In this document: positions 1 to 64,000 of the stretch, one piece after another
How positions within the stretch are numbered: the stretch's first letter is position 1
Layout: each line of letters starts with the position of its first letter
NCBI RefSeq assembly: GCF_900141995.1
Contig: NZ_FQZA01000001.1
Coordinates: forward strand, 410,392 to 474,391
Direction of reading: 5' to 3'
Source: Palleronia salina
Lineage (GTDB): Bacteria > Pseudomonadota > Alphaproteobacteria > Rhodobacterales > Rhodobacteraceae
Length of the DNA: 64,000 bases
Position numbers and translations under genes: made by a program
The notes under the pieces: generated by a model
Told to the model about the DNA's origin: nothing
The model's input: only the letters and a program-made list of their open reading frames with translations
The model's database searches: none

Positions 1-48
1 GTCGTAGGACCGCGCGCCAAGGTCCACGTGAACGACGCCGCCGCTCAC
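1..48 (-). CDS. aroB: 3-dehydroquinate synthase, N-terminal fragment
   Basis: Only the first 16 codons are inside the window, beginning with a GTG at 48 and reading VSGGVVHVDLGARSYD. This matches the usual start of 3-dehydroquinate synthase, the second shikimate-pathway enzyme. The GTG overlaps the aroK stop by four bases (GTGA), so the two are translationally coupled in an aroK-aroB operon, a common alphaproteobacterial order. The rest of the gene lies outside the window, so the call rests on the short N-terminus plus context. Confidence 0.75.
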   Translation of the reverse strand, partial: MSGGVVHVDLGARSYD

Positions 49-599
49 AGCTCGACCTCCGCGCCCAGCACCCCGCCATGCACCGACAGTGCCGCGATGA
101 CCTTCTGTGCCATCTGCTCGATGCTCAGCCGCCCGTCGGCATCGACGATGACGCCGGCTTGGGAATAGGCCGGCTCGCGCTTGGCGCAAAGCTCGCTCAG
201 CGTGGCTTTCGGGTCGGGCGTGCGCAGCAGGGGGCGGGTGTCCTTGTGGCGCACGCGGGACCAGAGGAGTTCGAGATCGGCGCGCAGCCACACGGCAATG
301 CCCCGCGCGGCGATCATCTGGCGATTGCGCTCGGCCAGGAACGCCCCGCCGCCCGTGGACAGGACCGATGGCGTCCCGTCCAGCAGGCGCGACAGGACCT
401 GGCTTTCCTTCTCGCGGAAATAGGGCTCGCCGTAGCGATCGAAGATCTCGGGAATCGACAGGTTCGCGGCGCTGACGATCTCGGCATCCGAATCGACGAA
501 GGGGGCATCCAGGAGGCGGGCCATGGCCGTGCCGACGGCGGTTTTTCCCGCGCCCATCATGCCCACGAGCGCGACGGTTTTCTGCAAGGTGCGGCTCAA
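45..599 (-). CDS. aroK: shikimate kinase
   Basis: Phosphorylates shikimate to shikimate 3-phosphate in the cytoplasmic shikimate pathway. The 184-residue protein is of normal family length. A P-loop GMMGAGKT lies at residues 13-20, the shikimate-binding DSD at 37-39, and the GGG shikimate-binding loop near 82-84 (STGGGAF). R and P residues of the LID (DTRPLL) follow around 120. The ATG at 599 is preceded by a short leader and the stop overlaps the aroB start. The upstream neighbour is divergent, so this gene starts its own transcription unit. Confidence 0.96.
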   Translation of the reverse strand: MSRTLQKTVALVGMMGAGKTAVGTAMARLLDAPFVDSDAEIVSAANLSIPEIFDRYGEPYFREKESQVLSRLLDGTPSVLSTGGGAFLAERNRQMIAARGIAVWLRADLELLWSRVRHKDTRPLLRTPDPKATLSELCAKREPAYSQAGVIVDADGRLSIEQMAQKVIAALSVHGGVLGAEVEL

Positions 600-644
600 A
601 CGGCGTTCCCCCGCTCATATTGTTGCAATCCGGCCTTGAATGGC

Positions 645-673
645 GTGAAACTGCCGAAAAGACCAGTTATAAA
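645..673 (+). promoter_or_regulatory. candidate sigma-70-type promoter
   Basis: GTGAAA (645-650) and TATAAA (668-673) are separated by exactly 17 bases in the divergent space after aroK. The -10 matches the consensus at five of six positions and the -35 at four of six. It lies about 60 bases upstream of the small membrane-protein gene and would drive that gene, the periplasmic hypothetical gene and xerD. Prediction only. Confidence 0.45.
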
Positions 674-733
674 AGCGGCAATCGGCGCTCAGAACGCCGC
701 GGGCCGGGGCAGGATCAGCAAGGGGCACAGCTT

Positions 734-868
734 TTGTTCAGACTTTTCAAGGCACTGATTTTCCTTCTGATCCTCGGCTTCATCGGGCTTGTGGGTTACG
801 CCTATCTGGGCGACATGTCGCCCGATCAGTCGCAACAATCGGTTCCCGTCACACTGGATGGTCAATAG
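734..868 (+). CDS. small single-pass membrane protein, unknown function
   Basis: A 44-residue protein starting at the TTG at 734 (LFRLFKALIFLLILGF). Most of it is one hydrophobic segment (residues about 5-25), followed by a short acidic, Gln-rich tail. The reading frame is open further upstream, but that part is Arg-rich and unlike a protein start, while a purine-rich AAGGGG stands about ten bases before the TTG. It overlaps the next gene by 11 bases. Its place between aroK and xerD resembles small hypothetical genes in other Rhodobacterales. No function is recognised. Confidence 0.6.
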   Translation: MFRLFKALIFLLILGFIGLVGYAYLGDMSPDQSQQSVPVTLDGQ

Positions 869-2366
869 CCGCGTCCTTCTCATGGCCTGCGCCTTTCCCG
901 TGGCCGCCGCGGCGCAAGACCGTGTGCCGTTGTCGGCCATCGGGTGGCTGTCGGATTCCGTGACCCTGCCCGCCGCGCTGCCGCGCCCCGTGGCCCCCGA
1001 TGCGGCCGAGCCGCCGGTGGCGTCGAACGCGCTGCCCGGCCGGGTGACGGTCCGTCCGCTGGATGGCCCCGACGCGCCGCCCGCGGCCCTTGGCCTGTTC
1101 TCGCCCGCCTCGCGCGGGCTGCCGTCCGAGCTGTGGGCAACGGGGGCCGAGCCGGAGCTTGACGCCATCCGCCCGGCCACCCTCGCCGCCAGCCAACGTC
1201 TGCTGCACGACCTGTTGGCCGCCGACCCGGGACGCAGCGGTGCCGACGACGCGGACGAGGCACTGTTCCTCGAACGGGTCGACGCGCTGATGGGGCTGGG
1301 CCAGCTCGATACCGCGCGATCCATGCTCGATCTCGCGGGGCGCGACCGGCCGCGGTCGTTCCGGCGCTGGTTCGACATCGCGCTGCTGACCGGGCAGGAG
1401 AACGCGGGCTGTTCGGCCATGCGGCGGCTGCCGCAGATCACGCCCACCTACCCCGCGCGCATCTTCTGCCTGGCGCGCGGCGGCGACTGGCGCGCGGCGG
1501 AGCTGACGCTCGAGACGGCGCGCAGCCTCGATGTCATCACCGCCGCCGAGGCCGAGCGTCTGCGCCTGTTCCTGGACGAACTGGCCGATCCGCTGATGCT
1601 GCCCCCGCCGGTTTCGCCCTCGCCGCTGGACTTCGCGATCCTGGCCGCTGTGGGCGAGCCGCTGCGCACCCCTGCCCTGCCGCTGGCCTTCGCCCATGCC
1701 GACCTGAGGCCGATCACCGGCTGGAAGCTGCGGCTCGACGCCGCCGAACGGCTGGCCCGGCGCGGCGCCATCACGGCCGACCGGCTGTGGCAGATCTACG
1801 GCGAGCGGGCTCCGGCCGCCTCGGGCGCGTTGTGGGACCGGGTGGACCTGGCGCAGCAGCTCGACGCGGCCGTCGAGGCGGCGGAACCCGCCCGGGTCAG
1901 CGCGCTGATGCCGCAGGTGTGGAACGCGATGCAGGCGGCGGGGCTGACCCACGCGCTTGCCGCGCGCTATGCCGACGACCTGGGCCGCCTGCCCCTGACC
2001 GGACCCGCTCGCGACATTGCCGCGCAACTGTCCGCCCTGACCGGCGCGCCCGCGACCACGCCGCTGCTGCCATTCGTCGCCGCCTTGGTCGAGGGCGGCG
2101 ATGCCCCCTTGCCCGCCCAATCCCCGCTGGAAGCCGCGATCGCGGACGGTCTTCGGGTGACGGCCCCGCCGGCCCGGGCCGCACGCTCCATCGCCGAGGG
2201 GCGCCGCGCCTCCGCCGCCATCGACGCCGCCGCCCTGCTGGATGACGGGGCCGAGGGCAACCTGGACGCCATCCGCCAGGGCCTTGCCACCCTCGTGGCC
2301 GCGGGCTTCCACGACGCGGCCCGCCGCGCGGCCATAGAACTTGCCATACTGGGACCCGATGCATGA
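858..2366 (+). CDS. periplasmic protein of unknown function
   Basis: A 502-residue protein with a typical Sec signal peptide: MVNSR, a hydrophobic stretch, then a cleavage-like AAAAQ near residue 20. The mature part is Ala/Leu/Asp/Arg-rich and reads as repeated helical pairs without recognisable catalytic motifs, possibly TPR- or HEAT-like. The ATG at 858 is chosen because it opens the signal peptide; an upstream ATG would put Trp- and Arg-rich residues in front of it. It overlaps the small membrane gene before it and shares ATGA with xerD after it. Function not known. Confidence 0.75.
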   Translation: MVNSRVLLMACAFPVAAAAQDRVPLSAIGWLSDSVTLPAALPRPVAPDAAEPPVASNALPGRVTVRPLDGPDAPPAALGLFSPASRGLPSELWATGAEPELDAIRPATLAASQRLLHDLLAADPGRSGADDADEALFLERVDALMGLGQLDTARSMLDLAGRDRPRSFRRWFDIALLTGQENAGCSAMRRLPQITPTYPARIFCLARGGDWRAAELTLETARSLDVITAAEAERLRLFLDELADPLMLPPPVSPSPLDFAILAAVGEPLRTPALPLAFAHADLRPITGWKLRLDAAERLARRGAITADRLWQIYGERAPAASGALWDRVDLAQQLDAAVEAAEPARVSALMPQVWNAMQAAGLTHALAARYADDLGRLPLTGPARDIAAQLSALTGAPATTPLLPFVAALVEGGDAPLPAQSPLEAAIADGLRVTAPPARAARSIAEGRRASAAIDAAALLDDGAEGNLDAIRQGLATLVAAGFHDAARRAAIELAILGPDA

Positions 2367-3289
2367 GTGACGCCAGCGACATCGCCACCTTCCTCGACGC
2401 GCAGGCCGCCGAGCTGGACGCGGCCACAAACACGCAGCTGGCCTATGCGCGCGACCTGCAGCACTTCGCCGACTGGCTGGACGACACGCGGCTGACCCAG
2501 GCGCAGCGCGGCCAGATCGAGGATTACCTGGTGCATTGCGACGCCCAGGGCCTTTCGGTGGCCACGCGCGCGCGGCGGCTGTCGGCGATCAAGCAGTTCT
2601 TCCGCTTCGCCGTCGAGGAGGGCTGGCGCGACGATCACCCCGCGATCCAGATCAAGGGACCGGGACGCGCGCGCCGCCTGCCGAAGACGCTGGAGGTCGA
2701 CGAGGTCGAGCGCCTGCTGGATGCCGCGCGCCGCACCGGACGCTCCACCGCCGACCGGCTGCGCAACACCTGCCTGACCGAGCTGCTCTACGCCACGGGG
2801 ATGCGCGTATCCGAGCTTGTCGGCCTGCCGGTCAGCGCCGCGCGGGGCGATCCGCGCATGCTGCTGATCCGGGGCAAGGGCGGGCGCGAACGGATGGTGC
2901 CGCTGTCGGAACCGGCGCGCGCCGCGCTGTCGGCGTGGCTGTCGGTGCGCGATACCGCCGATGCCGACGCGGTCGCCAAGGGCGCCAAGGCCTCGGTCTT
3001 CCTGTTCCCGTCACGGGGGAAATCGGGCCACCTGACGCGGCACCGGTTCTACGTCCTGATCAAGGAACTGGCGGTCACGGCCGGGGTCGATCCGGCCAAG
3101 GTGACGCCGCACACCCTGCGCCACGCCTTCGCCACGCATCTTCTGGCGGGCGGCGCCGACCTGATGGCGATCCAGACATTGCTGGGCCACGCCGACGTGG
3201 CCACGACCGAGATCTACACCCACATTCTCGACGCCCGGTTGCAGGAATTGGTGCTGGATCATCACCCGCTTGCGGCGCCCAAGGGTTGA
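2363..3289 (+). CDS. xerD: site-specific tyrosine recombinase XerD
   Basis: A 308-residue tyrosine recombinase that, with XerC, resolves chromosome dimers at dif. It has an N-terminal SAM-like DNA-binding domain (residues about 5-90) and a C-terminal catalytic domain. Visible catalytic residues are Arg in TGMRVSEL, Lys in RGKGGRERMV, the HTLRH box near 250, the His of LLGHADVATT, and the nucleophile Tyr in TEIYTHI. Length and spacing fit XerD rather than a phage integrase, and the surroundings are core genes. The ATG overlaps the upstream stop by four bases. Confidence 0.93.
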   Translation: MSDASDIATFLDAQAAELDAATNTQLAYARDLQHFADWLDDTRLTQAQRGQIEDYLVHCDAQGLSVATRARRLSAIKQFFRFAVEEGWRDDHPAIQIKGPGRARRLPKTLEVDEVERLLDAARRTGRSTADRLRNTCLTELLYATGMRVSELVGLPVSAARGDPRMLLIRGKGGRERMVPLSEPARAALSAWLSVRDTADADAVAKGAKASVFLFPSRGKSGHLTRHRFYVLIKELAVTAGVDPAKVTPHTLRHAFATHLLAGGADLMAIQTLLGHADVATTEIYTHILDARLQELVLDHHPLAAPKG

Positions 3290-3362
3290 AGCGGGCGCAT
3301 CCCCGCCCCATAACCTGAGTTCACGCCCCTGACATTGGCCAAATCGGTAAAGACCCCGCCCC

Positions 3363-4655
3363 ATGTATGACGCCGCTTTCTGGATCACCTCGCTGTCGAT
3401 CCTTGGCCTGCTGGTCTGCTCGGGCTTCTTCTCCGGCTCGGAGACCGCGCTCACGGCCGCCTCGCGCGGCAAGCTACGGTCCCAGGCCGATCGGGGCAGC
3501 AAGGGCGCGCAACGCGCGCTCGAGATCACCGAGGACAACGAGCGTCTGATCGGCTCGGTGCTGCTGGGCAACAACCTGGTGAACATCCTCGCCACGTCGC
3601 TGGCCACCGCGCTCTTCACGCGGCTGTTCGGCGACAGCGGCGTGGCGCTGGCGACGCTCATCATGACGCTGCTGGTGCTGATCTTCGCCGAGGTGCTGCC
3701 AAAGACCTACGCCATCACCAACGCCGAGTCCGCCGCCGCGACCGTGTCGGCGCCGATCAAGATCGTGGTCAAGCTGTTCGCGCCGGTGGTCGGCGCGGTG
3801 CGCATGCTCGTGCGCGGGATCCTGCGGCTGTTCGGCGTGCAGACCGACCCCGACAGCCACATCCTCGCCATCCGCGAAGAGATCGAGGGCGCCCTGAACC
3901 TGGGCCACTCCGAGGGCGCGGTGGAAAAGGAAGAACGCGACCGCATCCTGGGCGCGCTGGACCTGAGCGAGCGCACGGTCGAGGAAATCATGCTCCACCG
4001 CTCGAAGATCGAGATGGTGGATGCCGACCGCCCGGCCTCCGAGATCCTGCAGCAATGTCTCGACAGCCCGCACACCCGGCTGCCGATCTACCGCGACAAG
4101 CACGAGAACATCCTGGGCGTCGTCCACGCCAAGGACCTGCTGCGCGCGCTTTACGCCCGCCGGATCGCGGCCAACGGCGCCGACAATGCCTTCGACGGGT
4201 TCGAGATCACCGAGGTCGCGATGGAGGCGTATTTCACGCCTGAGACCACCACGCTCGAAGACCAGATGCGCCAGTTCCTGCATCTGCACACCCATTTCGC
4301 GTTGGTGGTGGACGAATACGGCACATTGCAGGGCCTCGTGACGCTCGAGGATATCCTGGAAGAGATCGTGGGCGAGATCACGGACGAATTCGACCTCGAG
4401 GAAGACCAGCCGCTGAAGCGCACCGAGGACGGCGATTACATCATCGACGGCGGCATGACGATCCGCGACCTGAACCGCGCCGCCGACTGGTCGCTGCCCG
4501 ACGAAGAGGCCAACACCATCGCCGGCCTCGTCATCCACGAGGCGCAGACGATCCCGACGCAGGGCCAGGTGTTCAGCTTCCACGATTTCCGCTTCGAGGT
4601 GATCGAGCGGCAGGACAACCGCATCACCAAGCTGAAGATCCGGCCTCTGACGTGA
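3363..4655 (+). CDS. CNNM/CBS domain protein of the CorC-HlyC family
   Basis: A 430-residue inner-membrane protein with three parts. An N-terminal CNNM (DUF21) domain has four hydrophobic segments and the signature FSGSETALTAASR at residues 22-34. A pair of CBS domains spans roughly 200-340 (LPIYRD, VVHAKDLL, LVVDEYGTLQGLVTLEDILEEIVGEI). A C-terminal CorC/HlyC domain covers about 355-430. Family members are linked to Mg2+/Co2+ efflux or homeostasis; a hemolysin role is not supported. The stop overlaps the GTG of the next gene by four bases. Confidence 0.9.
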   Translation: MYDAAFWITSLSILGLLVCSGFFSGSETALTAASRGKLRSQADRGSKGAQRALEITEDNERLIGSVLLGNNLVNILATSLATALFTRLFGDSGVALATLIMTLLVLIFAEVLPKTYAITNAESAAATVSAPIKIVVKLFAPVVGAVRMLVRGILRLFGVQTDPDSHILAIREEIEGALNLGHSEGAVEKEERDRILGALDLSERTVEEIMLHRSKIEMVDADRPASEILQQCLDSPHTRLPIYRDKHENILGVVHAKDLLRALYARRIAANGADNAFDGFEITEVAMEAYFTPETTTLEDQMRQFLHLHTHFALVVDEYGTLQGLVTLEDILEEIVGEITDEFDLEEDQPLKRTEDGDYIIDGGMTIRDLNRAADWSLPDEEANTIAGLVIHEAQTIPTQGQVFSFHDFRFEVIERQDNRITKLKIRPLT

Positions 4656-5413
4656 GTCATTACGCCTATCTCGACGCCCCCGGCCCCATCGCCTTCGCCC
4701 ATCGCGGCGCCGCCGAACGCCACGCCGAGAACAGCTTCGAGGCGGTCGAGCGCGCCGTCGGCATGGGCTTCACCCACGTGGAAACGGACATCCAGGCCAC
4801 GTCCGACGGCGTGCCGGTGCTGTTCCACGACGACACCACCGACCGCCTGCTGGGCCGCAAGGGCCGCATCGCGGACCTGGACTGGCACACGCTGTCGGGG
4901 CTGGAGCTTGCGGGCGGCGGCCGTGTCGCCCGGCTGGACGAGGTCTTTCGCGCCTTCCCCCGGCTGCGGCTGAACCTCGACGCCAAGACCGACGATGCCG
5001 TACGCCCCATGGGCGACGCCATCGCCGCCGCGCGGGCGCAGGACCGGGTCTGCGCGGCGTCTTTCGTGCAGGCCCGCACCGACGCGCTGCGCCTGCGCTT
5101 TGGGCCCGAGCTCTGCTGGTCGCCGGCCATGGGCGGGGTCGCCAAGGCGTGGTTCGCCGCGCGCCTGCGCCTGCCCGTGCGGTTCGCGCCGGCGTTGCAG
5201 GTGCCCACCCACTGGAACGGGATCGCCGTGGTCACGCCCCGGCTGATCCAGGCGGCCCACCGGCGCGGCAGCCAGGTGCATGTCTGGACCATCGACGCGC
5301 CCGACCAGATGCACGCCCTGTTCGACATGGGCGTGGACGGCGTGATGACCGACCAGCCCAAGGTGCTGCGCGACGTGATGACCGAGCGTGGCGCCTGGGG
5401 TCAGAGCGCGTAG
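4652..5413 (+). CDS. glycerophosphodiester phosphodiesterase
   Basis: Hydrolyses glycerophosphodiesters to glycerol 3-phosphate and an alcohol. The 253-residue protein is a single GDPD TIM barrel. The diagnostic AHRGAAERHAENS lies at residues 16-28, the metal-binding ETDIQ near 46, and HDDTTDRLLG at about 61-70; WTIDAPDQM with GVDGVMTDQP closes the barrel. No signal peptide is seen, so it is probably cytoplasmic. The start is GTG at 4652, coupled to the upstream gene. The last 13 bases overlap the 3' end of the convergent carboxypeptidase gene. Confidence 0.92.
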   Translation: MSHYAYLDAPGPIAFAHRGAAERHAENSFEAVERAVGMGFTHVETDIQATSDGVPVLFHDDTTDRLLGRKGRIADLDWHTLSGLELAGGGRVARLDEVFRAFPRLRLNLDAKTDDAVRPMGDAIAAARAQDRVCAASFVQARTDALRLRFGPELCWSPAMGGVAKAWFAARLRLPVRFAPALQVPTHWNGIAVVTPRLIQAAHRRGSQVHVWTIDAPDQMHALFDMGVDGVMTDQPKVLRDVMTERGAWGQSA

Positions 5414-6870
5414 AGCGCCCCGAACTTCGTTTCCAGGTAGTCCAGCAGCGGCGCCTCGCTTGGCGCGGTGCCGCAGGCGCGGGTGATCAATTCGCGCGGC
5501 GCGTAAAGCCCGCCGTGCCGCTGGACGTTTTCCCGCAGCCAGGTTGTCGCGGGCGCCGTGTCGCCTTGCGCCAGGTGATCGTCCAGGTCCGGCACCGCCG
5601 CCCGCATGGCAGCGTTCAGGCATCCCGCGTAGACATTGCCCAGCGTGTAGGTGGCGAAGTAGCCGAACAGCCCCACCGACCAGTGCACGTCCTGCAGGAA
5701 CCCGTTGGACGGCCGGTCGACCGGGTAGCCGAAATCGGCCGCGAACCGGTCGTTCCACGCGCCTTCCAGGTCGCCCACCGCCAGGTCGCCGGCGATCAGC
5801 GCACGCTCCAGGTCGAAGCGCAGCAGGACGTGCAGGTTGTACTGCACCTCGTCCGCCTCGGTCCGGATGAAGCCGCGATGCAGCCGGTTCACCGCGCCGT
5901 AGAAGGCATCGGCGTCGAGGCCCGGATCCCCGAACACCTCGGCCATGCGACCGTGCAGCCAACCGGTGAAGGGCCGCGACCGGCCCAGCTGGTTCTCGTA
6001 GATCCGGCTCTGGCTTTCGTGGACGCCCATGGACACGCCCCCGCCCAGCGGGGTCATAAGGTAGGCGCGGTCGATATTCTGCTCGTAGGTGGCGTGGCCG
6101 ACCTCGTGGATCGTGGAATACAGGCAGTTGAACGGATCGGTCTCGACCGTGCGGGTGGTGATCCGCACGTCGTCGCCCGAGCCCGAACTGAAGGGATGCA
6201 CCGCGCGGTCGATGCGCCCGCGGGTGAAATCGTAGCCGAACGCCCCGGCCAGCTCGCGCGACAGGTGGAACTGCGCCTCGGGGTCGAAGCGGCCCGTCAG
6301 AGCCGCGGGCTGCACGGCGCTGTCCATCGCGGCGTCGCGCAAGGCGACAAGCCGGGGGCGCAGCGCGTCGAACATGGCCGACAGGGTGGCCGCCGTGGCC
6401 CCCGGCTCGTAATCGTCCAGCAGCGCGTCGTAGGGGTCGCCCCCGTCGGCCAGCGCCTGCGCCTCGTCCCGTTTCAGCGCCACGACCCGATCGAGAATCG
6501 GCAGGAACGGCTTGGGGTCGTCCGTCGCCCGCGCCTCGGCCCAGACGCCCTGCGCCGTGCTGGTCACCCGCGCGATTTCCGAGGCGAGCTTGCCCGGCAC
6601 CATGCGCGCCTTGTCGAAGCCGCGCCGGATCTCGCGAAGCTGCGCCGCCTGCATGTCGTCGGCGGGCTCGGCCGCCGCAAGCCAGTCGCCCACGCGGGGA
6701 TCGGTCCGGCGGTCGTGCAGCATCGCCGACAGCACGCCCATCTCCTCGGCCCGCTGCTCGGCCGCGCCGCGCGGCATCACCGTCTCCTGGTCCCAGCCCA
6801 GGCGGCCCGTGACCTCGGCCAGCGCGTGGGTGTCGCGCTGGAACGCCATCAGCTCGTCATAGGCGCTCAT
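5401..6870 (-). CDS. carboxypeptidase M32 (thermostable carboxypeptidase 1 family)
   Basis: A 489-residue zinc carboxypeptidase of family M32, the normal length. The HEVGH zinc motif appears near residue 250 within TIHEVGHATYEQ, with the downstream Glu of GVHESQSRIYEN completing the site; the family hallmarks DPF-like (TDPFNCLYST) and WLR segments are present. The ATG at 6870 gives the typical MSAYDELMAF start. The frame is open for 24 more codons upstream, but that part overlaps heme A synthase and looks non-coding. The ATG shares ATGA with the heme A synthase stop, so the two are co-transcribed. Confidence 0.93.
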   Translation of the reverse strand: MSAYDELMAFQRDTHALAEVTGRLGWDQETVMPRGAAEQRAEEMGVLSAMLHDRRTDPRVGDWLAAAEPADDMQAAQLREIRRGFDKARMVPGKLASEIARVTSTAQGVWAEARATDDPKPFLPILDRVVALKRDEAQALADGGDPYDALLDDYEPGATAATLSAMFDALRPRLVALRDAAMDSAVQPAALTGRFDPEAQFHLSRELAGAFGYDFTRGRIDRAVHPFSSGSGDDVRITTRTVETDPFNCLYSTIHEVGHATYEQNIDRAYLMTPLGGGVSMGVHESQSRIYENQLGRSRPFTGWLHGRMAEVFGDPGLDADAFYGAVNRLHRGFIRTEADEVQYNLHVLLRFDLERALIAGDLAVGDLEGAWNDRFAADFGYPVDRPSNGFLQDVHWSVGLFGYFATYTLGNVYAGCLNAAMRAAVPDLDDHLAQGDTAPATTWLRENVQRHGGLYAPRELITRACGTAPSEAPLLDYLETKFGALYAL

Positions 6871-8015
6871 GCGGTGGCGCCCCGCACGGACTGGGCGCGC
6901 GGATAGGCCGTCTGGTGGCGGGCGCGCAGGACCAGAACCCAAAGGACCACGGCACCGAACTGGTGCAGGATCGCCAGGTGCCAGGGCGCGGCATGCACGA
7001 CCGTCACGATGCCCAGAAGCATCTGCACGAACATCATCCCCAGCATCGCGCCGAAGGCCCCCCGCGTGGCGGTGAACGGCGACCGGCGGGCGCGCAGGAA
7101 CACGAAGATGCCGAAGGCCAGCAGGACATAACCGCTCATCCGGTGCATGAACTGCACCAAGCCGTCATTCTCGAAGAAGTTGCGCCAGACCGGCTGGATG
7201 TCGAACGGATAGGGCGGGAAGAAGCCGCCCGCCATCAACGGCCAGTCGGTATAGCCCCGTCCCGCGTCGATCCCCGCGACCAGGGCGCCCAGGATGATCT
7301 GCAGGAAGGTCAGCCCGACCAGCCAGCCACCGAGCCGCATCAGCCCCGCCTCGCGCGACCGGCGCGCCTGCATCAGCTGCGCGTCTGGCCGGCCGAGGCT
7401 GAAGGTCCACCACGCGATGAGGCCGAGGATCACGAAGGCCAGGCCCAGATGCGTGGCCAGCCGGTAGGACGCGACATCCAGCGCGGTCCCGGTCAGGCCG
7501 GAACTCACCATCCACCAGCCGATGGCGCCCTGCAGCCCGCCAAGCGCGCCGATGCCGATCAGCCGCCCGGTCCAGCCCGGCGGGATGTTGCGGGTGACGA
7601 GAAAGCCCACGAAGCCCAGGGCCCAGACCAGCCCGATCAGCCGGCCCAGCTGCCGGTGGCCCCATTCCCACCAGTAGATGAACTGGAACTCCTCCAGGGT
7701 CATGCCCTTGTTCTGCAACTGGTACTCGGGAATGGCGCGGTACTTGTCGAACTCGGCCTGCCACGCGGCCTCGTTCATCGGCGGGATCGCCCCGGTCACG
7801 GGCGCCCACTCGGTGATCGACAATCCGCTGTCGGTCAGGCGGGTGAGGCCACCCACGGCGATCATCACCACGACCAGCGCGAAAAGGATCATCAGCCAGA
7901 TCCGCACCGCGCGGCGCGCGCCGCGGGGCCGTGCGTCGATCATGCCGCCCCTGGGCGCCTCGGCCGGCTTTCCGCCGCTATCGACCTCTTCGAAAATGGA
8001 CCGCTTGGTGGCCAT
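6867..8015 (-). CDS. ctaA: heme A synthase (COX15 type)
   Basis: Oxidises the C8 methyl of heme O to make heme A for aa3 oxidases; an integral inner-membrane protein. The 382-residue sequence has eight hydrophobic helices and the COX15 signatures GGLTRLTDSGLSITEW (residues about 61-76) and PPMNE, plus heme-ligand histidines in WEWGHRQLGR, ATHLGLAF, MHRMSGY and LHQFGAVV. The ATG at 8015 removes an Arg/Pro-rich upstream extension. It is the first gene of a pair with the M32 carboxypeptidase. The alphaproteobacterial type carries this longer COX15 form, as here. Confidence 0.95.
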   Translation of the reverse strand: MATKRSIFEEVDSGGKPAEAPRGGMIDARPRGARRAVRIWLMILFALVVVMIAVGGLTRLTDSGLSITEWAPVTGAIPPMNEAAWQAEFDKYRAIPEYQLQNKGMTLEEFQFIYWWEWGHRQLGRLIGLVWALGFVGFLVTRNIPPGWTGRLIGIGALGGLQGAIGWWMVSSGLTGTALDVASYRLATHLGLAFVILGLIAWWTFSLGRPDAQLMQARRSREAGLMRLGGWLVGLTFLQIILGALVAGIDAGRGYTDWPLMAGGFFPPYPFDIQPVWRNFFENDGLVQFMHRMSGYVLLAFGIFVFLRARRSPFTATRGAFGAMLGMMFVQMLLGIVTVVHAAPWHLAILHQFGAVVLWVLVLRARHQTAYPRAQSVRGATA

Positions 8016-8071
8016 GTATCCCCCGTCTTTCGCTCGCGCAGACCCTATGCCCGCCGCCCCTGCCCCGCAAG

Positions 8072-8818
8072 TCAGCCCCCCTGGGACCGGCCCCGCACCA
8101 ATTGCCGCAGCGCGCCGTGCAGAAGCTGTACATCGGCCTTCTGCAGCGGCATCCGGCTCCACAGGTTGCGCAGGCTCCGCCGCATGTGCGGTGCCTTCTC
8201 GGGCGGGAAGAAGAAGCCCGCGTCGTCCAGCCGGTCGTTCAGATGCTCGGCCCACCGCTCGACCTCGAGCGCGGTGGCCGGCGGCTCGGCGGCGCGCTCG
8301 GGCGCGGGCGGCGGCAGATCGGCCTGCCGGCGCCACTCGTAGGCCACCAGCAGCACGCATTGCGCCAGGTTCAGCGACGCGAAGGCCGGGTTCACCGGGA
8401 CCGTGACGATGGCGTTGGCCTGTGCCACGTCGTCATTTTCCAGTCCCGCACGCTCGGGCCCGAAGATGAAGCCGATGCGCTCGCCCGCCGCCATGCGCGC
8501 CCGCGCCTCGGCCACGGCCTCTTCGGGTGTGAAGACGGGCTTGGTCAGCTCGCGGCTGCGGGCGGTCGTGGCGAAGGTGAAGCTGCAATCCCCGGCCGCC
8601 TCGGGCAGCGTCGGCGCGACCTTCGCCCCTTCGAGCACGGCCACGGCGCCCGAGGCCAGCGCCTCGGCCCTGGGGTTGGGCCAGCCGTCGCGCGGCGCGA
8701 CAAGCCGCATGTCGGTGAACCCGAAATTCAGCATCGCGCGCGCGGCGGCGCCGATATTCTCGCCCATCTGCGGGCGGACCAGGATCATGGCGGGCGGGGT
8801 GTCGGCGGGCTGTTCCAT
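8072..8818 (-). CDS. trmJ: tRNA (cytidine/uridine-2'-O-)-methyltransferase, TrmJ-like (SPOUT)
   Basis: An SPOUT-fold RNA methyltransferase predicted to 2'-O-methylate tRNA position 32. Visible motifs are motif 1 RPQMGENIGAAARAMLNFG (residues about 15-33), motif 2 GFIFGPERAGLENDD, and motif 3 VPVNPAFASLNLAQCVLLVAYE, which forms the trefoil knot and binds S-adenosylmethionine. The C-terminal helical part has the usual ARG/HEPN-like look. The ATG at 8818 is preferred; a TTG at 8854 is in frame but lacks a better ribosome site. About 250 residues fits TrmJ. It is divergent from the thiE-like gene. Confidence 0.9.
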   Translation of the reverse strand: MEQPADTPPAMILVRPQMGENIGAAARAMLNFGFTDMRLVAPRDGWPNPRAEALASGAVAVLEGAKVAPTLPEAAGDCSFTFATTARSRELTKPVFTPEEAVAEARARMAAGERIGFIFGPERAGLENDDVAQANAIVTVPVNPAFASLNLAQCVLLVAYEWRRQADLPPPAPERAAEPPATALEVERWAEHLNDRLDDAGFFFPPEKAPHMRRSLRNLWSRMPLQKADVQLLHGALRQLVRGRSQGG

Positions 8819-8917
8819 GGCGGTGCTGATAGGGTCCCGGGCGGTGACGGGCAAGCGTGGTCAATCCCGTCCGGCCACGCTAGAAGGCCGCCTGAACCGC
8901 CCCAAGGAGACCGCGCG

Positions 8918-9532
8918 ATGAGCGACGACGCCCCGCAGCTTTACCTGATTTCGCCGCCGCAGATCACGCCCGAGACGTTCCCCGAGGACCTCGCCCGACT
9001 GCTCGACGCCGCGCCGGTGGCCTGTTTGCGGCTGGACCTGACGTCGCGCGATGCCGACACGCTGCTGCGCGCCTGCGACGCCGCCCGCGCGGTGACCGAG
9101 CCGCGCGACGTGGCACTTGTCCTGCGTGACGCGACCGAGATCGCGCAGCGCGCCGGCGTTGACGGGGTGCACCTGTCGGGCGGTGCGCGTCACGTTCGGG
9201 CCGCGCGCAAGACGCTGGGTGCGGACGCAATCGTCGGCGCCTTCTGCGGCGCCTCGCGCCACGACGGGATGAACTCGGGCGAAGCGGGCGCCGATTACGT
9301 CAGTTTCGGCCCCGTGGGCGGCGCGGCGCCGGCCGAGGGCACGTTGGCCGACGACGATCTGTTCGCCTGGTGGTCCGAGATGATCGAGCTGCCCGTCGTG
9401 GCCGAGGGCGGATTGTCCGAAGATCGCATCGCGGCGCTGAGCCCGGTGAGCGATTTCATCGCGCTCGGCGAAGAAGTCTGGTCGGCCGACGACCCCGCCG
9501 CCCGGCTCGCCCAGCTTCACGCCCTATTCTGA
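8918..9532 (+). CDS. thiE: thiamine phosphate synthase-like protein
   Basis: A 204-residue TIM-barrel protein resembling ThiE, which joins HMP-PP and thiazole phosphate. Visible ThiE-type segments are AGVDGVHLSGGARHVRAAR (pyrophosphate and thiazole-side loop), an FCGASRHDGM block in place of the usual SAHT-like loop, and GADYVSFGPVGG. The family residues are only partly conserved, so it may be a ThiE/TenI-like paralogue instead of the main enzyme. AAGGAGA lies seven bases before the ATG at 8918. The gene stands alone and its last nine bases overlap the end of convergent olsA. Confidence 0.75.
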   Translation: MSDDAPQLYLISPPQITPETFPEDLARLLDAAPVACLRLDLTSRDADTLLRACDAARAVTEPRDVALVLRDATEIAQRAGVDGVHLSGGARHVRAARKTLGADAIVGAFCGASRHDGMNSGEAGADYVSFGPVGGAAPAEGTLADDDLFAWWSEMIELPVVAEGGLSEDRIAALSPVSDFIALGEEVWSADDPAARLAQLHALF

Positions 9533-10342
9533 GGGCCGGTCCCCGCGCACGGCCACCTCGGCCGCGCGGGCCAGCGCCTTGCGGTCGGGAAAGTCGGCGA
9601 CGCCGAGCGGGGCGTGGAAATCCACCCGCACCGCGCCGCGATGGCGGGCCGACAGCACCCGCAGCAGGTGCAGCCCGAACTCCATGTCGCCCCACCAGCC
9701 GTAGAACTCGGGCGGCTGGTCCTCGGGCGCGGAGTAGCGGACGCTGACCGGCTGGATCGCCATCCGCGCCTTCATGTCATCTGTGAAGAACGCGGCGAAA
9801 AGCGTTGTCTTGAACGGTAAAACCCTGCGCCCGTCGGTCGATGTGCCTTCGGGGAAGAACAGCAACCTGTGTCCGTTTCGCAGACGGCCCACGAAGGTAT
9901 CGCGCTGCGCCGCCGCCGCGCGCCGGTCGCGCCGGATGAACACCGTGCCCGTGGCCCGCGCCAGCCAGCCGATGCCGGGCCAGTCGGCCACCTCGGCTTT
10001 CGACACGAAGTAGAGCGGCCCGGCGGCATTCAGCACGAAGATGTCCAGCCAGGACGCGTGGTTCGCCACCAGCGCGCCGGGGCGATCCATCATTCGACCC
10101 TCGGACCGCCAGTCCAGCCCGCAGAGCCACACCGCCCCCCGGCACACCCCTTGCGTGATCCTGGGTGATACCGGCCGCGACGCGCCGGACAAAGGACGCT
10201 CCACCAGCCGCACCGTCAGCAGCAGGATAAGGCCACCGAACACCAGCAGCGCCAGCGGCAGGATGCGCGCCGCGATGCGCAGCCGGTCGCCCCAGGTGAA
10301 GGGCGGATGGTCGGGGTAAGGTGCGTTGTCCCAGCCGCTCAC
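9524..10342 (-). CDS. olsA: lyso-ornithine lipid acyltransferase
   Basis: A 272-residue PlsC-type acyltransferase that adds the second fatty acid in ornithine-lipid synthesis. It has an N-terminal membrane helix (residues about 25-47), the catalytic NHASWLD (HX4D) near 95-101, and the substrate motif FFPEGTSTDG near 155-164. The GTG start at 10342 shares four bases with the stop of the upstream gene. The olsB partner directly upstream in the same operon makes OlsA more likely than a general 1-acylglycerol-3-phosphate acyltransferase. Acts at the inner membrane. Confidence 0.87.
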   Translation of the reverse strand: MSGWDNAPYPDHPPFTWGDRLRIAARILPLALLVFGGLILLLTVRLVERPLSGASRPVSPRITQGVCRGAVWLCGLDWRSEGRMMDRPGALVANHASWLDIFVLNAAGPLYFVSKAEVADWPGIGWLARATGTVFIRRDRRAAAAQRDTFVGRLRNGHRLLFFPEGTSTDGRRVLPFKTTLFAAFFTDDMKARMAIQPVSVRYSAPEDQPPEFYGWWGDMEFGLHLLRVLSARHRGAVRVDFHAPLGVADFPDRKALARAAEVAVRGDRPSE

Positions 10343-11115
10343 GGGCGCGGGCCGGTGTAGCGCGCGGCCTGCGCGGCGTTCATCCGCTCGGTGTCGATGA
10401 CCAGGCACACATCCGTCGTGTTGAAGTCACGATCGACGAACGCGCCCTGCCCCACGAAGCCGCCCAGCCGCAGGTAGGCCTTGATGAGCGGCGGCACCGC
10501 GCGCATGGCGGCCGCGCGGTCAATCTGGGCCTCGGGCACGCGATCCATGGCCACCGCGCCGGGCGGGCGGGCCGTTACGCGCAGCTCGGGCGGGGCCAGG
10601 TGGCGGTGGTGCAGGATCGACAGCGGCGCGGCCAGCGCGTCCGGGTCGGTGCCGTGGAAGCTGGCCACGCCGAACAGGATGTCGATCTCGTGCCGTCGGA
10701 CGTAATCGGCCAGCCCGGTCCAGAGCTGGAACATCGCCATCCCCCCCCGGTAATCGCGATGGATGCAGGAACGGCCGAGCTCCATCAGCCGGCGCCCCGA
10801 GTCCAGCAGCGGCGACAAGTCATATTCATCGGCGCTGTAGAACCCGCCCGCCCCGCGCGCCGCCTCGCAACGCAAGACGCGGTAGACGCCCACCACGTCA
10901 TCGTCGCCGGGGCGATTGCGGTCGCGCAGAATCAGGTGATCGAAATAGGGGTCGAACCGGTCGGCCTCGCGCCGGGCGGCGTGATCGACCAGCGGGCCAT
11001 CGCCGCCCAGTTCCTCGACGAACACGGCATAGCGCAGCCGCTGGGCCTTCGCGAGGTCATCCGGGCCGCTGGCCAGGGACAGCTCAAAAAGGGGCTCGGG
11101 CATCGTCTGCGCCAT
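10339..11115 (-). CDS. olsB: L-ornithine N(alpha)-acyltransferase
   Basis: A 258-residue GNAT-fold acyltransferase that transfers 3-hydroxyacyl groups from acyl-ACP to ornithine. Family landmarks include LRYAVFVEELGG near residue 27, the VGVYRVLR strand, ELGRSCIHRDYRGG, LFGVASFHGTDP, and PLIKAYLRLGGFVG with the DFNTTDVCLVID ending. All fit OlsB/PlsC-associated GNATs. It is followed with a four-base overlap by olsA, completing the two-gene ornithine-lipid pathway. The ATG at 11115 is used; a second ATG at 11103 is possible. Confidence 0.9.
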   Translation of the reverse strand: MAQTMPEPLFELSLASGPDDLAKAQRLRYAVFVEELGGDGPLVDHAARREADRFDPYFDHLILRDRNRPGDDDVVGVYRVLRCEAARGAGGFYSADEYDLSPLLDSGRRLMELGRSCIHRDYRGGMAMFQLWTGLADYVRRHEIDILFGVASFHGTDPDALAAPLSILHHRHLAPPELRVTARPPGAVAMDRVPEAQIDRAAAMRAVPPLIKAYLRLGGFVGQGAFVDRDFNTTDVCLVIDTERMNAAQAARYTGPRP

Positions 11116-11259
11116 CTTGGTTGTCGGGGCGCCACGGGTCTAGGCGGACCCCTCGCGCTTGGCAAGGCGCGCCCGCGCGGCCGCCCGGGTTTACACGGCG
11201 GGCCGCTTGTGTTGACACTCCGTTAACCTCCCCGTGCGCTAATGACGTGGCGCTCCGCG

Positions 11260-11442
11260 CTACTCGTCGAAAACGGGGATCAGGTCGATGCGCTTGCCGT
11301 CGACGACCACTTTCCCCTCGTGCTGGAACATGACCGTGACGATCCCGCCGATATTCGATTGGACCTGCCCCAAGCCCCAGTCGGGCTGCGTGGGGTGGCG
11401 GACGAGCATCCCGGGCTCGAGCAGGGCATTCATTCCGGACAC
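11260..11442 (-). CDS. DUF3553 domain protein
   Basis: A 60-residue protein that is essentially one DUF3553 domain, a small SH3-like beta barrel (PGMLVRHPTQPDWGLGQVQS, then TVMFQHEGKVVV). The GTG at 11442 is preferred over the in-frame ATG at 11433 because AAGGAAGG lies six bases upstream of it. In other proteins this domain sits next to nucleic-acid enzymes such as UvrD, but the free-standing form has no known role. It is divergent from chpT, with only 36 bases between the starts. Confidence 0.8.
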   Translation of the reverse strand: MSGMNALLEPGMLVRHPTQPDWGLGQVQSNIGGIVTVMFQHEGKVVVDGKRIDLIPVFDE

Positions 11443-11478
11443 GCGTCACCTTCCTTCCGTCCTTCGCGCGGGGCGTCC

Positions 11479-12075
11479 ATGACCATGAACACCTCCAAGC
11501 TCAGCGCCCTTCTGGGGTCGCGCATCTGCCACGACCTGATCTCGCCGCTGGGCGCCATCGGCAATGGTGTCGAGTTGTTGCAGATGTCGGGCGCCGCCGA
11601 CAGCGCCGAATTGTCGCTGATCAGCGAAAGCGTCGAGAACGCGAATGCCCGCATCCGCCTGTTCCGCGTGGCCTTCGGCGCCGGCAATCCCGATCAGCGG
11701 ATCAGCGCGGGCGAGATCGCGTCGATCCTGCGGCCCATGGGGCAGGCCCGGCAGCTGACCATCGGCTGGGACCCGATCACCGACATGGCGCGCGACGATG
11801 CCCGGCTGATCTTCCTGCTGCTTCTCTGCCTGGAAACCGCGCTGCCCTATGGCGGCGATGTCCAGATCGAACCCTCGGGCGCCCGCATCGTGCTGCGCGC
11901 CAGGGCCGAGCGGATGCGCCACGATCCCGCGCTCTGGCGCCAGCTCCACACCGACGGGGCCGAGGTCCCGCAAGCGTCCGAGATCCAGTTCCCCCTGGCG
12001 CGGCTTGCCGCCGCCGAAACCGGGCGCAGGATCGACACCGTGGTCGAGGATGGGCGGATCGACATCGCTGTGTGA
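11479..12075 (+). CDS. chpT: histidine phosphotransferase ChpT
   Basis: In the CckA-ChpT-CtrA phosphorelay, ChpT passes phosphate from CckA to CtrA and CpdR, controlling cell-cycle and motility genes in alphaproteobacteria. The 198-residue protein starts with a DHp-like helix carrying the phosphoryl-accepting His in SRICHDLISPLGAIGNGVE (His near residue 16). A degenerate ATPase-like domain follows without ATP-binding N or G boxes, as expected for ChpT. ATG at 11479 and at 11485 are both possible. In Rhodobacterales this relay is also tied to gene transfer agent and flagellar regulation (knowledge, not seen here). Confidence 0.88.
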   Translation: MTMNTSKLSALLGSRICHDLISPLGAIGNGVELLQMSGAADSAELSLISESVENANARIRLFRVAFGAGNPDQRISAGEIASILRPMGQARQLTIGWDPITDMARDDARLIFLLLLCLETALPYGGDVQIEPSGARIVLRARAERMRHDPALWRQLHTDGAEVPQASEIQFPLARLAAAETGRRIDTVVEDGRIDIAV

Positions 12076-12329
12076 GCCGCTCAGGCGCGGCGACGCTGCC
12101 TTCACGCGACGCCTCGTCCGGATGGCTGAGCGGGTCGGATCTAACTATGCCGCGGCGCGATGCTGCGGCGGGTTCCGAAGCCTCAGGGCAAGCCAAGATC
12201 ATGGGGGTCAGACGGTAAAGACGGCTCCGAAGCGGGAAAATTCGCCTCCGGCCGGCAAAGCGAACCGCCTTGGGTTCATGAAACGGGTCGGGACGGCACC
12301 TGAGTCGCCGCCCCGATCTGCCGAATGCC
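12076..12329. other. intergenic region, chpT to proA
   Basis: 254 bases between the convergent ends of chpT and proA. No convincing protein, tRNA or strong hairpin-plus-T-run terminator was found on either strand. A short CCGGCCGG palindrome lies near 12250. A tRNA D-arm-like string near 12120 (GGATGGCTGAGCGG) has no matching acceptor or T-arm, so it is not called. Confidence 0.5.
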
Positions 12330-13595
12330 TCAGCCGCGCGTGTTGCCAGTGCCGCGCACCTTGTACTTGAAGCTGGTCAGCTGCTCGGCGCCCACCGGGC
12401 CGCGGGCGTGCAGCCGCCCGGTGGCGATCCCGATCTCGGCGCCCATGCCGAACTCGCCCCCGTCGGCGAACTGGGTCGAGGCGTTGTGCATGACGATGGC
12501 GCTGTCGACCTCGTTCAGGAACCGCGCGGCTGTATCGGCATCGTCGGTGATGATGCAATCCGTGTGGTCCGAGCCGTAGCGCGAGATATGGGCCATGGCG
12601 CCGTCGATATCGTCGACCACGCGGGCGGCGATGATCTTGTCCAGGAACTCGCGCCCCCAGTCATCCTCGCCCGCCGCGACCACGCCGTCGATGGCGGCCA
12701 CGTCGGCATCGCCGCGCACCTCGACACCGGCATCCAGCAGCGCGCGGACCACGCCCTGCCCCACGGTCTTCAGCACGTCACGGTGGATCAGCAGGCATTC
12801 CGCCGCGCCGCAGATCCCGGTGCGCCGGGTCTTTGCGTTCAGCACGACCTTCAGCGCGGCCTCGGGGTCGGCATCCTTGTCGATGTAGATATGCACGATG
12901 CCTTCGAGATGGGCGAAGACCGGCACGCGGGCCTCGCGCTGGACAAGTCCAACAAGGCCCTTGCCGCCACGGGGCACGATCACGTCGATATAGTCGGTCA
13001 TGGCCAGCATCTCGCTGACGGCGGCCCGGTCGCGGGTGGGGACCAGCTGGACGGCGTCCTCGGGCAGGCCCGCGTCGGCCAGGCCCTGCACGATGCAGGC
13101 ATGGATCGCGCGCGAGGAATGCAGCGATTCGGACCCGCCGCGCAGGATCACCGCGTTGCCGGATTTCAGGCACAGCGCGCCGGCATCCGCCGTCACGTTG
13201 GGGCGCGATTCGTAGATCACGCCGATGACACCGATGGGCGTGCGCACCCGCTCGATGGCAAGGCCCGAGGGCATGTCCCAGCTGTCCAGCGTCGCGCCCA
13301 CCGGGTCATCCTGCGCCGCGATGGCGCGCAGGCTGCCCGCGATCGCCTTGATGCGGTCGCCGTCCAGCATAAGCCGGTCCAGCATGGCGGGGCTCAGGCC
13401 CTTCTCGCGGCCGAACTCCATGTCCTGGGCGTTGGCGGCCACGATCTCGGCCTCGGCCGCTTCCAGCCGGTCGGCCGCGGCGTTCAGCGCGCGGGTCTTG
13501 GTCTCGGCGGGCGCGATGGCCAGTTGCTTGGCCGCCGCGCGGGCGCGCGATCCCATGTCGGCCATCAGGGCCGCGATATCGTCGGTATCTTTCAT
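12330..13595 (-). CDS. proA: glutamate-5-semialdehyde dehydrogenase
   Basis: Reduces gamma-glutamyl phosphate to glutamate 5-semialdehyde with NADPH, the second step of proline synthesis. The 421-residue protein is full length. It carries the cofactor-side [21 protein letters not shown] block (residues about 115-135), VPRGGKGL near 188, and the catalytic Cys in [14 protein letters not shown] (near 250). The ATG at 13595 has an AAGGAGGA ribosome site just upstream, deciding the start. It follows proB by 13 bases, so the obgE-proB-proA genes form one unit. Confidence 0.96.
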
Positions 13596-13608
13596 CTTTC
13601 GTCCTCCT

Positions 13609-14727
13609 TCAGACGACCATGTCGTCGCGGTGGATAAGCGCCGCGCGGCCGGGATAGCCCAGCAGGTCGGCGATCTTCTCGGACCGGGCGCCCGCAATCG
13701 TGCGCGCCTCGTCCGCGTTGTAACGTGTCAGGCCATAGCCCAGGTGGGCGCCCTTGCTGTCGACGATGGTGACGCTGTCGCCCCGCTCGAACGTGCCGGT
13801 GACGCGGATAACCCCCGCCGGCAGCAGCGAGTTGCCGGATCTTAGCGCCTTGACCGCGCCGTCGTCGATGGTGATCTCGCCCACCGACTTCATGGCCGAG
13901 ATCCAGGCCTTGTAGGCCGCCTGCGGCGTGGTTTTCGAGCGGAACCAGGTGCACCGGCCGCCATCGGCCAGCTTGCGCAACGCGTGCGACTGGTCGCCTT
14001 GCGCGATGGCCATGGCGCAGCCCGCGCCCATGGCCGTGCGCGCGGCGATCAGCTTGGTGCGCATCCCGCCCTTCGACAGGTGCGACGCGGCCTCGCCCGC
14101 CATGGCGGCGATCTCGGGGGTGATTTCCTCGACCAGCGGCAGGTGCTCGGCGTTCGGGTCCTTCTGTGGGTTGGCCGTGTAAAGCCCGTCCACGTCCGAC
14201 AGCAGCACCAGCTGGTCGGCGCCCACGGTCACGGCGATCTGCGCGGCCAGGCGGTCGTTGTCGCCGAAGCGGATCCCGTCGGTGGCGATGGTGTCGTTCT
14301 CGTTGACGATGGGCATGACGCCCATCTTCAGAAGCGTGCCCATGGTCGCCTGCGCGTTGAGGTACCGGCGGCGGTTCGCGGTGTCCTCCAGCGTCAGCAG
14401 CACCTGCGCGGTGGTCACGCCATGGGGCGACAACGCCTCCTGGTAGGCGCGGGCCAGCCGGATCTGGCCCACCGCCGCGGCGGCCTGCGCCTGCTCCAGC
14501 GGCAAGGGCCCGTTGCCCAGCCCCAGCACACCGCGCCCCAGCGCGACCGACCCGGACGAGACCAGCAGCACCTCGGTGCCGTTGGCCTTCAGTTCGGCCA
14601 CGTCCTCGGCCAGGCCCAGAAGCCATGGCAGCCGCAGCGTTCCATCCCCGCGATCGACCAGAAGGGCCGAGCCGATCTTGATCACCAGTCGCTCTGCGTC
14701 CCGGAGTGAGGGGGTCAGGGTTGCCAT
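13609..14727 (-). CDS. proB: glutamate 5-kinase
   Basis: Phosphorylates glutamate in the first, feedback-inhibited step of proline synthesis. The 372-residue protein has an amino-acid kinase domain ([11 protein letters not shown] at residues about 12-22, [44 protein letters not shown]) and a C-terminal PUA domain from about 280 ([27 protein letters not shown]). The ATG at 14727 gives the usual MATLTPSL start and lies 13 bases inside the 3' end of obgE, so translation is probably coupled. Confidence 0.96.
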
Positions 14728-15752
14728 GTGTCGTCCTTGTCGTTTGCGTCGGACCGGCGCAGCTTGTCGTCCGAAATCTCGGCGCGCACGGCGCGCAACA
14801 CCTCGGTCAGACCCTCGCCGGAGACGCCCGACATAAGCCAAAGCGGACCGTCCGCAACCGCTTCGAGAGATTTCTTCGCGGCAGCGCGCTCTTCTTCGTC
14901 CAGCGCGTCGATCTTATTCAGCGCGGTGATACGCGGTTTCTCGGCCAGGACGCCGCCATAGGCCTCGAGCTCGTCGATGATCGTGCGGTAATCCGCGGCC
15001 GGATCCTCGGCGGTGGCGTCGACCAGGTGCAAAAGGACCGAGCAGCGCTCGACATGGCCCAGGAAGCGGTCACCGATGCCCCGCCCCTCGTGCGCGCCGG
15101 CGATCAGGCCGGGGATGTCGGCCATCACGAACTCGGCACCGTCCACGCCCACGACGCCCAGGTTGGGGTGCAGCGTGGTGAAGGGGTAATCGGCGATCTT
15201 CGGCCGGGCGTTGCTGGTCGCGGCGAGGAAAGTCGACTTGCCCGCGTTGGGCAGCCCGAGAAGGCCTGCATCCGCGATCAGCTTCAGCCGCAGCCACACC
15301 GTGCGCTCGACCCCCGGCTGGCCGGGATTGGCGCGGCGCGGCGCCTGGTTGGTGGAGGACTTGAAATGCAGGTTGCCCCAGCCGCCATTGCCGCCGCGCG
15401 CCAGCACGAGCCGCTGGCCCACCTCGGTCAGGTCGGCGATGACGGTCTCCTCGTCCTCGTCCAGGATCTCGGTGCCCACCGGCACGCGCAGCACGATGTC
15501 GTCGCCATCGGCGCCGGTGCGCTGCTTGCCCATGCCCTGCTGGCCGTTCTTGGCGAAGAAATGCTGCTGGTAGCGGAAGTCGATCAGGGTGTTCAGCCCG
15601 TCGACCACCTCGACCACCACGTCACCGCCCCGGCCGCCATCGCCGCCGTCGGGGCCGCCGAATTCGATGTACTTCTCGCGCCGGAACGAGATCGCACCGC
15701 CCCCGCCGCTGCCCGAGCGGATATGCACCTTGGCCAGATCGAGAAATTTCAT
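14715..15752 (-). CDS. obgE: GTPase ObgE
   Basis: A ribosome-associated GTPase needed for 50S maturation. The 345-residue protein has the glycine-rich Obg domain ([35 protein letters not shown]), then a G domain with P-loop GLPNAGKST (residues about 167-175), DIPGLI (G3), and NKID (G4, near 280). The short C-terminal tail is acidic and ends with KDDTWQP. It sits downstream of L21-L27 as in many bacteria, here with two acetyltransferase genes between. The ATG overlaps the upstream stop by four bases. Confidence 0.96.
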
Positions 15753-16795
15753 GGGGAGACCTTCAGGGTTGCTCGCTCGAGGCGATAGAGGATGACGGGC
15801 GCAGGCTCAAGCCGCGCGGAGGAGCGGCCCAGGCCCTGCCCTGTTTGCTGGAACCCCAGCTTGCGCATCACCGCGCCCGAGGCCGGGTTGTCGGCGAAGT
15901 GGTCCGCCACCAGGGTCTTGAGCCCGAAGCGGTCCATCACGTCGGGCAGGAACGCGCCCGCCGCTTCGGTGCACAGCCCCCGCCCCCAGTAGTCGGGGTC
16001 GATGAACCACGCTGTCGTGCCCTCGCCCGCGGTGTCGTTGGGCGCGACCATGATCGTGCCGATCAGCCGCCCCAGCCGCGTGCAGATGGCCGCGCGAAAG
16101 CCCGGCCGCCCGCGATATTTCCACGCCTGCACCCAGCGGTGCGCCGCGGCCTCGGGCCAGGGCGACGTGGCGCCCAAGATCATCGGCGCAACGCGCGCGT
16201 CGCCGCCGATCCGGGCCAACGCGGGCACGTCACCGTCCCGCAGCTCGCGCAGGCGCAGGCGCAGGGTCCGCAGGCGATACCGGCGCGACGCCGCCCAGTC
16301 CGTCCGCGACATCACCAGCTCGCGGGCCGGCATCATCTGCGACAGCGGCGTCGACCAGATCTCGCGCGGGCCGTCGTCACGGAACCCCATGCGCAGCAGC
16401 GCCGCGCGGGACCGGTCGTTGCCCTGCATGTGGCTGGCGCGCAGCGCGTGCGCGCCGCTGCCCGCGAACCAGGCGTCGATCACCGCGTCCCCCGCCTCGG
16501 TCGCGTATCCCCGTCCCCAGGCCCGGCGGTCCAGCCAATAGCCCAAATCCGGGTCCACCCCGATCAGGCCGCACAGCCCGTCGGCGTCGTCGATGGCCCA
16601 GACCGGCGCGCTGCCCGCGCGCGTTTCGGCGATGAACCGCTCGGCATCCGCGCGGTCGTAAGGATAGGGTGGCGCGGCCAGCCAGCGCACCACGTCGTAA
16701 TTGCCCATCGAGGCGGCGATGGCGGGCGCATCTTCCGGCGTGGGCGGGCGCAAGGTCAGCCGCGCGGTGCGAAGGCTGCGCGCGACCCCCGCCAC
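15749..16795 (-). CDS. tandem-domain GNAT N-acetyltransferase
   Basis: A 348-residue protein with two RimJ/RimL-type GNAT domains in one chain. Domain 1 spans about residues 5-160 ([38 protein letters not shown]) and domain 2 about 185-340 ([57 protein letters not shown]). Both keep the RGxAT/RGLCTEA acetyl-CoA-binding turn. The GTG at 16795 follows the upstream GNAT stop by four bases and is chosen because the further-upstream frame overlaps that gene. The substrate is unknown; ribosomal-protein N-termini are typical for the family. Confidence 0.8.
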
Positions 16796-16799
16796 CGCG

Positions 16800-17408
16800 T
16801 CAGACCATCCGGCGGGAATAGGTCCAGGTCGGAACCATCGCGCCCCGCGCGACCGAGTAGGTCTCGGCGTCGCCCAGCCACTCGAACCCGGCATTGGTCA
16901 GCACCCGCGCCGAGGCCGGGTTGTCCTGGAACACCTCGGCGAACAGGGCCGTGGCCTGGTGCGGGTTGCCCTCGAGGATCGCGGCGATGGCCTCGGACGC
17001 GATATGGGCGCCCCAGGCCGGCGGGGCGACCCAGTAGAACAGGTTCGACTGCGCCCGGTCCAACCGCTTCAGCCGCACGACGCCCGAGACATGGGACTGG
17101 CCCATGGGGCTCGCGTCGATGATCCAGACATCCTCGGTCCGGTCCGGGTGCTGCGCCTGGCGCACCAACGCCTCGGTCGCGCCGGGGGGCAGCGGGTGCG
17201 GTATGGTCTGGGTGGCCCGCGCGACACGCAGATCGGCGCGGTGCAGCTCCAGCAGGCCGGTATCGCCGATCTCGACCGGGCGCAGGATCAGCCGCTCGGT
17301 GCGGTAGGTAGGCTGGTCGATCATCGCGTCGCGCGCCTTGCATTGCGGGGCGGACAGGCCGCCCGGGTCCGGCACGGCCCGGGTGATGACGTTGGCTTTG
17401 CGGTCCAT
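16800..17408 (-). CDS. GNAT family N-acetyltransferase
   Basis: A 202-residue single-domain RimJ/RimL-like acetyltransferase: YRTERLILRPVEIGDTG opens the fold near residue 35, FYWVAPPAWGAHIASEA is a drifted acetyl-CoA loop, and DNPASARVLTNAGFEWLG is the usual C-terminal motif. The ATG at 17408 has GGGAGGAG about eight bases upstream, which supports it over the ATG at 17324. It lies just downstream of the L27 terminator and leads the GNAT-obgE-proB-proA run. With the tandem gene after it there are three GNAT domains in a row. Substrate unknown. Confidence 0.8.
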   Translation of the reverse strand: MDRKANVITRAVPDPGGLSAPQCKARDAMIDQPTYRTERLILRPVEIGDTGLLELHRADLRVARATQTIPHPLPPGATEALVRQAQHPDRTEDVWIIDASPMGQSHVSGVVRLKRLDRAQSNLFYWVAPPAWGAHIASEAIAAILEGNPHQATALFAEVFQDNPASARVLTNAGFEWLGDAETYSVARGAMVPTWTYSRRMV

Positions 17409-17439
17409 GGCATCGGGCTCCTCCCAAAGCGCCGCCCGG

Positions 17440-17475
17440 AAAAACGAAAAGGACCGGCCGAACCGGCCGGTCCCT
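17440..17475 (-). terminator. intrinsic terminator after rpmA
   Basis: On the minus strand a 9-bp stem GGACCGGCC/GGCCGGTCC (17451-17473) with a five-base loop is followed by TTTTCGTTTTT. It lies 25 bases past the rpmA stop and 30 bases before the next gene's start, so rplU-rpmA transcripts should end here, with readthrough or a separate start feeding the GNAT-obgE genes. Confidence 0.88.
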
Positions 17476-17499
17476 TGTTCGATCGGGCGCGGTGCCGGT

Positions 17500-17769
17500 T
17501 TACTCGGCCGCTTCGGCCTCGGGCAGGACCGAAATGAAGGTGCGACCCTTCAGGCCCTTGTGGAAGGTCACGCGGCCATCGACGGTCGCGAAGATCGTGT
17601 GATCGCGGCCCAGGCCCACGCCTTCGCCCGGCCACCACTTGGTGCCGCGCTGACGCACGATGATGTTGCCGGCGACGGCTTCCTGGCCGCCGAACAGCTT
17701 CACGCCAAGGCGGCGTCCGGCAGAGTCGCGACCGTTGCGGCTGGAACCGCCTGCTTTCTTGTGTGCCAT
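17500..17769 (-). CDS. rpmA: 50S ribosomal protein L27
   Basis: An 89-residue L27. It begins [16 protein letters not shown], whose flexible N-terminus reaches the peptidyl-transferase centre, and continues with the family core [25 protein letters not shown] and [11 protein letters not shown]. The tail is Ala/Glu-rich. It lies 13 bases downstream of rplU and is followed by a strong terminator, forming the standard L21-L27 operon. Confidence 0.98.
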
Positions 17770-17782
17770 CTGTCGTTACTCC

Positions 17783-18499
17783 TTACTGGTTCTTCGCTTC
17801 GGCGACCCAATCGGCCAGCTTGGCGCCGGCACCGATCTGGTCGGCCACGTAGCCGATTTCGGCCTCGGACCACGCGGTCATCTGGTCGAAGTGATAGACG
17901 CCGGCGGCGTTCATCTTCTTCTCCATGGCCGGGCCCACGCCGTTCAGCGTCTTCAGGTCATCCGCCTTGCCGTCCCGCGGTTCGGTCAGCAGGTTGCCCG
18001 GCTTCGCGGTGGCGTCGGTGTCACCCGCGTCGGTCTTGGCGGCAACCTTCTCGGCCGCCTGGCCGGTGGCCGCGCGCTTCTTCATCTCGGACTGGCCGGT
18101 GCGGTTCTGGACGTAGTCGCCCTTGTCCGCCGCGACGCCGGTGAAGCCCGCGATGCCCGCGCCGATGGCTTCCTTCACGCCGGTCTTGTCGGCGCCCGAT
18201 TCAAGGATGTCGCCGATGCGCAGCAGGGTCAGCTGCTGGCGGTGGCCCTTCGTGCGCTTGCTGCCGTGCTTACGGCGGCGCTTGACGAAGTGGATGACCT
18301 TGTCGCCCTTGATCTGTTCGATGACCTCGGCCTGGACGCCCGCACCTTCCACCAGGGGGGTGCCGACCGTGCCGCCGACCATCAGGATGTCGTTGAACTG
18401 GACTTTTTCGCCAGCATTCGCCGCAAGCTTTTCCACGCGCAGGACGTCGCCCGACTGGACCTTGTATTGCTTGCCGCCGGTTTTCAGAACCGCGAACAT
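17783..18499 (-). CDS. rplU: 50S ribosomal protein L21 with C-terminal extension
   Basis: L21 proper covers residues 1 to about 103 (MFAVLKTGGKQYKVQSGDV, then VKRRRKHGSKRTKGHRQQ), binding 23S rRNA. The chain then runs on to 238 residues, more than twice the usual 100-105. The extra part has a charged Ala/Lys/Glu linker and a helix-hairpin-helix-like end (LNGVGPAMEKKMNAAGVYHF, then IGYVADQIGAG). Extended L21 proteins are seen in Rhodobacterales, and the extension's role is not known to me. AAGGAAG precedes the ATG at 18499. First gene of the L21-L27 operon. Confidence 0.95.
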   Translation of the reverse strand: MFAVLKTGGKQYKVQSGDVLRVEKLAANAGEKVQFNDILMVGGTVGTPLVEGAGVQAEVIEQIKGDKVIHFVKRRRKHGSKRTKGHRQQLTLLRIGDILESGADKTGVKEAIGAGIAGFTGVAADKGDYVQNRTGQSEMKKRAATGQAAEKVAAKTDAGDTDATAKPGNLLTEPRDGKADDLKTLNGVGPAMEKKMNAAGVYHFDQMTAWSEAEIGYVADQIGAGAKLADWVAEAKNQ

Positions 18500-18645
18500 G
18501 TCGTCTTCCTTTGTCTTCCGCGTCCTGTGGCCCCGCGCCTGCGGTGTTTTCGGGGGCAGCCCCGCCTCGGACAGCGCGCCCCGCGATCGGAGCGTCATAA
18601 ATATGTAAAACCCGACACCGACTCGCGCCGGGATCAGGTCGGCGG

Positions 18646-18674
18646 TGTATCCAAGGGATCGGCCCGTGTGTCAA
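18646..18674 (-). promoter_or_regulatory. candidate rplU-rpmA promoter
   Basis: On the minus strand a perfect TTGACA (18674-18669) is followed 17 bases later by GATACA (18651-18646). It lies in the only gap upstream of rplU, right after the end of the DUF2059 gene and about 147 bases before the L21 start. The -10 is weak (three of six), as is common in alphaproteobacteria. Confidence 0.45.
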
Positions 18675-18686
18675 GCGCCGCGGCGC

Positions 18687-19514
18687 TCAAATATCCTGCG
18701 CCTGCATGAATTGCGCGGCCGCGCGGCCCAGGTCGGTCGAGATGTCGACGAAGACCCGGTCGAACGCCCCGAACAGCGCCGAATTCAGCGCCTGGCCGGT
18801 GTCGGTTTCCGAAAGCGAGATGTAGGCGTCGAGATCCGCGTCGCTCAGCGGCTCGTAGGCCAGCGTGAGAAAGCCATAGAGCCACTGCTCGGTATCGCCG
18901 CGGATCTCGGGCTCCTGCGCCCAGACATCCGCGATCATCTGCGACTCGCCCATGGCCTCGGGGAAGGCATCGCCGTCATCCAGCCCGCGGTAGAAGGCGA
19001 AGTTCGAATTCAGCGCCCCCGCCACGTTCATCTCCAGCAGATCGTTCGCCTCGATCAGCGTCTCGATCATGGCGATGCGCGGTGCCTCTTCGGCGCGCAT
19101 CCGCGCCGCGCGTTCCTCGGCCGCGTCCTCGACCGTCTCGTCCCGCAGCGCCTGGCGTGCCGCGACTTCCAGGTCGGTGATCGTGCGCCCCAGGTCCGAG
19201 GTGAAGAACGTGACCAGCCGCGCGGTATCGGCATCCGAAAGGCCCCGCTCCAGCCCCGAGACCAGCTGGCTCTCCATCCGCTCGGTGTCGTAAATCCCTT
19301 CGACCACGCGGCGCCACGCGGCACCGCCCTGGCCGGGAAACATCTCGTCTTCCAGGTCGGCGCCGTATTCCACGCCTTCGTCCTGCATCACCGCGATGAT
19401 GTCGCCCAGGCGCATGGCGTCGAACAGGGCCTGTGCCCCTTCCTCGTCCTGCGCGAGCGCCGGGATCGGGGCGGCACATAGTGTCATCAGCGGCAGCGCG
19501 AGGCGGAGAGTCAT
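18687..19514 (-). CDS. DUF2059 domain periplasmic protein
   Basis: A 275-residue exported protein with a Sec signal peptide (MTLRLALPLMTL, cleavage near ALAQD, residue 22). The mature protein is acidic and helical and resembles the DUF2059 family (FDAMRLGDIIAVM at the front, LVTFFTSDLGRTITDLE in the middle, FLTLAYEPLSDADLDAYI near the end, typical of the family's C-terminal helix). No catalytic residues are evident and the function is unknown. It is a single gene between rplU and the tRNA. Confidence 0.78.
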   Translation of the reverse strand: MTLRLALPLMTLCAAPIPALAQDEEGAQALFDAMRLGDIIAVMQDEGVEYGADLEDEMFPGQGGAAWRRVVEGIYDTERMESQLVSGLERGLSDADTARLVTFFTSDLGRTITDLEVAARQALRDETVEDAAEERAARMRAEEAPRIAMIETLIEANDLLEMNVAGALNSNFAFYRGLDDGDAFPEAMGESQMIADVWAQEPEIRGDTEQWLYGFLTLAYEPLSDADLDAYISLSETDTGQALNSALFGAFDRVFVDISTDLGRAAAQFMQAQDI

Positions 19515-19620
19515 GGCAAGGTCCAGTCGAGGAAGAGGAACGGCGGGGCTCTCAAGAAGATATGCGCCCCGCCCCGCCCCGCAAGGTCAAACCGATTTCG
19601 CAACGCCCCGCGAAAACCGC

Positions 19621-19649
19621 TTGCACCCCGTGCGCTGCCGTCCTAAACG
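19621..19649 (+). promoter_or_regulatory. candidate tRNA-Ser promoter
   Basis: TTGCAC (19621-19626) and TAAACG (19644-19649) are 17 bases apart, and the -10 lies 16 bases before the tRNA 5' end. Placement is what a stable-RNA promoter needs; the match is moderate. Confidence 0.45.
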
Positions 19650-19665
19650 CCGCGCAGACCCCCGC

Positions 19666-19755
19666 GGAGAGGTGCCGGAGTGGTCGAACGGGGCGGTCTC
19701 GAAAACCGTTGACCCTTCACGGGGTCCCAGGGTTCGAATCCCTGTCTCTCCGCCA
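19666..19755 (+). tRNA. tRNA-Ser (CGA anticodon)
   Basis: 90 bases with a 7-bp acceptor stem (GGAGAGG with TCTCTCC, one G-U pair), a class II long variable arm (TTGACCCTTCACGGGGTC), anticodon loop CTCGAAA giving CGA, T-arm GGGTTCGAATCCC, discriminator G and an encoded CCA. It reads UCG codons. Serine tRNA genes are common integration sites, and an altered gene remnant follows immediately. Confidence 0.96.
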
Positions 19756-19785
19756 TTTACACGCTGATAATGTCGCTTTTCGTGG

Positions 19786-20003
19786 CTACGAGCCGAAAAG
19801 CTGCCAAGTCTCCGGACGAAGCGCGGTCACCGCAGCGATAGCGCTCGGCACGGTGCGAACTAGTCCGATGAGAGGCCCAAGCGCGGTGGCCTTTTCGAAG
19901 ATCGTCGGCAAGCTGCCAGTGTCCCGTCGAGGCTCATCGAGACGGCAGGAACCAAGGCCCCGACCGCCGCGACAAGCACGCCAAGCCCTTGCAGACCGCG
20001 TTC
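19786..20003 (-). pseudogene. frameshifted gene remnant beside tRNA-Ser
   Basis: On the minus strand two protein-like stretches lie in adjacent frames. The first, from 20003, includes GLQGLGVLVAAVGALVPAV, a probable membrane segment. The second continues one frame over with LPTIFEKATALGPLIGLV and SAIAAVTALRPETWQLFGS before a TAG at 19786. Together they look like the C-terminal end of a membrane protein broken near 19920. I do not recognise the family; a phage or mobile-element accessory protein is possible given the tRNA next door. There is no start codon or ribosome site, so this is a relic, not a gene. Confidence 0.4.
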
Positions 20004-20004
20004 C

Positions 20005-21405
20005 TCACGTGACCCGCAGCCAGGTCGTCATGCCCGACGCCGCGTGGCTCAGCATGTGGCAATGGAACAGCCAGTCGCCGGGATTGTCGGCCGTGAACGC
20101 GATCTCGCGCGTTTCCTGCCCGCCCACCAGGAGGGTATCGCGCAACGGCCCCAGCGCGCCGTCGGCGGTGACTTCGCGGAAATGCATGCCGTGCAGGTGC
20201 ATCGCGTGCGGGAACACCGTCTCGTTCACGATCTCCAGGCGCACCGGCTCGCCCAGGCCCAGCTCGGCCAGCGGGGTATCGGTCATGGCGGCCATGTCGT
20301 TGAGCGCCCAGAACCGGCCCTCGGCGATCAGCTCGCGAAAGCCCATGCGCGTGCCGTTCAGAACGGCCGATTGCATCCGGCCCATGGCACCGCCCGCCAT
20401 GACGAGGCGCAGCGGGGTCGCGGCGGACAGGTCGGGCAAGCCGGTATTCGGGTTGGGCGGCAGGGGCGCGGGCGTGCCGCGCCGGGTCTGCGCCGCCGTG
20501 CCGGCGACGTCGAACGCCGCCAGGAAGTAGTCACCGTCCTCCTCCACCTGGGCCAGGCCCGCCTGCCCGCCCGCATCCGCAACGACATCGACGATCAGGT
20601 CGGCCCGTTGCGCGGGCCCCAGGACCAGCACGTCCCCGATCGGCTCGGGCGCGTCCAGCGGCATGCCGTCCAGCGCCACGACCCAGCCCGCCAGCCCCGG
20701 AAGGGTCAGCGGGAAGATCCGCGCGTTCGAGGCGTTGATCAGCCGCAGGCGAAGCCGCTCGTGCCGGCGCGCGGGCAGCGTCAGGTCCGAGCGGCCATTG
20801 ACGGTGATATAGTTCCCGATCCGTCCGCCGTGGCTCATCATCATCGGGTGGTCGAAACTGTCGTCGATCTGCCCGGTTTCCGGGTTCAGCAGCCAGTCGC
20901 CCAACACCATGACCTCTTCGCGGTCCACGTCGGGCGGGGTGGCTTCCTCGACGATCAACGCGCCGTGCAGGCCCCGGGCGACCTGCTCCCACGACCGGTT
21001 ATGCGCGTGATACCAGTAGGTGCCCGCATCGGGCGCCTCGAAATCGTAGTCGAAGCGCATACCCGGCGCGACCGGCTCCTGCGTCAGGCCCGAGACACCG
21101 TCCATGCCGTTGGCGATGCGGATGCCGTGCCAGTGGATCGAGCTGCCCTGCGGCAGGTCGTTGACGAAACGGCGGGCGACCCGTTCCCCCTGCCGCACCC
21201 GGATCTCGGGGCCGGGCGCGGTCGGGCCATAGCCCCAGATCTCGGTCATCGGATAGTCGTCGGGCAACAGCCGGAACGGGGTCACCCGCGCCCGGAGTTC
21301 CTCGATCCCCGCATCGGTCGCGGCCGCAAGCCCGCCGCCCGGCAAGGCCGATCCAAGTCCCGCGGCCGTGGCCATGCGCAGGACATCGCGTCTGCCAAAC
21401 ATCAT
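20005..21405 (-). CDS. multicopper oxidase (periplasmic, CueO/CopA-like)
   Basis: A 466-residue three-domain multicopper oxidase, probably oxidising Cu(I) in the periplasm. It has a Tat-type leader (FGRRDVLRMATAAG). The copper ligands are all visible: HWHG (near residue 102), YHAHNRSWE (near 144), HAMHLHGMHF (near 405) and HCHMLSHAASGM (near 450), covering the trinuclear cluster and type 1 site. The second ATG-rich start MMFGRR at 21405 is chosen; the upstream frame lacks signal character. Last gene of the left copper operon, 56 bases after the diheme cytochrome. Confidence 0.92.
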   Translation of the reverse strand: MMFGRRDVLRMATAAGLGSALPGGGLAAATDAGIEELRARVTPFRLLPDDYPMTEIWGYGPTAPGPEIRVRQGERVARRFVNDLPQGSSIHWHGIRIANGMDGVSGLTQEPVAPGMRFDYDFEAPDAGTYWYHAHNRSWEQVARGLHGALIVEEATPPDVDREEVMVLGDWLLNPETGQIDDSFDHPMMMSHGGRIGNYITVNGRSDLTLPARRHERLRLRLINASNARIFPLTLPGLAGWVVALDGMPLDAPEPIGDVLVLGPAQRADLIVDVVADAGGQAGLAQVEEDGDYFLAAFDVAGTAAQTRRGTPAPLPPNPNTGLPDLSAATPLRLVMAGGAMGRMQSAVLNGTRMGFRELIAEGRFWALNDMAAMTDTPLAELGLGEPVRLEIVNETVFPHAMHLHGMHFREVTADGALGPLRDTLLVGGQETREIAFTADNPGDWLFHCHMLSHAASGMTTWLRVT

Positions 21406-21461
21406 CTTGTCGCTCCATCTGCTACGCGGGGCGCCTCGTGTGCGTGCATCCCGCGGTCTGA

Positions 21462-22415
21462 TCATTCGGGTTGGCCGGTGGCGCTGGCGGCGACCGGGCC
21501 GCGTTGGGCCAGGCGCTCGCGCCCGCCGTCCTCGCCTTCCAGCAGGTAGGTCGCCATGGCGTCGCGGTCGGCGTCGGACAGGAACCGCGTCCCCTCGCGC
21601 ACGACCTCGGCCATGCTGCCGCCGAAGGCGTCGCCCGACGGCGTGAGGCCGGATTTCAGCGCGTAGGACAGCGACGACACCGTCCAGCCGCCCTCGGCCA
21701 GCGCGCCGGGCCGGATCGACGGCGCCTTGCCCTCGCCGGGAAGCGCGGGATTGCCCGCGAAGACCGCCCCCAGGTCACGCCCCCCCGCCAGGTTGCGCGG
21801 GGTGTGGCAGGCCCCGCAATGGGCGGCGCCGCGCACCAGTTCGCGCCCGCGGTTCCACGCCTCGCTGCGCCCCGGCACCGGGTCGGTCTTCGGGTCGTAG
21901 AAGAAGGCCGCGCGCCACAGCTTCAGCCCCCAGCGCTGATCGAAGGGGAAGCCGACATCGTGGTCGGGCGCCGACTCGGCCACCGGAGCGACGGTCTGGA
22001 ACGCGGCCCACAGGTCGGCCATCTGCTGGTCCGAGAACTCGGCGTAGAACGGATAGGGGAAGGACGGGTAATAGGGGTCGCCATCCGGGGCCACGCCCTG
22101 CCGGACGGCCTTGGCAAAGGATTCGGCCGTCCAGTCGCCGATCCCGTGATCGGGCTCGGTGGTCAGGTTCGGCGGATAGAAGGTGCCGAAATCGGTTTGC
22201 AGGGGCGCCCCGCCCGCAAGGGGGGCACCGCCTTCGTCGAAATTCGAATGGCATACGATGCACCCGCTCGCGCGCGCGAGGTAGGCGCCCCGCTGGGCGT
22301 TGCCCTGAAGCCCGATGGGTCCGGGCGCGCTGCCCACGGGCCAGGCGATCACGGCGCTCAGCGCGGCGGCAGCGAATGCCGCCGCGCCCGCCGTCCACAA
22401 GACGATCCTGCGCAT
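21462..22415 (-). CDS. diheme cytochrome c, membrane-anchored
   Basis: A 317-residue protein with an N-terminal membrane anchor (residues about 5-27) and two heme-binding CXXCH sites: CIVCH (near 55) and CGACH (near 200). Each is followed by a cytochrome c fold with candidate distal Met residues. The layout resembles the cytochrome subunits of alcohol or aldehyde dehydrogenases, but no dehydrogenase is nearby. Its place before a multicopper oxidase suggests it receives or gives electrons in copper oxidation. It starts two bases after the cytochrome c' gene ends. Confidence 0.88.
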   Translation of the reverse strand: MRRIVLWTAGAAAFAAAALSAVIAWPVGSAPGPIGLQGNAQRGAYLARASGCIVCHSNFDEGGAPLAGGAPLQTDFGTFYPPNLTTEPDHGIGDWTAESFAKAVRQGVAPDGDPYYPSFPYPFYAEFSDQQMADLWAAFQTVAPVAESAPDHDVGFPFDQRWGLKLWRAAFFYDPKTDPVPGRSEAWNRGRELVRGAAHCGACHTPRNLAGGRDLGAVFAGNPALPGEGKAPSIRPGALAEGGWTVSSLSYALKSGLTPSGDAFGGSMAEVVREGTRFLSDADRDAMATYLLEGEDGGRERLAQRGPVAASATGQPE

Positions 22416-22417
22416 GC

Positions 22418-23032
22418 TCAGCCGTCTTCCGCCCGGAACCGCGAATGGCAGGCCGAGCAGACCTCGGTGGTCATGGTGAAGGCCGCGTCGGTCGGCATTT
22501 CGGCGATGTGCTCGGCGGTCATCATCCCGGATCCGCCCTCGCCCATCATCGCGCTGCCGCCCATCATGCCCGACGCGTCGCCCATCATGGACCCGCCGCC
22601 CATCATCGACCCAGCGTCGCCGCCCATCATCGCGCCGGTATCCATCTGGCCGCCCTGCCCCATGCCGTTTCCGGCGGCGCCTTCCAGCCCCTCGGCATAG
22701 ACGGCCAGCCGGTCGGCAAGCTCCGCGAACGCGTCCCAGTCCTCCCAGACGGCGTCCTTCGCCTCGGACGGCATCCCGCCCGAGCCTTCGGGGAACAGCT
22801 CGGTCATGGCGTCGCCCGCGTGTTCCTGGAACGTGCGGGCGGCCGCGCGCATGGCGTCGGCGTCGTAGTCCATCTCGCCGCGCATCATCGGCGCGACGGA
22901 TTTCACGGCGTCGCCCATGGCCTTCATCGCGTCCATACGCTCTTTCACGATGCCGGTCGCGCCGCTATGGGCCAGCGCGGCCACGGCAGTTCCGGTCATG
23001 GCAATCGCTGCCAGGGTGGTGGTGATCTTCAT
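22418..23032 (-). CDS. cytochrome c' with methionine-rich insert
   Basis: A 204-residue exported cytochrome of the c' four-helix family. It has a signal peptide (MKITTTLAAIAM, cleavage near AHSG) and a single C-terminal heme site CSACHSRFR (residues 192-200), the usual place in cytochrome c'. Helix segments such as RMDAMKAMGDAVKSVAPMM and TFQEHAGDAMTELFPEGSG fit. Between residues 124 and 171 lies an insert of MMGG-type repeats with 14 Met in 48 residues, a classic soft-metal (Cu(I)) ligand pattern. Ordinary cytochrome c' is about 125-150 residues, so the insert explains the extra length. Confidence 0.87.
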   Translation of the reverse strand: MKITTTLAAIAMTGTAVAALAHSGATGIVKERMDAMKAMGDAVKSVAPMMRGEMDYDADAMRAAARTFQEHAGDAMTELFPEGSGGMPSEAKDAVWEDWDAFAELADRLAVYAEGLEGAAGNGMGQGGQMDTGAMMGGDAGSMMGGGSMMGDASGMMGGSAMMGEGGSGMMTAEHIAEMPTDAAFTMTTEVCSACHSRFRAEDG

Positions 23033-23075
23033 TGTCTCTCGTCTCCGCAAGGTCTGATTTCGGTGTGGTCCAAGA

Positions 23076-23420
23076 TCAGGCCCGGAGGCGCGGTGGCGGA
23101 AGGTCCAGCCCGGGCGATATGCCGTCATAGGCGTGGCAGGTGGAAAGGTAATCGGCGGCGGTCACCGCTTCCGGCGGATGCACATCGACCCGCAGGCTGA
23201 CGACCACGGGGCTGAAGCAGTCGAAGCCCGGGTGGCAATGGTCGATGCGGTCGTCGTGGGTATGGTCGCCCGCATGGGCGTCGGCCGAGGGCGCGACGTG
23301 GGCCACGACGGTTCGGTCGTCACCATGCCCGATCCCGGCCTTTGCCTCGGCCGCGAACAGCAGCAAGGCGCCAAGAACGAACGCGTTCAACAGGACTACC
23401 GCATACCGCGCTATCATCAC
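23076..23420 (-). CDS. small His/Cys-containing secreted or membrane-anchored protein
   Basis: A 114-residue protein with an N-terminal hydrophobic segment (residues about 5-27) and a metal-ligand-rich centre: GDHTHDDRIDHCHPGFDCF. It ends in Pro/Arg (LPPPRLRA), a tail common in small metal-resistance accessory proteins. No named family is certain. The ATG at 23420 shares four bases with the stop of the upstream cytochrome gene. Context and ligands suggest periplasmic copper binding (inference). Confidence 0.7.
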   Translation of the reverse strand: MMIARYAVVLLNAFVLGALLLFAAEAKAGIGHGDDRTVVAHVAPSADAHAGDHTHDDRIDHCHPGFDCFSPVVVSLRVDVHPPEAVTAADYLSTCHAYDGISPGLDLPPPRLRA

Positions 23421-23875
23421 TCGATCCCGTTGGCCCGTTGCAGTTCCCGAACGTAAGCTGTCACCATCTTGACGTCACCCTGCGTGACCCCGTCAACGGG
23501 CGGCATGTTGCCGAAGCGCCAGTGATGCGCCCGCACCCCATTCCGGGCCGCGATCACGAAGGCCATGTCGGAATGGTGGCCGGGCTCGTAGATCTGGTGG
23601 ACCAGCGGCGGGGCGACACCGTTCTGTCCCGCAGCGTTCTGGCCGTGGCACGCGGCGCACTTGGCCTCGAAGATGGATTTCCCCAGCGCGGCGTTGCCCG
23701 ACAGCGCCTCGGGCAGGCGCACCTCGACGATCGGCGCGCCCTCGGCCAGGGCGGCCGTATCAGGCGGGGCCATCGAATGGCCCGCCCCCTGCGGCCCGGC
23801 GGCGAACATCTGCCAGCCGACGGCACCGATCCCGGCGATCAGCACGCCCGCCACCACAATGGTCAACTTGTCCAT
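23417..23875 (-). CDS. monoheme cytochrome c
   Basis: A 152-residue membrane-anchored c-type cytochrome: one N-terminal helix (residues about 4-24), the heme site CAACH near 74, a PPLVHQIYEPGHHSD segment and a probable distal Met in FGNMPPV. It belongs to the class I fold and probably acts in the periplasm. First gene of the left copper operon, about 100 bases downstream of the predicted start of transcription. A putative electron carrier for the copper oxidase system. Confidence 0.87.
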   Translation of the reverse strand: MDKLTIVVAGVLIAGIGAVGWQMFAAGPQGAGHSMAPPDTAALAEGAPIVEVRLPEALSGNAALGKSIFEAKCAACHGQNAAGQNGVAPPLVHQIYEPGHHSDMAFVIAARNGVRAHHWRFGNMPPVDGVTQGDVKMVTAYVRELQRANGIE

Positions 23876-23967
23876 GCGTCGTCCTTCGTCTCATCGCGGG
23901 ATCATCGGCGGATGCCGCAACGGGCACCCGCTACCCCACATCATTTGTCATCCCTCCGCAGGCCCAT

Positions 23968-23996
23968 TTGACCGTTGCGGCATCATATCATATTCC
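23968..23996 (+). promoter_or_regulatory. weak candidate promoter for the right copper operon
   Basis: TTGACC (23968-23973) and TATTCC (23991-23996) are 17 bases apart and end about 31 bases before the EF-hand gene. The -10 is poor. It overlaps the opposite-strand promoter, so a regulator bound here could control both arms. Confidence 0.3.
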
Positions 23997-24012
23997 AAAA
24001 TAGGGATGTCAA
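23982..24012 (-). promoter_or_regulatory. promoter of the left copper operon, MerR/CueR-type 19-bp spacing
   Basis: On the minus strand a perfect TTGACA (24012-24007) and TATGAT (23987-23982, five of six) are separated by 19 bases, not 17. An imperfect dyad ACATCCC-N6-GGAATAT lies across the spacer. Long spacers with a dyad are the hallmark of MerR-family promoters such as those of CueR. No merR-type gene is in the window, so the regulator is inferred. Confidence 0.5.
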
Positions 24013-24027
24013 ACCGGCGTCGCGGGC

Positions 24028-24285
24028 ATGAGCGCCGAAAGTCTGCGGGAACGGCTCGGCGAATTCGACGTGAACGACGACGGCGCGCTGAGCCTGGATG
24101 AATTCGCGCAATGGCACGCCACGATGATGCGCGAGCGCATGGTCGACCGGTTCCAGCATCTCGACGCAGACGCCGACGGCTCGGTGACCCCGGACGAGGT
24201 GGACAGCTTCGCCGGGCGCGCGGGCTGGATGCTGGGAGGCATGCGGGGCGGCAGCCCGATCGGAGGCACGCCCGATCAGAACTGA
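24028..24285 (+). CDS. EF-hand calcium-binding protein
   Basis: An 85-residue protein with two canonical EF-hand loops: DVNDDGALSLDEF (residues about 14-26) and DADADGSVTPDEV (about 46-58), each with Asp/Asn at positions 1, 3 and 5 and Glu at 12. A Gly/Met-rich tail follows. No signal peptide is present in this frame; related copper-cluster proteins usually carry one, so the N-terminus may be clipped. First gene of the rightward run. Partner and role unknown. Confidence 0.75.
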   Translation: MSAESLRERLGEFDVNDDGALSLDEFAQWHATMMRERMVDRFQHLDADADGSVTPDEVDSFAGRAGWMLGGMRGGSPIGGTPDQN

Positions 24286-24357
24286 TCCGGCGACGGCGCG
24301 TTGCAGGGTGGACCGGCCCGCGCGGCCGGGCCAGATCGAAACAGGGGGACATCCCAG

Positions 24358-24462
24358 ATGCGCCAGCATTCTCATCCCGGCTCAGACACGCCGACATCCC
24401 CTCGGGCGCACGGAAAGACCGATCGTGGCCCGCTGGATCGGGCGGAAAGGGCCCGGGCATGA
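24358..24462 (+). CDS. possible 34-residue ORF, unknown
   Basis: An ATG at 24358 preceded by a purine-rich GGGGGA opens a 34-codon frame (MRQHSHPGSDTPTSPRAHGK) whose TGA overlaps the next gene's ATG as ATGA. That overlap style matches the operon. It is hydrophilic and Arg/His-rich, with no similarity I recognise. It could be a leader peptide for the channel-like gene or chance. Confidence 0.3.
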   Translation: MRQHSHPGSDTPTSPRAHGKTDRGPLDRAERARA

Positions 24463-24893
24463 CCCTCGCCGCGCTGCTCATCGGAACCTGCCTTGTCGCG
24501 GCCATGGGGCATGTGCACCACCACGCGCTGACCACGCTGGGGCGGCTGGCGCCGAACCCGCAAGCCGGCTCGTCGCGCGCGGTGCACGTCACCTTCCTTG
24601 GCCTTCTGCTGCTTCACCTGGCCGAGATCCTGGTCTTCGCGCTGGTGAACCGGTGGCTCCTGCGCTGGGAGGCCCTGGGGGGCACCACGTCCGGTCCGCT
24701 CGACTGGGCCGACGTGATCTACCTGACCGGCGTGAACTTCACCACGCTGGGGCTTGCCCGCATCAACCTGACGGGCGACATCCGGATCGTCACCATGCTT
24801 CAGTCGCTCGGGGGTCTCATGCTGCTGACATGGTCGGCCACCTACCTGTTCAGCGTCTGCCGCCAAAGCTGGCGCGAGGCCGAGCAGGAATGA
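24459..24893 (+). CDS. two-helix ion-channel-like membrane protein
   Basis: A 144-residue inner-membrane protein with three or four hydrophobic segments. Between the last two is a pore-loop-like TGVNFTTLGLARINL, resembling the filter region of K+-channel-type (Ion_trans_2) proteins, although the exact TVGYG is absent. It may be a small channel or a channel-derived protein. It follows the EF-hand gene and overlaps the next gene by four bases. Function in metal stress is not known. Confidence 0.68.
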   Translation: MTLAALLIGTCLVAAMGHVHHHALTTLGRLAPNPQAGSSRAVHVTFLGLLLLHLAEILVFALVNRWLLRWEALGGTTSGPLDWADVIYLTGVNFTTLGLARINLTGDIRIVTMLQSLGGLMLLTWSATYLFSVCRQSWREAEQE

Positions 24894-25591
24894 CGCAGGC
24901 CGCCGCAGGGCTGACGGCGCGCCGCTTCGCCGCGGGCGTGGGCGCCCTGCTGCTCGCCGGGCTGCTGCTGGCATGGCTGATGGATTGGCTGCCCACCGGC
25001 ATCGACAGGACCACCATCACCCGCTGGGTGGACGCGGCCGGGCCCTGGGGGCCGGTCGCGGTGATCGGCCTGATGACGGCCGCGGTGGTGGCCAGCCCGA
25101 TCCCCAGCGCGCCGATCGCCCTGGCGGCGGGCGCTGCCTACGGCCATTACGCGGGCGCGGTCTATGTCGCCATCGGCGCCGAGATCGGGGCCATCACGGC
25201 CTTCCTGATCGCCCGGTTCGTGGGGCGCCGGACGGTCGAGCGCATCCTGGGCGACAAGGCCGATTACGGTCTGCTGGGCTCGCAGAACGCGCTGACGCTG
25301 ACGGTCTTCGCCAGCCGCCTGCTGCCCTTCGTGTCCTTCGACGCCATGAGCTACGCGGCCGGGCTCAGCCGCCTGCATTTCTGGCGGTTCGCGCTGGCCA
25401 CGCTGGCCGGTATCCTGCCGGCAAGCTTCGTGCTGGCGCATTTCGGAAGCGTCGCCATGGACGGGGATGCCGGGGCGGCCGAATGGCTCGCCATCGGGCT
25501 CGGCCTGCTGACCGCCCTGCCGCTGGTCGTCCTCGCCCTGCGCCGCAGGACGGATCGGCGGGAAGGGGTCGGGCCGGAAGATCCCGAATGA
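24890..25591 (+). CDS. TVP38/TMEM64 (DedA-like VTT) membrane protein
   Basis: A 233-residue multi-pass membrane protein with the VTT domain pattern: VASPIPSAPIALAAGAAYGH (residues about 66-85), GAITAFLIARFVGRR (re-entrant helix region), SRLLPFVSFDAMSYAAGLSR and FWRFALATLAGILPASF. Such proteins occur in mercury/copper operons and in DedA-related lipid-scramblase families. ATG at 24890 overlaps the channel-like gene's stop. The C-terminal tail is charged. Confidence 0.86.
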   Translation: MTQAAAGLTARRFAAGVGALLLAGLLLAWLMDWLPTGIDRTTITRWVDAAGPWGPVAVIGLMTAAVVASPIPSAPIALAAGAAYGHYAGAVYVAIGAEIGAITAFLIARFVGRRTVERILGDKADYGLLGSQNALTLTVFASRLLPFVSFDAMSYAAGLSRLHFWRFALATLAGILPASFVLAHFGSVAMDGDAGAAEWLAIGLGLLTALPLVVLALRRRTDRREGVGPEDPE

Positions 25592-25721
25592 GCGCGGCCC
25601 ATCGCCGGAAGAAAAGGCAGGCCGGGCACCGGCGGCATCACGCGCAAGTGACGGCGCCTTTCGCCCGCCCTCACGAAAACATCTCGCCAGATGCCCGGAA
25701 CGCGGCAATCCGGCGGCCGAT

Positions 25722-26099
25722 ATGACCTTGGTTCGCGCCTTCCTGACCCGATTGACCTTTGTCCTGGCCTTGCTGGTCCTGGGCATCGAGCCCGTGCTGG
25801 CGCGGGCAAGCGCGGTTGACTGCATGGCGCCAACCGTGGCCGTCGATACCCTGGCGGACGCGGCGCATACGGCCCATCACGCGGGGATGCACGGCGCCGA
25901 CACCGCGCTGCCGGACGCCGACACGCAGCAGACCGTCTCGGGCATGTGCTGCATCGGGACCTGCGGGTTCGCCACTGAGATCCTGCCGTCCATCGACACC
26001 GCCGCGTCGCGGCTGACCGTGGCCAAGCATGATCCCATGGTCGCCGCAGGCGCGAACCTTACCGACCCGATCGGTCTGAGAAGGCCTCCGAAGGGCTGA
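25722..26099 (+). CDS. small secreted Cys/His protein
   Basis: A 125-residue protein with a hydrophobic N-terminal leader (residues about 8-26, cleavage near LARASA). The mature part has a His/Met patch (AHTAHHAGMHGAD) and a Cys cluster MCCIGTCGF near residue 76, then a Pro/Arg/Lys end (LRRPPKG), much like the small protein in the left operon. These are soft-metal ligands, so periplasmic copper binding is plausible. Family not recognised. It lies 130 bases after the TVP38 gene, a gap without clear signals. Confidence 0.7.
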   Translation: MTLVRAFLTRLTFVLALLVLGIEPVLARASAVDCMAPTVAVDTLADAAHTAHHAGMHGADTALPDADTQQTVSGMCCIGTCGFATEILPSIDTAASRLTVAKHDPMVAAGANLTDPIGLRRPPKG

Positions 26100-26152
26100 G
26101 TGCGTCCAGCCGGCCCCCCGGCGCGAACGTTACTCAGACCCAGAGGCAATTC

Positions 26153-26368
26153 ATGACTTTCCGACTCGCGGCCACCGTGCCGCTTCTTCTGGCCGGCTGC
26201 GCGCCGCTGCCGGACCTTCCGCAAAGCGCGGCCTTCATCGCACCGGCCGACACGCGCGCCACGGGAACCGCCCAGACCGAACCGGTCCTGTCCTACCAGC
26301 CACGGCGGGTCGAGGCGCCCGGCGACTGGCGGCGGCTGAACGACCGCCAGGCCCCGGGGGGCGGATCA
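26153..26368 (+). CDS. small lipoprotein preceding the TolC-like factor
   Basis: The frame from ATG 26153 encodes a lipoprotein: MTFRLAATVPLLLAGCAPLP with a lipobox LAGC at residues 13-16, then about 55 residues ending WRRLNDRQAPGGG. Similar small lipoproteins lie before TolC-like genes in copper clusters. The natural stop appears to be lost: the triplet at 26366-26368 is TCA where TGA would end the protein and give ATGA with the next start. As written the frame runs on to 26479 in an out-of-frame Arg/Pro-rich tail. Coordinates show the inferred original end. Confidence 0.6.
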
Positions 26369-27740
26369 CGAGGCTGCTTTCCGCCACCGCGCTCGCCCTG
26401 CCCGCCCTGCTCGCCGCCTGCGCGGACACCGCGCTGGTCGGCGCCGGCTCGGACCCGCGGCCGGGCTTTGCGCTTCTGAGTTCGAAATCGCGCGAGGCGA
26501 CGGGCGCCAGCCCCACCTGGACGCAGAACAGCGCCGAGCTGGCCGCGAACGAGGCACGGGCCAAGGCGCTGGTCGCGGGCAAGACCATCGGGCCCGATAC
26601 CGCCGTGCAGGTCGCGCTGATGAACAACCGCGGCTTGCAGGCGGCCTTCGCCGATCTCGGCTTCGCCGCCGCCGATGTCTGGGAAACCGGGCTTGGCCCC
26701 AACCCGGCGCTCGGCCTCGGGATCAGCGGGATCGGCGAGGTCGGCATCGCCGACACCTTCGAGGCCGTCAACGTCGGCTCGCTCCTGGATCTCGCCACGC
26801 GCAAGCAACGCGGCGCGCTGGCGATGATCGATTTCCAGATCGCCAAGCTCGAGGTCCTGGCGGCGACGCTTGCGCTCGCGTGGGAGACGCGGCTGGCCTG
26901 GATCGACGCGGTCGCGGCCTTCGAGGCCGCCGCCCTCGTCGGGCGCGCGCAGGGCACGGCCGACGCCGCGTCGGAACTGGCGGCCGAGCTGGGCCGCACC
27001 GGCGCCCTGAGCGTATCGGACCAGGCGCGCGAATACGCCTTCACCGCCGCGCTGGGCGCGGAACGCGCCGGGGCGCGGCTCGAGGCGCGGCTGGCCAAGG
27101 AAAAGCTGGCGCGGCTCATGGGGCTCAGCGGTCCCGAAGTCACCTTCTACGTGCCCGACCGGCTGCCCGCCCCGCCCGGCCGCCGTCCGGGCCGCGCCAA
27201 CGTGGAACGCATGGCGCTGGAGCACCGCGTGGACATCGCGGCCGGTCGCCTCGCGCTGGACCGCGTGGCCCGGGAATACCGGCTCGACGGACAGACGCGC
27301 ATGATCTCGGACATCGCGCTGGCCGCGAGACCGAGACCACCCCGGTGCTCGAGATCGGGTTCGAGATCCCGCTTTATGACACCGCCGCGTTGAAGGGCCG
27401 GCGGGGACAGATGGCCTATCTTCACGCCGCCAACGCGCTGGCGCAGACGGCGATCCACGCGCGGGCCGAGGCGCGCGCGGCCCATGCCGCCGTGGAAGGC
27501 CGCTACGACATCGCGCGGCACTGGCGCGACCAGGTGCTGCCGCTGCGCCGCACCATCGATGAGGAGGCGCTCAAAAGCTACAACGGCATGCTCACCTCGA
27601 CCTTCGAGCTCATCGCGGACGCGCGCGAAGCCCTCGAGGCCGAGCTGGGCGCGGCCGAAGCCAAGGCGGATTACTGGCGCGCCGAGGTTGCCGTTTCGGC
27701 GGCGATCTGGGGCGGCGCCGCGGAAGGAGACACCGAATGA
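26365..27740 (+). pseudogene. TolC-family outer-membrane efflux protein, broken
   Basis: A TolC/OEP-like gene from a lipoprotein-type leader (RLLSATALALPALLAAC) through two OEP repeats (AVQVALMNNRGLQAAFADLG, GFEIPLYDTAALKG, LKSYNGMLTSTFELI). Two lesions are visible. The expected ATG at 26365 reads ATC. Near 27319-27332 the reading frame shifts by one base (from frame ending ALAARP to frame continuing RETETTPVLEIGF), so the C-terminal 135 residues are in another frame. Without these, about 457 residues, normal for the family. It would have carried metal or other compounds across the outer membrane with the MCO genes. Confidence 0.7.
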
Positions 27741-29107
27741 TCAACCGCAGACAGATGCTCACCGCCGGGGCCGGCGCCGTCCTGGCCTCGGCCGCCACCG
27801 CCCAGACCCGGTTCCGCGACCTGCCGGAACTGGCCGTGGTGAACGACGCGGCGACGCAGGTGCCGCCGCGCCCGGGACAGGGCCCCGACTACAACCCCGT
27901 GGTCAGGCTGAACGGCTGGTCGCTGCCCTGGCGGGTGAACGGCAACGTGAAGGAATTCCACCTCGTGGCCGAGCCGGTGGAACGGGTCATGGCCAGCGGC
28001 ATGATCGCGCGGCTGTGGGGCTATAACGGCCAGTCCACCGGCCCGACGATCGAAGCGGTCGAGGGCGAAAGGGTGCGCATCTACGTCACCAACCGCCTGC
28101 CCGAACACACGTCGGTGCACTGGCACGGGCTGATCCTGCCATCGGGCATGGACGGGGTGGGCGGGCTGTCTCACCCCGCCATCCCGCCGGGCAAGACCTT
28201 CGTCTACGAGTTCGACCTGACGAAATCCGGCACCTTCATGTATCACCCCCACGCCGACGAGATGGTGCAGATGGCCATGGGGATGATGGGCCTGTTCATC
28301 GTGCATCCGCGCGACCCGGACTTCATGCCGGTCGACCGTGACTTCGCCTTCCTGCTGGCGGCCTACGACATCGACCCGGGCACCTACATCCCGCGCGTGG
28401 CCGAGATGACGAACTTCAACATGTGGACCTGGAACAGCCGGATCTTTCCGGACATCGACCCGCTGGTGGTGGCCAGGGGCGACCAGGTGCGCGTGCGCTG
28501 CGGCAACCTGACGATGACCAACCACCCGATCCACATGCACGGCTACGATTTCGAGGTCACCTGCACCGATGGCGGCTGGGTGCCGGAAACGGCGCGCTGG
28601 CCCGAGGTCAGCATCGACATTCCCGTGGGCGCCATGCGTGCCTACGAATTCGACGCCGTGCACGAGGGCGACTGGGCGATCCACTGCCACAGGTCGCACC
28701 ACACGATGAACGCCATGGGCCACGACCTGCCGACCTTCATCGGGGCCGACAAGTCGCGGCTGACGCGGATGATCCGCCGCCAGACCCCAGGCTACATGCC
28801 CATGGGCACGGCGGGCAGGGCCGACATGGCCGAGATGTCGATGGAGATCCCCGACAACACGATCCCGATGATGACCGGCTGGGGCCCGCACGGCCCGCTC
28901 GAGATGGGCGGCATGTTCTCGGTCGTGAAGGTGCGCGACGGCATTGCGCCCGGCGACGACACCGATCCCGGCTGGTATCAGAACCCGCCCGGCACCGAAG
29001 CCTGGAAATGGACCGGCGGACTGCCGGACCACGCCCGCCAGAGCTCCCCCGAAACCATCGTCACGCCGCCGGCCCATGGCGGGGACGGCGGACATGGCAA
29101 CGGATGA
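27737..29107 (+). CDS. multicopper oxidase, CopA-like
   Basis: A 456-residue multicopper oxidase with a Tat-like leader (MINRRQMLTAGAGAVLAS). Ligand motifs are HWHGLILPSGMDG (near residue 131), YHPHADE (near 170), HPIHMHGYDF (near 259) and HCHRSHHTMNAMGH (near 316), the last being a less usual form of the type 1/3 motif. A Met/Gly-rich C-terminal section (MAEMSMEIPDNTIPMMTGW) adds likely Cu(I) ligands. ATGA overlap with the TolC-like gene couples them. Distinct from the left-arm oxidase in length and motif spacing. Confidence 0.92.
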   Translation: MINRRQMLTAGAGAVLASAATAQTRFRDLPELAVVNDAATQVPPRPGQGPDYNPVVRLNGWSLPWRVNGNVKEFHLVAEPVERVMASGMIARLWGYNGQSTGPTIEAVEGERVRIYVTNRLPEHTSVHWHGLILPSGMDGVGGLSHPAIPPGKTFVYEFDLTKSGTFMYHPHADEMVQMAMGMMGLFIVHPRDPDFMPVDRDFAFLLAAYDIDPGTYIPRVAEMTNFNMWTWNSRIFPDIDPLVVARGDQVRVRCGNLTMTNHPIHMHGYDFEVTCTDGGWVPETARWPEVSIDIPVGAMRAYEFDAVHEGDWAIHCHRSHHTMNAMGHDLPTFIGADKSRLTRMIRRQTPGYMPMGTAGRADMAEMSMEIPDNTIPMMTGWGPHGPLEMGGMFSVVKVRDGIAPGDDTDPGWYQNPPGTEAWKWTGGLPDHARQSSPETIVTPPAHGGDGGHGNG

Positions 29108-29180
29108 GAAGATCCTCTTTGACACGAAGGACACCTGAATAAACGGACCTTTCCTTGCCCTGGCGCTGGTCGCCTCGGCA

Positions 29181-29618
29181 TTGCCCACCGGCCTGATGGC
29201 CGCGGGCACCCATGCCGGCGGACATGGCCACGCGGCCATGGCCATCGGCAGCCCCGCCGAGAGCGAGCCCACGCGCACCATCGAGATCCGAATGGCCGAG
29301 ACCGAGGACGGCCGGATGATTTTCGAGCCCGCAGTGCTGGACGTCTCGGAAGGCGAAACCGTGCGGCTGGCGATCACGAATACCGGCGCGCTTCCCCACG
29401 AATTCGTCATGGATACCCTGCCCAACGTCGAAGAGCACAAGGCCCTGATGGAGCGCTTCCCCGAGATGGAGCACGACGACCCCAACGCCGTGCATCTCGA
29501 ACCGGGTGAAAGCGGCGAGATCCTGTGGACCTTCGCCGAGGCGGGCACCTTCCAGTTCGCCTGCCTCATCCCGGGCCACTACGAGGCCGGCATGCACGGC
29601 CCCCTCATCGTCAACTGA
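29181..29618 (+). CDS. cupredoxin (plastocyanin-like copper protein), damaged leader
   Basis: A cupredoxin domain with type 1 ligands: PHEF (first His), then FACLIPGHYEAGMHGP supplying Cys, His and Met. The mature protein has a His/Met-rich start (GTHAGGHGHAAMA). The only in-frame start (TTG 29181) leaves no proper signal peptide. Upstream, CTGAATAAACGGACC followed by an extra T reads as the normal MNKRTFLALALVAS leader once one T in the TTT at 29150-29152 is dropped and CTG (29135) is taken for ATG. AAGGA precedes it. So the export signal is probably broken by an indel or by sequencing error. Confidence 0.7.
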   Translation: MPTGLMAAGTHAGGHGHAAMAIGSPAESEPTRTIEIRMAETEDGRMIFEPAVLDVSEGETVRLAITNTGALPHEFVMDTLPNVEEHKALMERFPEMEHDDPNAVHLEPGESGEILWTFAEAGTFQFACLIPGHYEAGMHGPLIVN

Positions 29619-29634
29619 ACCAAGGACATCTCGC

Positions 29635-29913
29635 ATGAAACACTTCGTCTTCGCCGCCGCGCTGGCCCTGGCCGCCGCCCCCGCCCTCGCCGACGGGCAT
29701 TTCGCCGACGGCACGATCACCAAGATCGACCCGCAGTGGAACAAGCTGACCATCGACCACGGCCCGCTGGCCAATCTCGACATGCCCGCCATGAGGATGG
29801 TCTTCGAGGTCTCGGAGAGCGTCGCCATCGACGACCTTGCGGAAGGTGACCGGATTTCCTTCGCGGCAGACCGGGTGAACGGCAAGCTCACCGTGGTCGA
29901 GATGGCCAGGTAA
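29635..29913 (+). CDS. CusF-like periplasmic copper-binding protein
   Basis: A 92-residue exported protein: signal peptide MKHFVFAAALALAAAP with cleavage after ALA (near residue 19), then a small beta-barrel like CusF (TITKIDPQWNKLTIDHGPL, NLDMPAMRMVFEVSE). The Cu(I) ligands His in DHGP and two Met in MPAMRM match the CusF HxxMxM-type site; a Trp (QWNK) may give the cation-pi contact. CusF hands Cu(I) to an efflux pump. AAGGA precedes the ATG at 29635. Last gene of the right operon. Confidence 0.85.
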   Translation: MKHFVFAAALALAAAPALADGHFADGTITKIDPQWNKLTIDHGPLANLDMPAMRMVFEVSESVAIDDLAEGDRISFAADRVNGKLTVVEMAR

Positions 29914-29920
29914 CCCGCCC

Positions 29921-29950
29921 GACCGGCCCGGCCCCAACGCCGGGCCGGTC
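29921..29950. terminator. bidirectional hairpin between cusF-like gene and nuoN
   Basis: GACCGGCCCGG (29921-29931) and CCGGGCCGGTC (29940-29950) form a perfect 11-bp stem with an eight-base loop, between two convergent stops. There is no T-run, so it may act as a roadblock or as a transcript-end stabiliser more than a classical terminator. Confidence 0.6.
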
Positions 29951-29962
29951 GCGCGCGCTGGC

Positions 29963-31354
29963 TCAGGGCAGCAGCCCCTGCCCCAGCGATGCCCAGAACG
30001 GCGCCCACAGGACCGTCGCGCCGACCAGGATCGCGACCGAGATCCACAGCACCGCCCGCGCCAAGCCGCCCAGCGTCTCGACCGGGCCCTCGGGCGCCGC
30101 GAAGACCGCGGGCGCGATGACCCGCAGGTAATAGAACAGCGACACGACCGTGTTGGCGACCGCGACGACCGCCAGCCAGCCGAACCCGGTGCCGAGCGTT
30201 GCGGAAAACAGCGCGAACTTGCCCAGGAACCCGGCCAGCGGCGGGATGCCCACCAGCGAAAGGAAGGCCAGCGTCAGCGCCACCACGGCACCGGGACGCG
30301 CCCGCAACAGCCCGCGGTAATCGGCGATCCGCGTGCGCCCGCGCAGCTCGGCCACCACGGCGAAGGCCACGACGTTGGCCAGGCCATAGACCGTCATGAA
30401 GCCCAGCAGCGCGGGAAGCGCCATGGGCGCCACGCCGACCACCGCGACGGCCATCAGCGCATAGCCGGTCTGGCTGACCGAGGACCAGCCGATCAGCCGG
30501 CGCAGGTCGTCCTGCCAGATCGCGGTGAGATTGCCCACCGTCATGGTCGCCGCCGCGACCAGCGCAATCAGCAGCGGCAGCGCCGCAAGCCCCGGCGCCA
30601 GGTGCACCAGCCGGAAAAGCGCGACCGCCCCGGCCAGTTTCGGGACCACCGTCAGGAACGCCGCCGCCGGGACCGGCGCGCCCTCGGCCACGTCGGGGAC
30701 CCAGGTGTGCACCGGCACGGCGCCGAGCTTGAAGAACAGCCCCGTCAGCACCAGCGTCAGACCGATCAGCGCCAGCGGATCCTCGAAGATCTGTCCCGAC
30801 AGCGTCGCGTAATCGGTGCTCCCGGCGATCCCCATGACGAAGACGACGCCGATGACCAGGAACGCGTTCGCCAGCGCGCCCACGAGGAAGTATTTCATCC
30901 CCGCTTCCAGCGAGATCTCCCAGTCGCGGTGGTAGGCGGCCAGCACGTATCCCGTGACCGACGACAGCAGCACGCCCATGACCAGCTGCATCAGGTCGGC
31001 CGCGCCCGCCATGGCCAGCGCGCCCAGGGTCGAGAACAGCAGCATGGCGTAGAATTCCCCGTGCCGCCGGTCGGTGGCCAGCCAGCGCGGCGCCAGCCCC
31101 GCGCACAGGATCGCAAGACCCGGGATCGCCAGCCGCGCCCATGTCGTCCCCGGGTCCAGGGCATAGGTGCCCGAGAAGGTCAGCCGCTCGGCCCCCGCCT
31201 GCCCCAGCGCAAGCGCCATGGACAGGCCAAGGCCCAGCACGGCCAGCCCGGCGCACCAGCCATGGCGCCGCTGCGGCAGCACCATCGCCAGCAGCAACAC
31301 GGCCACCGCCGTCAGCAGGACCGTCAGTTCCGGGGCGAGATCGCCGATGGGCAT
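29963..31354 (-). CDS. NuoN-like antiporter subunit of a complex I-related membrane module
   Basis: A 463-residue polytopic protein of the Mrp/NuoN family. Conserved pumping lysines are present: K209 (LFFKLGAVPVHTW), K239 (VVPKLAG) and K379 (AGFLGKF). The family TM5 glutamate (as in GLELQSL of normal NuoN) is replaced by Leu129 in MGVLLSSVTGYVLAA (aligned by eye). The ATG at 31354 follows the nuoM stop by one base. Last gene of the eight-gene run. Confidence 0.88.
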   Translation of the reverse strand: MPIGDLAPELTVLLTAVAVLLLAMVLPQRRHGWCAGLAVLGLGLSMALALGQAGAERLTFSGTYALDPGTTWARLAIPGLAILCAGLAPRWLATDRRHGEFYAMLLFSTLGALAMAGAADLMQLVMGVLLSSVTGYVLAAYHRDWEISLEAGMKYFLVGALANAFLVIGVVFVMGIAGSTDYATLSGQIFEDPLALIGLTLVLTGLFFKLGAVPVHTWVPDVAEGAPVPAAAFLTVVPKLAGAVALFRLVHLAPGLAALPLLIALVAAATMTVGNLTAIWQDDLRRLIGWSSVSQTGYALMAVAVVGVAPMALPALLGFMTVYGLANVVAFAVVAELRGRTRIADYRGLLRARPGAVVALTLAFLSLVGIPPLAGFLGKFALFSATLGTGFGWLAVVAVANTVVSLFYYLRVIAPAVFAAPEGPVETLGGLARAVLWISVAILVGATVLWAPFWASLGQGLLP

Positions 31355-31355
31355 G

Positions 31356-32828
31356 TCAGCCCCCCGGGCCAAGCGCGGGGATCAGCGCCGCCGCGTCGAT
31401 CAGCTCAAGAAGCCAGGCGGGCCAGATGCCGATCAGCACCACCAGCGCCAGAAGCCCCGCCAGAAGCGCCGTCTCGGTCCCGGTCAGGTCGGTGAAGCCC
31501 GCCCGCTCCTTCGGCATGTCGCCGAAGAACATCTGCCGGATCATCCGCAGAAAGAGCGCGGCGGTGATCAGGATGCCCAGAAGGCCGATCGCCCCAAGCC
31601 ACGGATAGACGGCGAATGTGCCGAGGAAGATATGCAGCTCGGCCACGAACCCGGCCAGGCCTGGCAGCCCCAGCGACGCGAAGGCCGCCAGCGTCGCGGC
31701 CCCCGTCAGGCGCGGCGCGGGCCCCGCCAGCCCGCCGAAATTGGGCAGGTGATAGTCGCCCGCCCGCTGCCAGACCGCACCCGCGACCAGGAACAGCGCG
31801 CCGGTGATCAGGCCATGGGCGATCATCTCGACCACCGCGCCGGTCAGCGCCATCTGCCGCGCGGCCTCGGACCCCAGCGCCGATCCCGCCACCGCGATGC
31901 CCAGCACGGTATAGCCCATGTGGTTGACCGAGGTGTAGGCGATGCGCCGCTTCAGGTTGTCCTGCGCGAAGGCGACGATGCTGCCCCACAGGATCGAGAT
32001 GACGCCCACCACGGCCAGCGGCAGCGCCCATCGCGCGAAGGTCTCGGGCATCATCTGCATCGGGATCCGGATCAGCCCGTAGGTCCCCATCTTCAGAAGC
32101 ACCCCCGCCAGAATCGCCGAGGCCGGCCCCGGCGCGTTCACGTGGGCGGGCGGCAGCCAGGTATGGACCGGAAAGACCGGCGTCTTGATCCCGAACCCGA
32201 CGACAAAGGCCAGGAAGATCAGGCCCGGGACCATGCCCGCGGCGGCCAGCGGCGGGCTGTCGATGATGGCGCGCATGTCGAAGGTCATCTCCGGCATGTT
32301 CAGCGCCAGCACGATGATTCCGATCAGGATCAGAAGCGACCCGGCCAGCGTGTAGACGAAGAATTTCAGCGCCGCGTGCTGCGCCTCGCCGTGGCCCCAG
32401 CGCCCGATCAGGAAATACATCCCCACGAGGCTCAGGTCGAAGAACACGTAGAAGATGATCAGGTCCAGCGTCACGAACAGCCCGATCGAGACCCCGGCGA
32501 GGAACGCCATCCACGCGTAGTAGCTGCGCGGGTGATGCAGCTCCATCGGCCAGGCCGAGGCCGCCACGAAGATCAGCGCGCTCATCAGCGCCAGCGCCAG
32601 CGACATGCCGTCCACGCCCACGCGCCAGGCAATGCCCAGCGTCGGGATCCACGGCACCTCGGACACGGCTCGGAACCCCTCGCCCCCGCCGGCCCAGACG
32701 GCGATCAGCGCCAGCAGCGACAGCGCGGGCGCGCCCGTGGCCGTCCAGCGGGCGGCGCCCGCGCCGACGGGCGCCAGCGCCAGCACGGCGGCGGCAAGAA
32801 GCGGGATGAGAACGGCAAGTGTCAGCAC
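31356..32828 (-). CDS. NuoM-like antiporter subunit
   Basis: A 490-residue inner-membrane protein with the proton-channel family signature. K215 lies in GIKTPVFPVHTWLPPAHV and K246 in LLKMGTYG. The TM5 glutamate of NuoM (usually VFFE) is Asp131 here (VFFDLSLVGMYFLIG), a conservative change. GLAGFVAEL carries the TM12 Glu. GTG start at 32828; it begins just after nuoL ends. Length is normal for NuoM. Confidence 0.9.
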   Translation of the reverse strand: MLTLAVLIPLLAAAVLALAPVGAGAARWTATGAPALSLLALIAVWAGGGEGFRAVSEVPWIPTLGIAWRVGVDGMSLALALMSALIFVAASAWPMELHHPRSYYAWMAFLAGVSIGLFVTLDLIIFYVFFDLSLVGMYFLIGRWGHGEAQHAALKFFVYTLAGSLLILIGIIVLALNMPEMTFDMRAIIDSPPLAAAGMVPGLIFLAFVVGFGIKTPVFPVHTWLPPAHVNAPGPASAILAGVLLKMGTYGLIRIPMQMMPETFARWALPLAVVGVISILWGSIVAFAQDNLKRRIAYTSVNHMGYTVLGIAVAGSALGSEAARQMALTGAVVEMIAHGLITGALFLVAGAVWQRAGDYHLPNFGGLAGPAPRLTGAATLAAFASLGLPGLAGFVAELHIFLGTFAVYPWLGAIGLLGILITAALFLRMIRQMFFGDMPKERAGFTDLTGTETALLAGLLALVVLIGIWPAWLLELIDAAALIPALGPGG

Positions 32829-32832
32829 GGGA

Positions 32833-34737
32833 TCAGCCTCCGAAGTTCATGAGGCCCACGGCCAGCGCGATGCCGACCGTAAGGATGGTGTAATAATGGT
32901 GGGCAAGGCCCGTTTGCAGGCCGCGCAGGTCGGCCCCGGCCATGCCGGTCAGCCGCCCGCTGGCGGTGGGGATAAGGTCGCTCAGCCGCTCGCCGATCCC
33001 GGCGCCCAGAGACGCCAGCGCCTCGGTGGACCGGACCGCCAGGGCGACCGCGCCCCGTCCGACCCGGCGCGCGGCCACGGGCGCCAGCCCGTCGATGGCG
33101 TCGTCATCGGCGCGCGACAGCCGGCCCGCGGCGGCGAAGCCGATCCCGGCCACGCCGCGCGGGATCAGGTCGACGATCGCGTCGTCGACCCGCGCAAAGG
33201 TGTTGGCCAGCGCGTGGAACGGCTCGATGACGCCGCGCTGGTAAAGCTCCGGCAGACCCAGCCAGTCTCGCGACTGGGCTTCGAGGCCCGTGCGCGCCAG
33301 CCGCAGCCCGGCCAGCACGCCAATGGCCACGGCGGTCAGCGACGCGACCTGCCCCAGAATCGAGCCTTCGGGCAGCGCGATGCCGAACCAGCTTGCGACC
33401 GGGTCGTGCACCGCCGGAAGCCACAGCGCCGACAGCGCCAGCGTGGCGAGTGCCAGCGCGGACAGCGCGCCGATCTCTCCCCGCGGCACCGCGGGCGCGT
33501 CGTCGTCACCGGGGCCGAACGCCGCCACCCAGAACCGGGTCGCGTAGGCCGCGCCCAGCCCGCCCGCGATCACCATCGCCGCCGTCCAGAAGGGACCGGC
33601 ATGCTCGACGGCCTTGACCATCTCCTCCTTGCTCCACCCGCCCGCCAGCGACGGCACGGCGGCCAGCGACAGCGCCGCCACGCCCGCCAGCGCGGCCGCC
33701 ACCGGTACCCGGCGGCCAAGGCGCATGTCCTTCAGATCGAAGCTGCCCGTGACCCCCTGCGCCAGCCCCGCGGCGCAGAACAGCGCGGCCTTGGTCGTGG
33801 CGTGGACGATCAGGTGCAGGACGGCGACCACCGGATAGCCCGCGCCGACGGTGGCGATCATCAGCCCCATCTGCGCCGAGGTCGATCCGGCCAGCAGCTT
33901 CTTCGCGTGGCCCTGCCGCAGCGCGACCGCGCCGCCGAGGATCGCGGTGCCAAGCCCCACGACCATGGCGGTGGCGGCGAAGCCCGGCGCGCCCGACAGC
34001 TGCGGATGCAGTCGGGCCAGGATATAGACCCCCGCCGCCACCATGGTGGCCGAGTGCAGCAGCGCCGAAACGGGCGTCGGCCCGTCCATGGCGCGGAACA
34101 GCCACGGCGCGAAGGGCACCTGCCCCGCCTTCGACGCCGCCGCCAGAAGCAACCCGAACGCGGCGAGCGCCTGCGCCCACCCGTCCAGCGCGCCAAGCGC
34201 GTCGTAGCCGACACGCCCGGCCCCCGCGAAGGTCGCCATCACGGCCAGGAACAGGCCCAAGTCGCCCGCGCGGGTCATCACGAAGGCAAAATTCGCCGAG
34301 AGTCCCGGCGCCTGCTGCCGCCACTTGTGTCCGATCAGCGCCCAGGAACAGGCGCCGACGATCTCCCACCCGATCAGCAGCGTGACCAGGTCGGCGGCGA
34401 TGACGATCAGCTCCATCCCGCCGGTGAAGACCAGCATCAGGCCCAGGAGACGCGGCAGCCCGGCCGCGTCCTCGTGCGACGCGGCGAACAGGATGATCGG
34501 CCCCAGGACCGCCGGGACGAGGATCGCGACCGCCTGCGCCAGCGGGGGCAGCGCGGCCTGCAACGCGATCGCATCCGACCACGCGAACGCGCCCGTTCTG
34601 CCGCCCACCGCGACCGCCAGCGCCAGCGTCACCGCCGCCGCGCCAAGCGCCAGGGTCGCGACCCGTCCGCGCGGGCCACCCAGGGCCCAGATCGCCTGCC
34701 CGGCCAGCGCCGGAAGATATGCCAGCGACCAGATCAC
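32833..34737 (-). CDS. NuoL-like antiporter subunit
   Basis: A 634-residue protein with the canonical NuoL channel residues: E125 in IGWEIVGACSW, K203 in ASKAGQVPFAPWL and K370 in WSKEEMVKA. The PTPVSALLHSATMVAAGVY segment is intact. The C-terminal part ends with a final hydrophobic helix after a long amphipathic stretch, as in the lateral helix of NuoL. GTG at 34737 shares four bases with the nuoK stop. The frame stays open for another 102 codons upstream but overlaps nuoK and is Arg/His-rich, so it is excluded. Confidence 0.92.
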   Translation of the reverse strand: MIWSLAYLPALAGQAIWALGGPRGRVATLALGAAAVTLALAVAVGGRTGAFAWSDAIALQAALPPLAQAVAILVPAVLGPIILFAASHEDAAGLPRLLGLMLVFTGGMELIVIAADLVTLLIGWEIVGACSWALIGHKWRQQAPGLSANFAFVMTRAGDLGLFLAVMATFAGAGRVGYDALGALDGWAQALAAFGLLLAAASKAGQVPFAPWLFRAMDGPTPVSALLHSATMVAAGVYILARLHPQLSGAPGFAATAMVVGLGTAILGGAVALRQGHAKKLLAGSTSAQMGLMIATVGAGYPVVAVLHLIVHATTKAALFCAAGLAQGVTGSFDLKDMRLGRRVPVAAALAGVAALSLAAVPSLAGGWSKEEMVKAVEHAGPFWTAAMVIAGGLGAAYATRFWVAAFGPGDDDAPAVPRGEIGALSALALATLALSALWLPAVHDPVASWFGIALPEGSILGQVASLTAVAIGVLAGLRLARTGLEAQSRDWLGLPELYQRGVIEPFHALANTFARVDDAIVDLIPRGVAGIGFAAAGRLSRADDDAIDGLAPVAARRVGRGAVALAVRSTEALASLGAGIGERLSDLIPTASGRLTGMAGADLRGLQTGLAHHYYTILTVGIALAVGLMNFGG

Positions 34738-35039
34738 CCTTTCAGCGTCCCGATGCTTTCGGTCATGTCGGCCTGCCGCTTGCGGTAGATGGCCACTACC
34801 AGCGCGAAACCGATGGCCATCTCGACCGCCATCACGGCCATGACGATGATTGCCAGAAGCTGCCCCTCGGGCATGCCGCCCAGCGACAGCGACCAGAAGC
34901 CGATGACGGCCAGCAGCGCGCCGTTCAGCATCAGCTCCAGCCCCATCATCAGCATGACGAAGCTTTGCTGGCTCAGCGCGCCGTAAAGCCCGATGCCGAT
35001 CAGCGCCGCGGCGCCCAGAAGAACGATGGTCAGGGTCAT
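34734..35039 (-). CDS. NuoK-like subunit
   Basis: A 101-residue protein, exactly NuoK length, with three helices. Both membrane glutamates needed for coupling in NuoK are present: E35 (MMGLELMLNG) and E73 (MAVEMAIGFAL). The ATG at 35039 overlaps the nuoJ stop by four bases and its own stop overlaps the nuoL GTG. Confidence 0.94.
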   Translation of the reverse strand: MTLTIVLLGAAALIGIGLYGALSQQSFVMLMMGLELMLNGALLAVIGFWSLSLGGMPEGQLLAIIVMAVMAVEMAIGFALVVAIYRKRQADMTESIGTLKG

Positions 35040-35647
35040 CCATGGCCCCCGTGGTGATGGTGGTGATGATGTCCGCCGCCGCCCTCGGGCTGTCGACCCG
35101 CGGGCGCGCCGCCGTCGCTCAGGCCCGGTGGGCGCGATCCCTCGTCCGCCGCGCCGAACCGGCCCTGCCGCGACGACAGGATCACCGCGCCGACCATGGT
35201 GGCCAGCAGCGTGACGCCCGCCGTCTCGAAGATCAGCATCGAGGGGCCCAGCAGCTCGTGGCCCAGCTCGGCCACCACGTCGGCCTCGGCGCGCACCGCG
35301 TCGTCGGGCGGGCGCGAGAACAGCACGGCGGCCCCAAGAGACAGGGCGGCCACGACGCCCGCGCCGATGGACAGGCGGTGCTGGTGCACCATGACCATCG
35401 GGTTCAGCCCCGCCGGGTTCATCATGAACATGACCATGAAGATGGCCATCACCATCATCTCGACCGCCATCATGAACACCGTCGCGACGCCGATATAGGG
35501 CGCGGACAGAAGCACTCCGATGGCCCCCACCGCGATGAAGGACAGCATCAGCGAAAACGACGCGCGCACCATGCTGTCCACGCGGAACACGCGCCAGCCG
35601 GTCCAGACGGCGAAGAGTGCAAGAAGGGCCACCCACAGATCGGTCAC
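35036..35647 (-). CDS. NuoJ-like subunit with heptahistidine tail
   Basis: A 203-residue protein with five predicted helices. Its second helix region (AIGVLLSAPYIGVATVFMMAVE) and the Met-rich following helix match NuoJ. After the last helix comes a hydrophilic Gly/Pro/Arg linker and the end GGGGHHHHHHHGGHG, with seven consecutive His at residues 193-199 and one more near the end. Normal NuoJ lacks this. The GTG at 35647 overlaps the nuoH stop. The tail could bind Ni, Cu or Zn on whichever side the C-terminus faces (inference). Confidence 0.9.
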   Translation of the reverse strand: MTDLWVALLALFAVWTGWRVFRVDSMVRASFSLMLSFIAVGAIGVLLSAPYIGVATVFMMAVEMMVMAIFMVMFMMNPAGLNPMVMVHQHRLSIGAGVVAALSLGAAVLFSRPPDDAVRAEADVVAELGHELLGPSMLIFETAGVTLLATMVGAVILSSRQGRFGAADEGSRPPGLSDGGAPAGRQPEGGGGHHHHHHHGGHG

Positions 35648-36507
35648 AGCGCCAGCACCCCCGAAATGATCAGGTCGGCGAAGGACAGCGGCAGCAGCAC
35701 GACCCAGAGGATCGTCAGCATCCGGCTGGGCGTGGTGCGCGCGACGCGGTTGCCAAGCCAGATCAGCACCGCCATCAGCACGGCCGTCTTCAGCCACAAC
35801 CACACCGGCCCCGGCAGGACCGGCCCCAGCGGGCCACCCAGGAACACCGTCGCCGCCACGGCCGAGACCGACACCAGCATGGCCAGCCGCGCGACCTGCC
35901 ACAGCGTCCGGCCCGCGCCGCTGTCCTCGGCCGATGTGCCGCCCGCGATGTCGGCCGCATCGGCGTAATCCATGGGCCCCCGCAACGTGAGCGCCAGCGC
36001 GACCACCAGGAACAGCGGCAGGCCCAGCGGCTGGCGCAGGACGTTCCAGATCTCGCGCTGGCTGTCCACGATGGCCACCAGCGACAGGCTTTCGGCGGGC
36101 AGGGCCGCCGCGATCAGCACGAACATCGAGGGCAGCATCACCGGCAGCCCGATGGCGGCATAGCGATAGGCCCCGATCAGCGGGAACGGCGCGTTCGGCG
36201 ACCAGCCGTGCAGGAAGACGACGATGATCGTCAGCGCCTCGCACGCGCCCCAGATGACCACGCCCACCGGGCTGTCGATCAGCGCCAGTCCCGGCGCGAA
36301 GGGCACCACCGAAAGGCCCTCCGCCGCGAGCGCAAGGTAGAAGGCCGGCGCCAGGTCGCGGTTCATCCGGTCCGGCGCCTCGGTCTCGATCCGCTGGCGG
36401 GTCATCGTGCCGGCCAGCTCGGGCAGCGCCCGGTCCAGAACGGCGGCCAGCACGACGCCGGCAAGAAGCGTGGCGCACACGGCCAGGACAAGAAGCAGAA
36501 CCGTCAT
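35644..36507 (-). CDS. NuoH-like subunit, short and diverged
   Basis: A 287-residue membrane protein, about 40-50 residues shorter than usual NuoH. The best NuoH match is LHGWSPNAPFPLIGAYRYAA (as GWSSNSKYALLGALRSAA in normal NuoH) followed by SLSLVAIVDSQ. The family's quinone-channel loops near the N-terminus are hard to recognise. It keeps seven or eight helices. ATG 36507 overlaps the upstream stop. It is the expected link between connector and membrane arm. Confidence 0.82.
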   Translation of the reverse strand: MTVLLLVLAVCATLLAGVVLAAVLDRALPELAGTMTRQRIETEAPDRMNRDLAPAFYLALAAEGLSVVPFAPGLALIDSPVGVVIWGACEALTIIVVFLHGWSPNAPFPLIGAYRYAAIGLPVMLPSMFVLIAAALPAESLSLVAIVDSQREIWNVLRQPLGLPLFLVVALALTLRGPMDYADAADIAGGTSAEDSGAGRTLWQVARLAMLVSVSAVAATVFLGGPLGPVLPGPVWLWLKTAVLMAVLIWLGNRVARTTPSRMLTILWVVLLPLSFADLIISGVLAL

Positions 36508-37406
36508 GCCGCCTCCGTTGCCCGCGCGGCGCGGATAAGGGCCGAGGGCGGCAGGGACGCGAGGATCAGCATGGCCTCGCTCCACTCGGCGCCCGTCAGA
36601 AGCTGTGGCAGATCGAAGGGGCCGAGCGGTGCCGCCTCGCCCTTTCGCCACGCGGCCACCCTGCCCCGGATATCCGTGCCGTCGATCCGGCCCAGCCCGC
36701 GCGGGATGGCGCCCCGCACCCACAGCGCGCCCGGCCGCTTGCCCCCCAGCACGCGGTCGGCCGCGCGGTCCAGGCCCAGCAGGCGCAGGACCCGCGCCAG
36801 GCACAGGTCGGGCGCATCGGCATCGGCGGGCTGCGCGAAGGGCGGGCTGTCGATGCTCACGTCGCATATCACGTCGCCCTGGAGCGTCACCTCCAGCGTC
36901 AGGCCGGGCGGCAGCATCGGCGCGAAGGGACCGATCCGGGCGGTGTAGCGGTCCAGCTGCAAGCCGTCGCGGATGTCGGGGCCGGTCATCGCCATGGGGC
37001 GGCCGTAGGGCGTGCCACCCATCATGCCCTTGCCGCCCTGTCCGTGCGGCCCGATCCCCTTCCATTCGTTCGGCGGTTCGTCCGGCAGGCGATCCGCCTC
37101 GCCTGTCCCTGTCCCGCGAAGGTCCTTCAGGGCCTCCGCCACGCGCGCGGCGATCCGGTCCGGGTCCTCGCCCTGCCACTGCACGGTCGCACGCGGTGGC
37201 GGGATCTGGTCGTGGACGCGGGCCAGCGCCTCGGACGCTTCAGCGGGAATATCGCCGGCGACAAGCAGGACAGACGCGTCGCGCGGGGTCGAGGCACGGC
37301 GCATGTCGCGCCGGGCGAACAGCCGCTCGGCGTCGGCCTGCCGTCCCGGCCCGATGGCGGCGAAGACCGCGGCGGGCGCGCGCGCAGCCAGGGTATCGCG
37401 GATCAT
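36504..37406 (-). CDS. NuoB/NuoD-like fusion without Fe-S ligands
   Basis: A 300-residue soluble protein of two parts. Residues about 30-75 (ASVLLVAGDIPAEASEALAR then VHDQIPPPR) resemble the NuoB stretch around its [24 protein letters not shown]. Residues about 115-180 (PHGQGGKGMMGGTPYGRPMA then IGPFAPMLPPGLTLEVTLQG) resemble the start of NuoD/[NiFe]-hydrogenase large subunits. It has only two Cys (181, 202) and no CC or CxxC, so neither cluster N2 nor a NiFe site can form. Full-length NuoB plus NuoD would be over 550 residues. The ATG at 37406 overlaps the nuoA stop. Confidence 0.7.
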   Translation of the reverse strand: MIRDTLAARAPAAVFAAIGPGRQADAERLFARRDMRRASTPRDASVLLVAGDIPAEASEALARVHDQIPPPRATVQWQGEDPDRIAARVAEALKDLRGTGTGEADRLPDEPPNEWKGIGPHGQGGKGMMGGTPYGRPMAMTGPDIRDGLQLDRYTARIGPFAPMLPPGLTLEVTLQGDVICDVSIDSPPFAQPADADAPDLCLARVLRLLGLDRAADRVLGGKRPGALWVRGAIPRGLGRIDGTDIRGRVAAWRKGEAAPLGPFDLPQLLTGAEWSEAMLILASLPPSALIRAARATEAA

Positions 37407-37738
37407 TGCCACCGGAAGATCCCCTCGCGCCAGCCATAAAGGATGCCGACCGACAGGATCGCCAGGAACATCCCCATCTCGGCCAGCGCCTTGATGCCCT
37501 CGGACACGAAGACGACCGCCCACGGATACATGAACATCATCTCCATCTCGAAGGCGATGAACAGCAGCGACATGGTGTAGGGGCGAAAGTGGAAGCGTTG
37601 CCAGGCATGGGTCTCGACCGACCCGCCGCCGAGGAACGGCATCGCCTGCGGGGCCGACGCCTTCGCGGACGGCGCAAGCGCGACGGCGAAGACGACCGCA
37701 AGGCCCGTCCAGCCGAGGATGACGGCGAGTGTCACCAC
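37403..37738 (-). CDS. NuoA-like subunit
   Basis: A 111-residue three-helix protein that leads the operon. It matches NuoA in QRFHFRPYTMSLLFIAFEMEMMFMYPWAVVF, with the membrane acidic residues FEME kept. The loop that normally reads Y-E-C-G (the Cys-switch between helices 1 and 2) reads MPFLGGGSVETHAW, without Cys. GTG at 37738; a second GTG at 37735 is possible. Upstream is a 240-base gap with two hairpins and no clear promoter. Confidence 0.86.
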   Translation of the reverse strand: MVTLAVILGWTGLAVVFAVALAPSAKASAPQAMPFLGGGSVETHAWQRFHFRPYTMSLLFIAFEMEMMFMYPWAVVFVSEGIKALAEMGMFLAILSVGILYGWREGIFRWQ

Positions 37739-37810
37739 GATCTGCGATCTCCGCGTCTGGTCATCCGGCCCCCTGTTCCGATCATGGGCTTTGTTAGTGA
37801 ATTACATGGA

Positions 37811-37836
37811 AAAAAGGCGTCCGGCCGCGGGCCGGT
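37811..37836 (-). terminator. hairpin with T-run in the nuo-like leader
   Basis: On the minus strand CCGGCC-CGC-GGCCGG (37836-37822) is followed by ACGCC and TTTTTT. It lies about 75 bases upstream of the nuoA start, after the tctA terminator. It may be a second terminator for tctABC readthrough or a leader attenuator; the four-base gap before the T-run makes it weaker. Confidence 0.45.
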
Positions 37837-37911
37837 TCCAAGATCCGGCATTTCAGCTTGGGAAACGGGGACACCAACCGGACGACTTCCTGCGTCCCTG
37901 CCCCGCTCCCC

Positions 37912-37954
37912 GAAAACGGCAAAAGCGGCCGCCCGTGACACCGGACGGCCGCTT
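37912..37954 (-). terminator. intrinsic terminator after tctA
   Basis: On the minus strand AAGCGGCCG (37954-37946) pairs with CGGCCGCTT (37931-37923), giving a 9-bp stem with a 14-base loop that can extend it, followed by TTGCCGTTTT. It begins 28 bases after the tctA stop. Confidence 0.78.
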
Positions 37955-37981
37955 GAACCCTTTCCTTCGACGCGTCGTGGC

Positions 37982-39523
37982 TCAGTCCGAGATCGCGCTT
38001 TCCTCGTCGCGGGCCATGGGCATGCGGCGCTTGATCCGGCCGCCGACGACGATCGGCAGGACGAAGCCCACGATGGCGACGGTCCAGAGCCCGATGGCCA
38101 GCGGCGAGCCCACGAGGACCGAGTAGTCACCGTTCGAGATCTCGACCGCGCGGCGGAAGTTCACCTCCATCTCGTTGCCCAGGAGCGTGCCCAGGATCAC
38201 CGGCACCAGCGGCACGTCGAGCTTGCGCAGCACCCAGCCCAGCAGGCCGAAGCCCACCATCATCAGAAGCTCGAAGGGCGAGCCCGAGATGCCGTAGATG
38301 CCCACGAACGAGATCATCGCGACCACCGGCATCAGGATCCGCGGCGGCACCAGCAGGACCCGGGTGAACAGGCTTACCATGGGGATGTTCATCGCCAGCA
38401 GCATCACGTTGCCGATGAACAGCGCGGCGATCAGGCCCCAGACCACGTCCGGGTTCTGCGTGAACAGAAGCGGCCCCGGCGTGATGTTTAGCGCCAGCAG
38501 CACGGCCAGCAGCACCGCGGTCGTGCCCGAGCCCGGCACGCCGAGCGCCAGCATCGGGACCAGCGCGCCCCCGGCGGCGGCGTTGTTGCCGGCCTCGGGC
38601 GCCGCGACGCCGCGCGGATCTCCGGTGCCGAAGGTCTTGTCCTTGTCCACCAGCCGCTTCTCCATCGAGTACGAGATGAAGGACCCCAGCGACGCCCCTG
38701 CCCCCGGCAGCACGCCCGCGATGAAGCCCAGCACGGTCGTGCGGCCCATGGTCGGGATGCAGAACCGGATCAGCGACCAGGACGGCACGATGCGGCCCAC
38801 GGCGGTCGGCGGCTTGGTCGAGATGTCGCGGTCCGTGCCGCGATGCTCGAGGAAGACGAAGACCTCGGACAGCGCGAAAAGGCCGACGATCGCGATCAGG
38901 AAGTCGATCCCGTCATAGAGATGCACCTCGCCGAAGGTCAGCCGCGGCACGCCGGTCTGGGTGTCGACGCCGATCATGGCGAGGCCGAGGCCAAGCGCGG
39001 CGGCGAAGGCGGACTTGGCCTGGTTCGTCGCCGCGATGCCGCCCAGCGTGGCGAAGGCCAGCGTGAACAGCGCGAAATATTCGGCCGGTCCGAACAGCAG
39101 CGCCACCTTCACCAGCTGCGGCGCCAGCAGCACAAGCCCCCAGGTGGCGAAGAAGGCACCGACGAAGGACGCGATGCCCGACAGCGCCAGCGCCTCGCCC
39201 GCGCGGCCGGCCTGCGCCATGGGATAGCCGTCGAGGCATGTCATCATCGCCGGCTCGTCGCCCGGGATATTCAGCAGGATGGACGAGATCCGCCCCCCGT
39301 ACATCGCCCCGTAATAGACCGAGGTCAGCAGGATCAGCGACGGCGTCGCGCCGAGACCAAGGGTGAAGGCCAGCGGGATCAGGATCGCCACGCCGTTCGA
39401 GGGCCCGAGCCCGGGCAGCGCGCCCATGATCGTGCCCAGGAAGCATCCCATGAGCGCCAGGAACAGGTTTTCCCACGTCAGCGCGATCAGGAAGCCGTCG
39501 CCAAGATTGCCGAGCAATTCCAT
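37982..39523 (-). CDS. tctA: tripartite tricarboxylate transporter, large permease TctA
   Basis: A 513-residue inner-membrane permease with about 12 helices, the channel part of a secondary, binding-protein-dependent citrate/tricarboxylate transporter. Family markers include GCFLGTIMGALPGLGPSNGVAI (residues about 27-48), GGRISSILLNIPGDEPA, MTCLDGYPMAQAGRAGEAL and GVLPGAGASLGSFISY with LALGVPGSGTTAVLLA. It starts one base after tctB ends and is the last gene of tctCBA. Confidence 0.95.
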   Translation of the reverse strand: MELLGNLGDGFLIALTWENLFLALMGCFLGTIMGALPGLGPSNGVAILIPLAFTLGLGATPSLILLTSVYYGAMYGGRISSILLNIPGDEPAMMTCLDGYPMAQAGRAGEALALSGIASFVGAFFATWGLVLLAPQLVKVALLFGPAEYFALFTLAFATLGGIAATNQAKSAFAAALGLGLAMIGVDTQTGVPRLTFGEVHLYDGIDFLIAIVGLFALSEVFVFLEHRGTDRDISTKPPTAVGRIVPSWSLIRFCIPTMGRTTVLGFIAGVLPGAGASLGSFISYSMEKRLVDKDKTFGTGDPRGVAAPEAGNNAAAGGALVPMLALGVPGSGTTAVLLAVLLALNITPGPLLFTQNPDVVWGLIAALFIGNVMLLAMNIPMVSLFTRVLLVPPRILMPVVAMISFVGIYGISGSPFELLMMVGFGLLGWVLRKLDVPLVPVILGTLLGNEMEVNFRRAVEISNGDYSVLVGSPLAIGLWTVAIVGFVLPIVVGGRIKRRMPMARDEESAISD

Positions 39524-39524
39524 G

Positions 39525-40028
39525 TCAGTCTCCCTGCGGTGCGGTTGCGGGCTCGTTTCCGAACAGGTCGCCGATGGTCGAGAAGAACGCGTCGATGGCC
39601 AGCTCCAGGCCTTCGCGGGGCAGGCTCAGCCCGAGAAGCGAGCGGAAGATCAGGTAGATGCCCAGGGCGGTCAGGACGCCGATCACGACGCTTTCCAGCG
39701 GGCGCGACCCCAGCCGCCAGGTCAGGTAGCCCGATGCCAGCGCGGTGGGCAGCAGGAAGCCGAAGACCGGCAGCGCCTCGGCGTAGATCGCCAGCACCAG
39801 CGCGGCCAGCCCGATCTCGGCGATGCGCCCCCAGCTGGGCCATTCGGGATCGGGGTCCGGCTTCAGCAGGAACCAGACGGACGACAGGCCAAGGATCACG
39901 GCGATGATCCACGGAAAGACCTTCGGCCCGACCTCGTCGGTCAGGAAGCTTTCCTGTATGCCCGCGGCGGCCCAGGCGTAGATGATCGCCAAGACAAGGC
40001 CGATGCCGCCGAAGATGCGGTCGCTCAT
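39525..40028 (-). CDS. tctB: tripartite tricarboxylate transporter, small membrane protein TctB
   Basis: A 167-residue protein with four predicted helices, the small permease partner of TctA. The ATG at 40028 is preceded by GGGAGGGG. TctB sequences vary widely; length, topology and position between tctC and tctA make the call firm. A hairpin stands between it and tctC, likely lowering tctBA expression relative to the binding protein. Confidence 0.88.
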   Translation of the reverse strand: MSDRIFGGIGLVLAIIYAWAAAGIQESFLTDEVGPKVFPWIIAVILGLSSVWFLLKPDPDPEWPSWGRIAEIGLAALVLAIYAEALPVFGFLLPTALASGYLTWRLGSRPLESVVIGVLTALGIYLIFRSLLGLSLPREGLELAIDAFFSTIGDLFGNEPATAPQGD

Positions 40029-40053
40029 GGTCCCCTCCCGAGGAAAGTGAAAG

Positions 40054-40081
40054 GACCCCGGCGACAGCGGCCGCCGGGGTC
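40054..40081 (-). terminator. intercistronic hairpin tctC-tctB
   Basis: GACCCCGGCG (40054-40063) and CGCCGGGGTC (40072-40081) form a 10-bp stem in the 63-base gap, followed on the minus strand by CTTTC. As in other binding-protein operons it probably stabilises the tctC message or partly terminates transcription. Confidence 0.6.
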
Positions 40082-40091
40082 GTGATGTGGC

Positions 40092-41084
40092 TTACTGAAG
40101 GATGCCGATTTCGCGGCTCAGGTTCTCGATGTTCGAGACGCTTTCGGCCACGAAGCTTTCGAATTCCGCGCCGTGCAGGTCCAGCGGCGCGAGGCCATTG
40201 GCCTCCATGACCGCCTTCCATTCGTCGCTGTCGTACAGCGTGTCGAGCTGGCCGACCCAGTAGTCATAGGCCGCGTCCGACATGTCGCCCGGGGCGTAGA
40301 AGCCACGCCAGTTGGCGCCGATGGCGTCGATGCCCTGCTCGCGCGCGGTCGGCATCTCCGAGACCTCGCCCGACAGGCGCTCGGGGGCCAGAACGGCCAA
40401 CACCTTGATGTCGCCCGACTCGACGAAGCCCTGGGCCTCGGACAGGTCGCCCGTGAACGCCTGGAGCGATCCGGCCAGCAGCTGCGTGACCGCCTCGCCG
40501 CCGCCCGCGAAGGCGATGTATTTCACGTCGCGCACGTCCTCGACGCCGGCATCCTGCGCGGCGATCAGGACCTTCAGGTGGTCCCAGCCGCCCACGGCCG
40601 AGCCGCCGCCGAAGTTCACCTCGGACGGGTTTTCCTGCACCTGCTCCAGCAGCTCGGGCAGCGTGTCGATCTCGCTGTCGGCGGCCACGGCGATCACGCC
40701 GTAGTCGGCGCCGATCGAGCCCAGCCAGCGGACCTGGTCCATGGAGTTGCCCGGATAGGCGCCCTGGGCCAGGCGGGTCGCGGTGGCCGACGAGGCGGCG
40801 ACGATCAGGTCATTGTCGTCGCTCCGCTTGTTGACGACCTCGGCGAAGGCCACGCCACCGCCGCCGCCCGACAGGTTCACGACCTGCATGGTCGACGGGA
40901 TCAGGCCCGCGTCCTGCAGCGACTTGCCGACCTGGCGGCAGGTGAAGTCCCAGCCGCCGCCGGGGTTGGCCGGCGCGATGCACTCGGGGTTGTCGGGGGT
41001 GAAGTCCTGCGCGACAGCGGCGAAGGGGGCCGCGACGACAACGGTGGCCGCCGCGATGCCGCGGCGGATCGATTCAAAAGACAT
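40092..41084 (-). CDS. tctC: tripartite tricarboxylate transporter, periplasmic binding protein TctC
   Basis: A 330-residue periplasmic solute-binding protein of the TctC/Bug family. It has a signal peptide (IRRGIAAATVVVAAPFAAVAQ) and the Bug-type pocket segment CIAPANPGGGWDFTCRQVG. The long helix TARLAQGAY-like and GSAVGGWDHLKVLIA follow family layout. Probable ligand is a tri- or dicarboxylate; the exact substrate cannot be told. First gene of the tctCBA operon, divergent from tctD. Confidence 0.92.
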   Translation of the reverse strand: MSFESIRRGIAAATVVVAAPFAAVAQDFTPDNPECIAPANPGGGWDFTCRQVGKSLQDAGLIPSTMQVVNLSGGGGGVAFAEVVNKRSDDNDLIVAASSATATRLAQGAYPGNSMDQVRWLGSIGADYGVIAVAADSEIDTLPELLEQVQENPSEVNFGGGSAVGGWDHLKVLIAAQDAGVEDVRDVKYIAFAGGGEAVTQLLAGSLQAFTGDLSEAQGFVESGDIKVLAVLAPERLSGEVSEMPTAREQGIDAIGANWRGFYAPGDMSDAAYDYWVGQLDTLYDSDEWKAVMEANGLAPLDLHGAEFESFVAESVSNIENLSREIGILQ

Positions 41085-41151
41085 GGATGTCCTCCCAATG
41101 GTACGTCCGCCGCCTCCCGCCGCGGAACTGGGAAGGGGCTAGCATCCGAAG

Positions 41152-41180
41152 CTGTCACCAACCTGTCACGCGCCTGTCAT
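41152..41180. promoter_or_regulatory. three direct repeats CTGTCA(C/T), 11-bp period, probable TctD operator
   Basis: CTGTCAC at 41152, CTGTCAC at 41163 and CTGTCAT at 41174 are each exactly 11 bases apart, in the 162-base gap between divergent tctC and tctD. OmpR-family regulators bind such tandem, one-turn-spaced repeats, so TctD is the natural candidate. The site is closer to tctD's 5' leader midpoint and could act on both genes. Confidence 0.6.
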
Positions 41181-41246
41181 GTGCGAACTTTCGGTCTCCC
41201 GCCCGCCGGACTACGCTTCCTGCCGGGACAGGGAGGGTCCCGGAGG

Positions 41247-41918
41247 ATGCGGATACTGATCGTCGAGGATACCGCCGACGTCGCCGAGGCGATCGCGGCG
41301 GCGCTCGGGCGGCGCGGCATGGCCTGCGACCGCGCGTCGACGGCCAGCGACGCGCGTCATTTCCTGTCGGCGGAAAGCTACGACGTGATCGTGCTCGACA
41401 TTCACCTGCCCGATGGAGACGGCCGCCAGATCCTGTCCGAGCTCAGGGTCGGCAAGAACCGCACGCCGGTCCTGATGCTGACGGCCGAGTTCAACGTCTC
41501 GGCCCGGGTCGACGCGCTGGATGCCGGGGCCGACGACTATCTCGTGAAACCATTCGATTTGCGCGAGCTCGAGGCGCGGATCCGCGTTCTAGCGCGGCTT
41601 GGCGCGGGCGCCGCGAGCGCGCGCATCGCCCTGGGGGACCTCGAATTCGACCCCGCCGCCCAGACCGCCCATGTCTCGGGCGCGCCGGTCGCGCTGACGC
41701 GGCGCGAGATCTCGCTGCTGGGCCTGTTCGTCGCCCGCCGCGACCGGATCATCGCGAAAGAGAAGATCCTCGAAAGCCTGTTCTCTATGGACGAGGACGT
41801 GGGGCTCAACACGGTCGAGCTCTACGTCGCGCGGCTGCGAAAGAAGCTCGCCGCATCCAGCGTCGCCATCGTGACCTATCGCGGGCTCGGCTACCAGCTC
41901 ACGGTGCCCGATGGCTGA
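41247..41918 (+). CDS. tctD: response regulator TctD
   Basis: A 223-residue OmpR-family regulator. Its receiver domain has the acidic pocket near the start (VEDT), the phosphorylated Asp in VIVLDIHLPDGDG (near residue 51), Thr/Ala and Lys in LTAEF and DDYLVKPFDLREL. A winged-helix DNA-binding domain follows from about 125 (ALTRREISLLGLFVARRDRI, NTVELYVARLRKKLAAS, YRGLGYQL). The ATG at 41247 has GGAGG immediately upstream. It overlaps the sensor gene by eight bases. Predicted to activate tctCBA. Confidence 0.93.
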   Translation: MRILIVEDTADVAEAIAAALGRRGMACDRASTASDARHFLSAESYDVIVLDIHLPDGDGRQILSELRVGKNRTPVLMLTAEFNVSARVDALDAGADDYLVKPFDLRELEARIRVLARLGAGAASARIALGDLEFDPAAQTAHVSGAPVALTRREISLLGLFVARRDRIIAKEKILESLFSMDEDVGLNTVELYVARLRKKLAASSVAIVTYRGLGYQLTVPDG

Positions 41919-43263
41919 CACCACAGCCGCGATCCGGCCCACGCTTTCGCTCAGGCTGCGCGTCCACGCGGCGGTCGCCACGGTGCTGGCGCTCGGCGGC
42001 GCCGTGGTGCTGGTCGCGACGTTTCTCTACGGGCGCCAGGCGGCGCAGGAGGTCTATGACGGCATCCTCGTCGGCGCCGCCAGCGACATCGCCGAGGCCA
42101 TCTTCATCCGCGACGGTGCGCCCGGCGTCGTGCTGCCGGTTTCCGCCTTCGAGCTGCTGGGCCAGGCCCCCGACGACCGCGTGCGCTACCTGATCTTGGC
42201 GCCCGACGGCACGCCCGTCACCGGCGACGCGCAGACGCCCCGCCCCCGTCGCGGCGGCGCGGGGCCGGTCTTCTACGACGCAGCCTTCGGAACCGAGCCC
42301 GCCGCTATGTCGCGCTGACCCGCCGCTTTGCCGAGCGCAGCTTCTCGGGCCCCGTGCGCGTGATCGTCGGCCAGACCCTGCGCGCGCGGCAGGCGCTGGC
42401 CTGGCGGATCGCGCGCAACGCCCTGCTGGGCCTCACGCTGGCGGGCATCGGGATCTCGGCGCTGGCCTGGATCGCCGTGGCCCGGGCGATGACGCCTCTC
42501 TCGCGTCTCAGCGCCGGGCTGGCCGAACGCGCGCCCACCGATCTTACCCCGGTCTCGGGCGCTTCCCCGCGCGAGATCGCCGCCGTGCAAACCTCGCTCA
42601 ACGCCTTCATGGATCGCCTCAGCCGCCAGGCCGAGGCCAGCGGCAAGCTCATCGCGGACACCGCGCACCAGTTGCGCTCGCCCGTGGCCGCGATTCCGGG
42701 CGCAGTTGCAACTGGCCGCCGATGCGCCCGGGCCCGACGACAGGCGCGCCGCGCTCGACCGGGCCGAGCGGCGGACCGAGGCGCTGAACCGGCTGCTCGA
42801 CCAGATGCTGGCCCACGCCATGGTGAACCACCGCGCCGATGCCGTCCTGCGCGAAACCGTGGATCTGCGCGACGTGGCCATCGAGGGGCTCGAAGCCTGC
42901 GACGACCTGGTCGCGCCGGACGAAGGCCGCGTTCAGCTGCGCCTGCCTGAAGCGCCCGTGCCAATCGAAGGCGACATGCTGTCGCTTACCGAGGCCGGCA
43001 AGAACCTCCTGATCAATGCCCTTCAGCACGGGCGCCCGCCCATCCGCATCGGCGTGTCGCAATCGCCCGCCGCGATCTTCGTCGAGGACAGCGGCCCCGG
43101 CCCGTCCGAGGTCCCCGAGATCCTTGCCACGCGCCACGCGGGCGGACGCCCCTCGGGCGGTCTCGGCCTTGCCATCGCCCATGACGTGGCGCGCGCCCAT
43201 GCGGGCGCGCTGCGTTTTGCCCACCGCCCCGGCGGCTTCCGCGCGTCGCTGGAGTTTCCATGA
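41911..43263 (+). pseudogene. tctE: sensor histidine kinase TctE, two frameshifts
   Basis: The TctE-type sensor is spread over three frames. Part 1 (41911-42300) has the N-terminal helix and periplasmic domain up to FGTEP. Then a one-base loss near 42298-42303 shifts to a second frame: RRYVALTRRFAERSF, a second helix, HAMP, and the H box IADTAHQLRSPVAAI. A one-base gain near 42696-42700 shifts back for QLQLAADAPGPDD to the ATPase domain with NLLINALQHG (N box), FVEDSGPGPS and GGLGLAIAHDVARAH (G box). The two indels cancel; without them about 450 residues, full TctE length. Either the kinase is dead or the reads are wrong. Confidence 0.8.
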
Positions 43264-44336
43264 TCCTGCCGCGCCTCATCGCCTGTCTCGCGTGCGTCGC
43301 CCTGCCCGCCGCGGGCGCCGAGTACGAGGCCACGCTCGGCAGCACGGACCCGGGCGCGCCCGTCGTCACCCTGCGCACCACCACCGATTTCGACGTGCTC
43401 GCCCCCGTGCTCGAAACATATCTGGGTGACGCCGGGCCGCTTGCGATCCGCTATGAACAATGGGGCTCGAACGACCTGCTGCGGCTGACGCGCGCGGATT
43501 GCGCCGCGGATACGCCCGGGGCGGACCTGATCATCAGCTCGGCCGTCCATCACATGGTCGCGCTGGTCAACGACGGCTGCGCCAGCCCGCACGTCTCGCC
43601 CCAGACCCAGCGGCTGGAGCGGGACCTGATCTGGCGCGACGAGCTTTTCGGGCTCACCCGCGAACCCGTGGTGATGGTCTACAACCGCGACCTGGTTCCG
43701 GCCTGGGACGTGCCGCGTTCGCGCTTCGACCTGCTGGACCTTATGCGCCCCGACAACAGCCGCTTCCGGGGCCGTGTCGCGACCTGCGATATCGAGGAGT
43801 CGGGCCTCGGCTTTCTCCTGGCCTTCGCCGACTCGCTCGAGGCGACGACCTTCGGCGGCCTGCTCGAAGGGTTCGGGGGCAGCAACGCGGTGGCGACCTG
43901 CTGCTCGGCCGAGATCATCGACGGCGTGGTGCGCGGCGATTACCTGGTGGCCTACAACGTGCTGGGCTCCTACGCGCTGGGCCGCGCCGCGACCGAGCCA
44001 CGCCTGGGCATCGTCGCGCCCAGCGATTACACCCTGCTGCTGTCGCGCGCCGCGATGATCCCAAGCGGTGCCGCCAATACGGCCGGCGCGCGCCAGCTTC
44101 TGGATTATCTCCTGTCGGATGCCGGGCGGCGCGCGCTTGCGCAGGCCCGGCTCTGGGCCGAACTCGACGCGCGGGAAGGCGACACGCTCGAGGTGCCGTC
44201 CGACACCAGTGCCGCGTCACGGTACATTCCCCTTTCCCTGGCGATGCTGGTCGCCATGGACGCGCAAACGCGCGCAGCGTTCATCGACACCTGGCGCGGC
44301 ACGCTGGGAGCGGGCGACGCCGGCGACGCCGACTGA
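43260..44336 (+). CDS. periplasmic binding protein associated with TctDE
   Basis: A 358-residue exported type 2 periplasmic-binding protein (signal MILPRLIACLACVALPAAGA). It looks like an iron/sulfate-type ABC binding protein (DFDVLAPVLETY, then TREPVVMVYNRDLVP and GDYLVAYNVLGSYAL, SDAGRRALAQARLW), but no ABC permease is next to it. It overlaps the sensor gene by four bases, so it is probably a ligand-sensing third component for the TctE sensor. Two Cys pairs (TCDIEES, VATCCS) may form disulfides. Confidence 0.78.
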   Translation: MILPRLIACLACVALPAAGAEYEATLGSTDPGAPVVTLRTTTDFDVLAPVLETYLGDAGPLAIRYEQWGSNDLLRLTRADCAADTPGADLIISSAVHHMVALVNDGCASPHVSPQTQRLERDLIWRDELFGLTREPVVMVYNRDLVPAWDVPRSRFDLLDLMRPDNSRFRGRVATCDIEESGLGFLLAFADSLEATTFGGLLEGFGGSNAVATCCSAEIIDGVVRGDYLVAYNVLGSYALGRAATEPRLGIVAPSDYTLLLSRAAMIPSGAANTAGARQLLDYLLSDAGRRALAQARLWAELDAREGDTLEVPSDTSAASRYIPLSLAMLVAMDAQTRAAFIDTWRGTLGAGDAGDAD

Positions 44337-44365
44337 GCGCCGGCGGCCGTCCGATCACCCGCCCG

Positions 44366-45412
44366 TCACGGGGCATTCGCACAGTCGGCGATGCCGGATC
44401 CCAGCGTCCGGATCAGCGCGGGATAGAACCCCGGCCCGGCCTCCAGGTCCACGCCCAGCGGGTCCAGCACCGCGGCCCGCGCCTCGGTCCCCTCGGTCAC
44501 CGTATCCACCAGCTGCCGGTTGAACTGCGGCTCGGCCAGAACGCAGGTCACGCCAAGGTCGCGCACGGTTTCCTGCACCTCGGCGATGCGCGCGGGGCCG
44601 GGATCGGACGCATCGCTCAGCGAAATCGCGCCCGCCGCCGCGATGTCGAAGCGGCTTTCGAAATACTGGAAGGCGTCGTGGAACACGATGAAGCTGATCC
44701 CCTCCGCCGCCGACAGCATGTCCCGCACGTCCGCCACGGCCGCGTCGATCTCGCTTTGACCGGCTTCAGCGTTCGCGCGATAGGTCTCGGCGTTCTCCGG
44801 GTCCAGGTCGGCGAGCGTGTCCGCAATGACGCCCAGCCAGGCCTTGCCGTTCTCGGGGTCCAGCCAGGCGTGGGGGTCGATGCCGTCGTGATCGTGCCCC
44901 TCGTGGTCGGCATGGCTCTCTTCTCCGGCGTGATCCTCGGCCTCCGCGTGATCGTCATGGTCCGCGTGGCCGCCCTCATCGTGCGCGTCGTGGCCGTGGT
45001 CGTCGCCGCCGTCATGCTCTTCGTCCCCGTGGGCGTGCGCGTCGAAGCGGGCCCCCTCGCGGAACGCAAGGGTCCGGGTCTCGGGCGCGTCGAGCAATTC
45101 GATCACCGCCGCCCCCTCGGCCAATGTCTCGATCGCACCCTCCAGCCACGGCTCGAGCGCGGATCCGACCCAGAACACCGCCTCCGCGCGCTCCAGCGCG
45201 CGCGCCTCCGAGGGCCGCATGGAATAGCCATGCGGCGACGCACCGGCCTCGACGATCATCTCGGGCGTGCCCAGCCCCTCCATCACGCGCGCCACGAGCC
45301 CGTGAACCGGCGCGATATCGGTCGCGACCCGGGGCACCTCCGCCGCCGCGCCGGTGGCGACGAATGCGGACAGAACGACACCGGACAATGGCAGGCCAAG
45401 CTTCATGGACAT
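44366..45412 (-). CDS. znuA: zinc ABC transporter binding protein
   Basis: A 348-residue periplasmic Zn2+-binding protein. A signal peptide (KLGLPLSGVVLSAFVATGAAA) precedes the cluster A-1 fold: DIAPVHGLVARVM, GASPHGYSMRPSEARAL (first His), a long His/Asp/Glu-rich loop around residues 120-175, DPHAWLDPENGKAWL (second His), FIVFHDAFQYFESRFD (third His) and LAEPQFN. The loop is the usual Zn-scavenging insert. Divergent from zur, with Zur-like boxes between. Confidence 0.96.
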   Translation of the reverse strand: MSMKLGLPLSGVVLSAFVATGAAAEVPRVATDIAPVHGLVARVMEGLGTPEMIVEAGASPHGYSMRPSEARALERAEAVFWVGSALEPWLEGAIETLAEGAAVIELLDAPETRTLAFREGARFDAHAHGDEEHDGGDDHGHDAHDEGGHADHDDHAEAEDHAGEESHADHEGHDHDGIDPHAWLDPENGKAWLGVIADTLADLDPENAETYRANAEAGQSEIDAAVADVRDMLSAAEGISFIVFHDAFQYFESRFDIAAAGAISLSDASDPGPARIAEVQETVRDLGVTCVLAEPQFNRQLVDTVTEGTEARAAVLDPLGVDLEAGPGFYPALIRTLGSGIADCANAP

Positions 45413-45424
45413 CGGGGAACCCTG

Positions 45425-45438
45425 TGATTATATAACAT
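45425..45438. promoter_or_regulatory. Zur-like box 1
   Basis: TGATTATATAACAT, reverse complement ATGTTATATAATCA, lies 13 bases from the znuA start. It shares ATGTTATAYWAT with box 2. AT-rich and quasi-palindromic like Fur-family operators; placement between znuA and zur supports Zur. Confidence 0.55.
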
Positions 45439-45455
45439 CTCGAGTCCAATATACC

Positions 45456-45469
45456 GTATAGTATAACAT
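45456..45469. promoter_or_regulatory. Zur-like box 2
   Basis: GTATAGTATAACAT, reverse complement ATGTTATACTATAC, lies 27 bases before zur. Together with box 1 it would let Zur repress znuA and the zur-znuCB run at high zinc. Confidence 0.55.
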
Positions 45470-45495
45470 ATCAATACCCCGAGGCCGGAGTTTCC

Positions 45496-45972
45496 ATGAC
45501 CCAGCAGGCGTTCCAGGCACATGACCACAAAAGCTGCATCGCCGACGGTGTCGCGGCCGCCGCACAATCCTGCGCCGCGCGCAACCTGCAACTCACCAAG
45601 GTGCGGCAACGGGTGCTCGAGATCCTGCTGTCCGATCACAAGGCCATGGGCGCCTACGAGATCCTGGACGTGCTGCGCGCCGAGGGGCTGGGCTCGCAGC
45701 CGCCGGTGGCCTACCGGGCCCTGGAATTCCTGACCAAGCACGGGTTCGCCCACCGGATCGAGCGTCTGAACGCCTTCATCGCCTGCTCGCACCTGAACGA
45801 CCCGCACGCGCCGATCTTCCTGATCTGCCGGTCCTGCAACCGCGTGGTCGAGGCCGAATCCGACCCTGCCAAGGGCGAAATCGGCCGCGCGGCACAGAAG
45901 TCGGGCTTCGTCATCGAACGCGCCGTGCGCGAGGCCGAGGGCCTGTGCCCCGAGTGTGCCGATGCCGCGTGA
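45496..45972 (+). CDS. zur: zinc uptake regulator Zur (Fur family)
   Basis: A 158-residue Fur-family repressor. The winged helix is LQLTKVRQRVLEILLSDHKA, then AYEILDVLRAEGLGSQPPVAYRAL. Structural zinc Cys pairs are CRSCN and CPEC near the end, and CSHLNDPHAP carries regulatory-site His. An extra Cys/His N-terminal portion (HDHKSCIADGVAAAAQSC) is typical of alphaproteobacterial Zur. Start ATG 45496. It is the first gene of zur-znuC-znuB and overlaps znuC by 11 bases. Confidence 0.93.
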   Translation: MTQQAFQAHDHKSCIADGVAAAAQSCAARNLQLTKVRQRVLEILLSDHKAMGAYEILDVLRAEGLGSQPPVAYRALEFLTKHGFAHRIERLNAFIACSHLNDPHAPIFLICRSCNRVVEAESDPAKGEIGRAAQKSGFVIERAVREAEGLCPECADAA

Positions 45973-46762
45973 TACCGTCACCGCCCCGCTGATCTCCGCC
46001 CGCGACCTGACCGTCCGCTTCGGCGACACCACCGTGCTGCACGATGTGGACTTGCAGGTGAACGCGGGCGAGATCGTGACGCTGGTCGGTCCGAACGGGT
46101 CGGGCAAATCGACGCTCATCGCCGCGATCCTCGGCGGCGTGCGGCCCAGCCGCGGCCGGGTGGAACGGGCGGCCAGGCTGCGGATCGGCTACGTCCCGCA
46201 ACGGCTGGTGCTGGATCCGACCCTGCCCATGACGGTGGCGCGGTTCCTGTCCCTGCCCCGCCGCGCGTCGGCCGCGCGGGTTGACGCGGCGCTGGCGCAG
46301 GCCGGCGTGCCCGACATCGCCGGGCGGCAGATGGCCGACCTGTCCGGGGGCCAGTTCCAGCGCGCGCTGCTGGCCCGCGCCATCCTGGAAGAGCCACAGC
46401 TCCTGATCCTCGACGAGGCGACGGCGGGGCTGGACCAGCCGGGCGCCGCCGCCTTCTATCGCCGCATCGAGGACGTGCGCCGCGAAACCGGCTGCGGCGT
46501 GCTGATGGTCAGCCACGACCTGCACGTGGTGATGAGCGCCTCGGACCGCGTGATCTGCCTCAACGGCCATGTCTGCTGCGAGGGCACGCCCGAGGTGGTC
46601 GCCAACGCCCCCGACTACCGCCGCCTGTTCGGCGAAGGCACGCGCGGGGCGCTGGCGCTCTATCGGCACCACCACGACCACACGCATTTCCACAATCACG
46701 CGGCCGGCCACGCGCACCATCACGGCCACGATCACGACCACTCCAAGGACGCCCCTCACTGA
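45962..46762 (+). CDS. znuC: zinc ABC transporter ATP-binding protein
   Basis: A 266-residue ATPase: Walker A GPNGSGKST (near residue 45), signature LSGGQFQRALLARA, Walker B LLILDEAT and the H-loop MVSHDLHVV. The last 35 residues are a His-rich cytoplasmic tail (HHHDHTHFHNH, then HAHHHGHDHDH), which could buffer zinc. The ATG at 45962 is chosen over a GTG two codons earlier. Its stop shares a base with znuB. Confidence 0.95.
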   Translation: MPRDTVTAPLISARDLTVRFGDTTVLHDVDLQVNAGEIVTLVGPNGSGKSTLIAAILGGVRPSRGRVERAARLRIGYVPQRLVLDPTLPMTVARFLSLPRRASAARVDAALAQAGVPDIAGRQMADLSGGQFQRALLARAILEEPQLLILDEATAGLDQPGAAAFYRRIEDVRRETGCGVLMVSHDLHVVMSASDRVICLNGHVCCEGTPEVVANAPDYRRLFGEGTRGALALYRHHHDHTHFHNHAAGHAHHHGHDHDHSKDAPH

Positions 46763-47556
46763 TGCTGGACGATTTCATGACCCGCGCCGCGCTGGCCGGG
46801 ATCGGCACGGGGCTGGCCGCCGCGCCGCTGGGCTGTTTCGTGGTCTGGCGCCGGATGGCCTATTTCGGCGACGCGACCGCCCATGCCGCGATCCTCGGCG
46901 TCGCGCTGTCGCTGGCCCTGTCGCTGCCGGTGGTCGCGGGCGCGCTGGTCGTCGCGCTGGTGATGGCCACGGTGGTGACGCTGATCTCGGGGCGCGGCTA
47001 TGCCATGGACACGCTGCTGGGCGTCATGGCCCACTCGGCGCTGGCCTTCGGGCTGGTGGGCGTGACCTTCATCGACGGCGTGCGCATCGACCTGATGGCC
47101 TATCTCTTCGGCGACATCCTGGCGGTGTCCCGCGCGGACCTCGCGGTGATCTGGGGCGGTGCGGTCCTGGTGCTGGCCCTCATCGGCTGGCGCTGGTCGG
47201 CGCTGCTCACCGCCACGCTGAACGCCGACCTGGCCCGCGCCGCCGGCATCGACCCCAGGCGGGAACAGCTGGTCCTGACGCTCGCCCTGGCCGTGGTGGT
47301 GGCCATGGCGATCAAGGTCGTGGGCGTGCTCCTCATCACCGCGCTGCTGATCATCCCGGCCGCCACCGTGCGCCCCTTCGCGACCACGCCCGAGCGGATG
47401 GGCGTGCTGGCCGCGATGGTGGGAATGGCATCAGCGTGGGTCGGGCTGCGGGCGTCGTATATGCTCGACACGCCGACCGGCCCCACCATCGTCTGCGTGG
47501 CGGCGGTGCTGTTCAGCCTGTCGACGGTGGTCTCAAGCCTCCGCCGCGCAGGGTAA
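46762..47556 (+). CDS. znuB: zinc ABC transporter permease
   Basis: A 264-residue inner-membrane permease of the ABC-3 family with eight or more helices. Family segments include LGCFVVWRRMAYFGDATAHA (residues about 23-42), GVTFIDGVRIDLMAYLFGDI, AAGIDPRREQLVLTLALAVV and IKVVGVLLITALLIIPAAT. It completes the ZnuABC importer, with znuA on the opposite strand. Confidence 0.95.
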   Translation: MLDDFMTRAALAGIGTGLAAAPLGCFVVWRRMAYFGDATAHAAILGVALSLALSLPVVAGALVVALVMATVVTLISGRGYAMDTLLGVMAHSALAFGLVGVTFIDGVRIDLMAYLFGDILAVSRADLAVIWGGAVLVLALIGWRWSALLTATLNADLARAAGIDPRREQLVLTLALAVVVAMAIKVVGVLLITALLIIPAATVRPFATTPERMGVLAAMVGMASAWVGLRASYMLDTPTGPTIVCVAAVLFSLSTVVSSLRRAG

Positions 47557-47887
47557 CCAATCCCCGCATTGGTGCCGATTCCGCGGTCTTTCCGACGGAC
47601 GACAAGGGCGGACTGTTTCCCCGGCGTCACCGATTCGCGAACGACGGCCATATTGTCCATCCGTCATGGGCAACGCGCGAAACGGTGCGCGCCGTCCCTC
47701 GAAACGCCGGTGAACCGGGCCAAGCCGTTCATTTCATGGGAGGAATGCACGATATCAGCGCCCTGCCCGTCCGCCGGATGCGGTCGCCGGACAAGGGAAC
47801 CCTTCCTTGGAAGGTCGCCTGAAACGCATTGTTTCCTCGTAATGTGGCAACACTTGGTTAACATCTTGACCGTATTGCTGGGGGGCA
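47557..47887. other. intergenic region after znuB
   Basis: About 330 bases without a supported gene. It holds a perfect 14-base palindrome CCTTCCTTGGAAGG (47801-47814) and an AT-richer stretch (47840-47880) with TTGACC but no matching -10. A 28-codon frame near 47736 (MGGMHDISALP) has a GGGAGG upstream but no other support. Confidence 0.4.
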
Positions 47888-48001
47888 ATGAGTATGAGTT
47901 CACCGATCACTGCGTTCGCGCGAAAAATCCAGTTTCCGCTGCCTTTACTGGAAACGGGTATATGCCTGATGGCCCTGTTGCACGTTGCGGTCGGCGGTTA
48001 G
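47888..48001 (+). CDS. 37-residue ORF, possible gene remnant
   Basis: ATG at 47888 to TAG at 48001, encoding MSMSSPITAFARKIQFPLPL and then a short hydrophobic end (GICLMALLHVAVGG). It has the look of a real N-terminus: a polar start followed by the beginning of a membrane helix, then an abrupt stop. It may be the left-over start of a longer membrane protein whose rest is gone, or chance. The end lies eight bases from the convergent ccmG end. Confidence 0.3.
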   Translation: MSMSSPITAFARKIQFPLPLLETGICLMALLHVAVGG

Positions 48002-48008
48002 CCGACCG

Positions 48009-48551
48009 TCAACTGCCGCCTGCCGCCTCGGCGATCGCCGGGCGGATCTGACCTTCCAGCGTGCGCTGGGTGATGGGGCCGGCCAGCCGTTCGATCACGC
48101 GGCCCTGCCCGTCGATCACGTAGGTCTCGGGCACGCCGTAGACGCCCCAGTCGCGTGCGATGCGCCCTTCGCCATCGGCACCGACCCCGGCATAGGGGTT
48201 GCCCAGTTCCGCGAGGAAGGCCGACGCGTTGTCGGGCCGGTCCTTGAAGTTCACGCCGTAGATCGGGATGCCCTCGTCGGCCAGCGCCTCGAGATTCGGA
48301 TGCTCGACCCGGCACGGCCCGCACCAGCTGGCCCAGAAGTTCACCAGCTTCACCCCCGGCTCTTCCAGAACGGAGCGGTCGAAGCCCTCGAACTCGTTGA
48401 ACGGCGTCGCCTCGATCGCAGGCGCGGCCTTGCCTGCGAAAGTCGTGGGCAGCGCGTCGGGATCCTCGCGCTGCATCCCGGCGAAGAACAGGCCCGCCAG
48501 CGCGGCGAAGACCACGGGCGGCACGATGGCAAGAACGGGGACCCTAGGCAT
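48009..48551 (-). CDS. ccmG: thiol:disulfide interchange protein CcmG (DsbE)
   Basis: A 180-residue membrane-anchored thioredoxin-like protein that reduces apocytochrome c cysteines in the periplasm. An N-terminal anchor (VLAIVPPVVFAALAGLFFAG) precedes the thioredoxin fold with active site WASWCGPC (near residue 75) and the cis-Pro region GVPETYVID. The GVYGVPE segment is typical of CcmG. The ATG overlaps the ccmD end by eight bases. Last ccm gene in this run. Confidence 0.94.
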   Translation of the reverse strand: MPRVPVLAIVPPVVFAALAGLFFAGMQREDPDALPTTFAGKAAPAIEATPFNEFEGFDRSVLEEPGVKLVNFWASWCGPCRVEHPNLEALADEGIPIYGVNFKDRPDNASAFLAELGNPYAGVGADGEGRIARDWGVYGVPETYVIDGQGRVIERLAGPITQRTLEGQIRPAIAEAAGGS

Positions 48552-48693
48552 TGCGCCGGCCCTCCGCCGCGTCCAGCGCGCGCTTGACCCGCTTGCCGCG
48601 CCACAGGGTCAGGGCCACCAGCCCGACGATCAGCACGGCGCTCAGCCCGTAGGCCGCGCCCACCTCGACCGCGTATTTGCCCAGGTCCGGCAT
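48544..48693 (-). CDS. ccmD: heme exporter protein CcmD
   Basis: A 49-residue single-pass membrane protein: one helix (AAYGLSAVLIVGLVALTLWRG) and a basic tail (KRVKRALDAAEGRR), the normal CcmD form. It assists release of heme-loaded CcmE from CcmABC. Start ATG 48693 shares a base with the ccmC stop. Confidence 0.88.
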   Translation of the reverse strand: MPDLGKYAVEVGAAYGLSAVLIVGLVALTLWRGKRVKRALDAAEGRRNA

Positions 48694-49433
48694 CACGCCA
48701 TCCTTTCGCGCAGTTGCAGGGCGTGCAGGCGGCGCGCCCGGATCTCGGTCCGCGTGCGCGCCAGCACCAGCGCCACGAACAGCAACACGAAGCCCGCGAT
48801 GCAGACCAGCAGCGGGAAGTAGAACACGTCGGCCACGTTCTCCTCGGCGTCCAGCGACAGCGACGCGCCCTGGTGCAGCCCCTGGTTCCAGAAGTTCACG
48901 GCATAGCGCGACAGCACCGCGAAGACCGAGCCGACAACGCACAGAACGCTCGTCAGGTCGGCGGCGGTGTCCGGGTCCTCGATCGCGGCCCAGAGCGCCA
49001 TGTAACCCAGGTAGAACAGGAACAGGATCAGGAACGATGTCAGCCGCGGGTCCCACGCCCACCAGGTGCCCCACATGGGGCTGCCCCAGACCGCGCCGGT
49101 GACCAGCGCCACCAGCGTCATGGTCACGCCCACCGGCGCCGCAGCCTTGGCGGCCAGCGCGCTCACGTGGTGGCGGCGGATCAGCCAGATCAGCGACGCC
49201 ACCAGCATCATGAACCACGCGTTGATCGCCATCAGGGCCGACGGCACGTGCAGGTAGATGATCTTGACCGTCGATCCCTGGCGGTAGTCATCGGGCGTGA
49301 AGAAGAACCCCCAGATCAGCCCCACCACCAGGCACGCGGCCGCCAACGCCGACAGCCACGGCAGCAGCGGCCGGGTCGTCGCCATGAAGCGCGTGGGATT
49401 TGCGTAGGACCACAAGGACATCTCGGTTTGCAT
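48693..49433 (-). CDS. ccmC: heme transporter CcmC
   Basis: A 246-residue six-helix inner-membrane protein that delivers heme to CcmE. It carries the tryptophan-rich heme-binding motif WGTWWAWDPRLTS near residue 122, and conserved His in IYLHVPSA (near 60) and FNQGLHQGAS-like NFWNQGLHQG. MQTEMSLW at 49433 or MSLW at 49421 may be the start. A 60-base gap separates it from ccmB. Confidence 0.95.
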   Translation of the reverse strand: MQTEMSLWSYANPTRFMATTRPLLPWLSALAAACLVVGLIWGFFFTPDDYRQGSTVKIIYLHVPSALMAINAWFMMLVASLIWLIRRHHVSALAAKAAAPVGVTMTLVALVTGAVWGSPMWGTWWAWDPRLTSFLILFLFYLGYMALWAAIEDPDTAADLTSVLCVVGSVFAVLSRYAVNFWNQGLHQGASLSLDAEENVADVFYFPLLVCIAGFVLLFVALVLARTRTEIRARRLHALQLRERMA

Positions 49434-49493
49434 ATATGCGCCCGCGCGGCGCCTCAAGGCGCCTTGACGGGGTCGTGACGCCGCAGGCACGCC

Positions 49494-50150
49494 CTAGCGC
49501 AGCGACACCCGCAGCGCCGCCGCCGTGGCGAAGGGCAGCAGCGCGACGCAGCCCGCCGTGACCGCCCCCAACAGCGCCAAAGGCGGTCCCAGCGCCAGCC
49601 CCTCGGCCCCGCGCCGCGCCACGTCAGCCCCGAAGATCAGCGTGGGCACGTAAAGCGGCAGCACCAGCAGCGACAGCAGCAAGCCGCCGCGCTTCAGCCC
49701 CACGGTCAGCGCCGCGCCGAAGGTGCCGATCAGGCTCAGCGCCGGGGTGCCCACCAGCAGCGACACCGCCAGCCACAGATGCCCCGGCGCGGGCAGGCCC
49801 AGCAGCACGGCAAGGAACGGCGCGGCCAGCGACAGCGGCAGGCCGGTGGTCAGCCAATGCGCCCCGGCCTTGGCCAGCGCCACGCCCTCCAGCGGCACGG
49901 GCGCGGTGGCCAGCAGGTCCAGCGCCCCGTCCTCGCGGTCCAGCGCGAAGACCCGGTCCAGCGACAGCAGGCAGGCCAGAAGCGCGCCCAGCCACAGGAT
50001 GCCCGGCGCGATGGGGGCCAGCACGGCCGTTTCCGGGCCGACGCCGAAGGGCACCAGCACCACGACGATCAGGAAGAACGCCAGGCTCAGGCCGAAGCCG
50101 CCGCCCGCGCGCACCGCCAGGGCCACGTCGCGCGACAGGATGCGGATCAT
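49494..50150 (-). CDS. ccmB: heme exporter permease CcmB
   Basis: A 218-residue six-helix permease of the CcmAB transporter. Typical features: [20 protein letters not shown] near residue 60, a Leu/Gly/Ala-rich helical core and [26 protein letters not shown]. The start overlaps the ccmA stop by four bases. With CcmA it powers release of holo-CcmE. Confidence 0.94.
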
Positions 50151-50782
50151 TCCACGGCCCCTTCGGCGAAGATGTCGCCGCCGCCCGGCCCGCCTGTCGC
50201 GCCGGTCACGCGGTAGCGTTCGAGATCCAGCCCCTTGGCCTCGATCCCCAGCTCCACGTGGGTCGCCAGCACCGCGATCCCGCCGCGCCCCAGATGCGCG
50301 CGCACCGCGTCGGCGAACCGGGCGACGCTGGCGCGGTCCAGCGACACGGTGGGCTCGTCCAGCAGCCAGATGTCGCGGCCCGTCAGCAGCATCCGGGCAA
50401 GGCCCAGCCGCCGCCGCTGCCCCGCCGACAGGTGCTGCGCCGCGCGGTCGCGCAGGTCGTCCAGGTCGAACGCCGCAAGCGCGGGCGCGATGTCCCCGGC
50501 CCCGTGCAACGTGGCCCAGAAGCCCAGGTTCTCGGCCACCGACAGCGTGGCCTTCATCCCGTCCGCGTGGGCGCCGTAGGCGATGTGCTCGCCCCCCGGC
50601 GCGACGCGGCCCGCCAGCGGCGGCTGCAACCCGGCGAGCGTGCGCAGAAGCGTCGTCTTCCCGATGCCGTTGCGCCCCGTCAGGATCAGCGCGCGGCCCG
50701 GCGCCACGTCGAAGGTGACGCCCGCCAGCAGCGGCACACCGCCGCGCGCCACGGCCAGGTCGCTTGCGACAAGGCCGCTCAC
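50147..50782 (-). CDS. ccmA: heme exporter ATP-binding protein CcmA
   Basis: A 211-residue ABC ATPase: Walker [11 protein letters not shown] (near residue 36), signature [14 protein letters not shown], Walker B IWLLDEPT and H-loop LATHVEL. Short for an ABC protein, as CcmA is. It overlaps both neighbours by four bases (Mth938-like gene before, ccmB after). Confidence 0.95.
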
Positions 50783-51135
50783 GTGACGGGCAGCAGAACC
50801 GCGCCGATGCGGCGGCCTTCGCTCAGCAGGACGTTATAGGTGCGGCAGGCGGCGGGCGAGGCCATGACCTCGACGCCCAGCCCAGCGTCTTCCAGGGCGC
50901 TGCGAAACCCGGCGGGGGCATGGGCGATCTCGGCGCCGGTGCCGACGAAGACCACGTCCATGCGCTCGGCGGCCTGCAGGACCGTCTCGGTGTCCTCGAA
51001 CCCGCCCCAGGCGGCCACGCCGCCCGGCAGCACGGCGATGGCGCCCTCGTGCACCTTGCCGCCCACGCGGAAGAAATTGGGGCCGTAGCCGTCGACCGGA
51101 CGCTCACCCTCGAAGGGGACTTCGTGCAGTTCCAT
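50779..51135 (-). CDS. Mth938-like domain protein
   Basis: A 118-residue protein of the Mth938/DUF498 family ([56 protein letters not shown]). Eukaryotic relatives (AAMDC, NDUFAF3) are linked to mitochondrial assembly, and in alphaproteobacteria the gene often lies between secF and ccm. Its bacterial role is unknown. ATG at 51135, stop overlaps ccmA. Confidence 0.88.
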
Positions 51136-51147
51136 GGGGTCCTTTCC

Positions 51148-51900
51148 TCAGTCCAGGAGCGGCAGGCCCAGGATGGCCGATGCCGCGATGATCGCCTGGG
51201 CCACCCCGCGATAGAGGCGCGCCCGTTCGGGCCGGAACATAGCCGCTCCTGCCATATTCGCCAGCAGGTAGGGCAGCGTCAAAGCCAGCCCCAGCACCAC
51301 CGGCCCGGGTTGCAACCGCCCCCAGATCCCCAGCAGAACCAGCGACGCGATGTCCACGATCACCAGGAACAGCAGCAGGTTGGCGCGGATCACGGCCACC
51401 GGCTTGGTCGACGCCATGTAAAGAAGGATGACGGGCGGCCCGCCGATCCCGGCCGCGCCGCCGAAGACCCCGCCGACAAGGCCCGCACCGGTGACGAGCG
51501 CCGGCGTCATCGTACCGCGGTAGCGGACCCCGGCGGCCAGCAGCGCCAGCAGGACCAGCGCGGTGATCGACACGGCATAGCGGAAGACCTCGGGCGCGAT
51601 CACCACCAGCAGGCCCAGGCCCAGCGGCAGCCCCAGCAGCAGGCCCAGAGCCAGCCGACCCAGGTCGCGCCGCTCGGCGGATCGCCACGCGGCGGGCACG
51701 TTCGGCAACGGTCCCAGCAGGTCCATGGCCAGAAGCACGCTCAGCGCGGCGACGGGTGGCAGGTATTGCCCGGCCACGGGCAGGAACACCATTGCGGTGC
51801 CGAAGCCCGAAAAGCCGCGCACGATCCCGGCCAGCACCGCCGCCAGGACCATGGGCCACAGCCCGGGCTGTGCCAGCGCCGCGTCGATCAGCGCCGGCAT
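51148..51900 (-). CDS. TauE/SafE family sulfite exporter-like permease
   Basis: A 250-residue inner-membrane protein with eight predicted helices. It shows the TauE/SafE repeat motif twice: GIVRGFSGFGTAMVFLP (near residue 25) and GAGLVGGVFGGAAGIGGPPV (near 138). The family moves anions such as sulfite or sulfonates; the substrate here is unknown. It sits seven bases downstream of secF, in the same run. Confidence 0.88.
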   Translation of the reverse strand: MPALIDAALAQPGLWPMVLAAVLAGIVRGFSGFGTAMVFLPVAGQYLPPVAALSVLLAMDLLGPLPNVPAAWRSAERRDLGRLALGLLLGLPLGLGLLVVIAPEVFRYAVSITALVLLALLAAGVRYRGTMTPALVTGAGLVGGVFGGAAGIGGPPVILLYMASTKPVAVIRANLLLFLVIVDIASLVLLGIWGRLQPGPVVLGLALTLPYLLANMAGAAMFRPERARLYRGVAQAIIAASAILGLPLLD

Positions 51901-51907
51901 GGCCGCG

Positions 51908-52876
51908 TCAGCTGTCGATATTGGCGAACTGGTTGCCGTCGGTCTTGTCGGGCTTGGACCAGTCGCGCTTCACGCCCAGGAACAGAACGATGTTCTTGGC
52001 CACGAAGACCGACGAATAGGTGCCGACGATCACGCCCCAGGTGATGGCGAAGACGAAGCCCCGGATCACGTCGCCGCCCAGCACCAGCAGCGCGATCAGC
52101 GCCAGCAGCGTCGTGCCGCTGGTCATCACCGTGCGGCTGAGGGTTTCGTTCACGCTCAGGTTCATCACGTCGCGCAGCTCGCGCTGCTTCCACTTGATCA
52201 GGTTCTCGCGCAGCCGGTCGAAGATCACCACGGTGTCGTTGATCGAATAGCCCAACACGGTCAGCAGCGCGGCGATGGTCGCCACGTCGAACCGGATCTG
52301 GAACAGCGAGAAGATCCCGATGGTCAGCAGGATGTCGTGCACCAGCGCGCCCACCGCGCCCACGGCGAACTGCCACTCGAACCGCAGCCAGATGTAGAAC
52401 AGCATCGCCGCCAGCGCCGCGCCCACGGCCAGAAGCGCCGTGTTGATCAGCTCGCCCGAGACCTTGGGCCCCACCGATTCCACCGACGGGAAGGTGATCG
52501 AGGGGTCCACCTCGCTCAGCGCCGCCTCGACCGCCGCGACGGTGTCCGAGGCCACGCTCTCCTGTCCCTCCTGAGCCTGGATACGCACCATGGCCACGTT
52601 GCGGTCGTCGCCGAAGCTGGGGTCGAAGACCTCCGAGATCACAACGTCGCCCAGCTCCAGCGGCTCGATCGCCGCGCGGTAGGCCGCCACGTCGACCTGT
52701 TCGCTCCCTTCGGTGCGGATCGTCGTGCCGCCGCGGAAATCGATGCCGAAATTCAGCCCCAGCATCAGCCAGACGACAAGGCTCAGCACCATCGCCACGC
52801 AGGACGCACCGAACGTCGCCTTCGCGTGCTTGAAGAAGTCGATATTCGTGTCGTCCGGAACCAGTTTCAGACGCAT
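51908..52876 (-). CDS. secF: protein translocase subunit SecF
   Basis: A 322-residue six-helix protein that with SecD uses the proton gradient to pull secreted proteins out of SecYEG. Markers are NFGIDFRGGTTI (near residue 48), the periplasmic P4-like domain, and TVLGYSINDTVVIFDRLREN in the RND-like membrane part, then LSRTVMTSGTTLLALIALLV. Starts two bases after secD ends. Confidence 0.96.
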   Translation of the reverse strand: MRLKLVPDDTNIDFFKHAKATFGASCVAMVLSLVVWLMLGLNFGIDFRGGTTIRTEGSEQVDVAAYRAAIEPLELGDVVISEVFDPSFGDDRNVAMVRIQAQEGQESVASDTVAAVEAALSEVDPSITFPSVESVGPKVSGELINTALLAVGAALAAMLFYIWLRFEWQFAVGAVGALVHDILLTIGIFSLFQIRFDVATIAALLTVLGYSINDTVVIFDRLRENLIKWKQRELRDVMNLSVNETLSRTVMTSGTTLLALIALLVLGGDVIRGFVFAITWGVIVGTYSSVFVAKNIVLFLGVKRDWSKPDKTDGNQFANIDS

Positions 52877-52877
52877 C

Positions 52878-54539
52878 TCAGACCTCGATGGTTTTGGGGC
52901 GGCGGCGGTCGAACCACGTCACGATCAGCAGCCGGGTGACGAAGATCGCCGTGAAGACGGACGTGATGATGCCCAGTCCCAGCGTCACGGCAAAGCCGCG
53001 CACCGGACCCGATCCCAGGGTGAAAAGGATCGCCGCGATGATGAAGGTGGTAATGTTGGCGTCGACGATGGCGCTCAGCGCCCGTTCGTACCCCTGCGAG
53101 ATCGCGCGCGAGGGCCCCCGCGCGGTCTTCAGCTCCTCGCGGATGCGCTCGAACACCAGCACGTTGGCGTCCACCGCCATGCCGATGGTCAGGACGATCC
53201 CCGCGATGCCCGGCAGGGTCAGCGTGGCGCCGATCAGGCTCAGCAGCCCGAACAGCAGCGCCACGTTCAGAAGCAGCGCGATATTGGCGAAGATACCGAA
53301 CAGCCCGTAGCTCAGCGCCATGAAGACCAGCACCGCCACGAAGGCCACAAGGCAGGCGATCTGCCCGGCCTCGATGCTGTCCTGCCCCAGCTCGGGGCCG
53401 ATGGTGCGTTCTTCCAGGAAGGTCAGCTCGGCCGGCAGCGCCCCCGCGCGCAGCAGCACGGCCAGCTGGGTCGATTCCTCGACCGTGAAGTTGCCGGTAA
53501 TGATGCCGCTGCCGCCGGGAATGTGGCTCTGGATCACGGGCGCGCTGATCACTTCCTCGTCCAGCACGATCGCGAAGGGCGACCCGATGTTCTCGGCGGT
53601 GTAGTCGCCGAAGGCCCGCGCGCCGGTGGGGTTGAAGCGGAAGGTGACGGCGGGCCGGCCGTTCTGGTCGAAGGACGGCTGCGCGTCCACCAGGTCCTCG
53701 CCCGACACGACCGGTGTGCGTTCCAGCGTGTAGTAGGTCTCGGGCTCGTCCAGCAGCGGATAGACCACCTGCCGCGACGACGATGCCGCGTCCGGGTCCC
53801 CCCCGCGCGAGATCACGGGGTTGAAGGTCAGCTGCGCGGTGGTGCCGATCAGCGCCTTCAGCTCCTCGGCCGAGCCGATGCCGGGCACCTGGATCAGGAT
53901 CCGGTCCTCGCCCTGGCGCTGGATCGTGGGTTCGCGGGTGCCCACCTCGTCCACGCGGCGGCGGATGATCTCCAGGCTCTGGCGGATGGTGCGGTCGTCG
54001 GTGGCCGACTGTTCCTCGGGCGACAGCTGGACGATCAGCTGGCCATCGCGGCCCTCGACGCTCAGGTCCTGCGCGCCCACGCCCGAGATGGTCGAGACCG
54101 GCCGCGCCAGCCCCCGCGCGATCTCCATGGCGCGGGGCAGGCCCGCGGGATCGGACAGCGCCACGATCAGCTGATCGCCGCCCTCGTCCACCCGGCGGAT
54201 GGTGCCGACCTCGTCGCGGGCGTCGCGCAGGGCGTCGCGCAACTCGGGCCAGATGCCGTCCATGCGGCTGGCGTAGACATCCTCGACCTGCACCTCGGCC
54301 AGCAGGTGGGCACCGCCCCGCAGGTCCAGCCCCAGGTTCACCAGCCCCGAGGGCAGGAAATCGGGCCAGCCCGCCGCCTGCTCCTCGAGCGCGGCGGTGG
54401 CGCCGGACTGCTCGATCGCGGCGCGGGCGTCGTTGGCCTGCTCCACGCGGGAATAGAAGGCGTTGGGCAGCGCCAGGATCAGCCCGCAGGCCACGACGGC
54501 CCAGATGAAGATCCGCTTCCAGGTCGGGATCTGCAGCAT
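52878..54539 (-). CDS. secD: protein translocase subunit SecD
   Basis: A 553-residue partner of SecF. It has LVNLGLDLRGGAHLLAEVQV near residue 65, the P1 periplasmic domain with VGTREPTIQRQGEDRILIQVPG, and the membrane motif GMAVDANVLVFERIREEL followed by ANITTFIIAAILFTLGSGPVRGFAVTL. Normal length. It follows yajC by 45 bases. Confidence 0.97.
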   Translation of the reverse strand: MLQIPTWKRIFIWAVVACGLILALPNAFYSRVEQANDARAAIEQSGATAALEEQAAGWPDFLPSGLVNLGLDLRGGAHLLAEVQVEDVYASRMDGIWPELRDALRDARDEVGTIRRVDEGGDQLIVALSDPAGLPRAMEIARGLARPVSTISGVGAQDLSVEGRDGQLIVQLSPEEQSATDDRTIRQSLEIIRRRVDEVGTREPTIQRQGEDRILIQVPGIGSAEELKALIGTTAQLTFNPVISRGGDPDAASSSRQVVYPLLDEPETYYTLERTPVVSGEDLVDAQPSFDQNGRPAVTFRFNPTGARAFGDYTAENIGSPFAIVLDEEVISAPVIQSHIPGGSGIITGNFTVEESTQLAVLLRAGALPAELTFLEERTIGPELGQDSIEAGQIACLVAFVAVLVFMALSYGLFGIFANIALLLNVALLFGLLSLIGATLTLPGIAGIVLTIGMAVDANVLVFERIREELKTARGPSRAISQGYERALSAIVDANITTFIIAAILFTLGSGPVRGFAVTLGLGIITSVFTAIFVTRLLIVTWFDRRRPKTIEV

Positions 54540-54584
54540 GTCGGCGGCGCCTCCGGGCGCGGTGTCAGGGGGTCAGGGGAACGC

Positions 54585-54908
54585 TCAGGAGGCGTCCGAA
54601 GGCTCGGTCTTGCTGCGCACCTGCGCGATGGTCGACTTGATGACGCGGACCTTAACGTTCTCGGCCAGCTCGACCGTGGCCTCGCCCTCGTCCACCTTCA
54701 CGACCTTGCCCACGAGCCCACCGGCGGTGACCACCTGGTCGCCCCGGCGCAGCGCCTCGACCATCTTCTGGTGCTCTTTCACCTTCTTCTGCTGCGGGCG
54801 GATCAGCAGGAAATACATGATGGCGAAGATCAGGATCAGCGGCACGAAGCTGGCGAACGCGCCTCCGGCGCCGCCGGCGGCCTGGGCATAGGCAGGGGTG
54901 ACAAGCAT
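54585..54908 (-). CDS. yajC: preprotein translocase subunit YajC
   Basis: A 107-residue single-pass membrane protein. The helix FVPLILIFAIMYFLLIRPQQKK (about residues 21-42) is diagnostic, followed by the SH3-like cytoplasmic region LRRGDQVVTAGGLVGKVVKV. ATG at 54908 gives MLVTPAYAQ; an in-frame extension upstream is not needed. First gene of yajC-secD-secF and possibly of the whole run down to ccmG. Confidence 0.95.
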   Translation of the reverse strand: MLVTPAYAQAAGGAGGAFASFVPLILIFAIMYFLLIRPQQKKVKEHQKMVEALRRGDQVVTAGGLVGKVVKVDEGEATVELAENVKVRVIKSTIAQVRSKTEPSDAS

Positions 54909-55054
54909 GTGGACTTCCTCGGTCGTGGGATCGGGGCGCACGCGCGCGGGCGGCGCCCCCTTTGGTCGGCCAGACCCTTATCTGTGGGGGCGGGCCTTGT
55001 CCAGCAAGGGGACCTGCGTCAGGGTGACGGGGATTTCACGGGGCGTGAGCGGGG

Positions 55055-56752
55055 ATGAACGATCCGACCCTTCCGGCCGATCCGCGCTCTGCGGCGATCC
55101 TTGGCGCGCTGATCCTTCTCTGTGCGCTTGCGGGCATCGCGGCCCTTGCGTTGCGCGGAAGCGGGGTGGCCGCCCGACTGCGCCCCCGTGCCGGGCGGCG
55201 CGTCCCGCTCCGCTATACGCTCCCCTGGCTGCGACAATATTACTGGCTGGTGTTGATCCTGCTGGGCGTGACGCTCGGCACGCTCGCGCTGATTTTCTAC
55301 CTGGCCGAGGCCGCGCTGATCGTCCGCGCCCTGATCGACCGGCTGCGCGTGCTGTCCTCGGCCCCGGGCGACAATTCCGAGGCCATCCGCAATATCGGCC
55401 AGGCCACCGCCCTTCTGCTGGGCGCGCTGGCCGCCGCCGCCACGCTGATCTTCCAGCTGGTCAAGGTCTGGGTGACCGAGCGCCAGACCCTCACGGCCGA
55501 ACAGGGCCACATCACCGACCGCATCAACGCAGCCCTGCGCAATCTCGGCGAAGACAAGGTCGTGAACCGCCTTGGTCGCACGGTCCGCTATACAATCAAC
55601 GGCACCGACCACTCCTCCTTCGAATGGCAGGGTGAAGAACGGCCCCTCCCGGACCACGATATCCAAGACGGCGAGCGCATGCTGACCAACGACCCGTGGT
55701 CCAGCTTCCCCCAGACCCAGCCCAACCTCGAAGTCCGCGTCGGCGCCATCCACGCGCTCGCTCGCATCGCCGAGGACAGCCCGCGCGATCATATCCAGAT
55801 CATGGAAATCCTCTGCGCCTATATCCGCCAGAACGCCCCCGCACCGGGCGAGCAGGACAATCCACACCACGTCTTCTGGGCGCTGGTGGAGCCCGAGGAC
55901 GGATCAGCGGCGGTTCCGGAGGAAGCCGCCTGGAACCACCCGTCGTTCCAGAAGCTGCGCCCCTACGGCGATAGCCCCAAGGACATGACCGTCGAGAACA
56001 TGGTCGCCCTATGGGTCCGCAAACTCCCGCCACCCCGCGTCGACATCCAGACCGCCCTCACCGTCATCGGCCGGCGCAGCACGGCGCAACGGGCTTTGGA
56101 GCAGGATCCAACGGGCACGGCCACCTATCGCCTCGATCTGCGCGGCAGTAATCTGCGCCGCGCCGACCTGGCCGGGCTCGAGCTATCCTGGGCGAGCCTC
56201 TTCGAGGCGCATCTGGAGGGGGCGGACCTCTTCGGGGCGCATCTGGAGGGGGCGCGCCCCATCGAGGCGCATCTGGAGGGGGCGCGCCTCATCGAGGCGC
56301 ATCTGGAGGGCGCGCGCCTCTTAGGGGCGCATTCGGAAGGGGCGAGCCTCTTCGAGGCGCATCTGGAGGGGGCGCGCCTCTTAGGGGCGCATCTGGAAGG
56401 GGCGGACCTCTTCGGGCCAGATCTGGAGGGGGCAGACCTCGAAGCGGCTCATCTGGAGGGTGCGGACCTCGACGGGGCGCAGTTCGACGACCGGACATCC
56501 CTCAACCCTGCTACGCTCCGAGGTGCCGGGTTGAGGGACGTGGATATTACCCACATCGGCAACGAAACCTTCACGGAAGCCTTCGGCGACGCCACCGTCA
56601 AACTGCCCGCGCGCTTCAAGGCAGGCGAAGCCCCCCTCTCCCATTGGCCCGCCGAAAATCTCGACTGGCAAGAGTTCGAACAAGCCTGGCGCCGCTGGCA
56701 GGCCGAACACCACCCCGACCTTCTGCCCGACGGCTACACTCCCCAAGACTGA
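55055..56752 (+). CDS. membrane-anchored pentapeptide-repeat protein
   Basis: A 565-residue protein with two N-terminal helices (residues about 14-34 and 63-85), a third around 120-140, a soluble middle domain without known motifs, and a pentapeptide-repeat region from about residue 365 (LDLRGSNLRRADLAGLELSW) through ten 10-residue units (AHLEGADLFG type) to about 490, ending with a charged Trp-rich tail. Pentapeptide repeats fold as a right-handed quadrilateral beta helix that mimics DNA in some proteins. No partner gene is obvious; function unknown. ATG at 55055 divergent from yajC. Confidence 0.82.
   Translation: MNDPTLPADPRSAAILGALILLCALAGIAALALRGSGVAARLRPRAGRRVPLRYTLPWLRQYYWLVLILLGVTLGTLALIFYLAEAALIVRALIDRLRVLSSAPGDNSEAIRNIGQATALLLGALAAAATLIFQLVKVWVTERQTLTAEQGHITDRINAALRNLGEDKVVNRLGRTVRYTINGTDHSSFEWQGEERPLPDHDIQDGERMLTNDPWSSFPQTQPNLEVRVGAIHALARIAEDSPRDHIQIMEILCAYIRQNAPAPGEQDNPHHVFWALVEPEDGSAAVPEEAAWNHPSFQKLRPYGDSPKDMTVENMVALWVRKLPPPRVDIQTALTVIGRRSTAQRALEQDPTGTATYRLDLRGSNLRRADLAGLELSWASLFEAHLEGADLFGAHLEGARPIEAHLEGARLIEAHLEGARLLGAHSEGASLFEAHLEGARLLGAHLEGADLFGPDLEGADLEAAHLEGADLDGAQFDDRTSLNPATLRGAGLRDVDITHIGNETFTEAFGDATVKLPARFKAGEAPLSHWPAENLDWQEFEQAWRRWQAEHHPDLLPDGYTPQD
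56191..56490 (+). repeat. ten tandem 30-bp units in the pentapeptide-repeat gene
   Basis: Ten in-frame units of exactly 30 bases, each containing a form of GCGCATCTGGAGGGGGCG. The near-identity at DNA level, including third positions, shows recent tandem duplication. Each unit codes two pentapeptides. Copy number may vary between strains. Confidence 0.9.
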
Positions 56753-56760
56753 CCCCCGGC

Positions 56761-56780
56761 TTCATCTTTCCAAAAATACC
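56761..56780. repeat. short recurrent Rhodobacterales-type intergenic motif
   Basis: TTCATCTTTCCAAAAATACC lies between the pentapeptide-repeat gene and serS. From memory, a string of this type (TTCATCTTTCCAAAAATACTC-like) recurs between genes in roseobacter genomes. Only one copy is in the window, so this is by recollection only. Confidence 0.35.
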
Positions 56781-56857
56781 TCTTCCCCGGCCGCCGCCCT
56801 TCCCCCCGCCCCGAACCTGTTGCATATCCGGTCGCGACCAATTCCCCGGAGGCCCCC

Positions 56858-58126
56858 ATGCACGACATCCGCCTGATCCGCGACGACCCCGCCGGCTTCG
56901 ACGCCGCCATGGCCCGCCGGGGCCTCTCGGACGCCTCGACCCCCATCCTCAAGCTCGACGACGCCCGACGCGCCGCCATCCACGCGGCAGAAACCGCCCG
57001 GGCCGCCCAGAACGCCGCGTCCAAGCAGGTGGGCGCCGCCAAGGCCAAGGGCGACGAGGCCGAGTTCGAGCGCCTGCGCGCCGAGCTCGCCCAGGCCAAG
57101 CAGCGCATCGGCGAGGCCGAGGCCGAGGCCAAGGATCTCGACGCCCAGCTCACCGACCTGCTCATGGGGCTGCCCAACATCCTGGCCGACGACGTGCCCG
57201 ACGGCGCCGACGAGGACGACAATGTCGAGGTCAAGCGCCACGGCACGCCCCCCGCCTTCGACTTCCAGCCGCTCGAGCACTACCAGATCCCCGCCGCCGA
57301 CGGGCTCGACTTCGAAACCGCCGCCAAGCTGTCGGGCTCGCGCTTCGCCGTGCTGTCGGGGCCGGTCGCGCGGCTCCACCGGGCGCTGGCGCAGTTCATG
57401 CTCGACCACCACGTCACGCAGAACGGGCTCACCGAGACCATGACCCCCGTGCTGGTCCGGGACGAGGCGATGCTGGGCACCGGGCAGCTGCCGAAATTCG
57501 CCGAGGACAGCTATCGCACCACCAATGGCTGGTGGCTGATCCCCACGGCCGAGGTCACGCTCACCAATATCGTCGCCGGCCACACCGTCGACGAGGATTA
57601 CCTGCCGCGCCGCTACGTGGCCCACACGCTGTGCTTCCGCTCCGAGGCCGGCAGCGCGGGCAAAGACACTGCGGGCATGCTGCGCCAGCACCAGTTCGAA
57701 AAGGTCGAGATGGTGTCGGTCACCCATCCCGACGCCTCCGAGGACGAGCAGATGCGCATGCTGGGCTGCGCCGAGGGCGTGCTCGAGGCGCTGGGCCTGC
57801 CCTACCGCACCGTGAAGCTCTGCTCGGGCGATACCGGATTTGGCGCCCGCCGCACCTTCGATATCGAGGTCTGGCTGCCCGGCCAGGACCGCTACCGCGA
57901 GATCAGCTCGGTCTCGACCACGGGCGATTTCCAAGCCCGCCGCATGAACGCCCGCTTCAAGCCCGCGGGCGGCGGCAAACCGCAATTCGTCCACACCCTC
58001 AACGGCTCCGGCCTCGCCGTCGGCCGCGCCCTCATCGCCGTGCTGGAGAACTACCAGCAGGCGGATGGGAGCGTGGTGGTGCCGGAGGTGCTGCGCGGGT
58101 ATATGGGGGGTGTGGAGCGGCTTTAA
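56858..58126 (+). CDS. serS: seryl-tRNA synthetase
   Basis: A 422-residue class II aminoacyl-tRNA synthetase. An N-terminal coiled-coil arm (residues about 30-105, Lys/Glu/Ala-rich) binds tRNA-Ser. Motif 2 is [19 protein letters not shown] and motif 3 is [26 protein letters not shown] and the serine pocket around [17 protein letters not shown]-like [12 protein letters not shown] are present. It ends in convergent four-base overlap with the HEPN-like gene. 105 bases of leader precede it. Confidence 0.97.
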
Positions 58127-58592
58127 GTTAAAACGATTTCCGGAAGGCGTTTGGCGAATCTTTTCGCCCCTCCGCAATAATTGCGGATCGTCACAAATCC
58201 TGTCCCGTTTGGCTTGCCGTGAGCAATCTTGTCTCTTAATGTTTTCAAGCTGTCGATTGCACTCAAGTCCTCTGGATCTAAACTAAGACAGACTTCTCGC
58301 CACCAATTTGGGTCGAACAAGCCCAAAAAACTTTCGATTTTGGAGCAATTAAGAGAGTTCTGGCGCTCAACTTGTTTATGAGAGAGAACCTACGAAGTTG
58401 AGAATTTCCTCTTTGGCCGGCGTATTCCCCAACGACTATCGCAACGCTTTTCTCAACAAGTCCAGCGCCCGCCAGGCAAAGATGATTGGCCGCGACATTC
58501 TGAAATAATGGATCAAGATCCCCAATGCCGGAAAAAAGCGTTTTAGTGAGCATATCCAGGCGCTTGATCTCTGCATCCAAGTCAGGGGGCAT
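58123..58592 (-). pseudogene. HEPN-domain protein (RiboL-PSP-HEPN-like), frameshifted
   Basis: Two pieces in adjacent frames form one helical protein. From ATG 58592 come PPDLDAEIKRLDMLTKTLFS, LCLAGAGLVEKSVAIVVGEYAG and NSQLRRFS. The frame then shifts in a (TC)4 run; with (TC)3 it continues HKQVERQNSLNCSKIESFLG and FDPNWWREVCLSLD to RDKIAHGKPNGTG. That last part has the HEPN Rx4H motif (R..H in RDKIAH), typical of RNase or toxin HEPN proteins. The intact form would be 155 residues. It overlaps the DUF262 gene by 11 bases, so they are a pair. Low GC against neighbours. Confidence 0.65.
58380..58387 (+). repeat. (GA)4 tract in the HEPN gene
   Basis: GAGAGAGA (TC on the coding strand). Removing one dinucleotide restores an open frame through the HEPN motif. 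Short tract, so slippage is possible but not proven. Confidence 0.6.
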
Positions 58593-59646
58593 GCTCGATA
58601 TACTCGCAGGCTAGATTGATCCGTCGCTCAACACTATTCTCATCGGATGTCGCCTCGCTTATCGCCTGCCTGAAATCTCCATTCTCTAACAACCCTTCAT
58701 AGGCGGATGCAATCTGCGCTGCCGACGCTTGAGGATTCCTCGCAATCCCAAGCATCATTGAGTCGAATACAGCGATGTTGAAGGTTCTTTGCGGACGAAA
58801 CGCTCTCTCGCCAAACGCAGCTCTGGCTCTGCCGATTGAATCTTCGAACAGCGCGCCATGTGTTTCGACAACTTGATCTGAGGGATTTCTGTATTCGTTC
58901 ATAAAGTCATTTAGAAAAGTGGCCATTGGCTTGGAATAGCTATCGGCATTATAATATAGAGCCAAAAATCGAAGGATCAGTTCTTGGTCCTTCGCTCGCT
59001 TGTGCTCCTTACCAAACACCGCCCGCCAATCGGGGTTCTTGTTAAGAGTACCAAGGAGATTCTGATACTTGCCGTGATAGATAGCTGCTCTCATTTCTTG
59101 GGCCTGAAGCGGTGTCCCATTTGAGTTAAGGCGGTCGAAGATATGAAAGACTGAGCTATTACTGTCGTCTGGAGCAAGCTGCTGGACGATCATTGCGTGT
59201 ATAACCGCATCTTCAAACCTCAACTGATCCTCTGACGAAAGCTCGTCAAACGTCTTACCCTCATATTGAGATTTCACTCTTGTCAGCTTGAAAACTCGAT
59301 CATTATGCGGAAGCCGCCCCTTGTAAAAGGCATGAAGAGTCGTCAGCCTTTGCAATCCATCAATAATCAAAAGCTTTTGCGTCTCTTCTTCGCGATAAAG
59401 GAAAATGCTCGGAATCGGCAAACCGAGGAGGATCGACTCAACAAATTTGGAGGCTTGGGGCAAACTCCATACAAAGTTTCGTTGGAATTCTGGTTTGAAG
59501 ATTGTCCCCTTCTCAAACCTCTTTATAAGTCCATCAACTGTGAAGTCTGCTCCGAAAGTATTGATCTGATATACGACATCCTCATCAGACAAAATCTCGG
59601 TTTCGTCGCCAGCAAGTTCAGGATCGTCATCGAGCAGGGCAGACAT
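58582..59646 (-). CDS. DUF262 domain protein (ParB/GmrS-like N-terminal fold)
   Basis: A 354-residue protein. DUF262 landmarks: KPEFQRNFVWSLPQASKFVE (residues about 52-71), LLGLPIPSIFLYRE, and LLIIDGLQRLTTLHAFYKG, matching the family DGQQR nucleotide-site motif. IFDRLNSNGTPLQAQEMRAA is the downstream conserved helix. DUF262 occurs in GmrSD-type restriction systems and other defence loci, often with a second effector domain missing here. The HEPN partner follows. GC is far below that of neighbours, so recently acquired. Start ATG 59646. Confidence 0.85.
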   Translation of the reverse strand: MSALLDDDPELAGDETEILSDEDVVYQINTFGADFTVDGLIKRFEKGTIFKPEFQRNFVWSLPQASKFVESILLGLPIPSIFLYREEETQKLLIIDGLQRLTTLHAFYKGRLPHNDRVFKLTRVKSQYEGKTFDELSSEDQLRFEDAVIHAMIVQQLAPDDSNSSVFHIFDRLNSNGTPLQAQEMRAAIYHGKYQNLLGTLNKNPDWRAVFGKEHKRAKDQELILRFLALYYNADSYSKPMATFLNDFMNEYRNPSDQVVETHGALFEDSIGRARAAFGERAFRPQRTFNIAVFDSMMLGIARNPQASAAQIASAYEGLLENGDFRQAISEATSDENSVERRINLACEYIEHAP

Positions 59647-59699
59647 TTTTTTTCCAAAAGTTGGGGACCTTAAGTTTTCACTGTTGCATCCAGCCCTTT

Positions 59700-60413
59700 A
59701 TGAAGCAAGCTCAACCCATGCCCCACCTCACCCTCCTCCTCGCCCTCGCCTTCGCGGCGGCCCCGGTCTTCGTCCCGTTCGACGGATTCGACCCGAACCT
59801 CTACCCGGTGCCGCAGCGCAACCCGCCGGTGCAGCCGGCGGGGTGGGCCTTCGCGATCTGGGGGCCGATCTACCTGTGGCTCATCCTCGGGGCCGGCGTC
59901 GGGCTGTGGAAGAAGCGCGATGCCCCGTCCTGGCAGGCCTACCGCGCGCCGCTCTGCCTCAGCCTGGCCGTGGGCACCGTCTGGCTTTCGGTGGCCGAGC
60001 GGTCGCCCGTCTGGGCCACGGTCCTTATCTGGGTCATGCTGGTCACCGCCATCGTCGCCTACCTACGCACCCCCCGGCGCGACCGGGGTTTCGCGCAGGG
60101 GCCCGTGGGCCTTTACGCAGGGTGGCTGACGGCGGCCTCCTCGGTCTCGGTCGGGTTGCTGCTGGCGGGCTACGGCGTGCTGGGCGCCCTGCCCGCCGCC
60201 TATGTCGCCCTGTGCCTCGCGCTGGGGATCGGCGCGCTGGTGCAGTGGCGCCGCCCCGGCGCGGGCTACCCGGCGGGCATCGCCTGGGCGCTGGTGGGCA
60301 TCGCCGCGCAGAACGCGGGTCTGGCGCCGGGGCTCATGGTGATCTCGGGCGCCGCCGCGCTCGGCTTCGCGTTCTGGTCGGTGAAGGGGCTGCGCGGGCC
60401 GAAAACGGCCTGA
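59700..60413 (+). CDS. TspO-like (tryptophan-rich) membrane protein
   Basis: A 237-residue polytopic membrane protein with six or more helices. PAGWAFAIWGPIYLWLILG (near residue 50) resembles the conserved W-x-P/Y region of TspO/MBR tryptophan-rich proteins, but the overall length is longer and the match distant. ATG at 59700 and at 59718 (MPHLTLLLAL) are both possible and neither has a clear ribosome site; the upstream region is the low-GC DUF262 insert, which may have displaced the native leader. Function unknown. Confidence 0.6.
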   Translation: MKQAQPMPHLTLLLALAFAAAPVFVPFDGFDPNLYPVPQRNPPVQPAGWAFAIWGPIYLWLILGAGVGLWKKRDAPSWQAYRAPLCLSLAVGTVWLSVAERSPVWATVLIWVMLVTAIVAYLRTPRRDRGFAQGPVGLYAGWLTAASSVSVGLLLAGYGVLGALPAAYVALCLALGIGALVQWRRPGAGYPAGIAWALVGIAAQNAGLAPGLMVISGAAALGFAFWSVKGLRGPKTA

Positions 60414-60434
60414 TCACCACCCGTCCGACGCGCC

Positions 60435-60557
60435 GTGCACGCCGCGCCGACATGGTGTGCCAATCGTCCGACCCCTGGTGCCCGTCCGTGCACCCGCGCT
60501 GCACGCCCGGTGTACGCCGCGCCGACGGACGGGGGACGCCCCGTGCACGCCCCGCCG
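60435..60557. repeat. imperfect direct repeats between tspO-like gene and der
   Basis: GTGCACGCCGCGCCGAC (60435-60451) and GTGTACGCCGCGCCGAC (60510-60526) differ at one of 17 bases, 75 bases apart. A third looser copy GTGCACGCCCCGCCGCC starts at 60543. The strings overlap the end of der's 3' side. No gene or terminator is evident in this 145-base gap. Confidence 0.5.
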
Positions 60558-60558
60558 C

Positions 60559-62022
60559 CTATTCGTCCGCGCGGCCCTTGCCCAGGTGTTTGCGCAGCCG
60601 CGAGGGCGTGGATTTCGTGCGATTCTTGTAGGGATTCGCCTCGGATTGCGACCGCATCCACAGCCGCACGGGCGTGCCCGGCATGTCGAACGTGTCGCGT
60701 AACCCGTTGACAAGATAGCGGGAATACGCGTCGCTCATCTTCTCGGGGTTGGAGCACATGACCACGAATCCCGGCGGCCGCGTCTTGGCCTGCGTCATGT
60801 AGCGCAGCTTGATCCGACGCCCGCCCGGCGCGGGGGGCGGATGCGCCTCGACCATGCCCGACAGCCACTGGTTCAGCTTCGCCGTCGTCACCCGCCGGTT
60901 CCAGGTTTCGTACGCTTTTTCAATGGCTTGCCGCAGCCGGTCGAGCCCTTTTCCGGTCAGCGCGGACACCGTGACCAGCGGCACGCCCCGAAGCTGCGGC
61001 AGCAGACGCGCGCATTCCTCGCGCAACATCTTGATTTTCTCGGATTTTTCTTCCTCGGCGTCCCACTTGTTGACCGCGATCACCACCGCCCGCCCCTCGC
61101 GCTCGGCCAGGTCCGCGATCCTAAGGTCTTGTTGTTCAAAGGGAATCGCCGCGTCCAGCAGCACGACCACGACCTCGGCGAACTTCACCGCCCGCAGCCC
61201 GTCGCTGACGCTCAGTTTCTCCAGCTTTTCCTGGACCTTGGCCTTCTTGCGCATCCCCGCCGTGTCGAAGATCCGCACCGGCAACCCGTCCCAGTCCATC
61301 TGCACCGAGATCGCGTCGCGCGTGATCCCCGCCTCGGGCCCGGTCAGCAGCCGATCCTCGCCCAGCAACTTGTTGATCAGCGTGGATTTTCCGGCGTTGG
61401 GCCGCCCGACCACCGCCACCTGCAACGGCTTGTCGCGGGTGGGCACGCGCACGGCATCCGCGTCGGCGTCCTCCTCGTCGACCGTGATATCCGTCTCGGG
61501 CGTATCCGATTGAGTCTGCGCCGCGAATTCCTCGGACAGCGGCAAAAGCTGGCCGTAGAGATCGTTCAGCCCCTCGCCGTGCTCGGCCGACAGCCGGATC
61601 GGCTCGCCCAGCCCCAGCCCGTAGGCCTCGATGATCCCCGCATCCGCCGCGCGCCCCTCGGCCTTGTTCGCCGCCAGGATCACGTGCCGCCCCCGCTTGC
61701 GCAGGATGTCGGCCACCGTCTCGTCCACCGGCGTAACGCCTGTCCGCGCATCGATCAGCATCAGGCAGACATCGGCCATGTCGACCGCGCGCTCGGTCAG
61801 GCGCCGCATGCGGCCCTGGAGCGTATCGTCCGTGGCATCCTCCAGGCCCGCGGTGTCGATCACGGTGAAGCGCAGGTCGCCCAGCCGCGCGTCGCCTTCC
61901 CGCAGGTCGCGGGTCACGCCGGGCTGGTCGTCCACCAGCGCCAGGCGCTTGCCGACAAGGCGGTTGAACAGGGTCGACTTGCCCACATTGGGGCGACCGA
62001 CGATGGCAAGGGTGAAGCTCAT
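60559..62022 (-). CDS. der: ribosome-associated GTPase Der (EngA)
   Basis: A 487-residue double GTPase for 50S assembly. G domain 1 has GRPNVGKST (residues 8-16), DTAGL and NKAE; G domain 2 has GRPNAGKST (near 210), DTAGMRKK and NKWD. A C-terminal KH-like domain follows ([35 protein letters not shown], then [18 protein letters not shown]). Slightly longer than usual from the linker between domains. ATG at 62022. Confidence 0.97.
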
Positions 62023-62069
62023 GGCGCTGGCCTCGGGTCAGGGATCAGGCGCGCCGCATATACCCATCC

Positions 62070-63371
62070 TCAGCGGAAGGCCAGCAGCCGTCCGTTCGAC
62101 GATACGACGTAGAGCGTGCCGTTCGCCACAACGGGGTTCGTGGCAGCGCCACCCGGCAGCGGAACCTGCGCCGCCAGCGCGCCGGTTTCGGGCGAGAACG
62201 CGCGCAGAAGGTTGTCGCCGGACGCGACCCAGAGCCGTCCGCCGGCCAGGATGGGGCCGTAATGGGCATAGATCCCCTGACGCTTCTTCGGTGCGTTACG
62301 CTGGAAGAAGGGCATGGGCGTGGCCCAGATCCGGTCGCCCGTGGCCGCGTCGAGACGGACCAGTTCGGACTGGTCGGACACTGTGAAGACCGATCCGCCC
62401 GCGACCAGGGCGGGCGACATCGCGCCGTCCTCGGCCGACCAGATCACCTCGCCCGAGGCGAGATCCACGGCATTGGTCCTGCCCGAGGGGCTGCCCGCGT
62501 AGACGGTATCGCCCACGATGACGGGATCGCCCGTGATGTCGGTGATGGTGGCATAGACCCGGCCCAGCCGCGTTCCGGCCACGTCCGAGACCCAGGTCCG
62601 CGTGCCGCCGGGCAGAAGGCCCACGAGCTCGCGGCTGGCAAAGGGCATGACGATGGTATCGCCCGATACGGCCGGCGCCGCGCCTCCGACCACGCCGGCA
62701 TCCGAGGGCGAGCCCTGCTCGGTCCAGTCGACGCGGCCCGTCGCGGCATCCAGCGCCCAGCCCGTCGCGTCGCGGGCCACCACGTAAACACGATCGCCCA
62801 CGACGGTGGGCGCGCCCGCGGCCGAGGCGCCCAGGTCCTGCGTCCAGTACGTCCGCCCCGTCGCGGCATCCAGTGCATGGACCTGGCCGAAACCGGTCGA
62901 GACGTAAAGCCGCCCGTTGGCATAGGCGAGCCCGGCACCCGAGGCGTCGTCCGACGGCTCGCCCGCCGGCGTGACGTCGGCGGACCACAGCGCGGCTCCG
63001 TTCGGCGCGTGGGCCATGACGCGGGCCCGGCTGTCGACGGTGTAGATCCGACCACCGCCCACGACCGGATCGGCGCTGATCCGGTGCTTGCGGCTGTCGC
63101 CCTGCCCGATGGCGCTGGAGAAGATCAGTTGTGGCTGGGCCGACAGCGTTGCGTGCGGGATCGCGTGGCGCGCATTGGCGGCGCGATGGCCCCAATCGGC
63201 GAGCGTTTGCATGGGCGGCAGGTTGATCGGGCGGCTTTGATCGACGGTCTGCTCGGCACCGTCGAGGGCCCGCAGGCTCAGGCGTTCGCCCGTCAGGATG
63301 GTTTCCTGTTCACCGCAGGCCATCAAAGCGGCTGCGCAAATACCCAGCAATGCCCGTGTCTTGCGCGTCAT
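62070..63371 (-). CDS. bamB: outer membrane protein assembly lipoprotein BamB-like (PQQ-type beta propeller)
   Basis: A 433-residue lipoprotein: MTRKTRALLGICAAALMACG with a LMAC lipobox (Cys near residue 19), then an eight-bladed propeller of repeats such as GRLYVSTGFGQVHALDAATG and GDRVYVVARDATGWALDAAT. These are PQQ-like repeats, but here BamB, part of the outer-membrane beta-barrel machine, is the normal gene upstream of der. ATG 63371; the frame extends further upstream without need. Confidence 0.88.
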   Translation of the reverse strand: MTRKTRALLGICAAALMACGEQETILTGERLSLRALDGAEQTVDQSRPINLPPMQTLADWGHRAANARHAIPHATLSAQPQLIFSSAIGQGDSRKHRISADPVVGGGRIYTVDSRARVMAHAPNGAALWSADVTPAGEPSDDASGAGLAYANGRLYVSTGFGQVHALDAATGRTYWTQDLGASAAGAPTVVGDRVYVVARDATGWALDAATGRVDWTEQGSPSDAGVVGGAAPAVSGDTIVMPFASRELVGLLPGGTRTWVSDVAGTRLGRVYATITDITGDPVIVGDTVYAGSPSGRTNAVDLASGEVIWSAEDGAMSPALVAGGSVFTVSDQSELVRLDAATGDRIWATPMPFFQRNAPKKRQGIYAHYGPILAGGRLWVASGDNLLRAFSPETGALAAQVPLPGGAATNPVVANGTLYVVSSNGRLLAFR

Positions 63372-63390
63372 GCCGTGCCCTGTCCTTGCC

Positions 63391-64000
63391 TCATGCCGCT
63401 TCAAGCGACCCACCCAGCGCCACAATCAACCGCCGTGCCCGCTGGCGCAAGTCCCGCGTCACGGCCTCGTCGGCGATGATGGTCTGAAGGTCACTCAGCG
63501 CGGCGTCGGTCTCGCCCGCGCGCAGGCGGGCCACCGCCTGCTGCTCTAGCGCGAGAAGGCGATAGGGCGCGCCCGGGATGGTCAGCGGCGACAAGCGGTC
63601 GATGACCTCCTGCGCGTCAACCGTATCCTGCGCGATCATCGCCCATTTCAGCACCGCTAGCTCGCGGTAGAGCGCGGGCACGCTGTCATCCGCGGCGACG
63701 GCGTCGAGCTCGGTGCGGGTCGCGGCACGCGCCTCGTCCCCTTCCAGCCGGTCGGCCGCCAGCATGGCGATCAGGGCGCGGCGCGTGCCCTCGGCCTCGA
63801 TCTGCATCAGCGCCTCGCGACGGGCCTCGGGCGAATCCTCACCCAACGCGGCCAGAAGCGCGTCGCCGAACGCCTGTGCCTCCGCCCGGTCCTGGGCCCG
63901 CTGGTATTCGTAGACGGCGGCCCCGCCCACCAGCAGCAGCACGAGCGCGATGGCGATCCAGCCGTAGCGGCGAAGCATCCCGAACAGACGGTCACGGCGC
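63391..64000 (-). CDS. YfgM-like membrane-anchored TPR protein, 5' end outside window
   Basis: The visible 203 residues begin RRDRLFGMLRRYGWIAIALV: a basic cytoplasmic end and one helix (residues about 14-33), then a periplasmic Ala/Leu/Arg/Glu-rich TPR-like domain (ALLAALGEDSPEARREAL, LALEQQAVARLRAGETDAAL). This is the YfgM/DUF2133 (ancillary SecYEG translocon subunit) pattern, and it precedes bamB as in enterobacteria. An ATG at 63978 exists, but the family normally has about 20 more residues before it and the frame is open to the window edge, so the true start is probably outside. Confidence 0.8.
   Translation of the reverse strand, partial: RRDRLFGMLRRYGWIAIALVLLLVGGAAVYEYQRAQDRAEAQAFGDALLAALGEDSPEARREALMQIEAEGTRRALIAMLAADRLEGDEARAATRTELDAVAADDSVPALYRELAVLKWAMIAQDTVDAQEVIDRLSPLTIPGAPYRLLALEQQAVARLRAGETDAALSDLQTIIADEAVTRDLRQRARRLIVALGGSLEAA

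Follow-up and report, generated by a model that had tools for sequence, protein, structure and literature searches.

Probable decay of a conserved stop/start junction in a copper-tolerance operon of Palleronia salina

The junction between a small lipoprotein gene and the TolC-like gene that follows it in a copper-tolerance operon of Palleronia salina is very probably a derived, decayed form of a conserved stop/start junction, in an operon that appears to have been losing function recently. The site lies in a stretch of 64,000 nucleotides, referred to below as the window. It was compared with the same junction in related genomes, the closest being that of Palleronia pelagia DSM 26893 (NZ_FOCM01000001.1, locus L060), whose operon is 94% identical to that of the window over 1.7 kb. 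A single change in a compact four-base junction of this kind can disable two genes together, and the responsible base is better read from relatives than from the window alone. Gene names given below without a stated basis are putative.

The junction in the window and in related loci

Four features describe the junction in the window:
26153..26479, plus strand: small lipoprotein gene, 108 codons here and 72 in P. pelagia (equivalent to 26153-26368)
26365..26368, plus strand: ATCA, the site named by the first-pass annotation; its ATC is identical in P. pelagia and stands directly 5' of the TolC start there
26368..26371, plus strand: ACGA, the true site of the overlap that was lost; P. pelagia has ATGA, with T at the base that is C here (26369)
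26368..27740, plus strand: gene for a TolC-like outer-membrane efflux protein (OEP, PF02321), broken, with no start codon and a 40-bp deletion

Read directly, positions 26363-26373 are GGATCACGAGG, and the tetramer ATCA at 26365-26368 contains neither a stop nor a usual start codon. The lipoprotein frame, opened by the ATG at 26153, runs without a stop to 26479 (108 aa). In the TolC-like frame the first ATG, GTG or TTG is the GTG at 26605. As judged by eye, the frame from 26365 leads into a signal peptide that carries LLAAC, which resembles a lipobox. The first-pass annotation, made from the window, had correctly observed that ATGA in place of ATCA would suit both genes; the hypothetical stop at 26366 would then end the lipoprotein after 71 residues. 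However, within 60 nt on either side two in-frame tetramers are one change away from an NTGA overlap, namely ATCA at 26365 and ACGA at 26368 (about 8.2% of the window's tetramers differ from NTGA by a single base). Since the two are equally close, the window alone is unable to discriminate between the sites, and it is the relatives that pick the second one, at 26368.

In the junction alignment, P. pelagia has GGATC-ATGAG and the window has GGATC-ACGAG, base 26367 being C in both. In P. pelagia the lipoprotein gene (72 aa, L060:2549-2767) and the TolC-like gene (start L060:2764) share bases, the TGA of the former overlapping the ATG of the latter. The proposal that a single change removed both a stop and a start codon is thus borne out, as a one-base difference accounts for both, but the base concerned is 26369 and not 26367, where a G to C change had been suspected. 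The overlap belongs at 26368-26371, three bases further on than had been proposed, and the lipoprotein ends after 72 residues rather than 71. At the first position of the TolC-like protein, 9 of the 10 outgroups aligned there have M and none has T.

The junction was surveyed in 37 loci, comprising 35 related loci (P. pelagia included) and two plasmids; start codons were picked automatically, and some of these choices, for example in L043 and L049, are possibly off. In 24 of the 37 loci the stop codon begins at the second base of the start codon (23 ATGA and one GTGA), so that a four-base stop/start overlap, the design assumed in the first-pass annotation, is borne out for many relatives. In 7/37 the stop begins two bases before the start (TGATG or TAATG, the one-base overlap type), three have another spacing, and in the remaining three the upstream small ORF was undetected. 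A lipoprotein ORF upstream of TolC was accordingly detected in 34/37 loci; that of L056 is in a doubtful frame, the chosen ORF having a frame unlike the lipoprotein although a weak lipoprotein match exists in the locus. The lipoproteins of the nearest relatives share the motif DWRxLNDxQAPG, and searches against Pfam and NCBIfam gave no match for the lipoprotein.

These comparisons make it highly improbable that the ancestral overlap occupied 26365-26368 and was lost by G to C at 26367, leaving a 71-residue lipoprotein. Such an overlap would supply an in-frame stop and start, but P. pelagia has C at that position and carries its ATGA three bases on. Moreover, C stands immediately 5' of the start codon in 18 of the 37 loci, including seven of the eight loci L036-L041, L051 and L068, and nine of the 37 combine the +1 overlap with a lipoprotein of 72 residues.

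Overlapping stop and start codons permit termination-reinitiation, according to the accessible text of Huber et al. 2019 (PMC6728339). The junctions of the relatives resemble the start/stop-overlapping pairs described there, since genes of the same orientation overlap in them as ATGA or TGATG; the window differs in that the overlap is lost, ACGA providing neither a stop nor an ATG. In P. pelagia, with its ATGA, and in most of the related loci, the lipoprotein and TolC-like genes share bases at their border, and by analogy with those published gene pairs a ribosome finishing the lipoprotein could restart on the TolC-like gene. In the window, C instead of T at 26369 removes the stop, carrying the lipoprotein frame 36 codons further, and turns the TolC start into ACG.

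Further lesions in the TolC-like gene and the copper cluster

The TolC-like frame from 26368 stops at 27393; what remains of the gene is in a different frame. The break coincides with a stretch of 40 bp that in P. pelagia stands between two 7-bp copies of GGCCGCG and is absent, out of frame, from the window:
27321..27327, plus strand: GGCCGCG, the one repeat copy still present where the 40 bp are missing; P. pelagia has two

In 17 relatives (59-71% protein identity) the TolC protein is 462-472 aa long. The length of the deleted stretch is variable among them: seven show no gap relative to P. pelagia, 10 are shorter by 3-7 residues, and none is shorter by 13. Because 40 is not a multiple of three and no relative is 13 residues shorter, the 40 bp were most likely lost in the lineage of the window, and replication slippage between the 7-bp repeats is the most likely route. 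The PF02321 (OEP) profile scores 35.8 bits with the P. pelagia protein and 23 bits with the 3' part of the window's gene alone (cut-off 22), and the window contains no single open frame with a start codon for its OEP gene. On this reading of the frames the TolC-like gene is taken to be a pseudogene; given the second lesion, a corrected junction base alone would leave it broken.

Rare initiation at codons such as ACG exists, and the ACG at 26368 is correctly placed and in frame. Continued use of the TolC-like gene through weak initiation at this ACG, with a shortened product, is nevertheless very unlikely, since the deletion closes the frame at 27393 and most of the OEP region lies behind the frameshift: in the intact P. 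pelagia protein the OEP match covers residues 279-458 of 470, and the frame is broken at about residue 320. A further OEP gene of the same genome is located at 510577-511749 of the contig that holds the window (C24), with a weak match on C7. Among 14 genomes of the genus, five, counting that of the window, gave a match to the TolC-like protein.

The remaining members of the copper cluster, together with the gene remnant just upstream of the operon, are as follows:
24025..24285, plus strand: EF-hand protein gene, C-terminal remnant, its N-terminal part gone at a deletion junction
27737..29107, plus strand: multicopper oxidase gene, frame intact; joined to the TolC frame by a stop/start overlap (ATGA at 27737)
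29139..29618, plus strand: cupredoxin-family gene, start ATA versus ATG in P. pelagia
29635..29913, plus strand: gene for a CusF-like copper-binding protein, frame intact; family match obtained with the P. pelagia protein

The cupredoxin, assigned to its family by a profile match to 29181-29618, has ATA at 29139-29141 with an in-frame TGA directly upstream; the P. pelagia counterparts are ATG and CGA. The front of the EF-hand gene is missing where the window lacks two segments of the compared P. pelagia piece (18658-22390 and 22488-25061); these segments carry Scs/DsbD-like, two-component and EF-hand genes, named by eye from their translations. It is possible that the first segment (18658-22390) was gained in P. 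pelagia rather than lost in the window. Between the two missing segments, an island of 99 nt (23927-24025, 85% identity) is the sole remainder. NCBIfam matches of the EF-hand remnant were disregarded as below the cut-off (best 29.8 bits against 120).

Besides the changed junction base, then, the TolC-like gene has most likely lost 40 bp between 7-bp repeats and is taken to be a pseudogene, the cupredoxin gene of the operon is without its start, and the EF-hand gene just upstream is without its front. The copper-tolerance operon thus appears to be recently losing function in this lineage, and ordinary gene decay is most likely the phenomenon observed.

The alternative that C at 26369 is a sequencing or assembly error, with the junction intact in the organism, was judged unlikely. 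The genome is a draft (3.57 Mb) of 30 contigs, single-base indels at about 42302 and 42694 in another gene might themselves be errors, and the dN/dS of TolC is ordinary; against this, the same gene carries a repeat-flanked deletion of 40 bp, and lesions of different kinds are present in or beside the operon. The other gene (41911-43263), histidine-kinase-like by eye and adjoining a response regulator, contains three internal stops, the first of the two indels being a one-base loss and the second a one-base gain relative to P. pelagia. Its indels were set aside as evidence of decay, as they are outside the operon and may be sequencing errors.

The background frequency of damaged genes was estimated by searching 204 ORFs from 260 kb of P. 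pelagia in 264 kb of the window's contig, which gave 138 with a match and 66 without. Sixteen of the 138 matched genes were flagged as not intact, and three of these belong to the six-gene copper cluster (3/6 in the cluster versus 13/132 elsewhere, Fisher p 0.021). In a strict variant counting only n42, n97 and n189 as broken elsewhere, a set chosen after the list had been seen, Fisher p was 0.0009. Several of the 16 flagged genes are divergent rather than broken, n104 lies at the end of the searched piece, and two have an early stop (at residue 53 in a frame of 432 and at residue 7 in one of 402) that perhaps reflects start calling. Two candidates, g35 and g52, were rejected as lesions, as they look like spurious or over-extended ORFs; the ORFs at those places are still among the 16.

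Measures of selection were compared with the pooled pN/pS of 28 neighbouring genes (0.164). The dN/dS of TolC is 0.225 (Fisher p 0.24), that of the lipoprotein 0.40 (p 0.26), that of the cupredoxin 0.53 (p 0.062) and that of the multicopper oxidase 0.13 (p 1.0). As none of the four is significantly raised, long-standing decay is unsupported, and dN/dS was rejected as proof of relaxed selection in TolC. Raised values were found for the EF-hand remnant (0.56, p 7e-5) and the CutF-like gene described below (0.30, p 0.019).

Amino-acid changes in TolC, the oxidase, the cupredoxin and the CusF-like protein were polarised with outgroup loci (33, 36, 20 and 4, respectively). Nineteen changes fall on the side of the window, two of them being the lost start codons themselves, one falls on that of P. 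pelagia, and 22 are ambiguous. In four control genes the corresponding numbers are 18, 8 and 22, and the difference between 19:1 and 18:8 is marginal (Fisher p 0.057). Five of the oxidase changes affect positions that are invariant in the outgroups (36/36 or 33/33). The asymmetry between lineages and the selection figures would fit a recent relaxation of the cluster without proving it, and are only suggestive.

The CutF-like leader and the predicted stem-loop

Two features stand at the head of the operon, before the lipoprotein gene:
25722..26099, plus strand: gene for a CutF-like small protein, 125 aa, with CIGTC (CxxxC) and the end GLRRPPKG (C-terminal RPP)
26080..26152, plus strand: predicted stem-loop, in which the CutF-like Pro-Pro codons and stop pair with the region 5' of the lipoprotein start

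In the cutFOG operon of Rhodobacter capsulatus, as described in the accessible text of PMC9973294, CutF is a small CxxxC protein with a C-terminal PP, encoded upstream of copper genes, and a short intergenic stem-loop covers the next Shine-Dalgarno site. The product of 25722-26099 has the properties by which CutF-like proteins are recognised in the same text: a length below 170 aa, CxxxC, a PP motif, no match in Pfam, and a multicopper oxidase gene nearby. Its N-terminus was read by eye as that of a secreted protein. By these published rules the leader of the window is likened to CutF, as a small CxxxC and PP protein encoded before copper genes; a loop over the next Shine-Dalgarno site is a tentative point of resemblance.

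Under a rule that accepts any fitting ORF in the upstream stretch, and hence favours a find, 33 of 34 related loci have upstream an ORF of 70 aa or more with PP within six residues of its stop; among all plus-strand ORFs of this size in these loci, 52/493 have such an end, and these should include most of the 33. CxxxC is present in 21 of the 33 PP-ending upstream ORFs and absent from 12, P. pelagia included. The P. pelagia copy reads CIGTF, without the second Cys of the motif.

In the fold predicted for the RNA between the last leader codons and the lipoprotein start (z -3.77 in the window), GCCUC from the Arg-Pro-Pro codons lies against the Shine-Dalgarno-like GAGGC at 26143-26147. Participation of the Pro-Pro codons in the arm predicted to pair with the Shine-Dalgarno site may set the present case apart from cutFOG as presented in the accessible text. 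Folding of eight loci gave z < -3 in three, -1.4 and -2.0 in two, and values near zero or above in three (4/8 above -1.5). Single folds of somewhat longer pieces show the Pro-Pro codons paired to the sequence just 5' of the lipoprotein start in 12/19 loci and lack this pairing in seven, P. pelagia among them.

Pairing across loci was examined with an alignment whose 19 rows are the window plus 18 loci taken from the 34 in which a lipoprotein ORF was detected. RNAalifold on this 19-row MAFFT alignment found no consensus stem (3 pairs); gap placement varies between the rows, and a comparison of cognate with swapped arms was used instead. Cognate arms pair at -18.6 kcal/mol and swapped arms at -13.6 kcal/mol over the 19 loci, the observed mean being reached in 0 of 20000 permutations, in a test that was designed after the single folds had been seen and whose related rows are not independent. 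The cognate arm is better than the row mean in 17/19 loci. When four near-duplicates are left out, the 15 remaining loci give -18.35 kcal/mol for their own arms and -13.36 kcal/mol for crossed ones, and 13/15 beat the row mean. On fold results that point both ways, a switch in which the predicted stem-loop would shield the Shine-Dalgarno site of the lipoprotein is taken as likely.

A wider scheme is offered tentatively, at somewhat less than even odds: a two-stage translational relay, in which a CutF-like copper sensor gates the small lipoprotein and the overlaps then convey the signal to the products of the TolC-like and oxidase genes. The conserved C-terminal Pro-Pro codons would act as an anti-Shine-Dalgarno arm, and the window would represent a natural break at the second stage. 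If true, the leader-loop arrangement would extend the published CutF mechanism. With a CutF-like leader, a predicted stem-loop and a conserved lipoprotein as the first target, copper-dependent translational control becomes directly testable in a rhodobacteral cluster; the leader and lipoprotein genes are those that merit further work.

The genes behind the loop also allow a comparison with known clusters. Their order here is small lipoprotein, TolC-like protein and multicopper oxidase, set against cutFOG as given in the accessible text of PMC9973294, which names OEP genes as the most frequent neighbours of CutF-like genes. The order TolC, copper oxidase, cupredoxin and copper-binding protein is the same in the Rhodobacterales clusters of two annotated plasmids, Mameliella alba pKUB112 and Paracoccus yeei pYEE3. 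TolC and the copper oxidase are annotated in both; the small lipoprotein is not among the genes listed for them, in a gene table that is incomplete, and its ORF is present in both clusters. Unlike in the window, the TolC frames of these plasmids are intact.
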